DNA of 64,000 nucleotides, from contig NZ_CP011039.1 of assembly GCF_000238255.3 (NCBI RefSeq), forward strand, positions 2,095,001 to 2,159,000. The letters run 5' to 3'. This document shows, piece after piece, positions 1 through 64,000 of the stretch. The notes under the pieces are model-generated. The model worked only from the letters and a program-made list of their open reading frames with translations. It had not been told where the DNA came from and did not search any database. The position numbers were made by a program, and so were the translations under genes. The stretch is from Pseudoalteromonas spongiae UST010723-006 (GTDB taxonomy: Bacteria; Pseudomonadota; Gammaproteobacteria; Enterobacterales; Alteromonadaceae). Positions within the stretch are counted from its first letter, which is position 1. The number at the start of each line of letters is the position of its first letter.

Positions 1-1
1 C

Positions 2-3000
2 GACGTTCTTACCTTTACAATTGAAAATGCACCAACTTGGGCTGAGTTTGACCTGCAAACAGCTAGGTTAAGCGGCACGCCTAATTTGCAGGATGTTGGC
101 ACTCATCGAAATGTAGTACTCAATGTGCATGATGGTGTTAACCAAGTCGCTTTTAGTTTTGATATTAAAGTACAAAGCAACACAGGCTTGAATACGCCAC
201 CAAGTATCAAAGTCAGTGACCAAACAGCCATTGTTGATAGCGCGTTTTCTTATACGCCTATTATCAGCGATGCGCAAAATGATACGCTCGCTATGGCAAT
301 CAACAATGCACCGAGTTGGCTCAGCTTTGACAATGTTACCGGCGAAATAACAGGTACACCCGAAATAAGTGACTTAGGTGTCTATAAAGATATAAAAATC
401 ACAATTTCTGACGGTGAATACAGCGTGAGTGGTATGTTTGATATCACAGTATCAGATAATAGCGAGCCTAATACAGCGCCTGAAATTTCAGGCACGCCGC
501 CAAACGCATATGAAAACAAAGCATATACATTTGTACTTTCTGTTACCGATAAAGAAAATGATACACTCTCATTTAAGGTTAATAACCTTCCAACATGGCT
601 TTCGTTTGATGAGTCAAACACCACTTTTAGTGGCACCCCATCAGGCGACAATGTTGGACAACACAATAACATCAACCTAACTGTAAGTGACGGCAAGCTA
701 CAAAGCAAACTAACCTTTTCGATTACTGTATTAGCGACCGAACCTACTAATACTGCACCGGTGATTTCGGGCACACCGACTACTGCACAAGCTAATTATC
801 CTTACTCGTTTATTCCAACCGCAAGTGATGCTGATGGTGACACTTTACGCTTTAGTGTAAGTAATCTACCAAGTTGGGCTGCGTTTAATACTATAACAGG
901 TGAAATCTACGGAACGCCGCATGAACAAAGCGTTGGTACCTATAACGATATTGCAATTACCGTTAATGACGGCAAAGATACTGCAAGTTTGACGGTGAGC
1001 ATTACCGTGGATGCTGCACCAATTACCAATAACCCACCTGAAATTTCAGGTACACCTACGAATGCACAAGCTAACTCTGCTTACTCGTTTATTCCAACCG
1101 CAAGTGATGCTGATGGTGACACTTTACGCTTTAGTGTAAGTAATCTGCCAAGTTGGGCTGCGTTTAATACATTAACGGGTGAAATCTACGGAACGCCGCA
1201 TGAACAAAATGTTGGTACCTATAACGATATTGTAATTACAGTTAATGACGGCAAAGATACTGCAAGTTTGACCGTGAGCATTACCGTGGATGCTGCGCCA
1301 ATTACCAATAACCCACCGGAAATTTCGGGCACACCAACTACTGCACAAGCTAACTATCCTTACTCATTTATTCCAACCGCAAGTGATGCCGATGGTGACA
1401 CTTTACGCTTTAGTGTAAGTAATCTGCCAAGTTGGGCTGCGTTTAATACTATTACGGGTGAGATATACGGAACGCCGCATGAACAAAGCGTTGGTACCTA
1501 TAACGATATTGCAATTACCGTTAATGACGGCAAAGATACTGCAAGTTTGGCGGTGAGCATTACCGTGGATGCTGCACCAATTACCAATAACCCACCTGAA
1601 ATTTCAGGCTCGCCTTCGAATGCGGTAGTAAACACTGCTTACGAATTTATTCCAACGGTGAAAGATAGCGATGGGGATAGTCTTAACTTTAGTGTGAAAA
1701 ACTTACCAAATTGGCTAAGTTTTGATAATAAAACGGGTCGCCTATTTGGTACGCCAACTAAGGATAACGTGGCAACGTATTCTAATATTGCAATTAGCGT
1801 ATCTGACGGTAAGGCCGAAGCTACACTCACTATTGAGATAACCGTTGAAGCAATTAACAATCTGCCTGTACTGCTCACTACAACAGCTAAAACACGAGCG
1901 GCTGAGCCATTTAGCCTAGCGCTAAACGTTAAAGACGATGATAACGATACAATCACTATTACCCCGGTTAATTTACCAACTTGGCTTTCGTTTAATCAAA
2001 ATACTAAGACGCTTACGGGCAGTGCGAATGGTGACAGTGTTGGCTCACAGCAGTTAACGTTTAGCTTATCTGACGGTAAAGAAAGTAATACTCAATCACT
2101 CACTTTAGAAGTTGAAAAGAGCTGGCTGACAATTGCCATTGAAACCGGTAATGCCTTAGTTGTTAAGGAAAGTGATACCATCTTAAATGCTGCGATTAAC
2201 GAGTTATCGTCACATAAGGCGCGTTTTAACTCGATTAAATCACAATTGTTTAAACAAAATGCGCAAGGTGGCGTGCTAACCGCGATTGATTGGGACCCAA
2301 CGCATGACGCTGCGATTTTACAAGGCCAATACCCGTTTAACGATACTGTGCTTTACACCACCAACTCAAATCAATCTGGCGGGCCAGATAGAATATTGCC
2401 TATCGCCATTGCCGGCAGTAAAACTGAAAACACAGGCAGATACCTCGCATATGGTGGCAACCCATTTAGAAACACGGTAAACGATCAAATGCTAACCTTT
2501 ATGACCAATGCATTTGATTGGCTTACACAAACATCCACAACCACTAAAAACCAATTTAATGTGGTGCTAACTCAGCTTGATGAAAGCTACTGGTTTAGAG
2601 ACCGCAGTTTAACGCGCGCGTGGCTTGATAATAACTACAGTAATGTTTCTTACAACCTAGCAGGTGATTGCGATGGCACTAAACTGGCTCAGTGTATTGC
2701 CGCTAAGCCCGATGTAGTTATTATTTCTCGTATGGTGCGTGATGGTGATGACAAACAAGCCGTTTTAGATGCGGTTAGCTCGGCACTTGAACAAGATATC
2801 CCTGTAATATACATCCAGTATGATGGTGGTATAGGCGATCATGGCCGTAAGTTATTACAACTGCTAAATATTAGCCATCAAAATGATAACTATTGGTGGA
2901 AGCTTTACTTGGACGACTTTAATCCAAGTACAGTATTTAATACCTTGCCAAGCGATATGGTAGCAATAAATACCCTGCTAAATAATTTTAAAGCGGGTAA

Positions 3001-4744
3001 CTTTAATGTCGATTTATCAAATTGTGAAACGCGCAGCTGCCCTACAGAATCAAATACTCAGAGCGAATTTTTTGCCGGTGCCGATGCCGTCAAAGCAATG
3101 TTTAACAGGTTTGATAGTGAAAAACGTAATATTTTTACAAGTGCTGACTATCGTTTAAATAAACTGCTGATTTTGCTGGCTGATCATTATCGTCAAACGG
3201 TTAGTTTCCCGATGGATAAAATCGCGACGGACACTACCTCATTTTTTAAATCTTTGTATGCCGATTACGCGGTTTACAATGTACGAGATATCAACCCTAT
3301 TCAGCCAGATATGGGTAACTTTAGTCGCTCTGATTTCAGTCACATTACCCCAGAGCATGCTTCAGTTACGCTAACGGCAAAACCGTACTTTCGCTCTGCT
3401 GGGGTGTACGCTATTCCTGGGCAAAGCTTTACCGTGACACGTACCGACAACCAAGATGTATCAACCCATGTATTTATTAATACGCTGCGTACCGGCGCAA
3501 CGCATATATTTAATGAAAATAAATACAACCGACCTTATCTACTGCAAACACAAAAAATTGAAGTAAAACCCAACGAATCAGTTACCCTTACTTCAAGTTA
3601 TGGTGGGCCAATTCAAATCGCATTTAATAAAAAAGATATGGATGTGAGCTTTAGCTTTACCCACATTGGTCGTCACCCGCACTGGCGCAATAAAGCTGAC
3701 GACGCCATTTTTGCAGAGCGTATGGCAAGCGGCGATTATGACTGGGCAGAAATTGCAACCCCCGGCTTTGAAGTGCATTCAAAACTGACTAAATTAGAAG
3801 CATCGCTAGCTGGTAGCATTTGGCCTGTGGCATCTGACTTTGCCAATGCAACATCTCGCTATACTCATAACTTAGTGCATGTGCTTGCAGGCTTTAAAGG
3901 ACCTGGCATTGATGTTGAACCAGAAATACACGACTTTGTAACCGCTCGTGGTTTAGATGTTGATACCATTGATATTGTTAAGCATATGAATGCCGACCAA
4001 CCCACTTGTGGCTGGGGTTGTAGTGGCAACCCATATGATGCAGGCTGGAACTTTAGCCCAACGGGTCATGGTGACTTACACGAACTTGGCCATGGTATCG
4101 AACGTGGTAGCATGCGTTTTGAAGGCTATGGCGGTCACTCCAATACAAACTTTTATTCGTACTTTAGTAAATCAGTTTACGAAGATGAAACAGGTGAGTC
4201 TGCAAGCTGCCAAAGCCTACCGTTTAAAGAGCTATTTAATACGCTGCAGCAAAGTAAACTTGATGCCGACCCTGTCGCTTATATGCAAGCTAACTTAACG
4301 AAAAGCTGGTCTGAACATCATGCTATTTACATGCAGCTTATGATGGCCGCACAAGCACAAAACACGCTAAATAACGGCTGGTTTGTTTACCCACGTCTGC
4401 ATATTTGGGAACGAGAATTTTATCGAGCTGATGATTCAGATAGCGCGTGGGAAAGTAAAAAAGTAGGCTTGGGCTTTGCCAATTACACCCGAGCGGAAGT
4501 TGCCAGTATTGCGCGCAACGATTGGCTGTATATTTCATTGAGCCACATTACGCAGCTTGATTTAACCAAGTGGTTTACCATGTACGGATTCACCGTATCA
4601 GATAAAGCGCAAACACAGGTAAAATCGAACGGTTTTAACGAACTAGCTGAAGTATTTTACACAAGTGACGGCACAGGTTATTGCTCGAATTTAAATCAAC
4701 CTGAATTACCGGTTGATGGCACACAAACATGGCCTCATAACTAA
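2..4744 (+). CDS. ImpA-like M60 metalloprotease with Ig-like repeats (5' truncated)
   Basis: Secreted or surface zinc metalloprotease of the M60/enhancin class, which in known members cleaves mucin-type O-glycoproteins. The frame is open to the left edge, so the N terminus lies outside the window; the TTG at 86 is an internal codon, not a start. About eight cadherin/He_PIG-like Ig domains come first, one of them partial, with repeated DGDxL, LPSW and TGEIxGTP motifs. They are followed by an ImpA-like N-terminal region from about 2100 and the catalytic domain. The zinc motif HELGH is encoded at 4079-4093, with Glu residues downstream that could be the third ligand. The architecture resembles the immunomodulating metalloprotease IMPa of Pseudomonas. 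A bidirectional terminator follows. Substrate preference is inferred from the family. The family call is confident. Confidence 0.88.
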   Translation, partial: DVLTFTIENAPTWAEFDLQTARLSGTPNLQDVGTHRNVVLNVHDGVNQVAFSFDIKVQSNTGLNTPPSIKVSDQTAIVDSAFSYTPIISDAQNDTLAMAINNAPSWLSFDNVTGEITGTPEISDLGVYKDIKITISDGEYSVSGMFDITVSDNSEPNTAPEISGTPPNAYENKAYTFVLSVTDKENDTLSFKVNNLPTWLSFDESNTTFSGTPSGDNVGQHNNINLTVSDGKLQSKLTFSITVLATEPTNTAPVISGTPTTAQANYPYSFIPTASDADGDTLRFSVSNLPSWAAFNTITGEIYGTPHEQSVGTYNDIAITVNDGKDTASLTVSITVDAAPITNNPPEISGTPTNAQANSAYSFIPTASDADGDTLRFSVSNLPSWAAFNTLTGEIYGTPHEQNVGTYNDIVITVNDGKDTASLTVSITVDAAPITNNPPEISGTPTTAQANYPYSFIPTASDADGDTLRFSVSNLPSWAAFNTITGEIYGTPHEQSVGTYNDIAITVNDGKDTASLAVSITVDAAPITNNPPEISGSPSNAVVNTAYEFIPTVKDSDGDSLNFSVKNLPNWLSFDNKTGRLFGTPTKDNVATYSNIAISVSDGKAEATLTIEITVEAINNLPVLLTTTAKTRAAEPFSLALNVKDDDNDTITITPVNLPTWLSFNQNTKTLTGSANGDSVGSQQLTFSLSDGKESNTQSLTLEVEKSWLTIAIETGNALVVKESDTILNAAINELSSHKARFNSIKSQLFKQNAQGGVLTAIDWDPTHDAAILQGQYPFNDTVLYTTNSNQSGGPDRILPIAIAGSKTENTGRYLAYGGNPFRNTVNDQMLTFMTNAFDWLTQTSTTTKNQFNVVLTQLDESYWFRDRSLTRAWLDNNYSNVSYNLAGDCDGTKLAQCIAAKPDVVIISRMVRDGDDKQAVLDAVSSALEQDIPVIYIQYDGGIGDHGRKLLQLLNISHQNDNYWWKLYLDDFNPSTVFNTLPSDMVAINTLLNNFKAGNFNVDLSNCETRSCPTESNTQSEFFAGADAVKAMFNRFDSEKRNIFTSADYRLNKLLILLADHYRQTVSFPMDKIATDTTSFFKSLYADYAVYNVRDINPIQPDMGNFSRSDFSHITPEHASVTLTAKPYFRSAGVYAIPGQSFTVTRTDNQDVSTHVFINTLRTGATHIFNENKYNRPYLLQTQKIEVKPNESVTLTSSYGGPIQIAFNKKDMDVSFSFTHIGRHPHWRNKADDAIFAERMASGDYDWAEIATPGFEVHSKLTKLEASLAGSIWPVASDFANATSRYTHNLVHVLAGFKGPGIDVEPEIHDFVTARGLDVDTIDIVKHMNADQPTCGWGCSGNPYDAGWNFSPTGHGDLHELGHGIERGSMRFEGYGGHSNTNFYSYFSKSVYEDETGESASCQSLPFKELFNTLQQSKLDADPVAYMQANLTKSWSEHHAIYMQLMMAAQAQNTLNNGWFVYPRLHIWEREFYRADDSDSAWESKKVGLGFANYTRAEVASIARNDWLYISLSHITQLDLTKWFTMYGFTVSDKAQTQVKSNGFNELAEVFYTSDGTGYCSNLNQPELPVDGTQTWPHN
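770..1606 (+). repeat. three near-identical 279-bp tandem repeats (93-residue Ig domains)
   Basis: The units start at 770, 1049 and 1328 and keep exactly the same 279-bp spacing, which is 93 codons. They differ by only a few substitutions per unit, while the flanking Ig domains at about 190-770 and 1607-2100 are clearly diverged. The pattern indicates recent unequal recombination or gene conversion within the adhesin-like stalk of the protease. Confidence 0.95.
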
Positions 4745-4773
4745 CCACTCCACCCTTTTACAGCAGCAACAAC

Positions 4774-4806
4774 AAAAAAAGCCCAGTTATTAAACTGGGC
4801 TTTCGC
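4774..4806. terminator. bidirectional Rho-independent terminator
   Basis: A perfect 8-bp stem (GCCCAGTT/AACTGGGC) at 4781-4800 has an A-run on its left and TTT on its right. It therefore ends the minus-strand TonB receptor gene with a strong U-tract and the plus-strand protease gene with a weaker one. Confidence 0.85.
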
Positions 4807-4851
4807 TAACTAACTCCAGGGAAATTAAGAGAGTTAATAATTAGGTTGATG

Positions 4852-7587
4852 TTAGAAACGCTGTGTGTAGTTCAACGTAAATACACGACCACGCACATCA
4901 TAAAGCGATAACACAGGTTCACGCGGTGAACTGGTTTCGCGTGGCGTATCTTCATCAAGTACATTTAACGCAGCAATTGACACAGTTGCATCCCACGGCG
5001 CGTTGTAGGTATACGTTAAGTTGTGACCAGTAAACGAATCCAGCTCATTGGTAACTTGCTTTTCACCGTTATCATCAACATACGCATTTTCTTGTGCAGA
5101 AATGTAGTATGAGTATAGGTTTACAGCGTGATCGCCAAGTGACCAAGTGATGTTAGCGTTGATTCGATCTTGTGGACGGTAAACATCACCAAGTTCGTCT
5201 TCACCAAGCTCTACACCACCTTCTTCATTAATAAAGCTGGTTTTATACGCCACCATGTGCGACCAATTTAGGTCAAAATCAAGTTCACCTGCAGCTTCAA
5301 AGTCAAACTTACCTGTCAGTGTCATATCAAGGCCAGCACTTTCGCGTAAACCAGCGTTTGCTAATGGGCTGATAATTTCAGAAACATTGTCACCACGGTA
5401 AAGAATATCAACACCCGGTAAACGCGCTGAAATTGGTACGTTTTGACCTTCAGTTTCCCAAATTTGAATTTGCATAATTTGCAGTAATTCGTGGTCAATC
5501 GTATCTACACGGCCTTCTACATCAAGCGTCCAGTAATCGGCTGAAAGTGACCAACCGTCTGAGAACTGCCAAACTACACCCAAGTTCGTGTTATCTGATT
5601 CTTCTGGCTCTAAGTCTGGGTTACCACCTGAACTTGCCCAGTAAGATGTACGATATTCACAATCACCAATACTAATGCCATCTTGATAACAGCCAATAAA
5701 ATCAACTTCGTTTTCAGCATAACCGCGCACTACATCGCTGTATAAATCGGTTAATAATGGTGCTTGGAAACCACTACCTATTGAAGCGCGAAGTAATAGA
5801 CTATCGATTGGACGGTAGCTAATATTAGCTTGTGGATTAAATGTGCCACCAAAGTCGCTGTAATCGTCATAACGAGCGGCTAGTTTCACTTCCATGCCTT
5901 CAATAACAGGAATAGCCACCTCAGTAAATGCTGCAGAAACAGTACGTGAACCAACACCACCACTACCGCCGTTACCGCCACTTACGTTGCCCGCTTCAGC
6001 CTGACCATCGATTTTGCTGTAGTAAGTTTCACGAGTATGTGATGCACCAACATAAGTTGACAATGCACCTGCCGGTAATTCTACGATATCAAATTGTAAA
6101 CCACCGCGAACGGCTGTTTGTGTTGCACGGCGGAACTTATCAAAGTTTGCTGATACTGATGCTGGTGGACGAGATTCAGGGTCACGCGGATCCCAACCTT
6201 GCCATACACCGTCGTCATCAAAACCACCTACTGAACCTGAAAGCTGTGGCGTACTTGTGTAATTTGTGCCCCAAGTAAATGCATCGTAACGTGCATAGTT
6301 CGCACTTAGGTCCCAGTAAACATCACCAAAGTTACCGTCAAAACCAACTGCTAAATCAAGCGAGTTGTCATTGTGATCTGCAGTACGGTCGCCAGCTGAA
6401 TTCATACGGTAGCCGAACCAACCGCCCGCTTCCACCGGCGTTAAGTTAAGTGTTGTACCATCTGATGTGGTAATTGTGCGTGCTGGCAATGCGTCATCTA
6501 CTGGGAACCATGCAGGGTCGCCAGCCGAAACATCGACTGTATTTTGGTTCATCCACATACCGCGAACAAACATGCTTGTATCTTCAGTTAATGAATAAGT
6601 GAAGTTAGCCATTACAGAGTCACGACGCGTTTCTGGTAAAACTTGCGCCGCTTGCGTCCAGTCGTAACCACAAATTGAGTAGCTTTCATCAGATAAACGC
6701 GTTAATGGACCAATAAATGTGCCAGAGCCTTGACCGTTATATACATCACAGTTATTTTCTTGGTTTAGTGATTGCGTTACCCAACCATTGCTCCATTGCT
6801 CTAATGCGCGACCTGTTGGACTAATACCATGCCAGTTATCAAGATAACGTGGGTCTAACCCTTCTTCTTTAAGTTGCGCTTTCGCATAAGGTAAGTCAGC
6901 GTATAGAACTTGTTCTTCTTTATAGTGCTCCCAAGCAAATACAAACGATGTTTTATCTGACGAACCACCAGCTGTAAACGTATAACGCTGCGAATCGCCG
7001 CTATCGATTGTATCTGGCGTTTCAAGTTTTGCTGAAAACTCAGCGCCTTCATAATCGCGTTTTAAAATTACGTTGATTACACCCGCTACGGCATCTGAAC
7101 CGTACACCGCCGACGCACCATCAGTTAGAATATCAATGCGCTGAATTGCCGCAGTTGGGATCATATTTAAGTTTGCAGAGCCGCCCGTAACTGGTGATTT
7201 AGTCAGTCTAACGCCATCGATTAAAACCAAAGTTTGACGGGGATCGGCACCACGCAGTGCAACTTGCGCTTGCGAGCTCCACCCATTGTTTGATGCGCCA
7301 CCAAATGAGCCAAAACTGTTTAGTGTTGAGTTACGTAAAACATCACTTACTGTTGAAAAGCCCGATAATTCCATATCGGCCGCAGTAATTGAAATAACCG
7401 GTGACGCCCCTTCCATATCAACGCGTTTAATACGCGAACCAGTAATTGCAATACGTTCTACTTGTTCTGCTGCTGCATCTTCTTCAGCAGCCATAAGTGC
7501 TGGTGCACCAAGCAGAAGTGAAGAAATCGTGAAAGGTAGTAATGCCTTTTTAAAGCCCGTTTGAGAACCCCATTTATTTGTTTTCAT
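4852..7587 (-). CDS. TonB-dependent outer-membrane receptor
   Basis: Outer-membrane active transporter of about 911 residues. It has a signal peptide (KKALLPFTISSLLLGAPALMAA), a TonB-box-like stretch (VERIAITGSRI), a plug domain with the typical RGADPRQTLVLIDGVRL and GASAVYGSDAVAGVINV motifs, and a beta-barrel ending in the aromatic C-terminal residue Phe (TLNYTQRF). I prefer ATG at 7587, because a GGCGAG stretch precedes it by about 7 bases; the upstream ATG at 7602 adds five residues and has no visible ribosome site. This large Alteromonadales type often imports oligosaccharides, peptides or siderophores. Convergence with the protease gene does not prove a shared substrate, so the ligand is unknown. 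Confidence 0.9.
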   Translation of the reverse strand: MKTNKWGSQTGFKKALLPFTISSLLLGAPALMAAEEDAAAEQVERIAITGSRIKRVDMEGASPVISITAADMELSGFSTVSDVLRNSTLNSFGSFGGASNNGWSSQAQVALRGADPRQTLVLIDGVRLTKSPVTGGSANLNMIPTAAIQRIDILTDGASAVYGSDAVAGVINVILKRDYEGAEFSAKLETPDTIDSGDSQRYTFTAGGSSDKTSFVFAWEHYKEEQVLYADLPYAKAQLKEEGLDPRYLDNWHGISPTGRALEQWSNGWVTQSLNQENNCDVYNGQGSGTFIGPLTRLSDESYSICGYDWTQAAQVLPETRRDSVMANFTYSLTEDTSMFVRGMWMNQNTVDVSAGDPAWFPVDDALPARTITTSDGTTLNLTPVEAGGWFGYRMNSAGDRTADHNDNSLDLAVGFDGNFGDVYWDLSANYARYDAFTWGTNYTSTPQLSGSVGGFDDDGVWQGWDPRDPESRPPASVSANFDKFRRATQTAVRGGLQFDIVELPAGALSTYVGASHTRETYYSKIDGQAEAGNVSGGNGGSGGVGSRTVSAAFTEVAIPVIEGMEVKLAARYDDYSDFGGTFNPQANISYRPIDSLLLRASIGSGFQAPLLTDLYSDVVRGYAENEVDFIGCYQDGISIGDCEYRTSYWASSGGNPDLEPEESDNTNLGVVWQFSDGWSLSADYWTLDVEGRVDTIDHELLQIMQIQIWETEGQNVPISARLPGVDILYRGDNVSEIISPLANAGLRESAGLDMTLTGKFDFEAAGELDFDLNWSHMVAYKTSFINEEGGVELGEDELGDVYRPQDRINANITWSLGDHAVNLYSYYISAQENAYVDDNGEKQVTNELDSFTGHNLTYTYNAPWDATVSIAALNVLDEDTPRETSSPREPVLSLYDVRGRVFTLNYTQRF

Positions 7588-7622
7588 TATTTTACTCGCC
7601 ATTTATAAAAATAATTTACGTA

Positions 7623-7652
7623 CGTGTTACTGATGTGAGAGTTCGTAACACG
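7623..7652. promoter_or_regulatory. inverted repeat upstream of the TonB receptor gene
   Basis: Perfect 8-bp arms, CGTGTTAC and GTAACACG, are separated by 14 bases and lie 36-65 bases upstream of the preferred start at 7587. It could be a repressor operator or a leader hairpin. No known regulator consensus is recognised. Confidence 0.4.
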
Positions 7653-7842
7653 CGTTAATTTATATAAAATATATTGTATACTTTCTACATAAATTAATAC
7701 TTTTTTACACTTTTGTATACAAAATATTAATAAGAGGTTTATTGATTTGACTGCAATAGTATTTTTAATACTTATTTATCAGTAAGATAGAAAAATGCAT
7801 GTGACTAAATGTAATCACGAAAAAGTTTTGATAAAAAGAATA

Positions 7843-7866
7843 AAAAAGGAGCCGAAGCTCCTTTTT
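7843..7866. terminator. hairpin terminator downstream of RND operon
   Basis: A perfect 10-bp stem AAAAAGGAGC/GCTCCTTTTT with a CGAA loop. The A and T runs make it bidirectional. It lies 160 bases after the RND pump stop codon and upstream of the divergently oriented flank, so it probably ends the minus-strand efflux operon. Confidence 0.8.
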
Positions 7867-8025
7867 ATAAATGACGTTTTTGATTAGCGAACCTATTGCC
7901 TTAGGAACATCAACAGATTTAGTGCCAACCAAATATGCGCAAAGTTCTCAAATATAGCCATTCGAATGCGATAAATTTAAGTACACTCAGTACGCTATAT
8001 TTAGGTCACTAGAGTAACTCGCGAC

Positions 8026-11000
8026 TTAAGCTGTTTGCTGATTTGTCTCGGTTAGTTTTGCATATCCCGTCTTTAACTTCTCAACAATTAAGTAATTTAC
8101 TGGCACCAGAATTAGCGTAATTAACGTGGCAAAAATTATACCGAAGCCAAGTGATACGGCCATTGGAATTAAAAACTGCGCTTGAGTTTGCTGTTCAAAC
8201 AATAACGGCATTAAGCCACAGAACGTGGTAATACTTGTAAGCATTACTGGTCTAAAGCGGGATACTCCTGCAGTTAACACGGCTTCCATAAGATCATGGC
8301 CATCATTTCGTCGTTTATTAATATAATCAACCAATACCAAGGAGTCGTTAACCACTACGCCAATTAACGCAAGCATACCGAGTAAACTCATAATGGTTAG
8401 TTCCATTGCCATTATCCAATGACCTAGCACCGCGCCAATCATGCCAAAAGGAATTACACTCATAACAATAAGCGGTTGAATATACGATTTAAAAGGTATC
8501 GCTAACAGCGCGTAAATGACAAAAAATACGAAAATCAGCGCCCATCCGAGGGAGCTAAACGACTCGCGCTGCTCTTTTGCTTCACCTTCCAGTGAATGAC
8601 GCACACCAGGATACTTTGCAACTAAGCCATCTAAAAAGTCTTTTAGCTCTGCCTGCAACACGGTCATATTCGTATTGGCTTTTTCAATATCCGCGGTGAT
8701 ATTTACCGTACGGAAACGGTCAATACGATAAATACTCGATGGGCTTTTACCCGGAGTTAATGTTGCCACATGATTTAACGGTACTTGACCACCACTTGGC
8801 GTATCAATCAGCAATGCATTTAATGTAGTAAGTGAACTGCGCTCACTCAGTGGTAAACGCACCATGACGCGCACATCGTCTCTACCACGTTGAATACGCT
8901 GCACCTGAACACCGAAAAATGCATTTCGTACATGACGTGTTAGATCCGTACGGGTTAAACCCAGCGCCTTACCCTGTGCAGTAAGCTCCAATTGTAACTC
9001 TTGCTTACCATCACTTAAGCTATCTGCGATGTCAAAAACGGTAGGGTACGTTGCCAAATGCTTTTTAACTTGGTCGGCCACTTCCTGCAAAGTAGTCAGA
9101 GACATGCCCGTTAGTTGCACATCAATTGGATCGCTTGAACGACCAATTTCAGCTCTAAATGTTAGCGTTTCAGCACCTGGAATTTGCCCTATTAAACCGC
9201 GCCACTCGGATACCAATTCGCGCGAGCCAATATCAAGGGCGCGAGATTCTGGTGGCGTTATTTCAAAACGCACGCCACCGGTGTTTGTTGCACCACCACG
9301 CCCGCCCGTGGTAGCTAGTACATTTATAATAACACTCTCTCCGGTATCGGGATCGCGATACTTTTCTCGCAATACCTCTGCTTTATCAGCCATTAAGTCA
9401 ATGTATTTTGCCGTCACGTTAAAAGGCGTACCTGTTGGTAAAGTGAGGTTTGCACGTACGGTTTCACTCGGAATTCGTGGAAAGAAAATAAACTTAGTCC
9501 AACCGCTCATAATCAATGACAAGATAATAAAAAATATCGCCACAAATAAAGATAATGTGATGCCTTTATTACTCACTGCTTTATTTAGAAGAGGACGGTA
9601 GTATTTGAAAATTTTGCGTTCAAAGCCATCAGCAAAGTTCTGTTGAAACTGACTAAATTTGCTTACCTGCCCTTTTTCCTTACGCAACTTTAAGTACTTA
9701 AGGTGAGCCGGTAATACAAATTTAGATTCCACCAACGACATGAGCAGAACTGGGATCACAACAACCGGAATTTGTGCAAATAAAGCGCCACGAGCCCCAT
9801 CAATAAATGCGAGTGGTAAAAACGCCGCTACTGTGGTTAAGATGCCAAACGTTACTGGCGTTGCAACTTCTTGCGTGCCTTTTATGGCCGCTTCCTCTCC
9901 TGACTCAGAGCCATTTAAGTGGGTATAAACGTTTTCTCCGGTAACAATGGCATCATCAACAACAATACCTAACACTAAGATAAAGCCAAACAGACTCATA
10001 ATATTGAGTGTGATACCAAAAAGTGGCATGGCTAAAAACGCGCCCATAAATGACACAGGAATACCGATAAATACCCAAAACGCAATCGCGGGACGTAAAA
10101 ATAAAGTCAATAAAGCAAGCACTAAAATGCCGCCTTGTAATGCATTTGAGGTTAATGTTGAAATACGATTTTTGACGATAACAGAGTCATCATCCCAGTA
10201 ACTTAGCTCGTACCCTGCGGGTAATTTGCCTTGCTGACTTTGAATATACTCTTTTACTTTATCAGCCACATCAATCGCACTTTGGTCGCCAATGCGGTAC
10301 ACCTCAATAAACGCAGCTTGTTTACCATTAAAACGCGTGCGAACAGGTGATTCTTCAAAGCCATCTTGAATATTAGCCACATCAGATAAACGGATCAGTG
10401 AGCCATCTGGCAAGCTCTTTACAATAATACTTGCAAATTCATCTTTGTAATACGCTTGGCCTTTTGAGCGCAGTAAAATATCACCACCACTTGAGCGTAA
10501 ATTACCCGCCGAAATATCGGCACTTGAACGGTCAATCGCATTGCTAATATCTGCAATGCTCCCCCCACTTGAGCGTAAATTCCCCGCCGAAATATCGGCA
10601 CTTGAACGGTCAATCGCATTGCTAATATCTGCAATGCTTAATTGATATTGACGCAGTTTATCTTGGCTTATTTCGACCGCAATTTCATAGTTACGAACAC
10701 CGTCAAGCTCAAGCTGAGTTACGCCCGGAATACGCAATAAATCATCGCGAACCTGCTCTGCAAATTCACGGGTTTCTTTCTCTGAATAATTGCCTGAAAC
10801 AGTCACGTTAATCACATCGCGTTTGCGCTGGGCAAGTGATACTACGGGTTTTTCGGCATCACTTGGAAAGGTATTTATTGCATCTACGCGACTTTTTATG
10901 TCGGCCAGCATATCGCGAGGGTCGTAACCAGTGTCGACTTCGATTGTGACTGACGCCGAACCTTCAGAGGAGCGACTGCGGATTTCTTTAATGCCTTCCA

Positions 11001-11217
11001 AATCCTGCACTGCTTCTTCTATGCGAATAGTGATACCTTGCTCTACATCTTCCGGTGTTGCCCCGCGCAATGACATGCTGACGCTAATGCGGTCGGTTTC
11101 AAACGACGGGAACACTTCAAGCGGTAATTGTGTTGTTAGCGAAAACAGGCCACCGATTAAAATGCTGATCATCAACAAGTTTGCGGCAACATGATTGCGT
11201 GTAAACCAGGCGATCAT
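8026..11217 (-). CDS. RND-type efflux pump, inner-membrane subunit
   Basis: AcrB/HAE-type proton-driven transporter of 1063 residues and about 12 membrane segments. The N terminus (MIAWFTRNHVAANLLMISIL) has the usual first helix. Paired transmembrane bundles surround GIVVDDAIVTGENV near the middle and GVVVNDSLVLVDYI near the C terminus. It is the last gene of the outer-membrane factor, adaptor and pump operon and overlaps the adaptor gene by ATGA. It contains an exact in-frame tandem repeat of 26 residues (SIADISNAIDRSSADI and onward, 10483-10638) in the first porter region. Without the extra copy the length would be 1037, normal for the family. Substrates cannot be inferred, and no regulator gene is adjacent. 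Confidence 0.93.
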   Translation of the reverse strand: MIAWFTRNHVAANLLMISILIGGLFSLTTQLPLEVFPSFETDRISVSMSLRGATPEDVEQGITIRIEEAVQDLEGIKEIRSRSSEGSASVTIEVDTGYDPRDMLADIKSRVDAINTFPSDAEKPVVSLAQRKRDVINVTVSGNYSEKETREFAEQVRDDLLRIPGVTQLELDGVRNYEIAVEISQDKLRQYQLSIADISNAIDRSSADISAGNLRSSGGSIADISNAIDRSSADISAGNLRSSGGDILLRSKGQAYYKDEFASIIVKSLPDGSLIRLSDVANIQDGFEESPVRTRFNGKQAAFIEVYRIGDQSAIDVADKVKEYIQSQQGKLPAGYELSYWDDDSVIVKNRISTLTSNALQGGILVLALLTLFLRPAIAFWVFIGIPVSFMGAFLAMPLFGITLNIMSLFGFILVLGIVVDDAIVTGENVYTHLNGSESGEEAAIKGTQEVATPVTFGILTTVAAFLPLAFIDGARGALFAQIPVVVIPVLLMSLVESKFVLPAHLKYLKLRKEKGQVSKFSQFQQNFADGFERKIFKYYRPLLNKAVSNKGITLSLFVAIFFIILSLIMSGWTKFIFFPRIPSETVRANLTLPTGTPFNVTAKYIDLMADKAEVLREKYRDPDTGESVIINVLATTGGRGGATNTGGVRFEITPPESRALDIGSRELVSEWRGLIGQIPGAETLTFRAEIGRSSDPIDVQLTGMSLTTLQEVADQVKKHLATYPTVFDIADSLSDGKQELQLELTAQGKALGLTRTDLTRHVRNAFFGVQVQRIQRGRDDVRVMVRLPLSERSSLTTLNALLIDTPSGGQVPLNHVATLTPGKSPSSIYRIDRFRTVNITADIEKANTNMTVLQAELKDFLDGLVAKYPGVRHSLEGEAKEQRESFSSLGWALIFVFFVIYALLAIPFKSYIQPLIVMSVIPFGMIGAVLGHWIMAMELTIMSLLGMLALIGVVVNDSLVLVDYINKRRNDGHDLMEAVLTAGVSRFRPVMLTSITTFCGLMPLLFEQQTQAQFLIPMAVSLGFGIIFATLITLILVPVNYLIVEKLKTGYAKLTETNQQTA
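10483..10638 (-). repeat. 78-bp in-frame tandem duplication inside the RND pump gene
   Basis: Two copies, at 10483-10560 and 10561-10638, differ at about two positions. Each encodes the same 26 residues beginning SIADISNAIDRSS and ending NLRSSGG. The near identity argues for a recent slippage or unequal-crossover event. Confidence 0.93.
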
Positions 11218-12518
11218 AGTGCTTTCTCCTGTTCACGCATGGCTTTACGTTCAGCTTTTAATTGCTCTACGGTAATTCCGCGCTGTTTTGCAATTTCTTT
11301 TAACTTAGTTACGCGTTGCTCTGAGTCGCGTTTTTTTGCTGGCGTTTCACCAATAACAGCAACACGTGTACCACTACTTACTTGACCAAGCGGTGTTACT
11401 ACCAAGCGCTCATTCGCCATTAAACCGGTCGCGACCAAACTCTCACTTTCGCCCTGCCAAGCAAGAGAGATATCTTTTCTTAGTAATTGATTTTCTTTAT
11501 CCAACACATAAACGTAGCTACCTTGATAAATCGCGTTATTTGGAATGACCAAGGCGTTTGGAATTTCACGACCTTTAATAGTAGCACTAACATATTGGCC
11601 AATTTTCACTGGATTTTGTCCCGATACCGGCGTTGAGTAAGGGTCTTCAATTTGAGCAACTACATAAAGCTGTTGTGACGCATCATTAATTGCCCCTTCC
11701 GTTCTCACTAAGGTGCCTTGCCATGTTTGCTCGCCAATTAAATCTGAATTAAACGTAACAAGACTATTTTGATTTGTTTTTTCACCACTTTGATACACTT
11801 CTGGCAAATTTATAAAGGCTAAATCTTTATTATTAATCGGTAATCGAATTTCAACTTTATCGGTGGCAAAAATCTCGGCAAGTTGGGCATTGTTTGACAC
11901 CACCTGACCAATATCAACATGCTTTTTAAGTACACGCCCAGAAAATGGCGCGACAATTTTTGTGCGCTCAAGTGCAAGCTGTGCTTTTTCAAGTTTTGCT
12001 TGCGCCGACAATACGTTAGCCTGCTGAGCGGCTAATTGCGGTTTACGTAACACTAAATCACTGGGAGCATCGCCACTTCCTAAACGCTGCCAATCAGCCA
12101 GTGCTTGTTTTCCTCTCGCCTGCTCTTCAACTAACGCTTGCTTTGCCGATAATAAACTGGCCTCTGCAATTTTTACTTCAGCAAGATAGTCGCGCTCATC
12201 AATGCTGAGTAACATTTGACCCTTTTCGAAAAAACCACCATCGCGCAAGCTATCACTGATAAAGCTGATTTCGCCTGACACTTGTGCCACTAAAATGCTT
12301 TGCGTGCGCGGTTTTACAATTCCATAGCTTGCTACCTGTACTCGGTAAGAACGCGGTTCAATAGTCTTTGCATCTACAATAAGTTGCGCTTGTTTAGCGC
12401 CACCAAAACGTTTTGCTGTGGGTGGATTTTTAAAAATAACACTGACGATAATGCCCGCCACAATCAAAATTAAAACTGGTATTACAAAACGTGGGAATCG
12501 TGTTTTATTAATTGGCAT
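11214..12518 (-). CDS. RND efflux periplasmic adaptor (HlyD/AcrA family)
   Basis: Membrane fusion protein of 434 residues that links the RND pump to the outer-membrane channel. It has an N-terminal membrane anchor (FVIPVLILIVAGIIVSVIF, about residues 10-29). A barrel-sandwich/lipoyl half is followed by an alpha-hairpin rich in Ala, Gln and Lys (about 120-200), a second lipoyl half (VAPFSGRVLKKHVDIGQVV) and a beta-barrel domain. The charged C-terminal tail is helical. The start overlaps the upstream gene by 11 bases and the stop overlaps the pump start, so translation is probably coupled across the operon. Confidence 0.92.
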   Translation of the reverse strand: MPINKTRFPRFVIPVLILIVAGIIVSVIFKNPPTAKRFGGAKQAQLIVDAKTIEPRSYRVQVASYGIVKPRTQSILVAQVSGEISFISDSLRDGGFFEKGQMLLSIDERDYLAEVKIAEASLLSAKQALVEEQARGKQALADWQRLGSGDAPSDLVLRKPQLAAQQANVLSAQAKLEKAQLALERTKIVAPFSGRVLKKHVDIGQVVSNNAQLAEIFATDKVEIRLPINNKDLAFINLPEVYQSGEKTNQNSLVTFNSDLIGEQTWQGTLVRTEGAINDASQQLYVVAQIEDPYSTPVSGQNPVKIGQYVSATIKGREIPNALVIPNNAIYQGSYVYVLDKENQLLRKDISLAWQGESESLVATGLMANERLVVTPLGQVSSGTRVAVIGETPAKKRDSEQRVTKLKEIAKQRGITVEQLKAERKAMREQEKAL

Positions 12519-13923
12519 TAGCGTTTTCCTTTAATTCTGCGACGTTAAAATCGCCACCGAGTGCAACATGTAAGTCAACACGGTTTGCTATCAGTAAATT
12601 TTTTATCGTTATTAAGCTACTTTGTGCGTCAAAAGAACGCTTCTGCGCATCAAGTACCGTGGTATAACTCACCAAACCTTTTAAGTACTGTTCAAATGAT
12701 AAGGTTTCAGCAAGCTTAGCGTTATTAGCAGCGAGTAAGGTTGATTCGTATCTTTGCTGCAAATTGCGCTCAGCTGAAATGCCATTTTCAACACTTTGGA
12801 ATGCTGAATAGAGACTATCTAAATAGCTAAGTTCTTGTTTATTTAATTCAAGCAATGCTTTTTCTTCGTTAGCTTTTAAGCGGCCCGCATTAAATAATGG
12901 TGCTGTAAGTGACCCCGCCAACGACCACGCAACATTACCACCAGCCAGCAAATCACTGATATCACTGCTATCTGGCCCAACACTGCCGGTGAGCTTTAAA
13001 CTAGGAAAACGCTGTTTATGGGCATAGGCAAGCGCCGCATCTTTTGCCAGCAAACTGTACCAACTTGCAATAAGTGACGGTTTTCGTGTGATTAACTCTG
13101 ACGGCATACCAAGTGGAATATCTGATGTTAATAACGGCAGCTCAGCAGTCACCGAAAGTAAACCCGATGGGTAGTCACCTAGCAGCAACTCTAAATCCCT
13201 AATGCGCTCCACTTGCGTATTTTGCTGCGCAACTAAACGAGATTTTTCATTGTTAAGTTCGTTACGTGTTAAGTACACATCCAGTGCGTCATTGAGTCCT
13301 TGGCGGTATCCCGACTCTATTATCTCTAAATTTTGTTGTGCAAGCACAAGTCGTTCGTTTAGAAGTGCAACTTGATTATTCGCCTCAATTACGCCAAACC
13401 AAGCTTTAACGACAGCGGCAACTAATGCTTGTTTTTGCGATAAGTATTCGGCCTCTAATGCCATCACATTTAAATTAGCATTTCGCTCTTTTACCGATAG
13501 TTTTCCCCAAACATCTAATTCATAAGATAAATTTAGGTCTAACCCATTACCATTGGAGTAGCTGTCTGTGGTTGGATTATAGCGGCGATTACTTACAAGC
13601 GATAAATCAAATGTTGGCCATAAATCACTACCAGTCACGATGAGTTGTTGTTTCGAAACGGCAATATCTAACGCCTTTTGCTGCAAACTGCGGTTATTCG
13701 CAAGTGCTTTTTCAACCAACTCGAACGCTTGCGTATTTTGCAATTCGTTCAACCAATTATCTTTCACAGCCAAGTATTGGCTTTGCGCCTGCCATGCTTC
13801 GGGGGTATTTATGTCAGCTCGATAATCTGACGTTATTTTATTTGTTGTATTACAGCCAGCTAATGCTATCAGTAAACCTACAACGAGATTTACTTTGAAA
13901 AGCGGCTTCAACCTGTTGCCCAT
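12508..13923 (-). CDS. outer-membrane efflux lipoprotein (NodT/OprM-type)
   Basis: TolC-like outer-membrane channel of 471 residues, first gene of the tripartite efflux operon. The lipoprotein signal ends in LAGC (Cys at residue 24), as in NodT-family members. Two internally related halves follow, each with long helical stretches and a TLSxxxYLxG-like motif, here LSFEQYLKGLVSYTTVLDAQ. The start ATG at 13923 follows a GAGAAGAC stretch. With the adaptor and pump it should export toxic compounds across both membranes. Confidence 0.92.
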   Translation of the reverse strand: MGNRLKPLFKVNLVVGLLIALAGCNTTNKITSDYRADINTPEAWQAQSQYLAVKDNWLNELQNTQAFELVEKALANNRSLQQKALDIAVSKQQLIVTGSDLWPTFDLSLVSNRRYNPTTDSYSNGNGLDLNLSYELDVWGKLSVKERNANLNVMALEAEYLSQKQALVAAVVKAWFGVIEANNQVALLNERLVLAQQNLEIIESGYRQGLNDALDVYLTRNELNNEKSRLVAQQNTQVERIRDLELLLGDYPSGLLSVTAELPLLTSDIPLGMPSELITRKPSLIASWYSLLAKDAALAYAHKQRFPSLKLTGSVGPDSSDISDLLAGGNVAWSLAGSLTAPLFNAGRLKANEEKALLELNKQELSYLDSLYSAFQSVENGISAERNLQQRYESTLLAANNAKLAETLSFEQYLKGLVSYTTVLDAQKRSFDAQSSLITIKNLLIANRVDLHVALGGDFNVAELKENANAN

Positions 13924-14199
13924 GGTGTCTTCTCACTAGAGAATAAATATCTTCAATATCATAGTTTAATAATTGTCTAAGAAGTGTCTCAATAAACTTT
14001 ACATAGACTTACATTCATTGCTAATACAGAAACACCTGCCAATAAGATCATTATGGCTTGCCGTCAAAACTTAATCGAGTACGTGACAAGTAAATGGACG
14101 ATTGAATTAGTCGCCAATAGATAAAAGAGCTTAAAGTTATTTTGAAACAGTTACTTATAAAGGTATAAGTTAAAAAAATAAATAAAGGAACTTAGAATA
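13924..14199. other. upstream region of the efflux operon, no gene seen
   Basis: AT-rich non-coding stretch that should hold the efflux promoter. I see no ORF with a ribosome site, and no adjacent TetR, MarR or two-component regulator gene that would explain control of the pump. Confidence 0.6.
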
Positions 14200-14226
14200 A
14201 GTGGTGCCCAGCAATTGAGGCGGACA
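14200..14226 (-). pseudogene. tRNA-Phe 3'-end scar
   Basis: The 16 bases AATAAGTGGTGCCCAG at 14202-14217 match the flank and 3' terminus of the intact tRNA-Phe at 14536. An AGGCGGA block follows after an unrelated CAATTG insert, and the rest of the tRNA is missing. It looks like a remnant of array rearrangement or of insertion into a tRNA end. Confidence 0.55.
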
Positions 14227-14300
14227 AAATTGTCAGGAACAATTTTGAAAATGCGCAGCATGGCTTGGAAAATACAGGGAGGTATTTTCTCATCGAACTC

Positions 14301-14462
14301 ATACCAATTTTATTAACTACTTTGTCATTCTAGCGAGTTAAACGCCTCATTAACTGCGTTAAAAAATTCTTATGTAGAACAACTACATGTTAAATTTTTC
14401 GCCTTGTTTATGAACCGTTTCTCTGTCGCAATAAGTGACCTATCAATTAATGCAATTGGTAT
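14301..14462. repeat. 162-bp palindromic repeat (REP/MITE-like)
   Basis: The terminal inverted repeats are ATACCAATTnnATTAA on the left and its complement on the right, ending AATTGGTAT. Inside is a second dyad (ATGTAG, 5-base spacer, CTACAT) flanked by AAAAATT and AATTTTT. It has no coding capacity. The outer ATACCAATT ends resemble short dispersed elements I recall from Alteromonadales genomes; copy number cannot be checked here. Confidence 0.65.
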
Positions 14463-14495
14463 AATAAGATTTAGCAAAACACTAAATTTCAGACA

Positions 14496-14526
14496 TAAAA
14501 AAACCCCGACCTAAAGGTCAGGGTTT
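14496..14526 (-). terminator. terminator of the Phe/Thr tRNA array
   Basis: A hairpin AACCCCGACCT/AGGTCAGGGTT with one C-A mismatch and an AA loop. On the minus strand it is followed by seven T residues, 10 bases after the last tRNA-Phe. Confidence 0.8.
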
Positions 14527-14535
14527 CAAAATAAG

Positions 14536-14611
14536 TGGTGCCCAGAGGCGGAATCGAACCACCGACACGAGGATTTTCAATCCTCTGCTCTACCGACTGA
14601 GCTATCTGGGC
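14536..14611 (-). tRNA. tRNA-Phe (GAA)
   Basis: A 76-nt cloverleaf with encoded CCA. It has a GCCCAGA acceptor, AGCTCAGTCGGTAGAGC D-arm, GAA anticodon in TTGAAAA and GGTTCGATTCC T-arm. It is the 3'-most gene of the array and identical to the copies at 14761 and 14997. Confidence 0.97.
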
Positions 14612-14657
14612 TTAGCTATTTTAGTACTGCTAAAGTACACTCTTGCGAGTAAAGAAA

Positions 14658-14733
<76 letters not shown>

Positions 14734-14760
14734 ACACTAAAACTGGTCATCTTTAAAAGA

Positions 14761-14836
14761 TGGTGCCCAGAGGCGGAATCGAACCACCGACACGAGGATT
14801 TTCAATCCTCTGCTCTACCGACTGAGCTATCTGGGC
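14761..14836 (-). tRNA. tRNA-Phe (GAA), second copy
   Basis: Same 76-nt sequence as the copy at 14536, with encoded CCA and anticodon GAA. Confidence 0.97.
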
Positions 14837-14893
14837 GCTTTAATGCATTAGCTATTTTAGTACTGCTAAAGTACACTCTTGCGAGTAAATAAA

Positions 14894-14969
<76 letters not shown>

Positions 14970-14996
14970 ACACTAAAACTGGTCATCTTTAAAAGA

Positions 14997-15072
14997 TGGT
15001 GCCCAGAGGCGGAATCGAACCACCGACACGAGGATTTTCAATCCTCTGCTCTACCGACTGAGCTATCTGGGC
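14997..15072 (-). tRNA. tRNA-Phe (GAA), third copy
   Basis: Same 76-nt sequence as the other two copies. It is the first intact gene of the array in the direction of transcription. Confidence 0.97.
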
Positions 15073-15109
15073 GTTTTAACTCGGTAAACTAGAAAACCTA
15101 AAAAGGATT

Positions 15110-15153
15110 CTCAATGCTATTCCAAATTGCTCTACCGACTGAGCTACTTGGGC
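15110..15153 (-). pseudogene. tRNA 5'-half remnant
   Basis: On the minus strand the segment begins with a tRNA-like acceptor and D-arm (GCCCAAGTAGCTCAGTCGG, then TAGAGC), matching tRNA-Phe apart from two bases. It then runs into AATTTGGAATAG, where the anticodon arm should be. No anticodon stem, T-arm or CCA follows, so it is a broken gene at the promoter-proximal end of the array. Confidence 0.75.
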
Positions 15154-15484
15154 ATTACGTAAAACTAATTTTACTAAACATTTGAGCGCTACTCGCATCT
15201 TGCTTTTGCGTTCTGCCTGTCTGGGCGTGCGGCGTATTAAACGGGTTTTACCGCTTCAAGTCAACACTTTTTTCAACATTCACTTTCGTTTGCACACTTA
15301 TCCGCCAAATTGAACACAAACAAAGCACTACAAATGATTTCACTTTGCTAAATTCGTATGTAATAGTAAGATTTATCGGTATTTTGTACTAGTAATTGGG
15401 TCAAAAACATAATTTTTTGGCCTTGTACAAATAAAGCAACAATAATATCCAAAGAAGCCCCTATAACTGGAGTAAGGTTTTAAA
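15154..15484. other. divergent intergenic region: tRNA promoter and kinase leader
   Basis: This 331-base gap separates the tRNA array from the hybrid kinase. It contains the likely tRNA promoter at 15234-15264 and, at its right end, a GGAGTAAGG ribosome site for the kinase. Nothing else was recognised. Confidence 0.6.
15234..15264 (-). promoter_or_regulatory. probable sigma-70 promoter of the Phe/Thr tRNA array
   Basis: On the minus strand TTGACT (15264-15259) is followed after 19 bases by TAATAC (15239-15234) and a G+C-rich discriminator (GCCGCAC). The long spacer is a weakness. The TTGACT plus GC-rich discriminator pattern recurs at the other tRNA array. Confidence 0.5.
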
Positions 15485-18235
15485 ATGCTTACTAACAAGT
15501 TTTTATCGCTAAAAGCTATTCATACAATTAATGCCATTGTTTTTATAATTTTCGCCGCATCGTTATATATGGCAATAAACAGCTTTTCCAAAATACAAAC
15601 TAACGAACCACAACTCCCCAGCTACACCAAACTCGATATTCAAACCATTGCAGATAAAGTTGATAGACCATTGGTTGATGCCATCACCCGATTTGGTTTT
15701 AATAATGCGATTCAAATTCTTCATTCTTTAAAATCCGTAGATAAAGGAATTGATTACTACCTTTACAACTTAAAACGTGACGAGTTACAGCTAATCAGTA
15801 AAACTGGTGGTAACTTTTCAAACCCTGAAAACAAAACCGCCGCAATCGAAACAGATAGCGCCATTACCGTAAGCCAACAATTAACCCTTGCAGGAAAGAA
15901 CCATGGCTTACTTGTTATCGAATACAAAAAACCATCACAAATCATAAATACCGTTACTTCGCCAACCGCAGCATACCTTTGGACAGCATTAGCTATTTTA
16001 AGCGGCATTTTTTGTTTTACCTTTTTACCAACCGCACTTTCGCGAAAAATCATTTCGAATACAGAAAAGCTAGATAAAGAAATTAGCGTCATTACTGAAA
16101 AAGGTGATTATCAACTTCGCGTCGATACAAATATCGGGTTAGGTCTTGCCCCCACAGCTGAGCGCGTTAATTTGCTACTTGATGCGGTAAACAAGAGCGA
16201 GCAATTACATATTAAGGCTGAAAACGATTTACAAGACTTACAATCTAGCCTTGAGCATCAGGTGGTTGCGCGCACCCAAGAACTAGAAAAAGCAATTAAA
16301 GTTGCTGAGCGTGCAAGCGAAGCTAAAACAACGTTCCTTGCAACCATGAGCCACGAAATACGTACACCAATGAATGGTGTCATTGGCACCATTGATTTAT
16401 TACGCAATACAACCTTAACAGGCTCTCAGCATAGGCTAAGTAGCATTATTCGTGAATCTGCTTTTTCGCTGTTAGGAATTTTGGACGACATTTTAGACTT
16501 TTCAAAAATTGAAGCAGGCAAACTAACGGTTGAAAACAAACCATTTAGCGTTGTTAATGTTGTTGAAGAAGTTGCAAAAGTAATGAGTTCAATCGCACAC
16601 AAGAGTGATTTAGAACTTTCGTTATTTATCGACCCTGAAATCCCAGAATCTGTGCTTGGTGATGCCGTGCGCGTGCGCCAAGTAATATATAACCTGTGTT
16701 CTAACGCAATTAAATTCACCCAAACCAATAGTGATATGCAAGGGCAAGTGTCTATTGAAGCCAAACTTGCCTCAAATAGCCATGATTTCGATACTATCGA
16801 TTTTATTATTAGCGATAACGGTAAAGGCATGGATAAAACGCAACTTGCGCGTATTTTCCAACCCTTTAGCCAAGCTGAAGAAAGCATTACTCGTGAATAT
16901 GGCGGTACAGGCTTGGGCCTTTCAATTTGTAAAAGCTTAACGGAATTAATGTACGGCACCATTCGCGTTAGTTCTGAGCTTGGTCTTGGCAGTGAATTTA
17001 TTGTGAGTATTCCTTTCACCAAAGATTCAGAAGCGAAAAAAGGTAACCGCGGACGTTTACAAAAGCGTCAAATTGCACTCTTTAGTCCAACAGACATTAA
17101 TAAGCAGCGCTTACAATCTTACCTAAGCTATTTAGGGGCACAGGTAACACCGTTCAATCAAATATCTGATGAGCTTGCCGAATGGCAAACTAAACAGGGT
17201 CTGATCTGGGTGCTTGATGGCACACATGACATGGATGAAGCAAATAAGCTGCTACGTAAAATTGCCTACAACTTAGAAGAGCATAAACAGCAAGCAATTG
17301 TTTTAGGTCGCTTAACCGAAGCCAAGCTAAATTTAAACAATCTATTCTACCTTTCGGCCATGCCACTGTGTAAAACAGCCTTTTTTAATTCATTGTTAAT
17401 TGCTGCTGGATTGCAGTCTCCTAAAGTTATTAATACTAAAAAACAAATTAGCCCGTTAACAAATCACCAAAGCAAAGGGCATTGCCAAGTATTATTAGTT
17501 GAAGATAATTTAATGAACCAACAAGTAATTTGCGACCAGCTTAACTTACTTGGTTACAGTGTAGATATTGCTTCGAATGGTGAAGAAGGTTTTGACATGT
17601 GGAAAAACGGCCAGTACGAGTTTGTATTAACCGATTTACATATGCCTAAAATGTCTGGTTATGATTTAGCGCGTAAAATTAGACAAGAGTCTCCGTATCG
17701 TAAAGACCTAAAAACTGCGACTACCATAGTTGCAGTTACTGCTAATGCCCTAAAAGGTGAGCGAGAAAAGTGCATTGAAGGCGGCATGAACGACTACATC
17801 ACTAAACCAGTTGAGCTAAATGTACTTGAAGAGCTAATGGATAAATGGCTTCCGCAGGGACAAGCACAAACCACCGCTACACCTATTTTAATCGAAAAGT
17901 TAATCAGTTATGTTGGAAATGATGTACAGCAGCATCAACATTATTTAGATATGTTTGCTAAACACGGGCAAGATCTCGCGTTTGATATTTCACGTGCGTT
18001 AAAACAAGAAGATGTAGAGCAAGCAGGCAAGCTCGCACATCAATTAAAATCAACAGCACAAACCATTGGTGCCGTGAGCGTTGCCAATGCAGCACAAGCG
18101 ATTGAAACTCTTGTTAATCAAGAAAGAGACATTGCTAGCGTAACCTTAACGCATTACGCTGATGAGCTTGAGCGCAGCTTCTTTGAAGCCAATGAGTTTA
18201 TACATGACTATTTGAAAAATAGCCTGAATAACTAG
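15485..18235 (+). CDS. hybrid sensor histidine kinase (HK-REC-Hpt)
   Basis: Inner-membrane phosphorelay kinase of 916 residues. A first membrane helix (about 13-32), a periplasmic sensor of about 130 residues and a second helix (about 163-182) are followed by a HAMP-like/coiled-coil linker. HisKA carries His290 (MSHEIRTPMNG) and HATPase has NLCSNAIKFTQ, DNGKGMD and GGTGLGLSIC. A degenerate segment separates these from a receiver with Asp717 (DLHMPKMSG) and a C-terminal Hpt with His852 (HQLKSTAQTIG). The layout resembles BarA, but the sensor is not recognised and no response-regulator gene is adjacent, so the target is unknown. GGAGTAAGG precedes the ATG. The stop codon is completed by the inserted element that follows. 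Confidence 0.92.
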   Translation: MLTNKFLSLKAIHTINAIVFIIFAASLYMAINSFSKIQTNEPQLPSYTKLDIQTIADKVDRPLVDAITRFGFNNAIQILHSLKSVDKGIDYYLYNLKRDELQLISKTGGNFSNPENKTAAIETDSAITVSQQLTLAGKNHGLLVIEYKKPSQIINTVTSPTAAYLWTALAILSGIFCFTFLPTALSRKIISNTEKLDKEISVITEKGDYQLRVDTNIGLGLAPTAERVNLLLDAVNKSEQLHIKAENDLQDLQSSLEHQVVARTQELEKAIKVAERASEAKTTFLATMSHEIRTPMNGVIGTIDLLRNTTLTGSQHRLSSIIRESAFSLLGILDDILDFSKIEAGKLTVENKPFSVVNVVEEVAKVMSSIAHKSDLELSLFIDPEIPESVLGDAVRVRQVIYNLCSNAIKFTQTNSDMQGQVSIEAKLASNSHDFDTIDFIISDNGKGMDKTQLARIFQPFSQAEESITREYGGTGLGLSICKSLTELMYGTIRVSSELGLGSEFIVSIPFTKDSEAKKGNRGRLQKRQIALFSPTDINKQRLQSYLSYLGAQVTPFNQISDELAEWQTKQGLIWVLDGTHDMDEANKLLRKIAYNLEEHKQQAIVLGRLTEAKLNLNNLFYLSAMPLCKTAFFNSLLIAAGLQSPKVINTKKQISPLTNHQSKGHCQVLLVEDNLMNQQVICDQLNLLGYSVDIASNGEEGFDMWKNGQYEFVLTDLHMPKMSGYDLARKIRQESPYRKDLKTATTIVAVTANALKGEREKCIEGGMNDYITKPVELNVLEELMDKWLPQGQAQTTATPILIEKLISYVGNDVQQHQHYLDMFAKHGQDLAFDISRALKQEDVEQAGKLAHQLKSTAQTIGAVSVANAAQAIETLVNQERDIASVTLTHYADELERSFFEANEFIHDYLKNSLNN

Positions 18236-18544
18236 GGTCTGTTGATCTTTGCTGTTCTATTTTTGTTCTCTCTGAGCGTACTTTTATCGCGGCGCTCGAT
18301 GTGTGGCCTAGTAATCTAAGCGAATATCGAGCAAAGCTTCCGCGTCCTGCTCACGCCCCTTACCTACATCCATGTAGGCAACAATGAGAAAAGTGCGCTC
18401 AAAAGAACCGTTCGGCAGCGCTTGATTGGCTTTTCTACTGTGTTATCGGCTGGCTCACATAGAATAACTATGCAACGCAGCCTCTGCCTTGTAGAAAACC
18501 CAATCAAACTGCTGCAAAAACGAACTTGAAAGGTCAACAGACCC
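18235..18544. mobile_element. 310-bp MITE-like element with 16-bp terminal inverted repeats
   Basis: The left end GGGTCTGTTGATCTTT and right end AAAGGTCAACAGACCC pair at 15 of 16 positions and are flanked by a TA duplication (18233-18234 and 18545-18546). There is no ORF of note inside. A TA target duplication is typical of IS630/Tc1-mariner-like mobility, so this is probably a non-autonomous derivative; family assignment is an inference. It is inserted exactly at the stop codon of the hybrid kinase gene. Confidence 0.8.
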
Positions 18545-18565
18545 TAATAGCAGCGAACAAAAATC

Positions 18566-18591
18566 AAAAAGGCGCCAATTGGCGCCTTTTT
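18566..18591. terminator. terminator of mutY-yggX
   Basis: Perfect stem GGCGCC/GGCGCC with flanking A5 and T5 runs and an AATT loop. It is bidirectional in form. The yggX stop codon (18590-18592) lies inside its right-hand T-run. Confidence 0.88.
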
Positions 18592-18862
18592 ATTCTTCTA
18601 CCGGTTTGTAACCTTCAATTTCAACATCTTTATTTTCAAACAAGAAGCCAACCATTTGCTCCTCTAAAAACCCGCGATGTTCTGGGTCCATCATATTTAG
18701 ATGTTTTTCATTAATTAGCATAGTTTGCTTGTGTTGCCACTGAGCCCATGCTTCTTTGCTAATGTTATTAAAGATGCGTTCACCCACATCACCTGGGTAA
18801 AGTTGAAAATCTAAACCATCTGCTTCTTTTTGTAGCTTTTGACAAAAAACGGTACGTGCCAT
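18590..18862 (-). CDS. yggX: Fe(2+)-trafficking/oxidative damage protection protein YggX
   Basis: Small cytosolic protein of 90 residues beginning [19 protein letters not shown], the hallmark N terminus of YggX. The family supports iron-sulfur cluster repair or iron trafficking and resistance to superoxide. Cys7 is the conserved cysteine. The start at 18862 is preceded by GTGAGATT; a longer reading from 18874 adds four residues without merit. It lies 31 bases after mutY in the same direction, the same pair as in E. coli, which fits its partner being an iron-sulfur enzyme. Confidence 0.95.
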
Positions 18863-18893
18863 AATCAATCTCACTGTAAACTTTGTTTTCAGT

Positions 18894-19952
18894 TTACCCT
18901 TTTCTGGTTAAAGTTTTAATTATTTTCTTTGTAGGCGTAGCAAGCCCCACTTCTTGTGGCTGCGTTAAGTTATACGCCAAAACCTCTTTTTCAGCGACAT
19001 TCAATGGCAGCTTAGTAACGTCAATCACAACAGGTGTAATCATTAAATTAAAATGACTAAACACATGTTTAAACTCATCTAGATATGTTTTTTCACCTGC
19101 CAACCCATTGCTTAACAGCCAATTTTCTAATTCATTTTCGTTAGCAAATTCAAAAAAGCCAAATAACCCACCCCAAATACCCGATGATGGACGCTTTTCC
19201 ATTAGCACTTGATTATTTACTCTAACAATTGCCATCAAGCATGACTTTGTTGGATTGTTTTTTTTCGGTTTAGGATTTGGGAATTCTTTTACGCGTTCGG
19301 CATTATGTGCGCCACATTTATCAACTAATGGACAAGGATCGCAATCAAACTTGGTACGAGAGCAAAGGCTCGCTCCCAAGTCCATCATGGCTTGATTAAA
19401 TTCTACCACATTTCCTTTTGGCGTCACTTGATCTGAAAGCTGCCACAATAAAGTTTCTACTTTCTTTTCACCATACCAACCTGACACCATAAAAAAGCGC
19501 GCCAATACACGCTTAACATTACCATCTAAAATCGGATGATGTTGGCCAAGAGATAGTGACAAAATAGCGCCCGCGGTAGAACGCCCAATGCCTGGCAATG
19601 CAATCACTTCATCAATGTCTTCTGGAAAGTGCCCGTTGTACTTCTCAACAATAATCTTTGCAGCTTTATGCAAGTTACGAGCACGTGCGTAATACCCTAA
19701 ACCAGTCCAATGATGTAGCACTTGATCTTCGTCTGCTTGCGCTAAATCTTGCACAGTAGGAAAACTTGCCATAAAGCGTTCGAAATATGGAATAACCGTA
19801 ATCACTTGGGTTTGTTGCAACATAATTTCCGACACCCACACTTTATATGGTGTTTTGCCGAGTTGCCATGGCAGCGTCTTTCGACCATATAAGTGATACC
19901 ATTCAACCACTTGGTTAGAAAACCACTCTCTTTCTTTCTTTTCTATTTTCAC
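18894..19952 (-). CDS. mutY: A/G-specific adenine glycosylase MutY
   Basis: DNA repair glycosylase of 352 residues that removes adenine mispaired with guanine or 8-oxoguanine. Catalytic Glu42 lies in [10 protein letters not shown]. The helix-hairpin-helix ([12 protein letters not shown]) is followed by the essential Asp143 (LDGNVKR). The [4Fe-4S] loop has Cys197, 204, 207 and 213 with the standard C-x6-C-x2-C-x5-C spacing. The C-terminal Nudix-like domain for 8-oxoguanine recognition is present. It is divergent from trmB and first gene of the mutY-yggX unit. Confidence 0.97.
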
Positions 19953-20115
19953 GCACGACCCTAAATAGATTTCATCAAAATCGTCGCCAGTCTATAAAGG
20001 CAAACTGAAAATTCAAGGAATTGTTGCTATTTCTTATAAAAAAGGCGTTCGGTTACTTGAGCTAAAAGCAAGTTGCGGGGATAATACGCCACCAAATTTT
20101 CAACGTCGGTGAGAT

Positions 20116-20841
20116 ATGAGCGATACATCTAAAACTGCTTTAGAGCAAGCAGAACAAGAAGGTAAATACATTCGTAAAGTTCGCAGCTTTGTAAAACGCG
20201 AAGGTCGTTTAACCAAAGGGCAAGCAAAAGCACTTGAAGATAACTGGGCGACTATGGGATTAAACCACCAAGACGGCCTGCTTGATTTCACCAAAGTGTT
20301 TGGCAACGACAACCCAGTTGTACTTGAGATTGGCTTTGGTATGGGTAAGTCTTTAGTTGAAATGGCAAAGAATGCGCCAGATACAAACTTTATCGGTATT
20401 GAAGTTCACCGCCCAGGTGTAGGTGCATGTTTAATGGATGCAAGCGAAGCCGGCGTAACAAACCTACGTGTTTATGAGCACGATGCAGTTGAAGTACTTT
20501 CCGACTGCATTGCCGATGGTTCACTCGCTAAGTTACAGTTATTTTTCCCTGATCCATGGCATAAAAAGCGCCACCACAAGCGTCGTATTGTACAACCTGA
20601 ATTCGTTGAAAACCTGCGTAGCAAACTTAAAATCGGTGGTGTTTTCCACATGGCAACTGACTGGGAAAACTACGCTGAGCACATGTTAGAAGTGATGACT
20701 GCGGCTGAAAAGTTCCAAAACCAATCAGAAACTAACGATTACGTACCGCGTCCGGACGACCGTCCATTGACTAAATTCGAACAGCGCGGCCACCGTTTAG
20801 GTCATGGTGTTTGGGACTTAATGTTCGAAAGAAAGGTATAA
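20116..20841 (+). CDS. trmB: tRNA (guanine-N7-)-methyltransferase TrmB
   Basis: SAM-dependent enzyme of 241 residues that makes m7G46 in tRNA. It has the SAM-binding motif [16 protein letters not shown], the conserved [15 protein letters not shown] block and the C-terminal [17 protein letters not shown]. The start follows CGGTGAGAT. It is divergent from mutY, and rsmC starts four bases after its stop, so both methyltransferases are likely co-transcribed. Confidence 0.97.
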
Positions 20842-20845
20842 CACT

Positions 20846-21868
20846 ATGCTATCAGCTGCCAGCCAAGTATTAATTCGCAATCAAGAATACTTAGAAGCCG
20901 AATCTATTTTATTAGTAAACCATTTAAACGATGGCTTTGCTGAGCAGCTGTGCGACCTGTACCCGAACGCATCTGTCACCGGGTTTACCAGCATATTAAC
21001 CAACAGAACCCAATTTCAAAACGATAATTTTGAACAAGTAATTGCAGCTAGCTTGCCTAAAAAGCTATTCGACTTGGTGGTTTTTTACTATCCGAAAGCA
21101 AAAGCTGAAGCGCAAATGTTGCTTGATAACATTCGTGCTATCAGTACAGAGTCAACACGCTTATTGGTAGTTGGTGAAAACAAAGGTGGCGTTAAGTCTG
21201 TTGTAAAACAACTTAAAGCAGATGCGCAATTTTTCCGTAAAGTCGACTCGGCTCGTCATTGCAGTTTGTTTCAGTTCACTGGTTTAACCGTTAATCCTGA
21301 TTTCCAACTAGCCAGCTACGCGAAACAGTTTGAAATCAATGTTGCGGGAACACCGCTTAGCTTAGTAACTTTACCAGGCGTATTTAGCCACGGCGAACTT
21401 GATAAAGGGACTGAGTTGCTGCTTGAAACAGTTAAGCTAAACAATCCTAAAACGCTGCTGGACTTTGCAACCGGCTGTGGTGTTATCTCTACGTTTTTAG
21501 CCAAGCACTATGCTGAGTGTAAGATTGTTGCATCAGACGTAAGTGCGCTTGCATTGGCAGCTGCAGAGCTGACCTTTGCCAAAAATGGGGTAAGTGCCGA
21601 ATTAAAGCTGGCAGATGGTATTTCATCAATAAATTCAAAATTTGACTATATTGTCTCTAATCCGCCATTTCATACTGGCCTTTCAACTAACTACGACATC
21701 ACCCAACTGTTTATCGCGGATGCAAAAAAGCGCTTAAATAAACGCGGTGAATTGCTCATTGTTGCTAACAGCTTTTTACCCTATGCCGATGCATTGCGTG
21801 ATGAGTTTGGTGACTTCAGCAAACTAAAAGACAACAAAAAATTCACGATTTATTCAGCAATTGCCTGA
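20846..21868 (+). CDS. rsmC: 16S rRNA (guanine-1207-N2)-methyltransferase RsmC
   Basis: Ribosomal RNA methyltransferase of 340 residues with the two-domain RsmC layout. An inactive N-terminal methyltransferase-like half is followed by a catalytic half with LLDFATGCGVISTFLAK (SAM site) and the NPPF motif (SNPPFHTG). It modifies G1207 in the 30S subunit. AAAGG lies about 10 bases before the ATG. Its last 19 bases overlap the convergent DUF3293 gene. Confidence 0.93.
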   Translation: MLSAASQVLIRNQEYLEAESILLVNHLNDGFAEQLCDLYPNASVTGFTSILTNRTQFQNDNFEQVIAASLPKKLFDLVVFYYPKAKAEAQMLLDNIRAISTESTRLLVVGENKGGVKSVVKQLKADAQFFRKVDSARHCSLFQFTGLTVNPDFQLASYAKQFEINVAGTPLSLVTLPGVFSHGELDKGTELLLETVKLNNPKTLLDFATGCGVISTFLAKHYAECKIVASDVSALALAAAELTFAKNGVSAELKLADGISSINSKFDYIVSNPPFHTGLSTNYDITQLFIADAKKRLNKRGELLIVANSFLPYADALRDEFGDFSKLKDNKKFTIYSAIA

Positions 21869-22308
21869 TTATTAGCATAGATTAACTGCCTTTTCGGCAC
21901 CGAAATCAAATACTCTTTTACGTTGCCAAGCGTTTTTGGCAACAAGCCTTTATTTGTCGCACATAAGGTAAGTTTGCGACTTTTCACAATATAAAACGCG
22001 TTTTGCTTAGCGAGTCTTGCAAAGGCATACGCATCGTTTGTATTACTTACATAAAAAGCAAAAGTTAATTCGCGATAGCACATATTCTCTGAGCCGCCCC
22101 AAAGAGTTTGAAACTGAATTCCTCGCTTTCTAAGTAGCGCAGCAACAAAGGCCGCCAGTTTGCGATTTTGCATGGCAGAGCAGGTTTTTCCGTGCGCATT
22201 CCAAACACTCAAAACGACTAAAACACGGTTAGTCCGCGAGTCGTGCGAAAACTGACTAAATCTTGCTGTTTGATATATTTGCCACAATGCCAAACTGTTA
22301 TTTTCCAT
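21850..22308 (-). CDS. DUF3293-like protein
   Basis: Protein of 152 residues with no signal peptide or membrane segment. The central region (VLVVLSVWNAHGKTCS, NRKLAAFVAALL, then E-x-F-Y and a final FARLAKQNAFYIV) fits the DUF3293 pattern of a WNP-like motif followed by an alpha/beta segment ending in a Gln-rich helix. Function is unknown. It is convergent with and overlaps the rsmC 3' end by 19 bases, and is divergent from the kinase gene at 22443. The domain call is from memory of the family and moderately confident. Confidence 0.65.
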   Translation of the reverse strand: MENNSLALWQIYQTARFSQFSHDSRTNRVLVVLSVWNAHGKTCSAMQNRKLAAFVAALLRKRGIQFQTLWGGSENMCYRELTFAFYVSNTNDAYAFARLAKQNAFYIVKSRKLTLCATNKGLLPKTLGNVKEYLISVPKRQLIYANNQAIAE

Positions 22309-22442
22309 AACCTTATTGATTATCCACCAAATTAACGTCTAAACTTGCAATAGCGCTAATTTATATTCTTACGTATTTAATAAATTTGCTTAACGTGATG
22401 GCGCTCAGTAATATGAAATTAACCCTGAAAACTTAATGCCAT

Positions 22443-24092
22443 ATGCAAAATAATCATAAAACAATAACAATTAGAAAGGCGTTAAGCCGTGCGGTGATTG
22501 TCATCACCTCTTTAAGCATATTGCTTTCGGTTATCGTAAGTACAGTATTAGACGTCTCTAATCAGAAAAAGAATCTGATTGAAGAGCTAAATACGATTGC
22601 CGGCATTATCTCTTTTAATGCTTATGTGCCCGTAGTATTTCTCGATCAAGACGAAATGCAAAAGCAGTTAAAAGCCTATGAAAAGATTGATTACATTAAA
22701 AACATTCACATTTATCAAGTGGATGAGTTTAGTGGTGCAATCTCACTTTTTGCAACCTACAACACTGGTGAAAACCCTCCTATAGCCTCGAAAGTCAAAA
22801 AGCTCACTAACCGAGTAAGCTCAAATATCGATGGCGATAATATTGAAGTAATTTATCCAATTAGAACCGATGACAACGATAATGTAATTAGTGCTAACCC
22901 TAAAATTGACGGTTATGTGTATATACTGGGAACCGATGCGCCGATTCAACAAGCACTAAAAAATAGAATTTCAGTGGATGTAGTTGTCGGCGTTGTTATT
23001 TTACTTTCTGTATTGCTGATAACGCTCACCTTTCAGCGCCGTTTTTCACGTCCGATTGAAGCACTCAGTACAGTGGTTAAAGATGTCTCAAAAAACAAAA
23101 ATTACGATGTCATTGTACCTACTGCCAAAATTACTGAGCTTGATATGCTGGCTAAGAGTATCAATACCTTATTTGCCAGAACGTTAGCGCAATTAGAGCG
23201 TCAGAAAAAAGATGAGCAAGAAATAAGACAGCTCAACCAAAACCTTGAACAGAAAGTTAACCAGCGTACAGAGGCCTTAAAAGAGGCCAATCAAGAACTG
23301 CTCAGCACGCTTGAGCGAATGCATCAGTACCAAACAAAAATTGTCGAAAACGAAAAAATGGCATCGCTTGGGCAAATGGTTGCGGGCGTTGCACACGAGG
23401 TAAATACCCCGCTTGGATTGGGTATTACTGGCTCTACTTTGCTAAAAGACAAGCTTGAAGAGCTTAGAGTTAATTTCGAAAATAAAACCCTTACCTCATC
23501 TCATATGAGTCGCTTTATTGAAGATGGTGTTGAAAACTTAGATTTGATTTATCGTAATTTAAATCGCGCTGCTGAACTGGTTTCAAGCTTTAAGCAACTT
23601 GCTGTTACCCATGAAACGCAAGAAGATAAATTGATCCACCTTCACGATTTTATTAATCAGGTCATTACTACACTTAGCGGTGAATTAACCAAATTCCCAC
23701 ACCAAGTGAGTATTGAAGGTGATACAGACCTTGAAATTTGGACAAAACCGCCAATTATTCAGCAAATTATTGAAAATCTGATTAGCAATAGTTTAATCCA
23801 TGCATTTGGCCCCGAGCAGCAAGGTAATATTGTCATCACTGTATCGGCAAACGAACATGCTACGATAATTGACTACCAAGACGATGGAAATGGTGTGCCA
23901 ATTAGTATTCGCAACCGTATTTTCGACCCGTTTGTTACAACACGCCGTGGCGAAGGTGGCAGTGGCCTTGGTTTGCATTTAGTATATAACTTGGTAACCC
24001 AAGCCCTTGATGGCAGCATTAAACTCGATACCGAAGCACAAACAGGTGCGCATTTCATAATTGAATTACCAATCAAACAAGGAGCTCAGTAA
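22443..24092 (+). CDS. sensor histidine kinase paired with YfiR
   Basis: Membrane histidine kinase of 549 residues. A membrane helix (about 15-35), a periplasmic CHASE8-like sensor (FNAYVPVVFLDQDEMQKQL) and a second helix (about 178-196) lead into HAMP and a long coiled coil. HisKA is of the NtrB-like HPK4 class with His318 (MASLGQMVAGVAHEVNTPLG), followed by HATPase (NLISNSLIHAF, DDGNGVP, GGSGLGLHLV). There is no receiver domain. The stop overlaps the start of the YfiR gene as TAATG, so the two proteins are probably made together. The sensor layout is like YfiN, where YfiR inhibits the enzyme from the periplasm. The cognate response regulator is not adjacent. Confidence 0.88.
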   Translation: MQNNHKTITIRKALSRAVIVITSLSILLSVIVSTVLDVSNQKKNLIEELNTIAGIISFNAYVPVVFLDQDEMQKQLKAYEKIDYIKNIHIYQVDEFSGAISLFATYNTGENPPIASKVKKLTNRVSSNIDGDNIEVIYPIRTDDNDNVISANPKIDGYVYILGTDAPIQQALKNRISVDVVVGVVILLSVLLITLTFQRRFSRPIEALSTVVKDVSKNKNYDVIVPTAKITELDMLAKSINTLFARTLAQLERQKKDEQEIRQLNQNLEQKVNQRTEALKEANQELLSTLERMHQYQTKIVENEKMASLGQMVAGVAHEVNTPLGLGITGSTLLKDKLEELRVNFENKTLTSSHMSRFIEDGVENLDLIYRNLNRAAELVSSFKQLAVTHETQEDKLIHLHDFINQVITTLSGELTKFPHQVSIEGDTDLEIWTKPPIIQQIIENLISNSLIHAFGPEQQGNIVITVSANEHATIIDYQDDGNGVPISIRNRIFDPFVTTRRGEGGSGLGLHLVYNLVTQALDGSIKLDTEAQTGAHFIIELPIKQGAQ

Positions 24093-24601
24093 TGCGTTTG
24101 CTACTGCTTGTTGTTATTGGATTATTCAGCTCATTTGTATCGGCAAAAACCGCGGAGCAATTGCGAGCTGCCTATTTAATGCAGTTCCCTTCTTTTGTTC
24201 GCTACACAGAGCCAAATCATAAACCTTATGAAATAACTTTTTGTTTTGCCGAACAGTTGGGCCCAATTGGTGAATTGATCAATGCGCAACAAAAAGTACT
24301 ACGTCAAAGACTTAACTTTTCCTTGCAGGTTGTTGATACATTAAATTCAGATAAACTAAAACAGTGCTCGTATTTGTACTTATCAAAAGACGTCAAAAAT
24401 ACCGGAAGCTATTTGGATAAAGTCACTAGCCACACAATTACAATAGGTGAACAAAAGTCAGCGTTAAGCGCAGGCGCCCTTATGGCATTAGTACAGGAAC
24501 AGAATAAAATACGGATACACATCAACCAAACTAAATTGGACGAAAACATTATTAGTTTCAATGCGCGCTTATTAGCATTAGCAAAAGTAGCCTCCTACTA
24601 A
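24092..24601 (+). CDS. YfiR family periplasmic protein (DUF4154)
   Basis: Exported protein of 169 residues with a clear signal peptide (MRLLLLVVIGLFSSFVSA). The mature N terminus (AEQLRAAYLMQFPSFVRYTE) matches the YfiR/DUF4154 start, and the end (ISFNARLLALAKVA) fits too. YfiR in Pseudomonas binds and restrains the diguanylate cyclase YfiN. Here the coupled upstream gene is a histidine kinase, so it most likely controls that kinase. Cys residues at about 47, 84 region differ from the well-studied disulfide pair, so redox control is uncertain. Confidence 0.82.
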   Translation: MRLLLLVVIGLFSSFVSAKTAEQLRAAYLMQFPSFVRYTEPNHKPYEITFCFAEQLGPIGELINAQQKVLRQRLNFSLQVVDTLNSDKLKQCSYLYLSKDVKNTGSYLDKVTSHTITIGEQKSALSAGALMALVQEQNKIRIHINQTKLDENIISFNARLLALAKVASY

Positions 24602-25022
24602 ATTACCTGAGTCTATGATAACAAGGCATGTTGTAGCTATTGGCGCGTTCAACGGCGCGTTAAGCTCGTCAAGCACGTGTTAACGTCAAACTATAAGCGA
24701 TAAATCAACACAAAAACGCAGTATTTGAATTCTGTTCAACGCGCTTGTTAAAGCAAACACTATACTAATGTCTATATTTGAGTGCGATGCAATGCTTGAT
24801 TATGTCATGCCCAAAAGCGTGCATAATTTATCAAGCGATACGCTAATAATCCGCATCATAAACCTTAACTTCGACAAATTATTGTAAAATCCTCCCTAAG
24901 GTCATAAATGTACCCTTTCACTAGTCGTGAAAACTTGTTTACTAATGTGTTAGCCCCTATAATCCTAAAATGTAAGTAGTTACTGAAAATAATTTTAATT
25001 TACCTATAAGGGTTAAATAAGA
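24602..25022. other. 421-bp intergenic region upstream of arcA
   Basis: No convincing ORF. The sequence becomes strongly AT-rich toward arcA and must hold its promoter. A long non-coding leader upstream of arcA is also known in enteric bacteria, where several promoters are used. I could not identify individual promoter elements or an ArcA/FNR site with confidence. Confidence 0.55.
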
Positions 25023-25736
25023 ATGCAAACGCCTGTGATTTTAATCGTCGAAGATGAAGACGTAACTAGGTTAAATCTTGTCAGCTTGTTTGAAGCTGAA
25101 GGCTACAAAGTGCTAGAAGCCATTGACGGTGAAGAAATGCACGAGCGTATTTCACAAAATGATGATATTAACTTGGTGATCATGGACATCAATCTGCCAG
25201 GGAAAAACGGCTTAATCTTAGCACGCGAAATTCGTCAGCAACGTAATATTGGTCTTATCTTTTTAACTGGTCGTGACAACGACGTAGATCGTATTCTTGG
25301 TCTAGAAATTGGTGCAGACGATTACATAACTAAACCATTCAATCCACGCGAGTTGACAATTCGTGCACGTAACCTTTTAACGCGCACTAACTCAAATGGC
25401 GACGAAATCGAAAGCAATAGTTCTGGCCTTCTTACCTTTAATGGCTGGGAACTAGATGAAAATAGCCGTTGTTTAACTTCACCAACAGGTGATGTTAAGC
25501 GCTTACCTAAAGGTGAATATCGCGCATTACGTTTAATGCTTGACGCTCCTGGTCGTATCTTTAGCCGTGAGCAGCTAATTAAGCACATGACAGGTCGTGA
25601 ATTACGCGCTAATGACAGAACAGTAGATGTAACGATTCGTCGTATTCGTAAGCATTTCGAAAGCGAAGCAAACACACCAGAGCTTATCAGCACAATTCAC
25701 GGTGAAGGCTACCGCTTTATTGGTAAGATTGATTAA
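25023..25736 (+). CDS. arcA: aerobic respiration control response regulator ArcA
   Basis: OmpR-family regulator of 237 residues. The receiver domain starts [19 protein letters not shown] and has the phosphoacceptor in [12 protein letters not shown] plus the switch Lys in ITKPFNP. The winged helix ends in [13 protein letters not shown] and IHGEGYRF. It matches E. coli ArcA closely enough by eye for a firm assignment. It represses or activates respiratory genes when phosphorylated by ArcB. arcB is convergent, only four bases away, an arrangement different from E. coli, where the genes are unlinked. Confidence 0.97.
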
Positions 25737-25740
25737 TTAG

Positions 25741-28065
25741 TTAATCAGCTAAATCCAATACTTGATGAAGGGCTTTAAGCCCTTTTTCTATATCTGAAAC
25801 TAACTCAATCAACCACTGTGCTAATTGGCTATCCTCAGCAGTTTCAGCATTATCTTCCATTCGCTTTGCGAGCTGTTGCACTACTTTTAAAGCCACTGAG
25901 CCTGCCGCACCTTTTAGTTTATGGGCAACTGACTTGTATTCACTGTACTGCTTATGCTCAAGGGCTTGTTCCAGCTCTTTTAAGTAATTTGGCCATAGCT
26001 TTTCAAACAACTGCACACCACGTAAGAAAGACTGAGCGCCCATAGACTCAACAAAATCTTCTAATGTTTCAATATCCAGTAATTCACTATCCTGTGTTGC
26101 AATCAGCGTAGACTTTTTATCGTGACTCTTATCTTCTACTTCAACCTCTTTGGTTGAATGAGGGAATAACTCTGCAAGTACTCCATCAAGCTTTCGCGTA
26201 TTAATCGGCTTAGCCAATGACCCTTGCATAGTAACACCTGCTAAATCTTCCTCAGCGCGGCGCACGTTTGCAGTTAATGCAACTAATGGTAAATGGTCAA
26301 ACTCTTCACGTGAACGTACAATTCGCGCCACTTGGTCGCCATTAATGTCGGGCAACTGCATATCGAGCAGCACTAAATCTAAATCATCTTCGGTTTCAAT
26401 AAACGAAAGCGCATCTTCACCTGTTTCCGCCCAAATCACATCGTGACCACGCTGCTCTAGCAAGTTAATTGCGATATCTGCGTTAAGCGGCACATCTTCT
26501 ACTAATAATATATTTAGTGGACGCCCATCATAAACTTGTTGCACTGGCTGCTCGGTTAATACCAATGGAATTTCAATATTAAAGGTACTGCCCTTTCCCA
26601 CATTACTAGCAACGTGAATATCGCCTTCCATAGCCAAAATAAGTGCACGTGACACGGCTAAGCCAATTCCAGAGCCAAGTGCATTGCCCCCTGATAAATC
26701 AGGTACTTTATAGTATAAATCGAAGATTCGGCTTAATTCGTCCTTGGCGATACCAATACCTGTGTCGCTCACACTAATTTCGAGATAAGACGTCTGACCG
26801 CGATAGACGCGTTTACAATCGAGAGTGACGGTTCCTTGCTGCGTAAACTTCACCGCATTATTAATAAGATTCCACAATACCTGGCGTAAACGGGTCGGGT
26901 CAATTTCCACATGTACATCAAACACGCCGTCTTGGTGTACTTTAAATTCAAGATCTTTCTGTTGCGCGATTAAGCCGCCAAAATTAAAGATGTCATTGAG
27001 AAAATCAGCAAGATTGACGCTCTCACATGCAATGTCTAATTGCTCTCGGTCCACCTTATCGAGGTCGATTATGTCGTTGAATATATTGCCAAGGGTTTCC
27101 GCACTCGAAAACACTGTGTTACACCAGCTGCGCTGATCATCGTTTAACTCGGTATCAAGTAACATACGAGTTAAACCGACAATACCGTTAAGCGGTGTAC
27201 GTAACTCGTGGCTCAGGGTTGCAATAAATTTACCCTTGTCTTTATATGCAGTTTCGAGATCTTGCTCTGCGCGCTTACGCGATGTGATATCTCGACCAAA
27301 ACCCAGTAGGCCAATGTATTCATTATTTGGATTAAAGAACGGTACTTTACGCATTTCAAACCAGCGTAGTTCTTTATTAACTTGGCAACTTACATCTAGC
27401 GTGACAGAAACATGGTTTTGCTGAACTTCGTTATCGGTATTAAGTACCGATGGTGTTAACCCTTTGCCAAAAATATCATCCGCGCGACGTCCAATAAGTT
27501 GTTCTGACGACAACCCCATCACCTCTTCAAACATTCTATTGCAACCAGCAAAGCGGCCTGAATTATCGCGGTAATAAAATAAGTCGGGAGATGAATCCAC
27601 AATTGAGCGTAACAGTACTTCTTGCTCATCAAGCTCTTGTTGTGTACGTTTACGTTCAGCAATTTCCCGGCGCAACTCTTCAATCGCTCGGCGCTTTGCT
27701 TGGAATGCCAATTTTCTGTCGTCAATTTCATTATTTAAACGACGAATGTTTTCTTTTAGGCTTTGGTTAAGTAATTTTTCTTGTTTGGTAGCACTTTCAA
27801 TATAGTGATTGGAGGCGCTCAATTGATGGTTAATATCAAAAATAGAAATGATAAATAATGGCGCTAGAATTGCGGCAAATACCAACATGCCCACAACTTC
27901 TAACCAAGGCACTTCGCCTAACGAGATATAGTAATAAGTGCAGGCTACCGCTAACGCAATCAGTTGAATTAAAACAAAAATGACCGCCCCAGCTTTACCT
28001 GTGCCAAGGCGGTCAATTAATCGGTTAAGGGCGATTACCCAAAAGCTTGAAAGTGAGCTATTCAT
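25741..28065 (-). CDS. arcB: hybrid sensor kinase ArcB
   Basis: Membrane-bound redox sensor kinase of 774 residues. It has two membrane helices (about 27-46 and 58-76), a Leu-rich coiled coil (about 95-150) and a PAS domain (about 150-260). HisKA carries His286 (SHELRTPLNGIVGL) and HATPase follows. A receiver with Asp568 (LLDMQLPDING) and a C-terminal Hpt with His715 (AHKLKGAAGS) complete the relay to ArcA. The PAS keeps GCNR with Cys175, the counterpart of E. coli Cys180. The position equivalent to Cys241 is Trp235, with Cys227 eight residues earlier. The cyanophycinase-like gene ends 41 bases upstream on the same strand. Confidence 0.93.
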   Translation of the reverse strand: MNSSLSSFWVIALNRLIDRLGTGKAGAVIFVLIQLIALAVACTYYYISLGEVPWLEVVGMLVFAAILAPLFIISIFDINHQLSASNHYIESATKQEKLLNQSLKENIRRLNNEIDDRKLAFQAKRRAIEELRREIAERKRTQQELDEQEVLLRSIVDSSPDLFYYRDNSGRFAGCNRMFEEVMGLSSEQLIGRRADDIFGKGLTPSVLNTDNEVQQNHVSVTLDVSCQVNKELRWFEMRKVPFFNPNNEYIGLLGFGRDITSRKRAEQDLETAYKDKGKFIATLSHELRTPLNGIVGLTRMLLDTELNDDQRSWCNTVFSSAETLGNIFNDIIDLDKVDREQLDIACESVNLADFLNDIFNFGGLIAQQKDLEFKVHQDGVFDVHVEIDPTRLRQVLWNLINNAVKFTQQGTVTLDCKRVYRGQTSYLEISVSDTGIGIAKDELSRIFDLYYKVPDLSGGNALGSGIGLAVSRALILAMEGDIHVASNVGKGSTFNIEIPLVLTEQPVQQVYDGRPLNILLVEDVPLNADIAINLLEQRGHDVIWAETGEDALSFIETEDDLDLVLLDMQLPDINGDQVARIVRSREEFDHLPLVALTANVRRAEEDLAGVTMQGSLAKPINTRKLDGVLAELFPHSTKEVEVEDKSHDKKSTLIATQDSELLDIETLEDFVESMGAQSFLRGVQLFEKLWPNYLKELEQALEHKQYSEYKSVAHKLKGAAGSVALKVVQQLAKRMEDNAETAEDSQLAQWLIELVSDIEKGLKALHQVLDLAD

Positions 28066-28106
28066 AATATGTAACTATAGTTCAAGTTATAGCTCACCAC
28101 GTAAAG

Positions 28107-29915
28107 TTATAGGTTTGGTGAAACCGTCAGCTTATTTGCAACTTGCGAAAGCGAACATACTCTAAACTCGCCGCCACGTACTTTAGCTACGCCTAAGCGT
28201 GCCAATGCTGAACTGCTTTGTGCAATTGATAAACTAACGTCTTGTTCATTAATTCGGTCGTTGCCAAGTGCCTGCTTAGCACCTGTTTGACACATCATTT
28301 CGTTCAACTTAAAGAAGTTGTTACGTGATAGCGCTTGTGCTGAAGTTACTTGTGGCTGAGACCCATTTAACTGAGTTGCATACTTCCAACTCGGGAACTC
28401 CACTGAAACCCCACCGCTGCGCATTGCAATATGATCACCATGTGTGAAGTAGTGACTTGTAAACTCGCGTACACCACCTTCATTATTTTCTCTGTTTACT
28501 TCAAACAACCACATACCGCCAGAGCCAATCACTTCTAGCTCAAGGTTATTGTCTTGATTGGTAACAACGACAGCTGTTTTATCATCTAAACCAAATATAC
28601 GCTGATTATCACTGAATAGCGCCGCATGTAGGCCGCGTAATTGTTTACCACGTTTCGATACTTGAGTATCAACAATACCAAACGGTAGTAATGGTAGAAT
28701 TGGTGATTCAACAACTGTAAAGTCACGTTCGCTTTCAAGTGCAATACAATCAGCACCTAAGCTACAAGCGTCATGGCCAGATGCGAAAGACATAGGCACA
28801 ATCGTATTAATTTCATTAACAGCGCCCGCCAAAATGCTAAGTGGTTTTCTAGCATTAGTGATCGCATTTACACTGCCGCCTTCAACCGCAACTAACACTT
28901 CATTTTTATTAAACATATCAATGATTTTTGTAAGCGATTCACTTGGAGCACCGGTTGGCGTGTAAAACGCGTGGTAACTTAATAATGGGCTACCATCAGC
29001 AATATAAATCGCATCCATTCGCTTGATGGTGTCAATTAATGGCGACGACTTTTTACATTCACTAACTTGCTGACGATATAAATCTGGGTAAAGTACTTCA
29101 CGGCGAAAGCTCGCTAAACGCTTTATTTGGAATTCTTCTAGACTATCGCAAGACGACTTTTCATATTCTTTTGCCGTAATAGCCGTTTGCATTGCTGCAT
29201 CAATTGGCAACCAAGTTGCTTCAAAACCAATTTGCTCAAACAATCCTAGGTAATAGTCAACGCGTGCATATGGGTCGCGATCTGTGCCTGTTACTACAGC
29301 AATACGCGGTTTGCGCTTAGGACCTGAAATTTCAACACTTAAATCAAATAACTTTTGGTAAGCAAGTGTTGCCTCTAAATTTGTGCTTTGCGCCCAGTTA
29401 ACTTCGGTTTTTTTGCGTTTTGAGCGACTTTCAGCTTGCTTTTGCTCTAACAAATCGAACAGATTACGCTTTTCAAATTCGTATAGACTTTGCCAAATAT
29501 CACGACCTGAAACCGTTTCTGTGCCAACTTCAATTGACACACCACGCAGCGCTCTTACAAACTGGCGCTCCGTTAATGTTTTGCTTTCAAATTTAGGTTT
29601 TACCGCTTTTAGAATATCAGCAACTTGTTTCTTTAATTCTTCTTGTTCAGTCCACGCATACTCAGAAACCCGTAACAGTGCTTCATCGGTAATATCAAAA
29701 ATGGCTTTTTGTTTTACATCATCGGAAAACGATTCTTTTCCCTCTTTAGTACAGAAACGTTGATTTTCACTGGAACAAACCTTAAGGTCGTCTGAGAGCA
29801 TAAGTAATGTGTTAGCCGAAACAGCCGCCACAGGAGTGAACGCAACAAAAGAAGTTGCGATTATTGAACTAACAAAAGTTTGTACGTTCTTACTAAACGT
29901 GTTTTTATTTGTCAT
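28107..29915 (-). CDS. secreted cyanophycinase-like (S51 fold) protein
   Basis: Exported protein of about 602 residues with a signal-peptide-like N terminus ending near AAVSA. Residues about 200-450 look like a diverged cyanophycinase/S51 peptidase: RKPRIAVVTG, an IADGSPLLS turn, VAVEGGSVNAI where GTSAGA normally carries the catalytic Ser (here Ser348), GIVDTQVSKRG and GLDDKTAVVV. The first 190 residues and last 150 are unassigned. True cyanophycinases cleave Asp-Arg polymer; the altered motifs leave activity and substrate uncertain. I chose ATG 29915 because the signal peptide fits it; an upstream start at 29957 is also open. arcB follows in the same direction. Confidence 0.7.
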   Translation of the reverse strand: MTNKNTFSKNVQTFVSSIIATSFVAFTPVAAVSANTLLMLSDDLKVCSSENQRFCTKEGKESFSDDVKQKAIFDITDEALLRVSEYAWTEQEELKKQVADILKAVKPKFESKTLTERQFVRALRGVSIEVGTETVSGRDIWQSLYEFEKRNLFDLLEQKQAESRSKRKKTEVNWAQSTNLEATLAYQKLFDLSVEISGPKRKPRIAVVTGTDRDPYARVDYYLGLFEQIGFEATWLPIDAAMQTAITAKEYEKSSCDSLEEFQIKRLASFRREVLYPDLYRQQVSECKKSSPLIDTIKRMDAIYIADGSPLLSYHAFYTPTGAPSESLTKIIDMFNKNEVLVAVEGGSVNAITNARKPLSILAGAVNEINTIVPMSFASGHDACSLGADCIALESERDFTVVESPILPLLPFGIVDTQVSKRGKQLRGLHAALFSDNQRIFGLDDKTAVVVTNQDNNLELEVIGSGGMWLFEVNRENNEGGVREFTSHYFTHGDHIAMRSGGVSVEFPSWKYATQLNGSQPQVTSAQALSRNNFFKLNEMMCQTGAKQALGNDRINEQDVSLSIAQSSSALARLGVAKVRGGEFRVCSLSQVANKLTVSPNL

Positions 29916-30198
29916 TTTAAACAAGCAAAGTCGAGCGAAGCGCATAAGTAACACCATTTATTGTTATTTTATTGCGTCAATCTAGATACCGAACAGAGCG
30001 AGTCGGCAAACCCCAAATTCGAATGAGCACAACGGAATTTCGAATTTTACCCAGTATCTGCGCGAGTAACAAGTAGTTGCGCTGTTAAGCCAACAAAATT
30101 CCCATAAAACCCAATCGATGTAGTAATAAAGTTTTGGCACTTTTATTGCTTAATTCATTATGAAAAAGTTTGCGTCAAAGTTTTGATTTGGAGTATCT

Positions 30199-30792
30199 AT
30201 GGAACTTGTTTCGTTATTAATTCTAGTGTTAGTGGTTATGGCGGCGTTTGTTGCGTCAAAATTTACCCACTCGGGAAATCCTTACCCGTTTACACAAAAA
30301 AAATCGTTATTTACTCAGGTAGAAACGGCGTTTTTAAATTTGCTGGAAAAAGCGATTGGCTCTGACTACAAAATTGTAAGTCGCGTTAGGTTGGTTGATA
30401 TTTTAGATTTTCAACCGGGCACCGATGACAAATCACGTCGCAGTGCACTTGCTAAAGCGCAAAATAAACAGCTTGATTACGTATTATTGGATAAAGAAAG
30501 CTTGAAGATTGTTGCAGCAATCGACTTAGTCAATAATGCTAGTAAAAATGGTCACAAGGCGAAAAAAGACTGGTTTGTAAATGGCGCGTTAGAATCTGCC
30601 GGTGTACCGCTTATTCGCATAAAAGTAAAAACGGGTTACAAGCCACAAGAAGTAAGACAGGCCATATTATTTAAATTGGGTAAACAAGTAACCAATTCTA
30701 AACCACCTATTCGAAAAGCAACCAGTAAACCTACGGCAGTGTTGTCTCCGTCACAGGTTAAGTCGCAGTCAACGGCTCTGGCACAAGTTTAA
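30199..30792 (+). CDS. DUF2726 membrane-anchored protein
   Basis: Protein of 197 residues with one N-terminal membrane helix (about 2-20). A cytoplasmic DUF2726 domain (about 30-160) contains KKSLFTQVETAFLNLLEKAIG, LDYVLLDKESLKIVAAIDL and GVPLIRIKV. The fold is thought to be nuclease-like, but activity is unproven. A Ser/Thr/Lys-rich tail follows. GGAG precedes the ATG. It is upstream of mtnN but separated by a terminator-like hairpin region. Confidence 0.82.
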   Translation: MELVSLLILVLVVMAAFVASKFTHSGNPYPFTQKKSLFTQVETAFLNLLEKAIGSDYKIVSRVRLVDILDFQPGTDDKSRRSALAKAQNKQLDYVLLDKESLKIVAAIDLVNNASKNGHKAKKDWFVNGALESAGVPLIRIKVKTGYKPQEVRQAILFKLGKQVTNSKPPIRKATSKPTAVLSPSQVKSQSTALAQV

Positions 30793-30800
30793 TTTTTTAG

Positions 30801-30852
30801 AGCGGGTTGTTCTTTACCCGCTAACAACCCGCACATTGCGGGTTTTATTTTG
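30801..30852 (+). terminator. overlapping hairpins ending in a terminator
   Basis: The 3' hairpin AACCCGC/GCGGGTT (30826-30844) is followed by a T-rich tail, a Rho-independent terminator. The same segments can pair in two other ways: GCGGGTTGTT (30802-30811) with AACAACCCGC (30823-30832) and AGCGGGT (30801-30807) with ACCCGCT (30816-30822). The structures are mutually exclusive, as in an attenuator, but no leader peptide was seen. Confidence 0.6.
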
Positions 30853-30926
30853 TCTGTGAATTTATTAGTAACCTAGCTATAATTCCGCCATATTTTATTT
30901 ATTCCCTATTAATAGGCGTAACCATT

Positions 30927-31637
30927 ATGAAAATCGGTATTATTGGCGCAATGGAGCCAGAAGTAGCTATTTTAAAAGCTGCGATTGAAAACACTAAAAT
31001 TACGGAGCGCGGTAGCTTCACGTTTTACCAAGGTCAACTTGCTGAGCAAAACGTCATTTTAGTTCAATCTGGTATTGGTAAAGTGGCTTCGGCACTCGCT
31101 ACTACGCTAATGATTGAGTTGTTCGCACCAGATTGCATTATCAACACTGGTTCTGCAGGTGGTTTTGAGCAAAGCCTGAACGTTGGCGATGTGGTTATTT
31201 CAAGTGAAGTGCGTCATCACGATGTTGATGTTACTGCTTTTGGTTATGAAATGGGTCAAGTACCACAAATGCCACCAGCGTTTATTGCGCATAAAACACT
31301 TGTAGAAAGTGCTGAAAAAGCGATTGCTGAAATGTCGAAAGGCATTAAAACAATGGTTGGCCAAATTTGTACCGGTGATTCATTTATGTGTGATCCTGTG
31401 CGCATTGACAAAACACGCGAACAATTTCCAAATATGTTAGCGGTTGAAATGGAAGGTGCAGCAATTGCACAAGTATGTCATCAGCTAAATACACCATTTG
31501 TAGTGATTCGCTCGCTGTCAGATATTGCTGGTAAAGAATCACCAGAATCATTCGAGTCTTATTTAGTGAAAGCATCAGAAAACTCATCAGAGATGGTGAT
31601 TGCACTGTTAAAAAATCTAAAGCAGGTCTCTCTGTAA
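30927..31637 (+). CDS. mtnN: 5'-methylthioadenosine/S-adenosylhomocysteine nucleosidase
   Basis: Cytosolic nucleosidase (Pfs) of 236 residues that cleaves MTA, SAH and 5'-deoxyadenosine, feeding methionine salvage and AI-2 synthesis. The N terminus [16 protein letters not shown] includes catalytic Glu12, and the catalytic acid is Asp199 in [16 protein letters not shown] and VEMEGAA are typical of the purine phosphorylase fold. Its TAA stop directly abuts the GTG start of the cbiB-like gene, so the genes form an operon with btuF. Confidence 0.97.
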
Positions 31638-32591
31638 GTGGCATTTGAGCTGCCCTTTTTTTCAACCAGCGCATGGCAAACAATATTGCTTGCGCTGGTT
31701 AGCTCAGTGTTAGTTATCCCCTCGCAATATCACCCTACACCGTTTTTTCGCCTACTGATAAGCAAAATGGCTGGGCGTATTTATGATGCAAACGCATCGA
31801 ATGTGTACGCATCCTTTTCTTCATTATTATTAAGCTGTTTAATTGTAGGCTGCATCGCAATCTTGGCGATTGGCATCACAAGCTTTGCGCAATATCCCGT
31901 TGCGTTTGAGTTGTTAATCTTATTATTACTGATTAACAATCCTTACACTAACGCTAAATTAAAACGCGCAGCATGGCTATTAACACAACAACAAAAGCCC
32001 GTGGTACGCGATATTTTAAGCCAGTTTTTACGTCGTGATAGTAACAACTTATCAGAGTCTGGATTAATAAAAGCAATCATTGAACACCAAAGTTTAAGCT
32101 ATTTTCGCCACTTTTTTTTGCCGCTTGTTCTTTATTACTGCTTGGGTTTTAACGCGGCACTTATTTATTGCCTATTTTTACATTGTGCCAATGTTTTTTC
32201 TAAAACTGCGCCACCAGATAGCCAGTTCAGTAACGCAACCAACGCCGTTATTTATTACTTAGAATTTTTACCGCTTAGGCTTTTTTGCTTGCCTTTACTG
32301 CTTAAACCTAAAACCCGAGGTTTTCGTTACTTAGCGCTATTTGTAGATAATGGTTATCAGAAAAACTCGTGTTTTTTGCTTGCTTGTCTTAGTGGATATC
32401 TTGACGTACAACTTGGTGGCCCTGCTTTTTACTCTGGTAAGCGCTACAGCAAAACACGCATCGGACCTAAAACACTGCCACAGCAAAAAGCAATTAAACA
32501 AGCGAAAAACGCACTGATGTTTGCCAGTGCATTTTGGCTTTGCCTTATTCTTTTCTTGGAAATTATTTATGCCGCGACTAACCATCTCTAA
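31638..32591 (+). CDS. CobD/CbiB-like cobalamin biosynthesis membrane protein
   Basis: Membrane protein of 317 residues with about four hydrophobic segments. The conserved CbiB features are a DxNASxxYA-like N-terminal part, NAVIYYLEFLPLRL and the ending QLGGPAFYSGKR. CbiB attaches aminopropanol phosphate to cobyric acid during cobalamin synthesis or salvage. Translation starts at GTG immediately after the mtnN stop and the 3' end overlaps btuF by 23 bases. The sequence is diverged, so the exact substrate is less certain than the family. Confidence 0.78.
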   Translation: MAFELPFFSTSAWQTILLALVSSVLVIPSQYHPTPFFRLLISKMAGRIYDANASNVYASFSSLLLSCLIVGCIAILAIGITSFAQYPVAFELLILLLLINNPYTNAKLKRAAWLLTQQQKPVVRDILSQFLRRDSNNLSESGLIKAIIEHQSLSYFRHFFLPLVLYYCLGFNAALIYCLFLHCANVFSKTAPPDSQFSNATNAVIYYLEFLPLRLFCLPLLLKPKTRGFRYLALFVDNGYQKNSCFLLACLSGYLDVQLGGPAFYSGKRYSKTRIGPKTLPQQKAIKQAKNALMFASAFWLCLILFLEIIYAATNHL

Positions 32592-33399
32592 GCTTATATT
32601 TGTTTTAACTTTATTGTTAAGCTTACCGCTTTCAGCGACGCCTAAACGCATTGCATCACTTGCCCCCCATTTAACTGAATGGACATACTCGCTAGGATTA
32701 GGTGAAAATATTGTCGCCGTAAGCAGTTACAGTGATTTTCCTGAAGATGCCAAAAAGCACCCAGAAATTGCCGATGCTAATGGTATTAACCTAGCCAAGT
32801 TAGTTGAGTTAAACCCTGAACTTGTGCTGGTTTGGCGCTCTAACGCTAAACTTGGCCAAATTGAGAAAATGAAAAAGCTGGGTTTAAATGTGTTTATTTC
32901 CAACCCACATACTTTAGAAGATATAGAAAACGAAGTGCTTGCGCTCGGCGAAACATTAAACGCCAAAAATAAAGCTATTGACTACACATCACAATTTAAA
33001 CGTGAGATTAGCGAGTTAAAAACGCGCTATCAAAAAGAAAAGCCTGCCACTGCATTTTTTCAACTTTGGCATACACCGATTATGACAGCCAATAAACATA
33101 CTTTAGTTAATCAAATTTTTGACATCTGCGGCCTTAGCAATGTATTTGCCGACAGCTCGGTTAATTACCCAACCGTTAATAAAGAGCAGGTCATGTTAAA
33201 ACAGCCAGAATTTATTGTGATTTCAGAGATGGATGAAGACAACACACAAGCAAAGATTTGGCGTGATATGAATTCGATTCCAGCGGTTAAAAAAGGTCAA
33301 ATAATAAAACTCAACCCAGATCACTTACACCGCTACACCAATCGAGTGCTTATTGCCGCAAATGAGTTATGCGAAAAGGTCAGCGCCTTTCAAAACTAA
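32569..33399 (+). CDS. btuF: vitamin B12 periplasmic binding protein BtuF-like
   Basis: Periplasmic binding protein of 276 residues with signal peptide MPRLTISKLIFVLTLLLSLPLSA. The mature start KRIASLAPHLTEWTYSLGL and motifs ELVLVWRSNAK and LNPDHLHRYTNRVLIAANELC match BtuF. It delivers cobalamin or corrinoids to an ABC importer. I chose ATG at 32569 because the signal peptide begins there; an open upstream reading to 32521 is only overlap. It is last in mtnN-cbiB-btuF. No BtuC or BtuD gene is in the window. Confidence 0.85.
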   Translation: MPRLTISKLIFVLTLLLSLPLSATPKRIASLAPHLTEWTYSLGLGENIVAVSSYSDFPEDAKKHPEIADANGINLAKLVELNPELVLVWRSNAKLGQIEKMKKLGLNVFISNPHTLEDIENEVLALGETLNAKNKAIDYTSQFKREISELKTRYQKEKPATAFFQLWHTPIMTANKHTLVNQIFDICGLSNVFADSSVNYPTVNKEQVMLKQPEFIVISEMDEDNTQAKIWRDMNSIPAVKKGQIIKLNPDHLHRYTNRVLIAANELCEKVSAFQN

Positions 33400-33902
33400 C
33401 TAACCCCCTCAATTTCGAGTAATCGCTTTTTCGCGGCTAAACCACCGGCGTAACCCGTTAGCTTGCCATTGCTGCCAATAATACGGTGGCATGGCACAAT
33501 AATCGAAATTGCGTTAGCACCATTGGCATTCGCAACTGCTCGCACGGCACTTGGCATATTAAGCTTTGTTGCCAATTCACCGTAGCTTTGCGTTTGACCA
33601 TATCCAATTGCTTGTAACCCCTGCCAAACTAACTTTTGAAAGTGAGTACCCACCAGCTTTAAAGGAATTGAAAACTGATTTAAATCACCTGCAAAGTAAG
33701 CTTCTAGTTGATTTATAGCCTGCTGGTTAAAATCACTGTTTGCACAAACAAACTCTGCGCTTAATCCTTTCGCTAAACGACTATCAACAGTGCTGCGGGC
33801 TTTTCGCTCTTGCCAGTCACACAAACATAATTGCTCATCAATCGAGCCTATTAGTAATTTGCCTACAGGGCTTAAATATTCGGTCGTTAATATTTTAGAC
33901 AT
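33396..33902 (-). CDS. ogt: methylated-DNA-protein cysteine methyltransferase
   Basis: Suicide DNA repair protein of 168 residues that takes alkyl groups from O6-guanine and O4-thymine. The acceptor Cys138 lies in IIVPCHRIIG, with GYAGGLAAKKRLLEIE after it. The start at 33902 lies just beyond the tyrS terminator hairpin; the longer reading from 33932 would translate that hairpin and is rejected. No ribosome site is clear. The stop overlaps that of convergent btuF by 3 bases. Confidence 0.9.
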   Translation of the reverse strand: MSKILTTEYLSPVGKLLIGSIDEQLCLCDWQERKARSTVDSRLAKGLSAEFVCANSDFNQQAINQLEAYFAGDLNQFSIPLKLVGTHFQKLVWQGLQAIGYGQTQSYGELATKLNMPSAVRAVANANGANAISIIVPCHRIIGSNGKLTGYAGGLAAKKRLLEIEGVS

Positions 33903-33904
33903 AT

Positions 33905-33930
33905 AAAAAAGCCCACTTTCGTGGGCTCTC
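33905..33930 (-). terminator. Rho-independent terminator of tyrS
   Basis: Hairpin GCCCAC/GTGGGC (33911-33926) with six T residues on the minus strand, two bases after the tyrS stop codon. The ogt start codon is only three bases beyond the U-tract. Confidence 0.9.
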
Positions 33931-33931
33931 A

Positions 33932-35131
33932 TTAATTAACAGTTACTTTTGCGAACTTACGTTTACCAACTTGGTAAACTTCCGTTGTGCCAGCTTCAAT
34001 CAACATTTTGCTGTCTGAAACTTTTTCTTTCGCGTTAATCTTTACCGCACCTTGCTTGATCATGCGAATTGCTTCAGATGTACTTGCCACTAGACCTACT
34101 TCTTTTAGTAAGCTTGCAATGGTTAATTCGCCATCTGCAGTGATCGTTACTTCTGGAATATCATCCGGCAGCGCATTCTTTTGGAAACGTTTAATGAAAT
34201 CTTGGTGCGCACCTTCAGCAGCTTCTTCTGAATGGAAGCGTGCAATCATCTCTTTCGCGAATTCAATTTTGATATCACGTGGATTTGTGCCATTTGCTAC
34301 CTTTTCTTTCAGTGCATCAATTTCTTCAATGCTTAATGCGCTAAGTAGCTCGTAGTAACGCCACATTAGATCATCTGAAATCGACATTACTTTACCAAAC
34401 ATATCATTTGGCTCATCAGTAATACCAATATAGTTACCTAATGACTTAGACATCTTTTGAACGCCGTCAGTACCTTCAAGTAAAGGCATCATTAATACGG
34501 TTTGTGGTTTTTGACCTTCGTCTTTTTGTAGCTCACGACCCATTAGCAAGTTAAAACGCTGATCGGTGCCACCGAGTTCAACATCTGCTTCTAATGCAAC
34601 TGAATCCCAACCTTGTACCAATGGGTACAGGAACTCGTGAATAGCAATTGACTGACCGCCTGCATAACGCTTTTTGAAATCGTCACGCTCTAACATACGC
34701 GCAACCGTTTGACGCGCAGCTAGTTTGATCATACCTGCTGCACCTAGGTTCTCCATCCACTGTGAGTTGAATGCAACCGTAGTTTTCGCAGGGTCTAAAA
34801 TTTTAAATACTTGCTCTTTGTATGTTTCAGCATTAGCAAGTACATCGTCACGAGTAAGTGGCTTACGCGTTACATTTTTACCTGTAGGGTCACCAATCAT
34901 GCCTGTGAAATCACCAATCAAAAAGATAACTTCGTGACCTAAGTCTTGGAAAGTTTTCATTTTATTGATTAACACAGTATGACCTAAGTGAAGATCCGGT
35001 GCCGTTGGATCGAAGCCTGCTTTAATTTTTAATTTTTTACCTGACTTTAATTTTTCAACTAACTCATCTTCAATCAGGATCTCTTCAGCGCCACGCTTTA
35101 TTTCTGCTAACGCTGCTTGGATATCAGCCAT
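33932..35131 (-). CDS. tyrS: tyrosyl-tRNA synthetase
   Basis: Class I aminoacyl-tRNA synthetase of 399 residues. It has the HIGH-type signature ([10 protein letters not shown]), tyrosine-binding loop, KMSKS loop (KMSKSLGN) and a C-terminal S4 RNA-binding domain (from about 335). The start at 35131 ([11 protein letters not shown]) is fixed by GGAG seven bases upstream; the reading to 35182 is an extension without a site. The protein charges tRNA-Tyr. It is divergent from the M23 peptidase. Confidence 0.97.
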
Positions 35132-35317
35132 GTATTTCTCCATTCGAAAAAGCACGTTGCCGCACTTTTGCAAAAAATTCATTTTTAAGATAACAATTTC
35201 TTGATTCTACCCTATATTTTGGTCACTTTAAATGCACAAAACACTGGCGCTACAGGTGATATAAGGTTATTCTGATTTTATTCACTTTTATTTAATTAAT
35301 GTAGCAAAAGGCACATT

Positions 35318-36634
35318 ATGGTTTTGCAAGTACAAAAACTACCGAAAAAACATAAATTGTTGCTCGCTGGGGTAGTTACATTTATTTCCGCATTGGTGCT
35401 GCTACCCTCTGAGAAGGCGAGCGCATCAAGGCATACAAATCATGATGCGCTAGAAATCGGCAAGCGTTATGAATTAGCAATTGAAGTAGAAAAGTTAGAA
35501 CAAGAAGCTGTTTCCGCCAAAGCAGAAGAGGTGTTGCCAGAAGTAACACTTAATTTTAAAGAATTCAAAGTTAAAAAAGGCGATAACCTAGCTAAAATAT
35601 TTAAACGCGCAGGTTTTTCGGCTTCCACACTTCATAAAATAGTTAATGCCAACAAACTCAATAAACAGTTAACTAAAATTCACCCTGGTGACTCACTATT
35701 TTTCGCAGCTAACGAAAACAACGAATTAATTCAGTTAAACTATCAAATTAGCCGTACAGAAACTTTGGTCGTTAAACTTAATGACGATCAAACCATTAGC
35801 TCTAGCCTAGACAAAAAAGCAATTGAAAAACGTACTGATTACGCGTCGGGCACGATTGATTCGAGTTTTTGGAACGCAGGTCTTAGCGCTGGTCTAAATG
35901 AAAAACAAATTATTAGCTTTGCCAATATTTTTGGTTGGGATATCGACTTTGCCAACGATCTTCGTAAAGGCGATGCTTTCACTCTGATCTATGAAAACCA
36001 CTACGTTGATGGTGAGTTTATTGGTACCGGTAAAATTCTTGCTGCTGAATTCGTTAACCAAGGCGAAAGCTATGCCGCGGTGCGTCATACCGATGATAAT
36101 TTCTATACCCCTGAAGGCCGTAGCTTACGTAAAGCATTTTTACGAGCTCCTGTTAACTTTAGATATATAAGCTCGAACTTCAACCCACGTCGCAAGCACC
36201 CTGTTACAGGCCGTGTTAAAGCGCATCGCGGTATCGATTACGCAGCGAAAACTGGCACACCAGTGGTTGCTGCGGGTAACGGTACTGTGATTAAAGCGGG
36301 TTACAATAAATATAATGGTAACTATGTATTTATTCGTCATGGTCAACAATATGTGACTAAGTACTTACACCTGCATAAACGCAAGGTAAAACGCGGCGAA
36401 AAAGTTAAACAAGGTGAACTAATTGGTACTGTTGGGGCAACCGGTCGCGTTACTGGCGCTCACTTACATTATGAGTTTTTAGTTAACGGTGTACACCGTA
36501 ATCCACGAACAGTTAAGTTACCAAAGGCACAATCACTGCCTAAATCTGAACTTGCTAATTTCAGGCCATACGCGCAAGAGATGCTTGTAAGTTTACAGAA
36601 AAACAGAGAGTTACAACTCGCATTAGCAAAATAG
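35318..36634 (+). CDS. M23 peptidoglycan DD-endopeptidase (MepM-like)
   Basis: Cell-wall hydrolase of 438 residues anchored by an N-terminal helix (about 17-33). An OapA/LysM-like region (about 80-150, KKGDNLAKIFKRAGF) precedes the M23 peptidase. Zinc ligands are His303 and Asp307 (HRGIDY) and His384 in HLH (His382 is the catalytic one). The tail has Arg/Lys-rich stretches. It should cut peptide crosslinks during growth, probably tethered in the inner membrane. It is divergent from tyrS and followed by its own terminator. Confidence 0.93.
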   Translation: MVLQVQKLPKKHKLLLAGVVTFISALVLLPSEKASASRHTNHDALEIGKRYELAIEVEKLEQEAVSAKAEEVLPEVTLNFKEFKVKKGDNLAKIFKRAGFSASTLHKIVNANKLNKQLTKIHPGDSLFFAANENNELIQLNYQISRTETLVVKLNDDQTISSSLDKKAIEKRTDYASGTIDSSFWNAGLSAGLNEKQIISFANIFGWDIDFANDLRKGDAFTLIYENHYVDGEFIGTGKILAAEFVNQGESYAAVRHTDDNFYTPEGRSLRKAFLRAPVNFRYISSNFNPRRKHPVTGRVKAHRGIDYAAKTGTPVVAAGNGTVIKAGYNKYNGNYVFIRHGQQYVTKYLHLHKRKVKRGEKVKQGELIGTVGATGRVTGAHLHYEFLVNGVHRNPRTVKLPKAQSLPKSELANFRPYAQEMLVSLQKNRELQLALAK

Positions 36635-36637
36635 AAT

Positions 36638-36663
36638 AATAAGGCACCTAACGGTGCCTTATT
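36638..36663. terminator. terminator after the M23 peptidase gene
   Basis: Perfect 11-bp stem AATAAGGCACC/GGTGCCTTATT with a TAAC loop, four bases after the stop codon. The U-tract is short. Confidence 0.75.
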
Positions 36664-36714
36664 CGTTCTAACAGAGCAAAAATCTTCTGCCTATACTTAA
36701 TGCAGGAGGTAGTT

Positions 36715-38910
36715 ATGTTGTTATTTGTGCTTATTAAACGCTTAATGCTGATCACCTTTTGCTCTTTATTGTTAACGTGTACGCCTGTGCCCCATTCACA
36801 GTTTCGCGTACTAAATACCGCTCCCGAACAGCAATCTAATCGCATAAATGTCACTAATCACCTTCGCACAACCCCGCGCCCGGCTGATAATACTCAATAC
36901 CCCATTGCGCTCGGTGATGTTGGTCCGATAAAGCCTCTTTACGCCGGTAACAATCGTTATCCATTCTCATGTGATACTGTTCGCTCAGGGCTTGGACAGC
37001 CCTTAGTCGATAATCAACAAGCGCTCGGCACTGCGGTTTTCAGAGAAAATTCAGACGGCAGCTTAAGCAACACCGTAATTGGCTACAGCAAAGACTGTTT
37101 AGTGCCCTCAACATTGCGCTACTTTGTAGTGAATTTAAACGGCGAAAGTGAAGAAATTACCGATTCTTCATCCCTTGATAAACACCAATTCGATAGCAAT
37201 CAGCAACTCATCAGGTTAGAGCAAGGCACGATAAATCGGCATATTTATACCATTGCAATGCCAATCAAAAAAACGGAATTTAACACTTGGCGAACAAGCT
37301 CTCTTTGGAACAAAAAACTTATTTATCAATTTGCTGGCGGTGTTGGTATTGGCTTTCGCCAAGGCAAAGTAAATCCCAAAAAACTATTACAGCGGCGCTT
37401 TAGCCAACTACATAACGGCTATGCAGTGATCACCTCAAGCGCCAACAAAACCAGCTACACTTATAATATGCTGCTTGCCGAAGACACTGCATGGCGGGTA
37501 AAAAAACAATTTGAAGCACTTTATGGCAAACCCATTTACACCGTTGGCATTGGTGGCTCGGGTGGCGGTTTGGCACAGTACTTAATTGCACAAAATAGCC
37601 CTGGTTTAATTGATGCAGCCATACCGCTCTATTCCTACCCAGATATGGTGTCACAAACGATTTATGCCCTTGATTGCGACTTATTCAATACCTATTACCA
37701 CTTTAAAAGTGATTTAGCTAACTGGGATAACAGTGACAAAAAACGTGCAATTGAAGGTTTAAACAATGCCGAGATTGAACATAAATCTTGGTTTTATACG
37801 CCAATAAATCAATTTCTCACAGGTAAGGCGTTTTATCGCCCTAAAATATATAGCGAGTGTGTACATGGCTACTTTGGGCTAAGCAGCCTTGTTAATAATC
37901 CCGCACAAGGCTTTCTAAAGCCTTTATTTAGCCAAACGGTTAATCACCAAACTAACTGGAGTTATTGGCAAGATTTGGCCTTAATAACACAAGCACCTAA
38001 TGCTGCAACAAGTGCACCCGCTCTTTGGGATAACCAAGGGGTTCAATATGGCTTAAATGGCCTTAAACAAGGCAGTTTATCAGCGACTGAGTTTTTGCAT
38101 TTAAATTATCATATTGGTGGGTGGAAAGCACAAACAGAGCAGCGCCCTGAACAACTACTGTTTTTTCCATTTGTAAAAACCCCTATTTGGCTTACACAGT
38201 GGAGCCGGCACAATATCTATGTTGCAGGAAAAAAACCAGCCAAGCGTACGGTGGCGAACCTAGCTGCTGTAAGACAAGCTTATCGCTATGGTCAAGTGTA
38301 TTTGGGATTTAACAGCATACCTACAATCGATATTCATCACTACCTCGAAGATCAGCTTGATATGCACCATATCTCTACGTCATTTGCCACGCGACTTAGA
38401 ATCTTAAAACAACAAGGGCATCTCAAAAACCACCGTATTTGGATTGCTGATAAGCACTACACACCACTCAATGAAGCTTTTTCTGTTATTGATAAATGGT
38501 TGAGTACTCAGCAAGCACCTGATGATGCAAGCGATCGCTGTTTTAATAAGTCGGGTGGGATAATCGCGCAAGGTGAAAATGTCTGGCACGGAAACTGGAA
38601 TAATCAGCCAGCAGGTGCATGTACAAAACATTTTCCCATTTATACTAATTCACGAATTCAAGCCGGCGGGCCATTTTCTGGCAGTATTTTTAAATGTCAG
38701 CGTATTGCTGTAGAAAAAGCGGTAGCAAACGGAGTGTATGCGCCCATCGATATGACGCCCTACCTTGCTGAACTAAAGCGCACTTTTCCCGATGGTGTGT
38801 GTGATTACGATAAACCTGATTTAGGTAATCCGTTTAACGTACTAAATGATAAATCAGACTTACCACCATTGAAATCATCACAAGTGGCCAAATCCAACGG
38901 GCGATCTTAG
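36715..38910 (+). CDS. DUF6351 family esterase-like lipoprotein
   Basis: Exported protein of 731 residues with a lipoprotein-type signal (ITFCSLLLTC). It has an alpha/beta-hydrolase-like core: YTVGIGGSGGGLAQYLI carries a nucleophile elbow GGSGG, and IDIHHYLEDQLDMHH and PLNEAF lie where acid and His residues are expected. The C-terminal block (AGGPFSGSIFKCQ, then FPDGVCDYDKPDLG) matches DUF6351. The family may act on polyester or tannin-like substrates, but the activity here is unknown. Start 36715 is set by a perfect AGGAGG at 36704-36709; an ATG at 36700 would place that site inside the gene. It overlaps a convergent small ORF at the 3' end. Confidence 0.75.
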   Translation: MLLFVLIKRLMLITFCSLLLTCTPVPHSQFRVLNTAPEQQSNRINVTNHLRTTPRPADNTQYPIALGDVGPIKPLYAGNNRYPFSCDTVRSGLGQPLVDNQQALGTAVFRENSDGSLSNTVIGYSKDCLVPSTLRYFVVNLNGESEEITDSSSLDKHQFDSNQQLIRLEQGTINRHIYTIAMPIKKTEFNTWRTSSLWNKKLIYQFAGGVGIGFRQGKVNPKKLLQRRFSQLHNGYAVITSSANKTSYTYNMLLAEDTAWRVKKQFEALYGKPIYTVGIGGSGGGLAQYLIAQNSPGLIDAAIPLYSYPDMVSQTIYALDCDLFNTYYHFKSDLANWDNSDKKRAIEGLNNAEIEHKSWFYTPINQFLTGKAFYRPKIYSECVHGYFGLSSLVNNPAQGFLKPLFSQTVNHQTNWSYWQDLALITQAPNAATSAPALWDNQGVQYGLNGLKQGSLSATEFLHLNYHIGGWKAQTEQRPEQLLFFPFVKTPIWLTQWSRHNIYVAGKKPAKRTVANLAAVRQAYRYGQVYLGFNSIPTIDIHHYLEDQLDMHHISTSFATRLRILKQQGHLKNHRIWIADKHYTPLNEAFSVIDKWLSTQQAPDDASDRCFNKSGGIIAQGENVWHGNWNNQPAGACTKHFPIYTNSRIQAGGPFSGSIFKCQRIAVEKAVANGVYAPIDMTPYLAELKRTFPDGVCDYDKPDLGNPFNVLNDKSDLPPLKSSQVAKSNGRS

Positions 38911-39010
38911 CCGTTTGCTGATCTGAGAAGCGTACACCTGATTTCTCAATTAGGGGAATAATCACGATTAACGCCACGAAAAGCGCAATCAACAAAATAA
39001 AAACATTCAT
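38834..39010 (-). CDS. small two-helix membrane protein
   Basis: 58-residue ORF beginning MNVFILLIALFVALIV with two hydrophobic helices (about 3-19 and 42-57) and a polar hairpin, ending in SLIYHLVR. It begins at ATG 39010 with GGACTG about 8 bases upstream. It lies after the oad terminator and overlaps the 3' end of the DUF6351 gene by 77 bases. The hydrophobic pattern and clean start suggest a real gene; no family is recognised. Confidence 0.5.
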   Translation of the reverse strand: MNVFILLIALFVALIVIIPLIEKSGVRFSDQQTAKIARWIWPLVMISMVVSLIYHLVR

Positions 39011-39087
39011 TAAAACAGTCCAATGTATTAGCGCGTGTTGACCTTTACGGTCTAGCTTTATGAGTGATTGTACCGAGAAAAGTGAAG

Positions 39088-39115
39088 ATAAAAAAGCGGC
39101 CGAATTAACGGCCGC
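39088..39115 (-). terminator. terminator of oadGAB
   Basis: Perfect 7-bp stem GCGGCCG/CGGCCGC with AATTAA loop; minus-strand T-run follows. It lies 32 bases after the oadB stop. Confidence 0.88.
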
Positions 39116-39146
39116 AAAATGAGCTGGTTGAGCTCTACGATGAAAC

Positions 39147-40277
39147 TTATCCCACCATGGCAAGTAATATACCGGCAGCAACTGCACTGCCTAATACGCC
39201 TGCCACATTTGGACCCATTGCATGCATTAGTAAAAAGTTATGTGGGTTTGCTTCTAAACCAACTTTGTTAACAACACGTGCAGCCATTGGTACTGCAGAT
39301 ACGCCCGCCGCACCAACTAATGGATTGATAGGTGTTTTACTAAATTTATTCATTGCCTTTGCCATCAGAACACCTGAACCCGTACCAATACCAAACGCCA
39401 CCGCGCCAAGTGCTAAGATACCTAAGGTTTCAACTGTTAAAAACTGATCAGCCGCAAGTTTTGAACCAACAGCCAAGCCAAGGAATATGGTTGTAATATT
39501 AATCAGCTCGTTTTGCGCGGTTTTACTCAAACGATCCACCACACCTGACTCACGCATTAAATTACCTAAGCAGAACATACCCACAAGTGGTGCAGCTGCT
39601 GGCAAGAACATGGCAATAAGCACTAGCACTAATAATGGAAATATCACTTTTTCCGCTTTGCTAACGTGGCGTAACTGTGGCATTTCAATATTGCGTTCTT
39701 CTTCTGTGGTAAACAACTTCATAATTGGCGGCTGAATAATCGGCACTAACGCCATATAAGAATACGCAGCAACAGCAATTGCACCCAATAGATCAGGGGC
39801 AAGTTTAGACGCTAAGAAGATAGCCGTTGGACCATCTGCACCACCAATAATGGCAATTGCCGATGCATCTTGTAGCGTAAATTCAAAACCTGGAATGTAG
39901 TTTAAGAAAATCGCGCCAAATAAGGTGGCAAAAATTCCAAATTGTGCCGCTGCACCTAACAGCAACATTTTAGGGTTAGCAATCAATGCACTAAAGTCAG
40001 TAAGCGCGCCTACTCCCATAAAAATAAGCAGCGGGAACACCCCTGAATCAATACCAATTTTATACACGTAGTACAGCAATCCACCGGCTTCTGATAACCC
40101 AGCTAGTGGAATGTTGGTTAAGATTGCCCCAAAACCAATAGGCACTAATAACAATGGCTCAAAGTTGCGCACAATTGCAAGGTACAGTAACAGTGCGCCA
40201 ACCAGCATCATAATCAGCTGAGGAAGTTCTAAGTTGGCAATACCTGTGGCTTGCCATAAGGTTATTAAGTTTTCCAT
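39147..40277 (-). CDS. oadB: sodium-pumping oxaloacetate decarboxylase, beta subunit
   Basis: Membrane subunit of 376 residues that couples decarboxylation of carboxybiotin to Na+ export. It is largely hydrophobic with about nine helices and keeps the conserved [10 protein letters not shown] loop and the terminal [13 protein letters not shown]. It is third in oadG-oadA-oadB, 16 bases after oadA, with GGGGAG before the ATG. Together the complex turns oxaloacetate to pyruvate and builds a sodium gradient, useful in a marine cell. Confidence 0.96.
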
Positions 40278-40293
40278 TACAACTCCCCAACCT

Positions 40294-42084
40294 TTACGCT
40301 AGCGACAATAAAGGTTCGCCAGTTGCAACTGAATCCCCTTCAGATACAAATATTTCTGCGATAGTGCCATCTTTAGCTGCACGAACTTCAGTTTCCATTT
40401 TCATCGCTTCCATAATGATCACAACGTCGCCTTTCGCCACTTGTTGACCAGGTTTGGCATTCACTTTAAAAATATTGCCAGACAGCGGAGAATTTAGCGT
40501 TTCGGCAGCATCAACAGAGGTTGATTGCGGTAATACATCTGTGTGTTGACTCGATGCACTTGGTGCTGGCTGAATATTGGTAAGTTCGCCGCTTGGGGCA
40601 ACACTTACTGCATACACTTTGCCATCAACACTGATGCTGTAATGCTCTGTTTTGCCACTTGGTTTTGGCGCGGGTACCTGCTCAGTAGGCAGTGGCTCAT
40701 TACTTGGTGCTGGCTCAAACGCCTCAGGATTATTTCTGTTTTTAAGATATTTCAAACCTATTTGCGGGAATAATGCATACGTTAATACATCATCAATCAC
40801 ATCATCGGCTAAATCTAATTTATCTTTTTGTGCAATTTCATCAAGCTCTTGCTCTAATTTACTGAGTTCTGGTTCAATTTGATCTGCAGGACGACACGTG
40901 ATTGGCTCTGCACCATCAAGTACACGCTCTTGCAATTCTTTATTTACGGGCGCAGGGGTAGAACCGTATTCGCCTTTAAGCACACCAGCGGTCTCTTTGG
41001 TGATTGACTTGTAACGTTCACCGGTTAAAACATTTAACACTGCTTGGGTACCAACAATTTGCGATGTAGGTGTAACAAGCGGTAAAAAGCCTAGATCTTC
41101 ACGCACTTTAGGAATTTCCAACAATACATCGTCTAATTTATCGTCAGCGCCTTGTTCTTTAAGCTGATTTTCCATATTTGTTAACATGCCACCTGGCACT
41201 TGCGCTAACAAAATACGGCCATCAACGCCTTTTAGACTGCCTTCGAACTTAGCGTATTTCTTACGTACGTCTCTAAAGTACGCAGCAATTTCTTCCAGTA
41301 AGTTCATATCAAGGCCGGTTGCACGGTCAGTATTCTCTACGATTGATACAATCGTTTCAGTAGCGCTGTGACCATAGGTCATACTCATACTTGAGATTGC
41401 TGTATCAAGCATATCAATACCAGCATCAATCGCCTTTTGATACGTTGCGGTGCTTAGTCCGGTAGTTGCGTGACATTGCATTGCGATTGGTACAGCAACG
41501 GTCTCTTTTAAACCGGTAATTAATTTTTCTGCATCGTACGGATTAAGCAGACCCGCCATATCTTTAATACAAATAGAGTGAACGCCTAAATCTTCCAATT
41601 GTTTTGCTTGATCAAGCCACATTTGCAGATTGTGCACAGGGCTAACTGTGTATGAGATTGTACCTTGTGCATGTGCCCCTACTTTTACCGCCGACTTAAT
41701 AGCAGTTTCTAAATTACGCACATCATTCATTGCATCAAAAATACGAAAAACGTCGACACCGTTTTTATGTGCTCGTTCAACAAAACGTTCTACCACGTCA
41801 TCAGCATAATGACGGTAACCTAATAAGTTTTGACCACGAAGCAACATTTGCTGTTTGGTATTCGGCATTGCCGCTTTTAACGCACGAATGCGGTGCCAAG
41901 GATCTTCACCTAAATAACGAATACATGCGTCAAACGTCGCCCCGCCCCACGATTCCATTGACCAATAACCTACTTTATCTAGCTTTTCAGCAATTGGTAA
42001 CATATCTTCTAAGCGTAAACGGGTCGCGAGTAATGACTGGTGTGCATCGCGCAGTACTAATTCTGTTAATTTTAGTTGTGACAT
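40294..42084 (-). CDS. oadA: oxaloacetate decarboxylase, alpha subunit
   Basis: Soluble 596-residue biotin enzyme. The N-terminal carboxyltransferase (about 1-460) begins [19 protein letters not shown] Pro/Ala-rich hinge leads to the C-terminal biotinyl domain with EAMKMETE, where the Lys in MKM carries biotin. It transfers CO2 from oxaloacetate to biotin and passes it to OadB. It starts 17 bases after oadG with AGAAGGGG upstream. Confidence 0.97.
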
Positions 42085-42101
42085 GATTTGGCCCCTTCTT
42101 A

Positions 42102-42338
42102 TTATTGCTTTTCGCGGTATTGCTTAACTGCCGCGGCAATCGCAGCTACGTGGCTTGTTGGTACTTGATTCCCAGATAATTTAACTGGGTTTGGCGTTAC
42201 CTCAGGCGTTTGAAAATTCGCAAGTACTTTAGACATTGCTTTGATGGTAAAGATCAGTATCGTCAAAAAGACAAATACCACCACCATACCTGTTAACATT
42301 AAAATAGCCGCCTCTAACAGCAATCCTGATACGTCCAT
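42102..42338 (-). CDS. oadG: oxaloacetate decarboxylase, gamma subunit
   Basis: Small 78-residue membrane protein with one N-terminal helix ([25 protein letters not shown]) and a polar C-terminal tail that in the family binds zinc and holds OadA to OadB. I chose ATG at 42338 because it follows GAGGTGGGG; the open reading begins with TTG at 42350. It is first in the oadGAB operon, 90 bases downstream of a PdhR-like operator. Confidence 0.9.
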
Positions 42339-42427
42339 TCCCCACCTCAATCAAGAATTTTTAGTTAAATATTTTTAATAACTATTCAAAATTGGTAATC
42401 AATATTGATCACTTAAACCTAGTTGTC

Positions 42428-42444
42428 AATTGGTAAAACCAATT
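42428..42444. promoter_or_regulatory. PdhR/GntR-type operator upstream of oadGAB
   Basis: Perfect palindrome AATTGGTaaaACCAATT, 17 bases, 90 bases upstream of the oadG start. It fits the ATTGGTnnnACCAAT consensus known for PdhR and related GntR/FadR family pyruvate- or lactate-responsive regulators. The regulator gene is not in the window. Confidence 0.65.
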
Positions 42445-42632
42445 CACAACACTATACATTATTAAACACTCCATTAACAATAGGCTAAAAAGATGACAAA
42501 CATGAGCTTATTTCATGACTTATTTTGCCCCATGATTAGTCATGCTTAACTAGCTAGGCAATAAAAATTAAACACCTAGCGTTATAATCAAATCAATCTA
42601 TTCGGAATGAGTTATTCTAGAAATAACACATG

Positions 42633-42651
42633 AAATTGGTAAGACCAATTT
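42633..42651. promoter_or_regulatory. second PdhR/GntR-type operator upstream of oadGAB
   Basis: Perfect palindrome AAATTGGTaagACCAATTT, 19 bases, about 295 bases upstream of oadG. It shares the same core as the nearer site, which strengthens both calls. Confidence 0.62.
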
Positions 42652-42780
42652 TTATGTTCTAACTTATACTATTCGATAAGAATGGTTATTCAAATTCAAA
42701 GTACACTTTACGTTAACGTAAAGTAACAATGAAAAGCGTTTGAAAATAGGCAATTTAGCCAGATACGTTTGTGGCTGAAC

Positions 42781-42808
42781 TGAGATTTGAGATTTGAGAT
42801 TTGAGAAA
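42781..42808. repeat. short heptamer tandem repeat
   Basis: Three copies of TGAGATT followed by TGAGAAA, a partial fourth, in non-coding sequence. Such a tract could vary in copy number by slippage; no function is apparent. Confidence 0.8.
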
Positions 42809-42870
42809 GAGAATAACTAAATTTCACATATCGGCAACTGCTCCAGATTGATAATTGTTTCCTAAAGCAA

Positions 42871-42967
42871 ATGGTCGACGCGGGACTTATTTAACTAAAA
42901 GAGTGAACCTCCGACCGCCTGGTTCGTAGCATGGTATTCTATCCAGCTGAGCCTAACTAAGCCGTCG
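42871..42967 (-). pseudogene. tRNA-Arg pseudogene
   Basis: Almost the entire tRNA-Arg (ACG) sequence can be aligned, from the CGACGCGGGA 3' block through GAACCTCCGACCGCCTGG, the ACG anticodon region and CTATCCAGCTGAGC. The T-arm is split by about 14 extra bases, the anticodon stem has changes (CATGGTATT) and the acceptor is lost. It cannot fold as a tRNA. Confidence 0.85.
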
Positions 42968-43026
42968 AAGTATGTATTTGCGTTTAAATAGGACTCTGAT
43001 GTTTTGCGTCTAGCAAATTTTAGGCA

Positions 43027-43052
43027 CAAAAAAACCGACTCTCGTCGGTTGA
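43027..43052 (-). terminator. terminator of the Arg/Ser tRNA array
   Basis: Hairpin AACCGAC/GTCGGTT with a T-run on the minus strand, 19 bases after the last tRNA-Arg. Confidence 0.85.
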
Positions 43053-43069
43053 TGTCACTTCAGAAGAAG

Positions 43070-43146
43070 TGGCGGACGCGGGAGGATTCGAACCTCCGAC
43101 CGCCTGGTTCGTAGCCAGGTACTCTATCCAGCTGAGCTACGCGTCC
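43070..43146 (-). tRNA. tRNA-Arg (ACG)
   Basis: 77-nt cloverleaf with encoded CCA, GGACGCG/CGCGTCC acceptor, ACG anticodon (CTACGAA) and GGTTCGAATCC T-arm. Confidence 0.97.
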
Positions 43147-43203
43147 GCAGTATGCTTAATTTTTACATCTCACTCTGATGTTTGTTTCTATTAAATCATA
43201 GAG

Positions 43204-43229
43204 ACAAAAAAACCGACGTTTGTCGGTTG
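43204..43229 (-). terminator. internal terminator within the tRNA-Arg array
   Basis: Hairpin AACCGAC/GTCGGTT with a minus-strand T-run, between the third and fourth tRNA-Arg in transcription order. It is a copy of the one at 43027, so the last tRNA gene arose by duplication of a tRNA plus its terminator. Confidence 0.8.
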
Positions 43230-43247
43230 ATGTCACCTCAAAAGAAG

Positions 43248-43324
43248 TGGCGGACGCGGGAGGATTCGAACCTCCGACCGCCTGGTTCGTAGCCAGGTAC
43301 TCTATCCAGCTGAGCTACGCGTCC
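43248..43324 (-). tRNA. tRNA-Arg (ACG), second copy
   Basis: Same 77-nt sequence as the copy at 43070, ACG anticodon, encoded CCA. Confidence 0.97.
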
Positions 43325-43383
43325 GCAATATTTCTAATTTTACATCTTAGCCGATGACTATTTATTTAACCACTTTAGTAAAG

Positions 43384-43460
43384 TGGCGGACGCGGGAGGA
43401 TTCGAACCTCCGACCGCCTGGTTCGTAGCCAGGTACTCTATCCAGCTGAGCTACGCGTCC
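43384..43460 (-). tRNA. tRNA-Arg (ACG), third copy
   Basis: Same 77-nt sequence. The spacing of 136 bases to its neighbours and nearly identical spacers show tandem duplication. Confidence 0.97.
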
Positions 43461-43519
43461 GTGATATTTCTAACTTTACATCTTAGCCGATGACTATTTA
43501 TTTAACCACTTTAGTAAAG

Positions 43520-43596
43520 TGGCGGACGCGGGAGGATTCGAACCTCCGACCGCCTGGTTCGTAGCCAGGTACTCTATCCAGCTGAGCTACGCGTCC
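43520..43596 (-). tRNA. tRNA-Arg (ACG), fourth copy
   Basis: Same 77-nt sequence as the other copies, first tRNA-Arg after tRNA-Ser in transcription order. Confidence 0.97.
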
Positions 43597-43633
43597 TAAA
43601 TTTTTAGTTTTTACATCTTACTCTGATGTACAC

Positions 43634-43691
43634 GAACTTTGTTCGTAGCCAACTTAACTTAGATAAACTATCCAATTGTTCTACGAGCTCG
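43634..43691 (-). pseudogene. degenerate tRNA-Arg remnant
   Basis: TTGTTCGTAGCCA and CTATCC...TCTACGAGCTC match the anticodon region and D-arm/acceptor of tRNA-Arg (ACG), with many changes in between and no T-arm. It lies between tRNA-Ser and the first intact tRNA-Arg. Confidence 0.65.
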
Positions 43692-43700
43692 TACAAGACA

Positions 43701-43793
43701 TGGCGGAGAAGGAGGGATTCGAACCCTCGATAGGGCTACAAACCCTATACTCCCTTAGCAGGGGAGCGCCTTCGGCCACTCGGCCACCTCTCC
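43701..43793 (-). tRNA. tRNA-Ser (GCT)
   Basis: 93-nt class II tRNA with long variable arm, GGAGAGG acceptor, GCT anticodon (CTGCTAA) and encoded GCCA 3' end. First gene of the Ser-Arg array. Confidence 0.97.
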
Positions 43794-43808
43794 GTCTTGT
43801 GGGTGCGT

Positions 43809-43836
43809 ATATTAAAGCCTATTGAAAATAAGTCAA
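43809..43836 (-). promoter_or_regulatory. sigma-70 promoter of the Ser/Arg tRNA array
   Basis: On the minus strand TTGACT (43836-43831), a 16-base spacer and TAATAT (43814-43809) are followed by a GC-rich segment (ACGCACCC) before tRNA-Ser. This is a standard stable-RNA promoter form. Confidence 0.7.
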
Positions 43837-43962
43837 ACAATTTTAGTCATATTTTTTCTGTTCGTTCACAGAATATGCAGTTTGCTTATTTTTGTAGCTA
43901 AGGCGGCTATAATATACAAGTTTTTGTATTAAGTAGCAGCCGAAACTGCTACTTAAATTTGC

Positions 43963-45783
43963 CTATTTTACACTTTCAATCCAGCTATCTAGTTTAGCTT
44001 CCAAAATCGGCATTGGCAGTGCACCATCGATTAGAATTTGTGTATGGAACGCTTTAATATCAAATTTATCACCAAGCGCTGCTTTTGCTTTTTCACGAAG
44101 CTCGCGGATTTTAAATTCACCCAACTTATATGATAGCGCTTGACCAGGCCAACCGATATAACGCTCAACTTCTGAAATAATGTCACTTTCAGCCATAGAT
44201 GAATTTGCTTTCATGTATTCAATACCCTGCTCACGAGTCCAACCTTTGGCATGGAAACCGGTATCTAATACCAGACGCATCGCACGTAATTGCTCATCAA
44301 CTAAACGTCCGTACCACATGTAGGGGTCAGTAAATAAGCCTAGCTCTTTACCTAAGCTTTCTGCGTACAGTGCCCAGCCTTCAGCAAACACGGTGTAGCC
44401 ACCAAATTTTCTAAAGCGTGGTAAACCTTCCACTTCTTGTTGTAGTGCAATTTGGAAATGGTGGCCAGGCGCTGCCTCGTGAATAGAGAGCGTTTCAAGT
44501 AAAAACTTAGGCTGCGCTTTTAGGTTATGTGTATTGATGTAAAACACACCCGGTCTTGAGCCATCTGGTGCTGGGGCTTGGTAAGAAGCACCCGCAGCAG
44601 ACGCCGCTCTAAATGCTTCTACTGGTTTAACTACGTAATCTGCCTTAGGCGCGATATCGAAGAGTTTTGGCAACTGAGCATCAATCTTAACTTTTACATC
44701 TTCATACGCTTTTACAAGGTCTTCAGGCTTATCATAGTAGAATTCATCGCTATCACGTAAATGAACAAAAAATGCGGCTAAATCACCTTCAAAGCCAACG
44801 GCTTCTTTTACGCCTTTCATTTCATTTAAAATGCGCTCTACTTCACTCAAACCTATTTCGTGAATTTCGTCGGCATTTAAATCAAGCGTGGTGTGTTGCT
44901 TAATTAAGAACTCGTACCAAGCTTTACCATTTGGTAAATTTGCATAGCCTACTTTCTCGTTTGCAGCTGGAATGTATTCTTGCTCTAAGAATTTAGCCAT
45001 TTTTGCGTATGCTGGCACCAGCGTGTTCAGAATAAGCGCTTGATAGTCTTCTTCGATTTGCGCTTTATCTTTTGCAGAAATACTGTCTGGCATTTCAGCC
45101 ACAGGCATCCAAAAAACACTTTGCGTATGATCCGTTACAACGTGCGCTTGGAATTGTGGTAGTAGTTTTTTGGCTAGTACTTGCGGCAAAGTCACATTTT
45201 GCTTCATACCTTCGCGCATATTTGCTTCAACACTTTCAAGCCAAGTTACAAAACCATTTGCACGGCCAATAAAATCGTCAAACTGGGCTTTAGTAGAAAA
45301 CGGTTGCGCACTTTTGCCCGAGCCAAGGCTTGCAAAGGTATTATGCTGACCCGCCATTTGATCAATGGGAATTAAGTAACTAGGAAATTGCTCCGCTTCA
45401 TGTGATAGTGCTAAGTCACGCTCGAAAATTTGATAACTTAGTAGGTCTTGCCCTGTTAGTTTTGATGCGTCAATTTCAGCAAGTTTAGCTTGATACTTTT
45501 TAGTAAATGCAGTGGCTTTTGCTCTATTCTCTTCATTAATTGCCGGGCTCCACTGATTATTGTACTGAGACTCACCGACATAAGTACCTGATACAGGTGA
45601 AAATGCTAACGCTTCATCAAAGTAAGTTTCTACCAGTTGATTTAGTTTTTGATTTTCTGAGACTTGAGCTGATTGCTCTGCTGCCGCTTGTTCGGCTGAT
45701 GTTTTTTGTGTAGTTGTTTGCGTATCCATACAGCCTGTTAGTGCAAGGCCTACAGCAAACGCGAGAGAAGTTTGTTTGATCAT
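43963..45783 (-). CDS. DUF885 family lipoprotein (putative metallopeptidase)
   Basis: Exported lipoprotein of 606 residues. The signal MIKQTSLAFAVGLALTGC ends in a lipobox; the start at 45783 is set by it, the longer reading from 45831 is rejected. DUF885 covers most of the chain and includes HEAAPGHH (from His435), a zinc-like motif, and later EGWALYAESLG. The family is helical and distantly like M32/gluzincin peptidases; substrate unknown. The gene ends about 170 bases before the tRNA-Ser. Confidence 0.82.
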   Translation of the reverse strand: MIKQTSLAFAVGLALTGCMDTQTTTQKTSAEQAAAEQSAQVSENQKLNQLVETYFDEALAFSPVSGTYVGESQYNNQWSPAINEENRAKATAFTKKYQAKLAEIDASKLTGQDLLSYQIFERDLALSHEAEQFPSYLIPIDQMAGQHNTFASLGSGKSAQPFSTKAQFDDFIGRANGFVTWLESVEANMREGMKQNVTLPQVLAKKLLPQFQAHVVTDHTQSVFWMPVAEMPDSISAKDKAQIEEDYQALILNTLVPAYAKMAKFLEQEYIPAANEKVGYANLPNGKAWYEFLIKQHTTLDLNADEIHEIGLSEVERILNEMKGVKEAVGFEGDLAAFFVHLRDSDEFYYDKPEDLVKAYEDVKVKIDAQLPKLFDIAPKADYVVKPVEAFRAASAAGASYQAPAPDGSRPGVFYINTHNLKAQPKFLLETLSIHEAAPGHHFQIALQQEVEGLPRFRKFGGYTVFAEGWALYAESLGKELGLFTDPYMWYGRLVDEQLRAMRLVLDTGFHAKGWTREQGIEYMKANSSMAESDIISEVERYIGWPGQALSYKLGEFKIRELREKAKAALGDKFDIKAFHTQILIDGALPMPILEAKLDSWIESVK

Positions 45784-45853
45784 AGCGTTCTGTCTGATTG
45801 TTAAAATTGTATACATCATATCAGCCCACAAGGCTCTGACAATACAATAAAAA

Positions 45854-45881
45854 CAAAAAAAGCCAGCATAAAATGCTGGCT
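45854..45881 (-). terminator. Rho-independent terminator after csrA
   Basis: Hairpin AGCCAGCAT/ATGCTGGCT with an AAA loop and a long minus-strand T-run, 20 bases past the csrA stop. Confidence 0.9.
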
Positions 45882-45900
45882 CTTAAAATTCTGCTTTAAA

Positions 45901-46092
45901 CTATTCGTTGCCTGGTTCAGCACCTGCTTTCTCAGCTTGAATACGCATATAAATTTCTTCACGATGTACTGAAACATCTTTTGGTGCATTAACACCGATA
46001 CGTACTTGATTTCCTTTTACGCCAAGTACAGTAACTGTAACTTCATCCCCAATCATTAGGGTTTCACCTACGCGACGAGTCAAAATTAGCAT
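45901..46092 (-). CDS. csrA: carbon storage regulator CsrA
   Basis: Global RNA-binding regulator of 63 residues, start [18 protein letters not shown], with the RNA-binding [10 protein letters not shown] segment. AGGAG precedes the ATG. It binds GGA motifs in mRNA leaders and controls carbon metabolism, motility and biofilm. It follows alaS and lysC, an order widely kept in gammaproteobacteria, with an 82-base gap that may hold its own promoter. Confidence 0.98.
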
Positions 46093-46174
46093 TCTTTGCT
46101 CCTAAATATCCAAAGTTTAAAGATTCCGTATCAATTCCATTTTACATGAATATTATTCAAAAAGTTAGAAACTT

Positions 46175-47389
46175 TTACTGGTCTAAAGAAAAAGCACTAT
46201 GTAAAGCTCTAACTCCCAATTCTAGGTACTTCTCATCTACTAAAACTGAGACTTTTATCTCTGACGTTGAAATAAGTTGAACGTTAATATTTTCATTCGC
46301 TAATGCGCGAAATAGCCTTCCTGCTACCCCAGCATTAGATTTCATTCCTATGCCAACTATAGAAATCTTAGCAACAGTTTCATTAACTGTAACTGAATCC
46401 GCATTAAGAGTTGTAAGATTTTGTTTAATTAACTTTTCTGCCAACTGCGAATCGACTGCATGTACAGTTAAAGCATAGCCGACTTTATCGCCTGTGCAGG
46501 AAAAATTACTGATCATGTCAATTTCTATATTATTATCAGAGAATACTTCTAATAATTCAGCGAGTTGTTCAGGCGTATTATCCAAATTATGCACTTTAAT
46601 TAGTACTTCATCTTTACTAAACGCGATGCCTGAAACTACTTTAGAATTCATAGGGTTTTCCTCATAACTAATCAGTGTTCCGTGATCCGGCTCAAATGTT
46701 GAAAGCACACGTAAAGGTAGGTTATGCCTACCAGCAGCTTCCACTGAACGAATTTGCAGTACTTTTGCACCTAAGCTAGCAAGCTCCAGCATTTCTTCGA
46801 AGGTAACATAATCCATTCGTTTTGCTTTTGGCTCAACTCGTGGGTCGGTTGTATAAACACCATTTACATCAGTATAAATTTGGCATTCATCCGCGTTAAT
46901 TGCTGCTGCTACTTCTACCGCTGTTGTATCTGTGCCTCCGCGGCCAAGCGTGGTGATATTTCCTTCAATGTCACGCCCTTGAAATCCCGCAAGGATCACA
47001 ATGCGACCTTGCTCAAGCTCTTGATTCAAACGCTTTGGCGGGATCATCTGAATACGCGCTTTACCAAATAGATTATCCGTCATAATACCTGCTTGATCAG
47101 CAAGTAAGCTAATCGCAGAATGACCACGTTTGATAATCGCCATGGCAAGAAGCGCCACTGAAACTTGTTCACCAGTAGTTAGCAGTACATCGAGTTCGCG
47201 AGAACTTGGACTGGAGTCAATTTGATTTGCGAGGTTAATTAAGCGGTTGGTTTCGCCGGACATTGCCGACACAACTACGACAATTTGATGCCCTTGCTGT
47301 TTAGAACGTACAACAAGGTCAGCGACAGCTTCAATACGCTCTATAGAACCAACTGAAGTGCCGCCAAATTTTTTAACTAATAACGCCAA
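46175..47389 (-). CDS. lysC: aspartate kinase
   Basis: Monofunctional aspartokinase of 404 residues, first step from aspartate to lysine, threonine and methionine. Kinase domain starts ALLVKKFGGTSVGSIERI and ends about 245; two ACT domains (about 265-400) serve feedback inhibition by lysine and threonine. It appears to start with TTG two bases after the alaS stop, so translation is probably coupled. Sequence resembles the alpha/beta type of Pseudomonas and Vibrio rather than E. coli LysC. Confidence 0.93.
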   Translation of the reverse strand: MALLVKKFGGTSVGSIERIEAVADLVVRSKQQGHQIVVVVSAMSGETNRLINLANQIDSSPSSRELDVLLTTGEQVSVALLAMAIIKRGHSAISLLADQAGIMTDNLFGKARIQMIPPKRLNQELEQGRIVILAGFQGRDIEGNITTLGRGGTDTTAVEVAAAINADECQIYTDVNGVYTTDPRVEPKAKRMDYVTFEEMLELASLGAKVLQIRSVEAAGRHNLPLRVLSTFEPDHGTLISYEENPMNSKVVSGIAFSKDEVLIKVHNLDNTPEQLAELLEVFSDNNIEIDMISNFSCTGDKVGYALTVHAVDSQLAEKLIKQNLTTLNADSVTVNETVAKISIVGIGMKSNAGVAGRLFRALANENINVQLISTSEIKVSVLVDEKYLELGVRALHSAFSLDQ

Positions 47390-47391
47390 GT

Positions 47392-49992
47392 TTAAGCGCG
47401 CTCACTCACCCAAGCGTTTACACTTTCAAGTGCCGAGCTTAAGTTTTCAGGTTGTGAACCGCCTGCTTGTGCCATATCTGGACGACCGCCACCTTTACCG
47501 CCAACTTGCGATGCCATGTGGTTTACAAGCTCACCCGCTTTGAACTGGCCCGTTAAGTCTTTTGTTACACCCGCAATTAGGCTTACTTTGTCGCCATTTG
47601 CAACACCTAACGCGATAATGCCAGAACCGAGTTTGTTCTTAAGATCATCAACCATGCCACGTAGCGCTTTAGACTCAGTGCCCTCAACGTTAGCAACGAG
47701 TAACTTAACACCATTAACGTCTACAACCGCATCAAGTAATGACGCGCCCGCAGCACTTGCAAGCTTATCGTTAAGCTGTGCAATTTCTTTTTCAAGGCCT
47801 TTCGCACGCTCAACTAGCGCAGACACTTTGTCTAGCACATTGTTGCCATCGCCTTTCACTAACGCAGCGATTGCAGACAGGGTTTCTGCTTGTTTGTTAA
47901 TATATGCAACGGCACCTTCACCCGTAACGGCTTCAATACGACGAACACCAGCTGCAATACCACCTTCCGACACAATCTTGAATAAACCGATGTCGCCGGT
48001 GCGCTTAACGTGCGTACCACCACATAGCTCAATTGAGAAATCACCAATGCTCACTACGCGTACTTCATCGTCGTATTTTTCACCGAATAATGCCATTGCG
48101 CCTTTTTCTTTCGCAGCGTCAATTGCCATTAATTCGGTATTTAGATCGATGTTTTTACGGATCTCCAGGTTCACCATATCTTCAATGCGTTGTAACTCTT
48201 CTTTTGTTACTGCTTCAAAGTGTGAAAAGTCAAAACGTAAACGCTCAGGGTCATTTAATGAACCTTTTTGTGTAACATGGTCACCAAGTACAACACGAAG
48301 CGCTTCGTGTAATAAGTGCGTTGCTGTGTGGTTTTTCTTGGTGTTATCACGACGCGATGCATCAACTTGCGCATCTACGCGGTCATTGATACCAATGCGG
48401 CCAACTACTTTACCCTTGTGCGCAAATGCATTACCAAGCTTAGTCGTGTCTTCAACAATAAATTCGCCATTAGCAACTTTTAAAATACCTGTGTCGCCAA
48501 CTTGACCACCACTTTCAGCATAGAAAGGTGTGCGGTCAAGTACAACAATACCTTGTTGACCATCTTCTAATACAGATACGGCATCCGCATCGCTAAATAG
48601 CTCAACCACAGTACCTGTATACTGCTCGCTATCGTAGCCTTTAAATTCAGTGGTTTTCTCTGACTTTAATTGGTCGTTGTAATCAGCGCCAAATTTACCC
48701 GCTTGTTGCGCTTGTTTACGTTGCACTTCCATTGCTTCTTGGAAGCCACGCTCATCAATTGTCATAAAGCGTTCACGCGCAACGTCAGCGGTTAAATCAG
48801 CTGGGAAACCATAAGTATCGTAAAGCTTAAATACAAGATCACCTGGGATCACGTCGCCTTTAAGATCTTTTAAGCTTTCTTCTAGAATTGCTAGACCACG
48901 GTCAAGGGTTTTACCGAATTGCTCTTCTTCAATACGCAGTACTTTTTCGATAATCGCTTGTTGCTTGATTAGCTCTGGGTACGCTTCACCCATTTCAGTT
49001 GCAAGTGCCGCAACTAACTTATGGAAGAAGGTTTCAGTTGCACCTAATTTATTACCGTGACGCACTGCACGACGAACAATACGACGTAATACATAACCAC
49101 GACCTTCGTTTGACGGCATCACACCATCGGCAATTAAAAACGCACACGAACGAATATGGTCTGCAATAACGCGTAATGATTTATCTTCTAAATCTTGCGC
49201 ATTAGTAACCGCAGCCGCAGCTTTAATTAAATTTTGGAAAATATCGATTTCGTAGTTTGAGTGAACGCCCTGCATAATCGCAGAGATACGCTCAAGGCCC
49301 ATACCTGTATCAACAGATTGGCTCGGTAAAGGTTCCATTGTACCGTCAGCATGACGGTTGTATTGCATAAATACTAGGTTCCAGATTTCGATAAAACGGT
49401 CACCGTCTTCTTCTGGACTGCCCGGAGGACCACCCCAAATTTCTTCACCGTGATCGTAGAAAATTTCAGAACATGGACCACACGGGCCTGTATCACCCAT
49501 CGACCAGAAGTTATCAGCCGTATCGATGCGAATAATCTTGTCTTCAGCAAGTCCCATCTCTTTGTGCCAGATATCAAACGCTTCATCATCAGTGTGATAA
49601 ACCGTTACTAACAGCTTGTCTTTTGGTAACTTGATTACATCCGTTAAGAACTGCCATGCAAACTTAATTGCATCTTGCTTAAAGTAGTTACCAAAGCTGA
49701 AGTTACCCAGCATTTCAAAGAAGGTGTGGTGACGTGCAGTATAACCTACGTTCTCTAAATCATTGTGCTTACCACCGGCACGTACACAGCGCTGTGAACT
49801 CGTTGCACGGTTGTATGGACGGCGCTCACCGCCTAGAAATACATCTTTAAACTGCACCATACCGGCATTGGTAAATAGTAAAGTAGGATCGTTACCTGGT
49901 ACCAATGAACTTGATGGCACCACTTGGTGTTGTTCTGATGCGAAATAATTTAGAAACGCGTTGCGGATTTCCGCGGTCGTCATATGCTGCAT
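47392..49992 (-). CDS. alaS: alanyl-tRNA synthetase
   Basis: Class II synthetase of 866 residues. Catalytic core ([15 protein letters not shown] onward), tRNA recognition, editing domain with [12 protein letters not shown] and the CGGTHV zinc site, and a C-terminal oligomerisation domain rich in Gly. The start at 49992 follows GAGG with correct spacing; an ATG at 50004 lies upstream of that site and MTTA at 49983 is too distant. The start overlaps none of recX, whose stop is 8 bases upstream. Confidence 0.97.
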
Positions 49993-50000
49993 GCTACCTC

Positions 50001-50465
50001 TCATTCGTTTGACGGACTTGTTTGCATTGCAAATTCAATTTGTTCATGATTAAAACCTCGATAACTCATATAGCGAATGCGCTTCGCTTTTTCTTTAAAA
50101 TCGAGGGAACTACTTGTATAAGCGAATTTCTTATTATATGCGGATTGGGCCTGCAGATACCAGTCTATTTCTAATTCTTCGACAATAGTTTGTACTAGGC
50201 CTGCATTAACCCCTTTTTGATACGCTTCATTTTTAATACGCATCAATCCTAAACCTTTATTTATCTGGCGTCGTACAAAGCTTTCAGCGTAACGTACGTC
50301 ATCAATAAAGCCATACTCTTCACACCATGCAATTAGCTCTTCAATAAACCCCGTATCTTCACAACGGCTAGTTAATTTTTTGGCGATTTGTGCTTTGGAA
50401 TACTCTTGTCGAGACAATAACCAAAGCACATAATTTTTTAATTTTGCTTGTTCTTTTTCGGTCAT
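50001..50465 (-). CDS. recX: recombination regulator RecX
   Basis: RecA modulator of 154 residues made of repeated three-helix units ([43 protein letters not shown]). RecX blocks RecA filament extension. It usually sits directly after recA. Here the upstream neighbour is a membrane protein gene that overlaps it by TAATG, and alaS follows. recA is not in the window. Confidence 0.93.
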
Positions 50466-51280
50466 TAAGCATCAAATCTATCGTGATTATCGCTCGGCGT
50501 GTCATCACTGTTTTGCGGTGTTGTTTGCTCAACCATGGCTGACATAAACATCGCTTGAAAAGACACAAAAAATCCAGCGTAAAGAATAGGTAAAATGAAT
50601 AACAGTGGAATAAACGACAGAAACGCTGCAAACAAGATAAGCCCTGTTGAAATTGCACCAAATACACCCAGTGCTGCCATATTGTGCCAAAACACTAATA
50701 GACTGGCTTTAATACACTCTAAAATGCTATTGTTTTTAGAAAAGTAAACCAAAGGTATAGTGAAAGCAAAACACATGGTATAGAGCGAATAAGCCGCAAC
50801 TAAAACAATAATATTAGATATTTGAATGCTATCAATCACCTGCTGTGCGTGCAGTTGCACTAAATCAACATTCTGTGATTCTACTGCCTGCAAATATGCG
50901 TTAATTGGTTCACTCAGGCCTTGGAATAAGGTAGTAGTTAAAAGGGCTAATATAAAGCCACCAAACAGATGATATAAACCTAAGCGAAATAGCATTAAAC
51001 GGCGCCCTGCTTCGCTAAATACATCAAACAGATCGGTAAACGCAATTTGCTTACCTTGCTGACGATTGAGCATGGCACGATAAAAGCCTGCAGTAAAAAA
51101 TGGCATTGCAAGCGCGGCTGGCAATTGAAAAATAGGCGCCACCAAAGCAATTAACGACAATACACCAATAAACAAGTGCATTAAAATAAAGGTGCCCGGC
51201 TGAGCTTTGAATAGCTCCCACCCTGCCTTAAACCAATTTAGGCCTGCTTTCGCCTTAAAAATACGTATTTCTACTGCCAT
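50465..51280 (-). CDS. BPSS1780-like membrane protein
   Basis: Integral membrane protein of 271 residues with about five or six hydrophobic helices. The N-terminal segment (GLNWFKAGWELFKAQPGTFILM) and GLYHLFGG fit the BPSS1780 family. It has no enzymatic motif; the tail is acidic and polar. Its stop codon overlaps the recX start. Function unknown. Confidence 0.75.
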   Translation of the reverse strand: MAVEIRIFKAKAGLNWFKAGWELFKAQPGTFILMHLFIGVLSLIALVAPIFQLPAALAMPFFTAGFYRAMLNRQQGKQIAFTDLFDVFSEAGRRLMLFRLGLYHLFGGFILALLTTTLFQGLSEPINAYLQAVESQNVDLVQLHAQQVIDSIQISNIIVLVAAYSLYTMCFAFTIPLVYFSKNNSILECIKASLLVFWHNMAALGVFGAISTGLILFAAFLSFIPLLFILPILYAGFFVSFQAMFMSAMVEQTTPQNSDDTPSDNHDRFDA

Positions 51281-51297
51281 TTTATTTTCTTATAAAT

Positions 51298-51325
51298 GAA
51301 AACGCTCCATAAAATGGAGCGTTAA
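51298..51325. terminator. hairpin terminator after ribA
   Basis: Perfect 10-bp stem AACGCTCCAT/ATGGAGCGTT. Minus-strand tail TTTTC is short, so moderate strength. Confidence 0.7.
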
Positions 51326-51348
51326 TAAATCAACACGATATGCCTATG

Positions 51349-51957
51349 CTACTTTTTTACTTGCGTTAAATCCAGCATATGTGAACCACGTGAAACTTTT
51401 GCAGCCAAATAGGCTTCGTTTCCATCTTTTACGTGCGCAGAAGTGCCTACTTGCTCTGCAACTTCAATACCCGCTTCTGTCAATTCTTTGATCTTGCGTG
51501 GATTGTTCGTCATCAATTTTACTTTATCTACACCCAATGCAGTGAGCATTAAGGCCGCATCTCTAAATTCACGTAAATCGTCGGCAAACCCTAAGTGATT
51601 ATTCGCTTCATAGGTGTTCATACCTTGCGACTGTAGCACGTATGCATCAATTTTATTGTATAAACCAATACCACGACCTTCTTGGCGAAGGTATAAAATA
51701 ATTCCGCCTTGCTGGTGCATAGTATGAATGCACTCTTCAAGTTGTTCGCCACAATCACAACGTGATGAATGAAACACATCACCGGTTAAACACTCTGAGT
51801 GCATACGCACTAACGGGTTGTGTTCTTTATCCGCATTGTTAAAAATTAAAGCAACATGCTCTTCACCATCTAGCAAACCATGAAATGAGACGATTTCTGC
51901 AGGGATGTTACTTTCTTTGCCAACTTTGAGCTGGACTCTTGCTCTTACTTCAGCCAC
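51349..51957 (-). CDS. ribA: GTP cyclohydrolase II
   Basis: First enzyme of riboflavin synthesis, 202 residues. It has the zinc cysteines ([20 protein letters not shown]), the catalytic region [13 protein letters not shown] and [10 protein letters not shown] prefer the GTG at 51957, preceded by GGAAATGTC, which gives the usual family length; a longer reading from 51993 exists. A single-function RibA, not fused to RibB. Confidence 0.93.
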
Positions 51958-52191
51958 GACATTTCCAACGAATAGTTTGTAATATTGTAACACTAGGCAT
52001 TTAGCCGCACTAGCGTGTACGTTTATATTTGTGCATTTTTCACATTTTCAACTGTGGAAGTTCAAACACAAAAAGGCCTTTACTTATTTTAGCAAAGACC
52101 GAAACAGCCCCTAATATAAGTAATAGACCGTCAGTTGGTTCACTTTCTTGTAAGAAAAACATAAATAGGTAGGCAGATAACATAAAACGCA

Positions 52192-52220
52192 TTGCTCTTT
52201 ACACTATTTATAAAGAGCAA
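52192..52220. terminator. hairpin downstream of the envelope operon
   Basis: 10-bp stem TTGCTCTTTA/TAAAGAGCAA with a 9-base loop, 42 bases after the operon's last stop. U-tract is poor, so it is a weak terminator or an mRNA 3'-end protector. Confidence 0.5.
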
Positions 52221-52262
52221 CACGCTAGATTTTACAAAGGCTTAAGTTTGAAACTTAATGCG

Positions 52263-53210
52263 TTAGAATGGTAAGAAATTAAACGAATAATTAAGTTTAG
52301 TTTCAGACACCAACTCAGAGCCAAAATTGATCATACGAATACGATTTACCAGTTTTCGTTCTAGTTCCGCATCGTTCAAGTCACTAGATAAGATTTGGCA
52401 ATCCTTAACTTGGCCATTTCCAGCAACCACAATCTCAACCGTTACCTTACCCTGTAAACTTGGGTTTTTACGTAAAGCACGGCGATAAAGGGTGTAAAAG
52501 GCCCCTTGGTTTTTATCAAGTACTGCACGAATGGCTTCGACTTTACGCTGCTCTAACGCTTCTTCACTAATGCTTTCACTGGCGGTTACATCACTTTGAT
52601 AACCCCCTGTTTCAGCCACAACTTCATCTCCTAACGCCACCAGCGATTTGTCGGCGAGCGCTTGCACATTCGCTTTTGCTTGCTGTTCATCGGCAATATT
52701 AAGTGGTTGTGTGGCATTCGCTTTTACGCTTACGTCTTCACTTTTAACCGTTTTACGCTTTGCTTGAGCGTTAGTCACAGGTTGCGTTGATGGCGTCAAT
52801 TTAAAATCATCACGTAGCGCGGCTAAATCATCCGCTAATGCAACAAGCCCTGCACGGCTGGCTTCTTCCTTCGCTTTTTCAAGCGCCCGTTTGGTCGGCG
52901 TTTTAGGTTTAACCTCAGCCTTTACCTCTGGCTTTACTTCTTTCACCGGCTCGGGCTTTTGCTCGATGGGCTTAATTTCAGGCTTTGGTTTTTCAGGCTT
53001 AGGCTCAACTTTAACGCGCTCAATCACCCGAGTTAAACTAGGCGGTATTTTGGCTTTCTGTGCTTTAGTTAACTCAGGTAGTTCGGTAATTTTAACAATC
53101 ACCGCAAACACTAATGTGCAAACCAAAAAGCCGTACGTTAAGCGGGTAAATAAGCGATTGTCTGAGTTGTTATAAAGCTCAAAATGGGTATTCACTGTGG
53201 CGCTTGTCAT
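52263..53210 (-). CDS. TonB-like protein with AgmX/PglI C-terminal domain
   Basis: Trans-envelope protein of 315 residues. One membrane helix (about 25-42), a Pro/Lys-rich periplasmic stretch (about 65-108), a charged linker, and a C-terminal AgmX/PglI-type domain: GAFYTLYRRALRKNPSLQGKV then VAGNGQVKDCQILSS. In Myxococcus, such domains occur in GltG and GltJ of the gliding machine. It is the last gene of the operon and overlaps an ExbD gene by ATGA, so it probably transmits motor force through the periplasm. Interaction partner is inferred. Confidence 0.85.
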   Translation of the reverse strand: MTSATVNTHFELYNNSDNRLFTRLTYGFLVCTLVFAVIVKITELPELTKAQKAKIPPSLTRVIERVKVEPKPEKPKPEIKPIEQKPEPVKEVKPEVKAEVKPKTPTKRALEKAKEEASRAGLVALADDLAALRDDFKLTPSTQPVTNAQAKRKTVKSEDVSVKANATQPLNIADEQQAKANVQALADKSLVALGDEVVAETGGYQSDVTASESISEEALEQRKVEAIRAVLDKNQGAFYTLYRRALRKNPSLQGKVTVEIVVAGNGQVKDCQILSSDLNDAELERKLVNRIRMINFGSELVSETKLNYSFNFLPF

Positions 53211-53710
53211 AATTGTTCACCACCGCCTTTTTCTGCGACTTGCTCTACTGCCAAAGATAAATCACCAAACCCTGCTTGCTGGCAGGTTTGCATAATCTTC
53301 TTTAAACGGTGATAGGCAATTTTGCCATCAGCCATAATGGTTAGCGGGCGCATATTATCAACCGCTTCGATTGATTCTGCATGTACTTTAAGCGCATTTT
53401 CAAGTGGCGAAAATACTTCTTCGCTGGCGTTATCTAAATCATTTAAGTCAGCAATCAATTGCCCTTGCAAGATAAGCGCTTTGTTACTCACCATCAGTAC
53501 CAAAGTTTCTTGTGCGAGCGCTTGTTTTGACGCTTTAGGTAAATCAATATTTTTATTTGCATCAAGCACTTGTACCGTCGATGAATTAACGATTAAGAAA
53601 AATACTAAAATCGTAAAAATATCCATCAGAGAGACTAGGCTCAACTTAGCTTGCTGATTTGCTCTGCGATGATGGCGCTCCATACGAAGTGCTCTTACTG
53701 ATTTTTTCAT
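53207..53710 (-). CDS. ExbD/TolR family protein, Asp retained
   Basis: Proton-channel partner of 167 residues: a basic N terminus, one membrane helix (about 26-46) and a periplasmic domain. Asp30 lies in SLVSLMDIFTILVFF at the site of the proton-carrying Asp of ExbD/TolR. It overlaps both neighbours by ATGA. With the second ExbD and the single ExbB it would form a stator-like proton channel. Confidence 0.9.
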   Translation of the reverse strand: MKKSVRALRMERHHRRANQQAKLSLVSLMDIFTILVFFLIVNSSTVQVLDANKNIDLPKASKQALAQETLVLMVSNKALILQGQLIADLNDLDNASEEVFSPLENALKVHAESIEAVDNMRPLTIMADGKIAYHRLKKIMQTCQQAGFGDLSLAVEQVAEKGGGEQL

Positions 53711-54213
53711 AACGCCTCCACCAACGCATCACCTAAGGCGATATCTGGAAACAACTCAGCATCAACCACCGACGCCACAACAACGGCTTGATAACTACGA
53801 ACCGTTTCCATCGTTGTAATCAAGGTTTGGTAATCAACGTCTTCGGCAATTAACAAAGTGATGTCTTTTTTATCCACCCCTTTTTCAAGCAATAGATTTT
53901 TTACGTCTTTAAGCGCGAGCTGAACTTGATCAAATGGATACGTTTCATCTTGCTTGGCAAACTGTTTAAGCGGTGCACCTGCTGGGTAGTAAATTGTGAT
54001 AGCATCATTAGTTACTTCAAGTTGCAGTTCTTTTTCTTTGAGCTGCTCAGCACTTTGATTTGCTAATAATGGTGGCAATTTTAACTGCATCACGGTGATG
54101 TGCGAAAACACCATCATCATCAGCAACACAGGCACAAGCACAATCATCAAACTCATAAATGACGTAATATCCAGCTCAGCATCTTGCCTATTTGGCAACT
54201 TGCGGCGAAACAT
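53707..54213 (-). CDS. ExbD/TolR family protein, key Asp replaced by Ser
   Basis: ExbD homologue of 168 residues, with one membrane helix (about 17-39) and a periplasmic domain. In the helix, DITSFMSLMIVLVPVLL aligns with the ExbD NVTPFIDVMLVLLII segment; the proton-binding Asp position is Ser21. Asp15 lies just before the membrane. It is therefore likely a structural partner of the neighbouring ExbD that keeps its Asp. It follows the ExbB gene by 10 bases. Confidence 0.88.
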   Translation of the reverse strand: MFRRKLPNRQDAELDITSFMSLMIVLVPVLLMMMVFSHITVMQLKLPPLLANQSAEQLKEKELQLEVTNDAITIYYPAGAPLKQFAKQDETYPFDQVQLALKDVKNLLLEKGVDKKDITLLIAEDVDYQTLITTMETVRSYQAVVVASVVDAELFPDIALGDALVEAL

Positions 54214-54223
54214 AGTCGTCCCC

Positions 54224-54880
54224 TTAATCTGTTTGACGTGTTTTTTGCGAAACGAGATTGTGCTTGGTTAATAAATTAAGACACTTTACGCCCGCCATTT
54301 CCAAGCCATCAATAATTTCGGTTGTTTTTGTTTGTAATACTGAGTGACAAAGTAGCAGCGGAATTGCAGCAATTAGACCAAACGCTGTAGTGTTCATTGC
54401 AACCGAGATACTTGCCGAAAGCAATGACGCCTTTTCTGCAGGGTCAGCATCAGCAACCGCCGAAAAGGCCGCAATCAAGCCGATAATCGTGCCTAATAAA
54501 CCTAGCAAGGTAGCAATATTGGCAAGCGTAGCTAAATAAGCCGTGCGCTTTTCAAGGCGCGGCATTAATTCAAGTACTTGCTCTTCCATCGCATATTCAA
54601 TTTCTTCACGGCGCTGCGTATGTTCAATACGCTCAAGGCCTGAACTTATAATTTTTGCCACGCCTGCATTACTCTTTTGATTAAGCACTTGCTTATAATC
54701 GCCTTTCGCTAACTGAGGCATAAGCTGCTTAAAGGCTTTTTGATTGGCTAACTTAGCACCCGTCAGCACAAAAAAGCGCTCTAGGGCAATCGCCAGTCCA
54801 ATCGCTAACACGATTGCAATCGGTAACATAAAGCTACCACCATCTTGAAAAAATCTGACAACAGTATCGAAACTTTCCAT
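54224..54880 (-). CDS. MotA/TolQ/ExbB proton channel family protein
   Basis: Inner-membrane protein of 218 residues with three membrane helices (about 13-32, 130-150, 165-187). The conserved LLGTIIGLIAAF and AMNTTAFGLIAAIP segments match TolQ/ExbB. It should form the proton channel with the two ExbD proteins. The start at 54880 is set by GGAG six bases upstream; an open TTG at 54892 is rejected. Confidence 0.95.
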   Translation of the reverse strand: MESFDTVVRFFQDGGSFMLPIAIVLAIGLAIALERFFVLTGAKLANQKAFKQLMPQLAKGDYKQVLNQKSNAGVAKIISSGLERIEHTQRREEIEYAMEEQVLELMPRLEKRTAYLATLANIATLLGLLGTIIGLIAAFSAVADADPAEKASLLSASISVAMNTTAFGLIAAIPLLLCHSVLQTKTTEIIDGLEMAGVKCLNLLTKHNLVSQKTRQTD

Positions 54881-54905
54881 TTTAAACTCCAAATGTAACC
54901 GTTAA

Positions 54906-55202
54906 TTATTGGTTATTGTTTTTATTTTGCGATGTATGAAACGCAATCTGACGCTGTAACTTTGCTGGGTCGATTGCGGTAATTTTATGACGCGGCCTAA
55001 TCGTTAATTTTGGCTTGGGTAGTGTCACTCGTGACAAGTCTTGCCACGGCAAAATTGACATAAACTTCGGCTCTTCTTGTGAGCCCGATATAGTTGTTTG
55101 TAATTCAATTTTTTTGCTTTGAGTGGATTGCTCTTTTGGTGTTTCTTTTGCCACCGAATGCACAGTAAAGAAGAGCAATAAAACACTTAAGTATCTAGCC
55201 AT
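54906..55202 (-). CDS. small exported protein of unknown function
   Basis: 98-residue protein with a signal peptide (MARYLSVLLLFFTVHSVA) and a short basic mature part containing FMSILPWQDLSRVTLPKPK. It overlaps the TPR lipoprotein gene by 8 bases and precedes the ExbB gene by 25 bases. Its tight place in the operon suggests a role in the complex. No family recognised. Confidence 0.75.
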   Translation of the reverse strand: MARYLSVLLLFFTVHSVAKETPKEQSTQSKKIELQTTISGSQEEPKFMSILPWQDLSRVTLPKPKLTIRPRHKITAIDPAKLQRQIAFHTSQNKNNNQ

Positions 55203-55893
55203 TTTCGTTTGCTCCGCGTTGTTTAAGTTGGTGCTCTAAATCCACAAGCCATGTCGCAACTTGGCGATAGCTTTGAGACTCCTCAGGAACAAGCATTAAG
55301 TAAGTGTTATACACCGCTACTGCTTGCTCCTTTTGATCTAAGTAAAGGTCTAGCAAAATGCCTTTATTGATATAACTTGCTGCAAATCCCGGCCAACTTG
55401 CGATTGCCGAATCATAAAGCGCAAGCGCCTCGCTAAATTCGCCCTTTTCGCGCTTCAATAACGCCAGTTCATTTGCCGCGTAGTAGTTGTATTTGTTAGC
55501 GTTTACCGCCGCCTCTAAATATTCTAAATACAAGGTGCTTTGCTCTGCTTGTTTTGCCAAGTACGCTAATTGCAAATACGCGCCAGACAGATTTGGGTAT
55601 TGCAAGGTAAGGTTCGTGAAATGCTGCTTCGCTAGCGCTAATTTACCCTCTTTTTTGTAGGTAAGCGCTTTTTCGAACGCGGCTTTTGCATCATCCGATG
55701 CGCTTGTTTGCAGGTAATAGTTAGGCGCTTGCAGTAACTTTTCTTTCTCGCTTAAGGGTACCTGCACTTCGTTTGTTTCGGCAGTTTGTTCTGCTTGTTT
55801 GATAGTTTCAGGGGCTGTTTGACACGCTGCTAACGAAAACAGCAAGACCAACAAGCCACAGCGCTTAGTAGAACAAAGCTTAATAAATTGCAT
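55195..55893 (-). CDS. TPR lipoprotein (GltE-like)
   Basis: Lipoprotein of 232 residues with signal ending LAAC and three or four tetratricopeptide repeats (about 60-200: AFEKALTYKKEGKLALAKQHF, AYLQLAYLAKQAE, GEFSEALALYDSAI). The start at 55893 is fixed by GGAG and the signal peptide; it overlaps the upstream gene by 14 bases. Similar TPR lipoproteins accompany AglRQS/Glt-type machines. Confidence 0.87.
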   Translation of the reverse strand: MQFIKLCSTKRCGLLVLLFSLAACQTAPETIKQAEQTAETNEVQVPLSEKEKLLQAPNYYLQTSASDDAKAAFEKALTYKKEGKLALAKQHFTNLTLQYPNLSGAYLQLAYLAKQAEQSTLYLEYLEAAVNANKYNYYAANELALLKREKGEFSEALALYDSAIASWPGFAASYINKGILLDLYLDQKEQAVAVYNTYLMLVPEESQSYRQVATWLVDLEHQLKQRGANENG

Positions 55894-58678
55894 GATTTTC
55901 TCCGGGCTCAACTTCCTTTTTAGCAAAGCGCGCGGGCATTAGCTTTGCTAACGCGGTGAGCGTTTTTTTGATCCATTCGTCATAAAGACCTGAATGCAGT
56001 AATTGATTATTGCGTGCGTACAGTTCTATTGCCTGATCTTCAAAGGGTATCGCTTGCTCTTCAAGTAACAACTCGTACTGTTCTAACGCAAGATCTTTAA
56101 GCTGCTTTGGCCTTTCTGACGACATAATATCTTGCGCCATCAGGTGGTAGATTTGTGCAATCTTAAAATTCGCCTGCGTGGAGTACTGGCCAAGTGCGTA
56201 ATCTGCCAACTGTTGATAACGCTCAAGCGCCACAGTCATATGTTTACGCTTGCGCGCTAAACTTGTTTTTAGCGGTACGGTTAATTTACTTTTTTGGTAA
56301 ACATAAAACGCATCGTTAGCAAAGACCTCGGTTGCTTTAGCGGCCTCGGTTTTAGCCCAAGTGAGTTCACTCTCGGGGGCAACTTTATAAGCGGCGATAA
56401 TTTTGTTTAACCAAAAGCGACGTTCACTGGCTTTATTTTGTTTTTGATAAATATTTGCCAGTTCCACTTTTGCCTGCAGGTTTTGTGCGAATGGTGTTGG
56501 GTAACTGTGAGCGTATGTACGAAACTGCAGACGCGCATTTTCAATATCGCCCATATTGCGATAATGCTCAGCACTTTGATAGAGCGAAATACGACGCGTA
56601 TTTTCATCACTGTGGCTAGTTGCAAGATAAGCGTACTGCGCAGCCAGCTTATCGCCTTGTTGTGTATTTTTATAAATCGCTATTTTTTGCGTTTGCAGCG
56701 ACTCAATATTTTTTGACGTTGGATAACGTATAATAAAATCGTCGACCCACTTGCTCGCTTGGCTAAATAACTGCAACGATATGAGGTATTGCGTTAAATT
56801 GTATTGTACTTGCTCACGGTACAATGTGGATGGCAACAAGGTTAACAGCGCAATGTATTTATCTGCTGCGAGCTGCACATTGGTCGCCGCCACAGCTTCA
56901 GCCTGCTTAATCATACTTTGCGCTAGATTTTCGCGCACTAAAGATGCTTGCTCTGATGACTTTGCTAACAACTGCTTGTAAGCACTCTCGGCGCTTGCAT
57001 AATCTTGTAAATTGTAATGGCTGTGTGCCGCTAGCAGCTGCGCTTGATACATTTCAGAATCAGATAAACTAAACTGTTCAACGTGCGCAAACTTTGTTAG
57101 CAAAACATCATACATTTGACGTTCAAATAATAAATTAAACGCTTGTAATACAACAGTACTTGCCGATTTGTGCGTGCTGAACAAAGTTGCAAACTTAAGC
57201 CAGTTATCAACGACTTCAACTACAAATTCGTGTTGTCTTGCGTCACCGCGTTGTGATCTTTGTTTATTAGCAAGCTGTGTTTTGTAAATTGATACAACTG
57301 CAAACCCTGCATCACTTTGGTATTTGTTCGGCTCGGCTGAATAGGCAATTGTTTGGTACTCAGATAACGCTTTTTGCCATTGCTGACTTTGATACAAACT
57401 CTCAGCTAACAAGTAATGGCTGTCGATATCGCCTTGTTGCTTTAGTTGTAAGGTGTCGAGATAACGCTGATAACCTATAGCGGCTGCGCTAAACGCAGTA
57501 ATCGCGTTTTCATTTTGCTTAGCAAGTTGTTGCCCTTGATAATAACTGCGATCTGCGTATTTCTTTTCAAGAGTCTTTAAGGCAAGATAATGTGCATCTG
57601 TTGGTTCCGTCGCTAAGTAGGTGCTGCCAACACCAAATTCGCGAATAAATTGCTGCTCATAATCCGTTAGTAATAATTTAAAGTTCGCTTTTTTAAACAC
57701 CGACATTTGCGCCAAGGCAAAATCTACTTTGTGGTTTGGCTCTGGCGATGTGGTAATAAAGCTCTGATAGGTTTTGGCCGCATCAAGATAGCGTTTTTGC
57801 TCGATATAGTAATTTGCCAGCGAGTCAAAATTCATAAAGCTAAACGCTTGCCAACCATACTGCTGATAATGAGAAACCGGATCTTGTTCAAAATCACTAT
57901 ATGAGAAAATCACACTCATAATACGCAATGTATCCGCTACTAAATAACGGTCGCTATTATTAAGCTGTTCGATATTTATTACCGTCTTACCATCTTGCTC
58001 AAGGGCAAGACTAAGTACTTGCGTAAAGCTATTAAGCGATGCTTGATAGTTAAACAATTTAAAATCTGACCATGCCAGCATATAGCGCGATGTACTGACA
58101 AGTGGCGAGTCGGGATAACTTTCAACCAGCGTTAGATAACGATTTTTCGCTTGCTCATACTGCTTTTGGTTAAACATGTATTCGCCTTGGCGGAAAATCA
58201 GCTCTTCATTATGGGCAAAGTCAGGATAGTCGCGAATTAGTTCGCTCGTCACATCAAATGCCGCTTGCTGATCCCCTTTTAAGAAATACGCTTTGGCTAA
58301 TTGATAAAGTACCTCATCTCGCCCATCTAGTGCTTCAGAGTTTGCCAACAACGCCAAATACTGATTAACCGTATTATCAAAGTAACCAGAATCTTGTGTT
58401 ACACCTTGTTCTTGCGCGAGTTGCTGTTGTTCTAAGCTTAACTGGGCTAAGCGACTATTCGCTTGTTGTCGTGCACTTGCTTTAGGTGCAAGCGCGACAA
58501 TTTCTTGATATGCAGCAGCAAGTTGCTCAGGTGTAGGTGCAGCTTCTGTAACCGTGGTTTGTGGTAACTCTGTCGCTAAGTCGAGTTCTCCCAAAGTGTT
58601 ACGTTTAGCCGGTTCTGGCTGCGTTAAAAAGCACGCAGTCAAACTCAATGACAATACACTCACAGTTAAGCGCTTCAT
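55880..58678 (-). CDS. large TPR lipoprotein
   Basis: Exported lipoprotein of 932 residues, signal MKRLTVSVLSLSLTAC. The chain is nearly all helical repeats, with readable TPR units such as YQLAKAYFLKGDQQAAFDVT, KQYEQAKNRYLTLVESYPDSPL and QKALSEYQTIAY. It starts in an ATGA overlap with the previous gene. A scaffold between the outer membrane and periplasmic parts of the complex is likely; it resembles the large TPR proteins of Glt systems. Confidence 0.88.
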   Translation of the reverse strand: MKRLTVSVLSLSLTACFLTQPEPAKRNTLGELDLATELPQTTVTEAAPTPEQLAAAYQEIVALAPKASARQQANSRLAQLSLEQQQLAQEQGVTQDSGYFDNTVNQYLALLANSEALDGRDEVLYQLAKAYFLKGDQQAAFDVTSELIRDYPDFAHNEELIFRQGEYMFNQKQYEQAKNRYLTLVESYPDSPLVSTSRYMLAWSDFKLFNYQASLNSFTQVLSLALEQDGKTVINIEQLNNSDRYLVADTLRIMSVIFSYSDFEQDPVSHYQQYGWQAFSFMNFDSLANYYIEQKRYLDAAKTYQSFITTSPEPNHKVDFALAQMSVFKKANFKLLLTDYEQQFIREFGVGSTYLATEPTDAHYLALKTLEKKYADRSYYQGQQLAKQNENAITAFSAAAIGYQRYLDTLQLKQQGDIDSHYLLAESLYQSQQWQKALSEYQTIAYSAEPNKYQSDAGFAVVSIYKTQLANKQRSQRGDARQHEFVVEVVDNWLKFATLFSTHKSASTVVLQAFNLLFERQMYDVLLTKFAHVEQFSLSDSEMYQAQLLAAHSHYNLQDYASAESAYKQLLAKSSEQASLVRENLAQSMIKQAEAVAATNVQLAADKYIALLTLLPSTLYREQVQYNLTQYLISLQLFSQASKWVDDFIIRYPTSKNIESLQTQKIAIYKNTQQGDKLAAQYAYLATSHSDENTRRISLYQSAEHYRNMGDIENARLQFRTYAHSYPTPFAQNLQAKVELANIYQKQNKASERRFWLNKIIAAYKVAPESELTWAKTEAAKATEVFANDAFYVYQKSKLTVPLKTSLARKRKHMTVALERYQQLADYALGQYSTQANFKIAQIYHLMAQDIMSSERPKQLKDLALEQYELLLEEQAIPFEDQAIELYARNNQLLHSGLYDEWIKKTLTALAKLMPARFAKKEVEPGENHAIY

Positions 58679-60474
58679 AATGCGTCACCTTTGCTACTAT
58701 CTACCTGCATTGCCAGTGCTTCAAGCGCGATACTACGCATCACTTTTAACTTAAATTGGTCATCGGCTAAAAACTGTGATGATGCCTTTAAGTCGTCCAA
58801 CAGTAGCTGTTGAATTTCAGCGACTTGCTTATTAATCAGGGTATTTACACTTTGTTGGTTTAATGCCAATTGTTGCTGCGTTTTTGCCAACCGTTCATTA
58901 AGGGCATTAAAATCCCGTTGCGATTCAATTAACGCTTGGCTGTTATTATATTGCGACTGTGCTTTATCTAGCATAAGTTGCGCTTGTGCAAGTTGCTGCT
59001 TATGCGCTTGGTAGCGCTCGTCAAATTGATAATCTTGCTGCCATACTAAAATACCTTTTAAGCGTTCTAAACGCGCTTGTTGCGATGCGATATTGCGAGA
59101 CGATTTGAGTGAGTCAATTTTATGTTGGGCTGATAAAATACGCTTTTGCGCTTGCAGTTCTGTTTTATTTAATAAGCCACTGCGAGTATTTTTAGCCTTA
59201 TTTAATGATGCTTGTAACACTTGCAACTGCTGCTGTTGCTGGCGCAAATCAGATAAGTAGTTTGGTAAATTAGTAGCTTGGATAATGCGATTTTGACGGG
59301 CTGCCTTTTCTTGCAATAACGCAGCATAATTAGTGAGCTGACGCTGTTGCACATTAAATTGCGAAGCTAATTCTGTTAACTCAAAAAGTGCATGGCGTTT
59401 TGCATCAAAATCATCGCTTAACAATCCAACATGAAGTATATCCATGTAACCTTTAAGCGCAGTGTCATTTTGTAATGTATCACGCAGCCATGCCGTATTA
59501 TTGACCTGTTTATTCACCGCATCTAAGCGCGTATTAAAGGCGACAAATTGCTGCTCTGCGGCATCTATTGCATCAACAGCGAGTGCAAAACGTTCAGTAC
59601 TAACAAACACATGTGCTTTAGCGGTTAATGCCTGGTGCTTCGCAAACACATCTCCGCTTGTTGATTCAATAATAACATTCAGAGCCGCCAAGGCTTTGGC
59701 GTATTGCTGCTGCATTAATAAGCTCGCAGCTAATCCGTATAACGCTTCGTTAAACCAAAGCGACTGCTGTGATACTTGCGAAAATGCCTGTTCGGCATGC
59801 GTTGCTTGGTCATTTTCTAAAGCGGCATAACCTAAAGCGAGAAAGCTTCTATCAAGTAATGCATGCTGTTCTTGGTCTAATTCTGGCAATGTTAATAATG
59901 CCAGCGCCGCATCTTGATTGCTTGGTGAACCAACTAGTATGTTATGGGCAAGGTAGTGATGTGATTGCCTTCCAACGGGCAGCTGCGATAACGCAGTATT
60001 TGCCTGTGCAGGATTACTAAGAGCTAAGCCAAGTCGCCCTTGTAAATAGTAAAAGGTGTTATGCCACGCTATGTCTTTTGTCGGAGGCGTAATTTCTGAT
60101 AGCGTTTGCTGTGCAAGCTTCGCGTCGTTATTTGCAAAATAAACCCGCGCTAATTGCAATTTAGCGTAATTCAATAAGTCTTGGTCTTGCTCACTCAGTA
60201 ATGCGTTAAAGTCACGTGCTGCCGTCATATGCAAACCATATGAAAATGCAGCGCCGGCTTTTACAACTTGAGCATCAACACCTGGGTGGTCAATGCCTCC
60301 TTTCGCATCTGCAATAGCAAATTCGGTGAGTGCTTGCTGGTAGTTTTGCTGGTAAAGCTGATACAAAGCAACACCATACTTCTCGTCACTTACAGCTGCT
60401 TGTTGCGTGGAGTTGGGTTCAGCATTCGCTTTGACCGCTAGCGCGAGCAATGTGGTAACAACCAAGGTTCTCAT
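58675..60474 (-). CDS. exported TPR and coiled-coil protein
   Basis: 599-residue exported protein (signal MRTLVVTTLLALAVKANA). The N-terminal two thirds carry TPR-like repeats (YGVALYQLYQQNYQQALTEF, AKLQLARVYFANNDAKLA); residues about 400-570 form a Gln-rich coiled coil. No lipobox. It begins three bases after the preceding gene and overlaps the next. Confidence 0.85.
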   Translation of the reverse strand: MRTLVVTTLLALAVKANAEPNSTQQAAVSDEKYGVALYQLYQQNYQQALTEFAIADAKGGIDHPGVDAQVVKAGAAFSYGLHMTAARDFNALLSEQDQDLLNYAKLQLARVYFANNDAKLAQQTLSEITPPTKDIAWHNTFYYLQGRLGLALSNPAQANTALSQLPVGRQSHHYLAHNILVGSPSNQDAALALLTLPELDQEQHALLDRSFLALGYAALENDQATHAEQAFSQVSQQSLWFNEALYGLAASLLMQQQYAKALAALNVIIESTSGDVFAKHQALTAKAHVFVSTERFALAVDAIDAAEQQFVAFNTRLDAVNKQVNNTAWLRDTLQNDTALKGYMDILHVGLLSDDFDAKRHALFELTELASQFNVQQRQLTNYAALLQEKAARQNRIIQATNLPNYLSDLRQQQQQLQVLQASLNKAKNTRSGLLNKTELQAQKRILSAQHKIDSLKSSRNIASQQARLERLKGILVWQQDYQFDERYQAHKQQLAQAQLMLDKAQSQYNNSQALIESQRDFNALNERLAKTQQQLALNQQSVNTLINKQVAEIQQLLLDDLKASSQFLADDQFKLKVMRSIALEALAMQVDSSKGDAL

Positions 60475-60477
60475 GAC

Positions 60478-60996
60478 TTACTCAATTTCTCGAATAGTGA
60501 AATCTGCTTGTTCTTTCGCGCTGTTTGCGCTGATCACCAGCTCAATTGCTTTTGCCTCATCATCTTTATTAAAGGTTAATGTAGCTGCACGTTTAATATC
60601 ACGACCTTGCGGCCCTTTACCAATAACATAAGCAGTAAGTTGGTGCTCACCTTGTTTTACATTACCTTGGTACAAACGATGTACCCCACCTTTAGCAAGC
60701 GCGTTAACTTGCTTTTCGGTATATAGATAATGAGTCGCTAGCTCGTCATCAACCATGAGTTTAATTGAGTCAATGGTGAACAGTTCACTAGCATCCATCG
60801 CGACATAGAATGCAATTTGCGTCGCCGGTGGATAAAGTAAATCTTCTTCTAAAATAAATAGGTCTCGATTGAGCGCAATTGCTTGCTGTTTTAAGTTTTC
60901 AATTTGCTCGCTAAGTGGCTTATTATCAACGCTGTACACATTAAGGCTAAGCACAGTACACAACATAATTAAGGTGTTTTTTAGCATGGTTTTCAT
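60478..60996 (-). CDS. exported protein of unknown function
   Basis: 172 residues with signal peptide (MLKNTLIMLCTVLSLNVYS). A short coiled coil (LSEQIENLKQQAIALNRDLFILEEDLLYPP) is followed by a beta-rich part (QIAFYVAM, IDSIKLMVDDELATHYLY, GEHQLTAYVIG). It looks like a periplasmic binding or adaptor domain. Not recognised, and it has no DNA-binding feature. Conserved position in the operon between DUF3570 and TPR genes. Confidence 0.75.
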   Translation of the reverse strand: MKTMLKNTLIMLCTVLSLNVYSVDNKPLSEQIENLKQQAIALNRDLFILEEDLLYPPATQIAFYVAMDASELFTIDSIKLMVDDELATHYLYTEKQVNALAKGGVHRLYQGNVKQGEHQLTAYVIGKGPQGRDIKRAATLTFNKDDEAKAIELVISANSAKEQADFTIREIE

Positions 60997-61008
60997 TGTT
61001 ACTTTTCC

Positions 61009-62148
61009 CTAGTACCAAAGCGACACATAAGCTCTTAGCACATTTGCTGAGAAACTATAAAAATCTTCTTGCCCCGGATTATCCGTTTGTAGCACGTTTC
61101 TAAAATCGTCATAGTCAAAACGAATATGATCCCACGCAAAGTTTACGCTGGCACTTTTTATCAAGCTGGAACGATCAAAAGTATGTAAATAACGTGCTTT
61201 GAGCCCAATGGTTAAATCATTAAAAGAACTCATTTCTTTATCACGTGCCATAAAATTAAACTGATCTTTTCTATCAAACATATCTCGATAAAAGTCGGCT
61301 TTGCTTTGCGTGTAATGGCGCACATGAAAATCAATTAACCAATTATCATATAACGCCTGACTGTAACCGAGCTTATAGTTACTGGCAGCTATGCCCCAAG
61401 TATCACTAAAATAACGAACTTCACCGTATAGTGCGGCGTTGATTGGCAAAAAATAGCGGGTTCTGAGCGCTGCAGCATTGCTGGTGCGCGTTTCAGGGTA
61501 AATCTCGGTAGCGTAGCTGTAGCCAAGTGCAGCGGTGTCATCACGATAGCGGTAAGAGCGGTACGGGTTATTTAAATAGCCCTGTTCGGTAATCGCCTCA
61601 ATATTGAAATCAAAGGTCCAGTTTTTGCTCGCCACTTGCGACCAAGACAATGCATAGTTGGCGCGCTTCACTTCTTCACTAAAAAGCGCATTGCCGTTTT
61701 GCATCACAATATCGTCGCCTTGGGCATAGCTCAAACTAAGCACCGATAAATCACCAAAAAAGCTCTGACTAACAGCCAGTTTGTAGCTTTTTGCGTCGTA
61801 ATCATTTTCTTGCGATTGGCTGTAACCAAGTGAGAACAACGTTTTTTCATTTAGAAAATCGACGCCTACAGACTGCTCGTCACGTTCTTCTTTATAAGGG
61901 CTGGCCGTTGCCAATACGTCAATTGATGCCGAACTTACCGAGTCCACATAATAATTAGCCGAAACCGATACCGCTTTGGAAACTTTTTTACGAATTAAAA
62001 TCGACGGACCGTCAATGCTCATGCCGCCACCATCATAACTGTGGTACATCGCATCAACACGATCTTCCGGTAATACCGCCGCGCAAATACTTAAACTCAC
62101 GAACATAAAGCTCGCAACAAGGTATTTAAATAGATTAGTTACAGCCAC
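61009..62148 (-). CDS. DUF3570 outer-membrane protein
   Basis: Beta-barrel-like protein of 379 residues by the preferred start. The DUF3570 hallmark is clear: MYHSYDGGGMSIDGPSILIRK followed by SVSSASIDVLATASPYKEERDE. Its end, AYVSLWY, suits a barrel. The signal peptide (VTNLFKYLVASFMFVSLSICAA) implies a start near GTG 62148 with AGGTGG upstream, overlapping the DUF4266 stop by 14 bases; reading extends to 62277. DUF3570 and DUF4266 commonly co-occur with FAD-protein transferase genes in flavinylation-linked clusters. Confidence 0.83.
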   Translation of the reverse strand: MAVTNLFKYLVASFMFVSLSICAAVLPEDRVDAMYHSYDGGGMSIDGPSILIRKKVSKAVSVSANYYVDSVSSASIDVLATASPYKEERDEQSVGVDFLNEKTLFSLGYSQSQENDYDAKSYKLAVSQSFFGDLSVLSLSYAQGDDIVMQNGNALFSEEVKRANYALSWSQVASKNWTFDFNIEAITEQGYLNNPYRSYRYRDDTAALGYSYATEIYPETRTSNAAALRTRYFLPINAALYGEVRYFSDTWGIAASNYKLGYSQALYDNWLIDFHVRHYTQSKADFYRDMFDRKDQFNFMARDKEMSSFNDLTIGLKARYLHTFDRSSLIKSASVNFAWDHIRFDYDDFRNVLQTDNPGQEDFYSFSANVLRAYVSLWY

Positions 62149-62362
62149 AGCCACCACCTGATGTGCCTTCTGCACCCTTTGCGCCTTCCCGTGCTTGATA
62201 AACATGGTGAATGTAACCCGATTCAACTGCATCAAGCTGCCACTGCATAACAGGTTGTGCAAGGTTTTCACGCTCATACGGTTTTACCCACGGCTCAAAG
62301 CCATCTGTTGCAGCACAGCCGGTTAGCAATAAAGTAAAACAAATCGCAATTAATTTATTCAC
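62135..62362 (-). CDS. DUF4266 small lipoprotein
   Basis: 75-residue lipoprotein (signal to LLLTGC) ending in the family's Gly/Cys tail GGGCGCN, with VKPYERENLAQPVM and a histidine-containing YIHHVYQAREG segment. The start is GTG at 62362, overlapping the thioredoxin stop by 8 bases. The terminal Cys pair may bind metal or form a thioether or disulfide with the adjacent thioredoxin's substrate; this is inference. Confidence 0.87.
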   Translation of the reverse strand: MNKLIAICFTLLLTGCAATDGFEPWVKPYERENLAQPVMQWQLDAVESGYIHHVYQAREGAKGAEGTSGGGCGCN

Positions 62363-62849
62363 GGATCAATGCCTTAACCATTTTCTTATAGAGTTTTTCA
62401 TCGCCAGCCTGATAGCCATAATGGACATAGCGTAAGTTGCTATTGCGGTCAATCACAACCGTTGTTGGCATGGCTTCTACATCGTAAAGCTTACTAACGG
62501 TATTTTGCTCATCAAGCAAAATTGGAAAAGACACGTTAAGCTCATTAATAAACTCTTTTGCCTTTTGGTTTTGCTGTTCCACATTAACGCCAAGCACGGT
62601 AAAGCCTAAATCGCTGTATTTAGCGTGTAACTCGTCAAGTAATGGCATTTCTTTACGGCACGGTCCGCACCAGCTCGCCCAAAAGTTAATCAGTACAACC
62701 TGACCACTTAGCTCTTTTAAGCGCACGTTATCACCGCTTAACGCCTTTAATGTAAAGTCGGGCGCACTTTTATTGAGCTCTGCCGATGTTGCATTGCCCA
62801 CAAACATGCTGGTTAGAAATAATGTGATGATGATTATTATTTTTTTCAT
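62355..62849 (-). CDS. TlpA/ResA-like periplasmic thioredoxin
   Basis: 164-residue thiol-disulfide oxidoreductase with signal peptide and the WASWCGPCRKEMPLL active site, and the cis-Pro segment AMPTTVVID. TlpA-type proteins reduce periplasmic cysteines. Its place before DUF4266 (with two terminal Cys) suggests that protein as a client. Start is ATG at 62849. Confidence 0.93.
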   Translation of the reverse strand: MKKIIIIITLFLTSMFVGNATSAELNKSAPDFTLKALSGDNVRLKELSGQVVLINFWASWCGPCRKEMPLLDELHAKYSDLGFTVLGVNVEQQNQKAKEFINELNVSFPILLDEQNTVSKLYDVEAMPTTVVIDRNSNLRYVHYGYQAGDEKLYKKMVKALIRE

Positions 62850-62861
62850 TAAACAAATACC

Positions 62862-63509
62862 TTAGAAATAAACGCTTAAGCCAAGCGTAAATGCGAGGTT
62901 ATGCACAGTTTCAGGATCACCTAAAATGTCACTTTCAAATACGTAGTCGGTCATATCGATTTGCACCGTGACAAAATCGTTCAGCAACATGCGGTAACCC
63001 GCACCAACAGATACCGTAAAACGGTCGTCACCACCAAATTCGGTGGTGCCTGCGCCTAACGTAAAATAGTAAGCACTATTAAGCGTGAGGTTCTGTGACA
63101 CAAAGGTTTCGCCCTTAAGGTTATAACCGATACCTAAATCCAGTAACTGATAATCGCGCTCTTCATCTGTCAATAATTTTGCGCCACCGCTAAGCTTTTC
63201 GTAGCTTGTTTCTCCGGCGGTTGCTGTGCCGTATTTAAAATAGCTAAAAAAGTCTTCATTGATGTGATACGCCAACTTTGCACCCGCCAGCGAAGTCGAT
63301 GAAAAGTCAGCAATTGAGATAACGCCACCATAAACACCAAATTCAAAATCATCGCTATCTATCTGCGCTTCTTCTATATCGGTACGTGCTATTTGCGGGT
63401 CAACAACTGGGCTTACTTGTTGCTCATTATTTGCGTTACTTGGCGCTGAAAAAGTCAATGCTAAGGTTGCTAACGCAGTTAGAAAAATACCGTGATACCT
63501 AATTTCCAC
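62862..63509 (-). CDS. outer-membrane beta-barrel protein
   Basis: 215 residues, signal MEIRYHGIFLTALATLALTFSAPSNA from a GTG start, then a beta-barrel: alternating strands (YFSYFKYGTA-like, YRMLLNDFVTVQIDMTDYVF) and end FTLGLSVYF with terminal Phe. Similar to TIGR04565-type barrels that recur in myxobacterial Glt clusters. Its start lies 31 bases inside the preceding barrel gene. Confidence 0.8.
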   Translation of the reverse strand: MEIRYHGIFLTALATLALTFSAPSNANNEQQVSPVVDPQIARTDIEEAQIDSDDFEFGVYGGVISIADFSSTSLAGAKLAYHINEDFFSYFKYGTATAGETSYEKLSGGAKLLTDEERDYQLLDLGIGYNLKGETFVSQNLTLNSAYYFTLGAGTTEFGGDDRFTVSVGAGYRMLLNDFVTVQIDMTDYVFESDILGDPETVHNLAFTLGLSVYF

Positions 63510-64000
63510 AACTCTAAATCCTCTGTAACATCACGCTCGGTAAGTGCGCTAAAACGTTTGTATTCTGCTTTAAAGACAAAACGACTGGTAATATATGTGT
63601 TTAAGCCCACAGTGGCGCTTAATAAGTCTGACTGTCTGGTTTCATCGCCACCACCAATAATCGGTGTTTTTGGCGTTGTCCAAACCTGACCTGCACCGAT
63701 ACCTAAATAAGGTGAAAAGCGCCAATGGGGAAATGGGTGATGGAAAACCGATAAATCAACTAGCTGATTTTTTGCCACTGAACCAAGTGCATAGCTGTAC
63801 TCTAATTGACTCGATAAATGACGCGTAAAACGCCAACTCGCATTAACTGACTGGCTATTTACACCTTCCAACTGGCCAAGACCAATACCAAAGCTAAATG
63901 TCTGGTTTTCAAATGCATCAAGCGTTGCGTCTGTCACTAAAAAAGGTTTACCGTCTAATGTTAAGGTTTCAACCAATTCTTGTTGTTTTGCCCAGCCTTG
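63479..64000 (-). CDS. outer-membrane beta-barrel protein (5' truncated)
   Basis: The frame is open to the right edge, so the N terminus is outside the window. The visible 173 residues make beta strands (FSFGIGLGQLEG, LSSQLEYSYALGSVAK, FSPYLGIGAGQVWTT) ending GITVFF with a terminal Phe. It appears paralogous to the next barrel gene and is first of the visible operon. Confidence 0.8.
   Translation of the reverse strand, partial: QGWAKQQELVETLTLDGKPFLVTDATLDAFENQTFSFGIGLGQLEGVNSQSVNASWRFTRHLSSQLEYSYALGSVAKNQLVDLSVFHHPFPHWRFSPYLGIGAGQVWTTPKTPIIGGGDETRQSDLLSATVGLNTYITSRFVFKAEYKRFSALTERDVTEDLELWKLGITVFF

Follow-up and report, generated by a model that had tools for sequence, protein, structure and literature searches.

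What does the long minus-strand operon at the right-hand end of this Pseudoalteromonas spongiae sequence do? Within the window, the whole stretch of 64,000 nucleotides that was analysed, an ORF survey of the minus strand from 52263 to 64000 recovered all 14 genes, with the overlaps and short gaps that a sequence-only reading had reported: one partial and one whole barrel, a thioredoxin-like protein, DUF4266, DUF3570, three TPR proteins, two small exported proteins, ExbB, two ExbD proteins and a TonB/AgmX-type protein. That reading left the output as export, surface transport or redox; redox is now favoured, since haem proteins adjoin. The features are as follows.

63479..64000, minus (partial; whole gene 63479-64210 in the genome): SH3_3 domain plus C-terminal OMP_myx_plus-type barrel
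62862..63509, minus: outer membrane barrel, TIGR04565 OMP_myx_plus (153.2 bits, cut-off 60)
62355..62849, minus: exported TlpA/ResA-like thioredoxin with CXXC (AhpC-TSA, 112 bits)
62135..62362, minus: DUF4266 small lipoprotein with GCGCN terminus (77.8 bits, cut-off 27)
61009..62277, minus: divergent DUF3570, predicted 16-strand barrel (121 bits, cut-off 25; model pLDDT 93)
60478..60996, minus: sm172, exported helix plus beta-sandwich protein (alignment; model pLDDT 87.6)
58675..60474, minus: exported TPR protein, resembling GltC only in size and place (TPR profile)
55880..58678, minus: large TPR protein with lipobox-like motif, resembling GltD only in size and place
55195..55926, minus: TPR protein with lipobox-like motif and weak GltE match (NF033758, 30.7 bits, cut-off 225)
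54906..55202, minus: sm98, small exported protein (ORF survey)
54224..54892, minus: ExbB/TolQ/AglR-type motor protein (105.7 bits, cut-off 22.9)
53707..54213, minus: ExbD1, without the membrane Asp (46.3 bits, cut-off 25.4)
53207..53710, minus: ExbD2, membrane Asp present (65.6 bits, cut-off 25.4)
52263..53210, minus: TonB-like transducer with AgmX/PglI C-terminal domain (NF033768, 67 bits, cut-off 40)
52186-52226, minus: terminator-like hairpin of 18 pairs, then a T-rich tail, after the last stop codon

Neighbouring genes are separated by -47 to +13 bp throughout the operon, except at the DUF4266/DUF3570 junction, where the ORF start is ambiguous and the mechanical start gives -143. The operon has 15 genes rather than 14, because the genome sequence beyond the window edge adds the remainder of the SH3/barrel gene and one more upstream gene, encoding an 881-amino-acid HZS_alpha protein with two CXXCH motifs. 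Next door, a divergent operon encodes a Tat-type protein and a further two proteins with CXXCH. The 18-pair hairpin is the longest terminator-like hairpin in the scanned stretch, in which 17 such hairpins were observed and 16.7 expected after shuffling.

From sm172 to TonB, the nine downstream genes resemble the Glt/Agl "core complex" that has already been described, with no known function, in gammaproteobacteria not known to glide (Luciano 2011, PMC3169522; Wartel 2013, PMC3858216), and the motor half itself is not new. As described in those papers, one ExbB-type and two ExbD-type proteins, an AgmX/PglI-type transducer, TPR proteins and further unknown genes form a single cluster. The motor genes are one of AglR type and two of AglQ/S type, the GltG-type transducer is represented at the domain level only, by AgmX/PglI, the TPR trio includes the weak GltE match, and clustering in a single region holds in 59 of the 62 named loci with room for it. 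ExbD1 has I or V in place of the membrane Asp in 94/94 distinct homologues, and ExbD2 keeps the Asp in 95/95. Profile searches with sm172 returned no family above cut-off; sm98 occurs in 70 of 80 named loci and 19 of 20 further loci. PMC3169522 and PMC3858216 assign the complex no function in gammaproteobacteria, and the word "cytochrome" is absent from both main texts, whereas here the complex is linked with barrels, haem proteins, ApbE and a flavinylation cassette.

The Myxococcus Agl-Glt gliding and Agl-Nfs spore-coat machines share the motor plan and transducer domain with the operon, and GltA, GltB and GltC (PMC4488436) present, as a likeness in plan, the same combination of a paralogous outer membrane barrel pair and a TPR partner. 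The two barrels here, of 215 and 243 amino acids, are homologous (hhalign probability 96.8, E 2.9e-10); TIGR04565 is matched by 21/22 members of the SH3/barrel family (E up to 0.01), the sole non-matching member being the window's own. The clients of the Myxococcus machines are adhesion or glycan, whereas the operon's apparent client is a set of redox proteins. At the equivalog level both GltG (45 bits, cut-off 650) and GltE (30.7 against 225) were missed, and identity with the gliding machine itself is therefore not established. The proposal of a Glt/Agl-like machine thus stands through the AgmX domain but does not extend to the GltG and GltE equivalogs, and its motor half had been published before.

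Upstream lies a divergent form of the known DUF3570/DUF4266/thioredoxin flavinylation cassette, together with the two paralogous OMP_myx_plus barrels. DUF3570, DUF4266 with its CXC and a thioredoxin-like protein, by which such cassettes are recognised, are all present; the thioredoxin hits AhpC-TSA/Redoxin and further thioredoxin models, whereas PF13899, the family given by Meheust 2021 (PMC8238504), is not among them. Its CXXC is kept in 85/85 distinct family members, and the GCGCN terminus in 77/77 distinct DUF4266 proteins. The window DUF3570 protein has lost the second flavinylation site and retains one relaxed ApbE-type motif, DSVSSAS; the relaxed form D-x-[VI]-[ST]-[GSA]-A-S occurs in 76 of 77 distinct homologues. 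The strict [S/T]GA[S/T] motif, which Meheust 2021 tested in DUF3570 (PMC8238504), is absent from the window protein and occurs somewhere in 48/77 homologues. The structure model suggests that DUF3570 is a trans-outer-membrane barrel with a covalently bound flavin.

The sequence-only reading saw no ApbE gene, which is correct for the window but not for the genome: the sequence to the right of 64000, where it advised looking, holds one at window-equivalent 72210-73175 (277.5 bits), 8.2 kb past the window and behind the divergent operon. Because the genome holds three ApbE genes, this one included, the neighbour is not the sole possible source. Among relatives, ApbE lies within the operon in locus L110 and, judged by gene order, in L166; in 9 of the 19 loci fetched past the Tat gene it is found there. 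All four families of the clusters in Meheust 2021 (PMC8238504) are thus found here, three in the operon and ApbE behind the divergent one. The locus differs from those clusters in its divergent DUF3570 class with a single relaxed motif and in its linkage to a proton motor and to haem proteins of the HZS_alpha, LamG and DUF1585 types; the paper's main text uses neither "TPR" nor "hydrazine".

Like hydrazine synthase alpha, the HZS_alpha protein (58.3 bits, cut-off 26.6) has a PD40 propeller repeat, an HZS_alpha domain in its middle and two CXXCH motifs, and it matches 5c2v_A (E 3.6e-6). It missed the hydrazine synthase alpha equivalog (32.8 bits, cut-off 800), and the likeness does not imply hydrazine chemistry here. 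Motif counts are of distinct sequences, and haem proteins of 350 amino acids or less were dropped; among those longer, HZS proteins have two CXXCH motifs in 84/87 and three in 3/87, LamG proteins two in 89/89, and DUF1585-type proteins one in 86/86. Two haem proteins of the locus carry lipobox-like motifs. An MtrCAB electron conduit was considered and rejected: there are no decahaem cytochromes, and the haem proteins of the locus have 2, 2 and 1 CXXCH.

The coupling of the motor and redox halves is well supported. Among 295 genomes of the order, with species counted as independent, sm172 occurs in 31 of the 33 with the DUF3570 class and in 6 of the 262 others, the class having been set by us from profile scores and neighbourhoods, with four members (G017, G038, G058, G127) assigned by score alone and another (G023) scoring only 34 bits. 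Five of the six exceptions with sm172 belong to a single genus (g29); the two lacking it are G038 and G127, the latter 60% complete. The module does not adjoin in 11 of 28 fetched DUF3570-class loci (one of the 11, L061, offers only 614 bp there, the others at least 7.9 kb), and in all 11 of those genomes sm172 is found elsewhere. Conversely, DUF3570 was present in 17/17 genomes picked via sm172 loci, each match within the score range of the class; two loci with another kind of DUF3570 and ApbE in the same score range (L062, L063) were excluded from family profiles and counts. Of the 62 named loci with 9.9 kb or more of downstream sequence, 59 hold all eight module genes besides sm172, and the other three, from Hahella, lack ExbB to TonB there; the named loci are the best 80 of 207 and are therefore biased toward close relatives. 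The association survives several gene arrangements, such as a Kangiella-type order of TlpA, module and ApbE, and a unified operon enclosing ApbE.

The observations of the sequence-only reading hold and its interpretation is supported in part: the profiles gave AgmX/PglI NF033768 67, TIGR04565 153.2, DUF3570 121 and DUF4266 77.8 bits, all above cut-off, AhpC-TSA (112 bits) agrees with its DUF3570/DUF4266/TlpA module, and the genes remain together in relatives when gene order is compared across loci. Because homology was found by profile and linkage in relatives, neither a lack of Glt/AgmX homology nor a scattering of the genes, the two results it had named as telling against it, was seen.

The sequences themselves show gene content, conservation, co-occurrence and motifs. 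These are most likely explained, at about an even chance, by a proton-driven envelope machine that works for a flavin/haem complex at the surface. The Glt/Agl-type trans-envelope machine, the gammaproteobacterial core complex, would have a surface redox complex as its client. ExbB and the two unlike ExbD subunits would convert the proton gradient into cycling of the AgmX-type transducer, which would act, by way of sm172 and the three TPR proteins, on the paralogous barrels. The machine would mount, move or gate an outer membrane complex of flavinylated DUF3570 barrel, HZS_alpha di-haem lipoprotein, LamG di-haem lipoprotein and DUF1585-type one-haem protein, and electrons would pass between periplasm and surface via TlpA, the DUF4266 CxC motif, FMN on DUF3570 and the haems. 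We infer what the operon does and which way electrons run, and likewise that the complex sits at the surface, that DUF3570 is flavinylated, that the motor's energy is coupled to the complex and by what path the electrons travel. Gene association is evidence of a shared pathway, not of contact between motor and redox proteins. Most of the hosts are ordinary marine heterotrophs that live aerobically, which we counted against the redox reading.

It is conceivable, if doubtful, that the motor instead exports the haem lipoproteins or the Tat protein via the barrel pair, the cargo being motor-independent thereafter. Protein secretion in Myxococcus requires a TonB-dependent transporter (PMC6434023), and the lipobox-like motifs on two haem proteins would suit such cargo, but barrels of this size are probably narrow for folded haem proteins, and no secretion signal was noticed in the course of the analysis.

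We consider it unlikely that the core complex has another task, such as Agl-Nfs-like movement of surface glycan, and that the redox linkage reflects only co-regulation or joint transfer. The related Agl-Nfs machine does transport a spore-coat polymer (PMC3858216), and among 20 further module loci, chosen because they score low or are second or separate copies, 10 lie in fetched stretches where neither a haem nor a flavin gene was recognised, so a redox client is probably dispensable for the motor. However, the halves co-occur even when unlinked in the genome and across differing gene orders, and in a TPR932 tree the loci without redox neighbours are scattered among linked ones at several separate positions, some nodes being poorly supported. 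The tree was built from large TPR proteins longer than 600 amino acids and has nine unlinked copies, one of which (L169) is a 5.4-kb contig, so that its unlinked label says little; in pooled locus counts, the tree included, at least six loci were entered twice (L042/L105, L043/L111, L039/L113, L044/L137, L046/L154, L058/L142).

Somewhat less probable again is that the module energises, in TonB-like fashion, a reductive uptake of metals or nutrients, the flavin and haem proteins reducing a substrate at the surface and the motor opening the barrels to bring it in. A TonB-like transducer does accompany ExbB/ExbD, and Meheust 2021 (PMC8238504) lists 25 DUF3570 clusters with the VIT1 iron transporter. 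Against this, among the 15 proteins of the operon, the three of the divergent one and ApbE, none matched a Pfam for a TonB-dependent receptor or a nutrient transporter, and the nutrient-system models all scored below cut-off (exbB 47.7 against 206.2, ExbD_2 18.3 against 123.45, ExbD_1 13.7 against 152.95, TonB_C 22 against 24.6). A complete engine for gliding motility is very improbable: the AgmX domain, ExbB with two ExbD proteins and OMP_myx_plus paralogues like the GltA/GltB pair in plan would fit it, but the GltG and GltE cut-offs were missed by far and the core genes are insufficient for motility according to Luciano 2011 (PMC3169522).

Judging from the genes, one long operon joins the ancestral gliding-motor core to predicted outer membrane haem/flavin proteins, and both halves travel jointly through many related genomes. 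The role of the core complex outside gliding bacteria was declared open in 2011 and 2013 (PMC3169522, PMC3858216), and no later answer was found in the literature searched. We suggest only tentatively that mounting or driving outer membrane redox proteins was the ancestral task of the later gliding machine; no less speculatively, the ancestor may have been a proton-powered, possibly mobile surface electron-transfer complex, from which gliding and spore-coat transport arose by exchange of clients. If the proposed redox function is true, a motor of the Mot/Tol/Exb kind would serve extracytosolic electron transfer. The tight haem/flavin association names a client and thereby gives this orphan motor a testable job in culturable marine bacteria.

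The 14 minus-strand genes that the sequence-only reading placed at 52263..64000 are real and stand in the order it gave. In the genome, which comprises two contigs (the window is C1:2095001-2159000), the SH3/barrel gene is completed past the window edge and is followed by one additional gene, so that the operon totals 15 genes. A divergent operon begins 64 bp off, judged by mechanical ORF starts. That reading had seen no ApbE and had left the sequence right of 64000 to be inspected; an ApbE gene is present there, and two more occur elsewhere in the genome. The features beyond the edge are:

Past the window edge, after the SH3/barrel gene: HZS protein of 881 aa, combining a PD40 propeller repeat, an HZS_alpha domain that scores 58.3 bits against a cut-off of 26.6, and a pair of CXXCH motifs
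Divergent operon: one-CXXCH protein; DUF1585 is found in 16 of 18 family members, the window genome's member falling below cut-off
Divergent operon: LamG protein, with a lipobox-like motif and two CXXCH motifs
Divergent operon, L004:10603-12183 (a fetched locus): Tat-type protein, with an RR-x-[FLIV] pattern near its start
Window-equivalent 72210-73175: ApbE, next after the Tat-type gene and convergent to it

Conservation of the Tat-type protein is strong, with column identity averaging 70% over 16 sequences, and 33 of 36 family members, fragments counted, carry the RR-x-[FLIV] pattern; searches for a Pfam family and a PDB relative found none. On the operon's own strand, 269 bp behind it, lies a gene of the riboflavin pathway, GTP cyclohydrolase II (window 51349-51993), a flavin supply adjoining a flavin cassette. 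Such a gene adjoins the module in just 2 of the 80 named loci (the best 80 of 207).

The nine downstream genes form a motor module: the exported protein sm172 (60478..60996, minus strand), three TPR proteins, the small exported protein sm98 (54906..55202, minus strand), ExbB, ExbD1, ExbD2 and an AgmX-type transducer. Among the matches listed, the closest named relative of sm172 is in Pseudoalteromonas sp. P1-9 (98% identity). In profile searches ExbB, both ExbD proteins and the C-terminal AgmX/PglI domain of the transducer passed their domain cut-offs, and the operon proteins missed the GltG and GltE equivalog cut-offs. The Glt/AgmX relationship first proposed thus holds at the level of the AgmX/PglI domain and not at that of GltG or GltE equivalogs. 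The accessible text of Luciano 2011 (PMC3169522) describes a gammaproteobacterial cluster of aglR, Q, S, gltC, D, E, G and one further gene, names it the "core complex" and states its gammaproteobacterial function to be unknown; excerpts of Wartel 2013 (PMC3858216) repeat this statement. The motor half is therefore already known in kind. With nine genes in the module, either sm172 or sm98 may be the further gene.

The two ExbD proteins differ. In ExbD1 (window 53707-54213) the membrane Asp is missing, replaced by I or V in 94/94 distinct homologues, whereas ExbD2 (window 53207-53710) keeps it (95/95). By these residues, proton carriage of the classical kind would be possible for only one of the pair, which suggests an asymmetric stator. 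We found no mention of the difference in the accessible passages of the core-complex literature. The two small barrels are paralogues (hhalign 96.8), and the whole barrel exceeds the OMP_myx_plus cut-off; 21 of 22 SH3-family members match that model, the exception being the window genome's own. As described in the available part of PMC4488436, the paralogous GltA/GltB resemble this pair in plan.

A flavinylation cassette of DUF3570, DUF4266, thioredoxin and ApbE is described in the text available from Meheust 2021 (PMC8238504). The DUF3570 of the window belongs to a divergent class whose best segments score about 88 to 144 bits within the order (34 in genome G023), compared to about 350 to 600 bits for canonical members, and further kinds score in between. 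At least three score classes occur in the order, and some genomes have two or more. The second flavin site is lost and the first is without its Gly; that first site's D, A and S residues do not vary across 48 aligned proteins, and the relaxed motif is present in 76/77 distinct homologues. In the predicted structure (pLDDT 93, 16 long strands) the motif lies where strand 3 ends and in the loop that follows, the part of lowest confidence. Loops 3-4, 9-10, 13-14 and 15-16 are long and, by the usual rule, would face the outer side.

Among 28 fetched loci of the divergent class, the HZS, DUF1585-type and LamG genes occur together in 27, and the motor module adjoins the redox genes in 17. For the other 11, one of which (L061) stops 614 bp past DUF3570, sm172 is invariably found elsewhere in the genome. 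Across 295 genomes of the order, sm172 is present in 31 of 33 with the divergent class versus 6 of 262 without it (Fisher p 1.3e-33, species taken as independent). Genera g1, g3, g7, g10 and g19 each include, among the species listed, some that carry both and others that carry neither; in g29, one species combines the two and five carry only sm172. Genomes with only other kinds of DUF3570 rarely have sm172 (1/43). Seventeen genomes were picked by way of unusually arranged sm172 loci; all 17 have a DUF3570 that exceeds the cut-off, and in every one a match falls within the divergent-class score range. One or more haem or flavin genes lie in the fetched stretch of 79 of 80 named module loci (best 80 of 207), the remaining locus being a 5.4-kb contig, and of 10 of 20 further module loci. 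A phylum-wide draw yielded sm172 in 14/398 genomes. Co-occurrence and shared loci alike bear out the expectation that these genes are conserved together in relatives.

The arrangement varies. A cytochrome operon precedes the module in Alteromonas, Paraglaciecola and Marinobacter; the module stands behind the Tat gene in Halieaceae; Kangiella and Pleionea have the order TlpA-module-ApbE; and loci L110 and L166 have a single unified operon enclosing ApbE. In a midpoint-rooted tree of the large TPR protein (55880..58678, minus strand; 110 copies), with low support at several deeper nodes, nine unlinked copies are scattered in several places among linked ones, and L212-L215 fall next to L046/L154 (support 0.997). 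No haem or flavin gene neighbours the core-complex copies L212-L215, in which a protein of ~345 aa precedes sm172; judged by the L212 and L214 sequences, this protein looks permease-like. L138, on a contig labelled as a Verrucomicrobiaceae MAG, yet bearing a typical gammaproteobacterial-type cluster, reflects either wrong binning or transfer.

Gene content, motifs and co-occurrence are read from the sequence itself. The preferred reading, at about even odds, is that the cluster encodes an envelope machine driven by protons, with a flavin/haem complex at the cell surface as its client. In such a machine the redox proteins would be exposed at the cell surface, DUF3570 would carry covalent flavin, motor and redox proteins would be in physical contact, and electrons would flow in a given direction. 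Energised uptake, secretion and hitch-hiking are the rival explanations. At the distant locus L221 (G456:C1:2101300-2121200) the barrel, SH3 barrel and module adjoin four proteins: two with ten CXXCH motifs each, one of 694 aa, and one with four CXXCH motifs. This set presumably resembles an MtrCAB conduit together with its NapC-like donor; the single case fits electron transfer. According to the accessible part of PMC8233155, a TonB C-terminal domain gene adjoins two ExbD genes and one ExbB gene at Marinobacter atlanticus ACP86_00815 to 00830, a possible counterpart of this module, and was the only gene found lower across both lifestyles and all potentials when a rubredoxin mutant was studied. 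The motor and redox halves are each known separately; a search of open-licence papers found no combined system among the matches listed. The joint system is of good interest because an orphan motor thereby gains a testable client.
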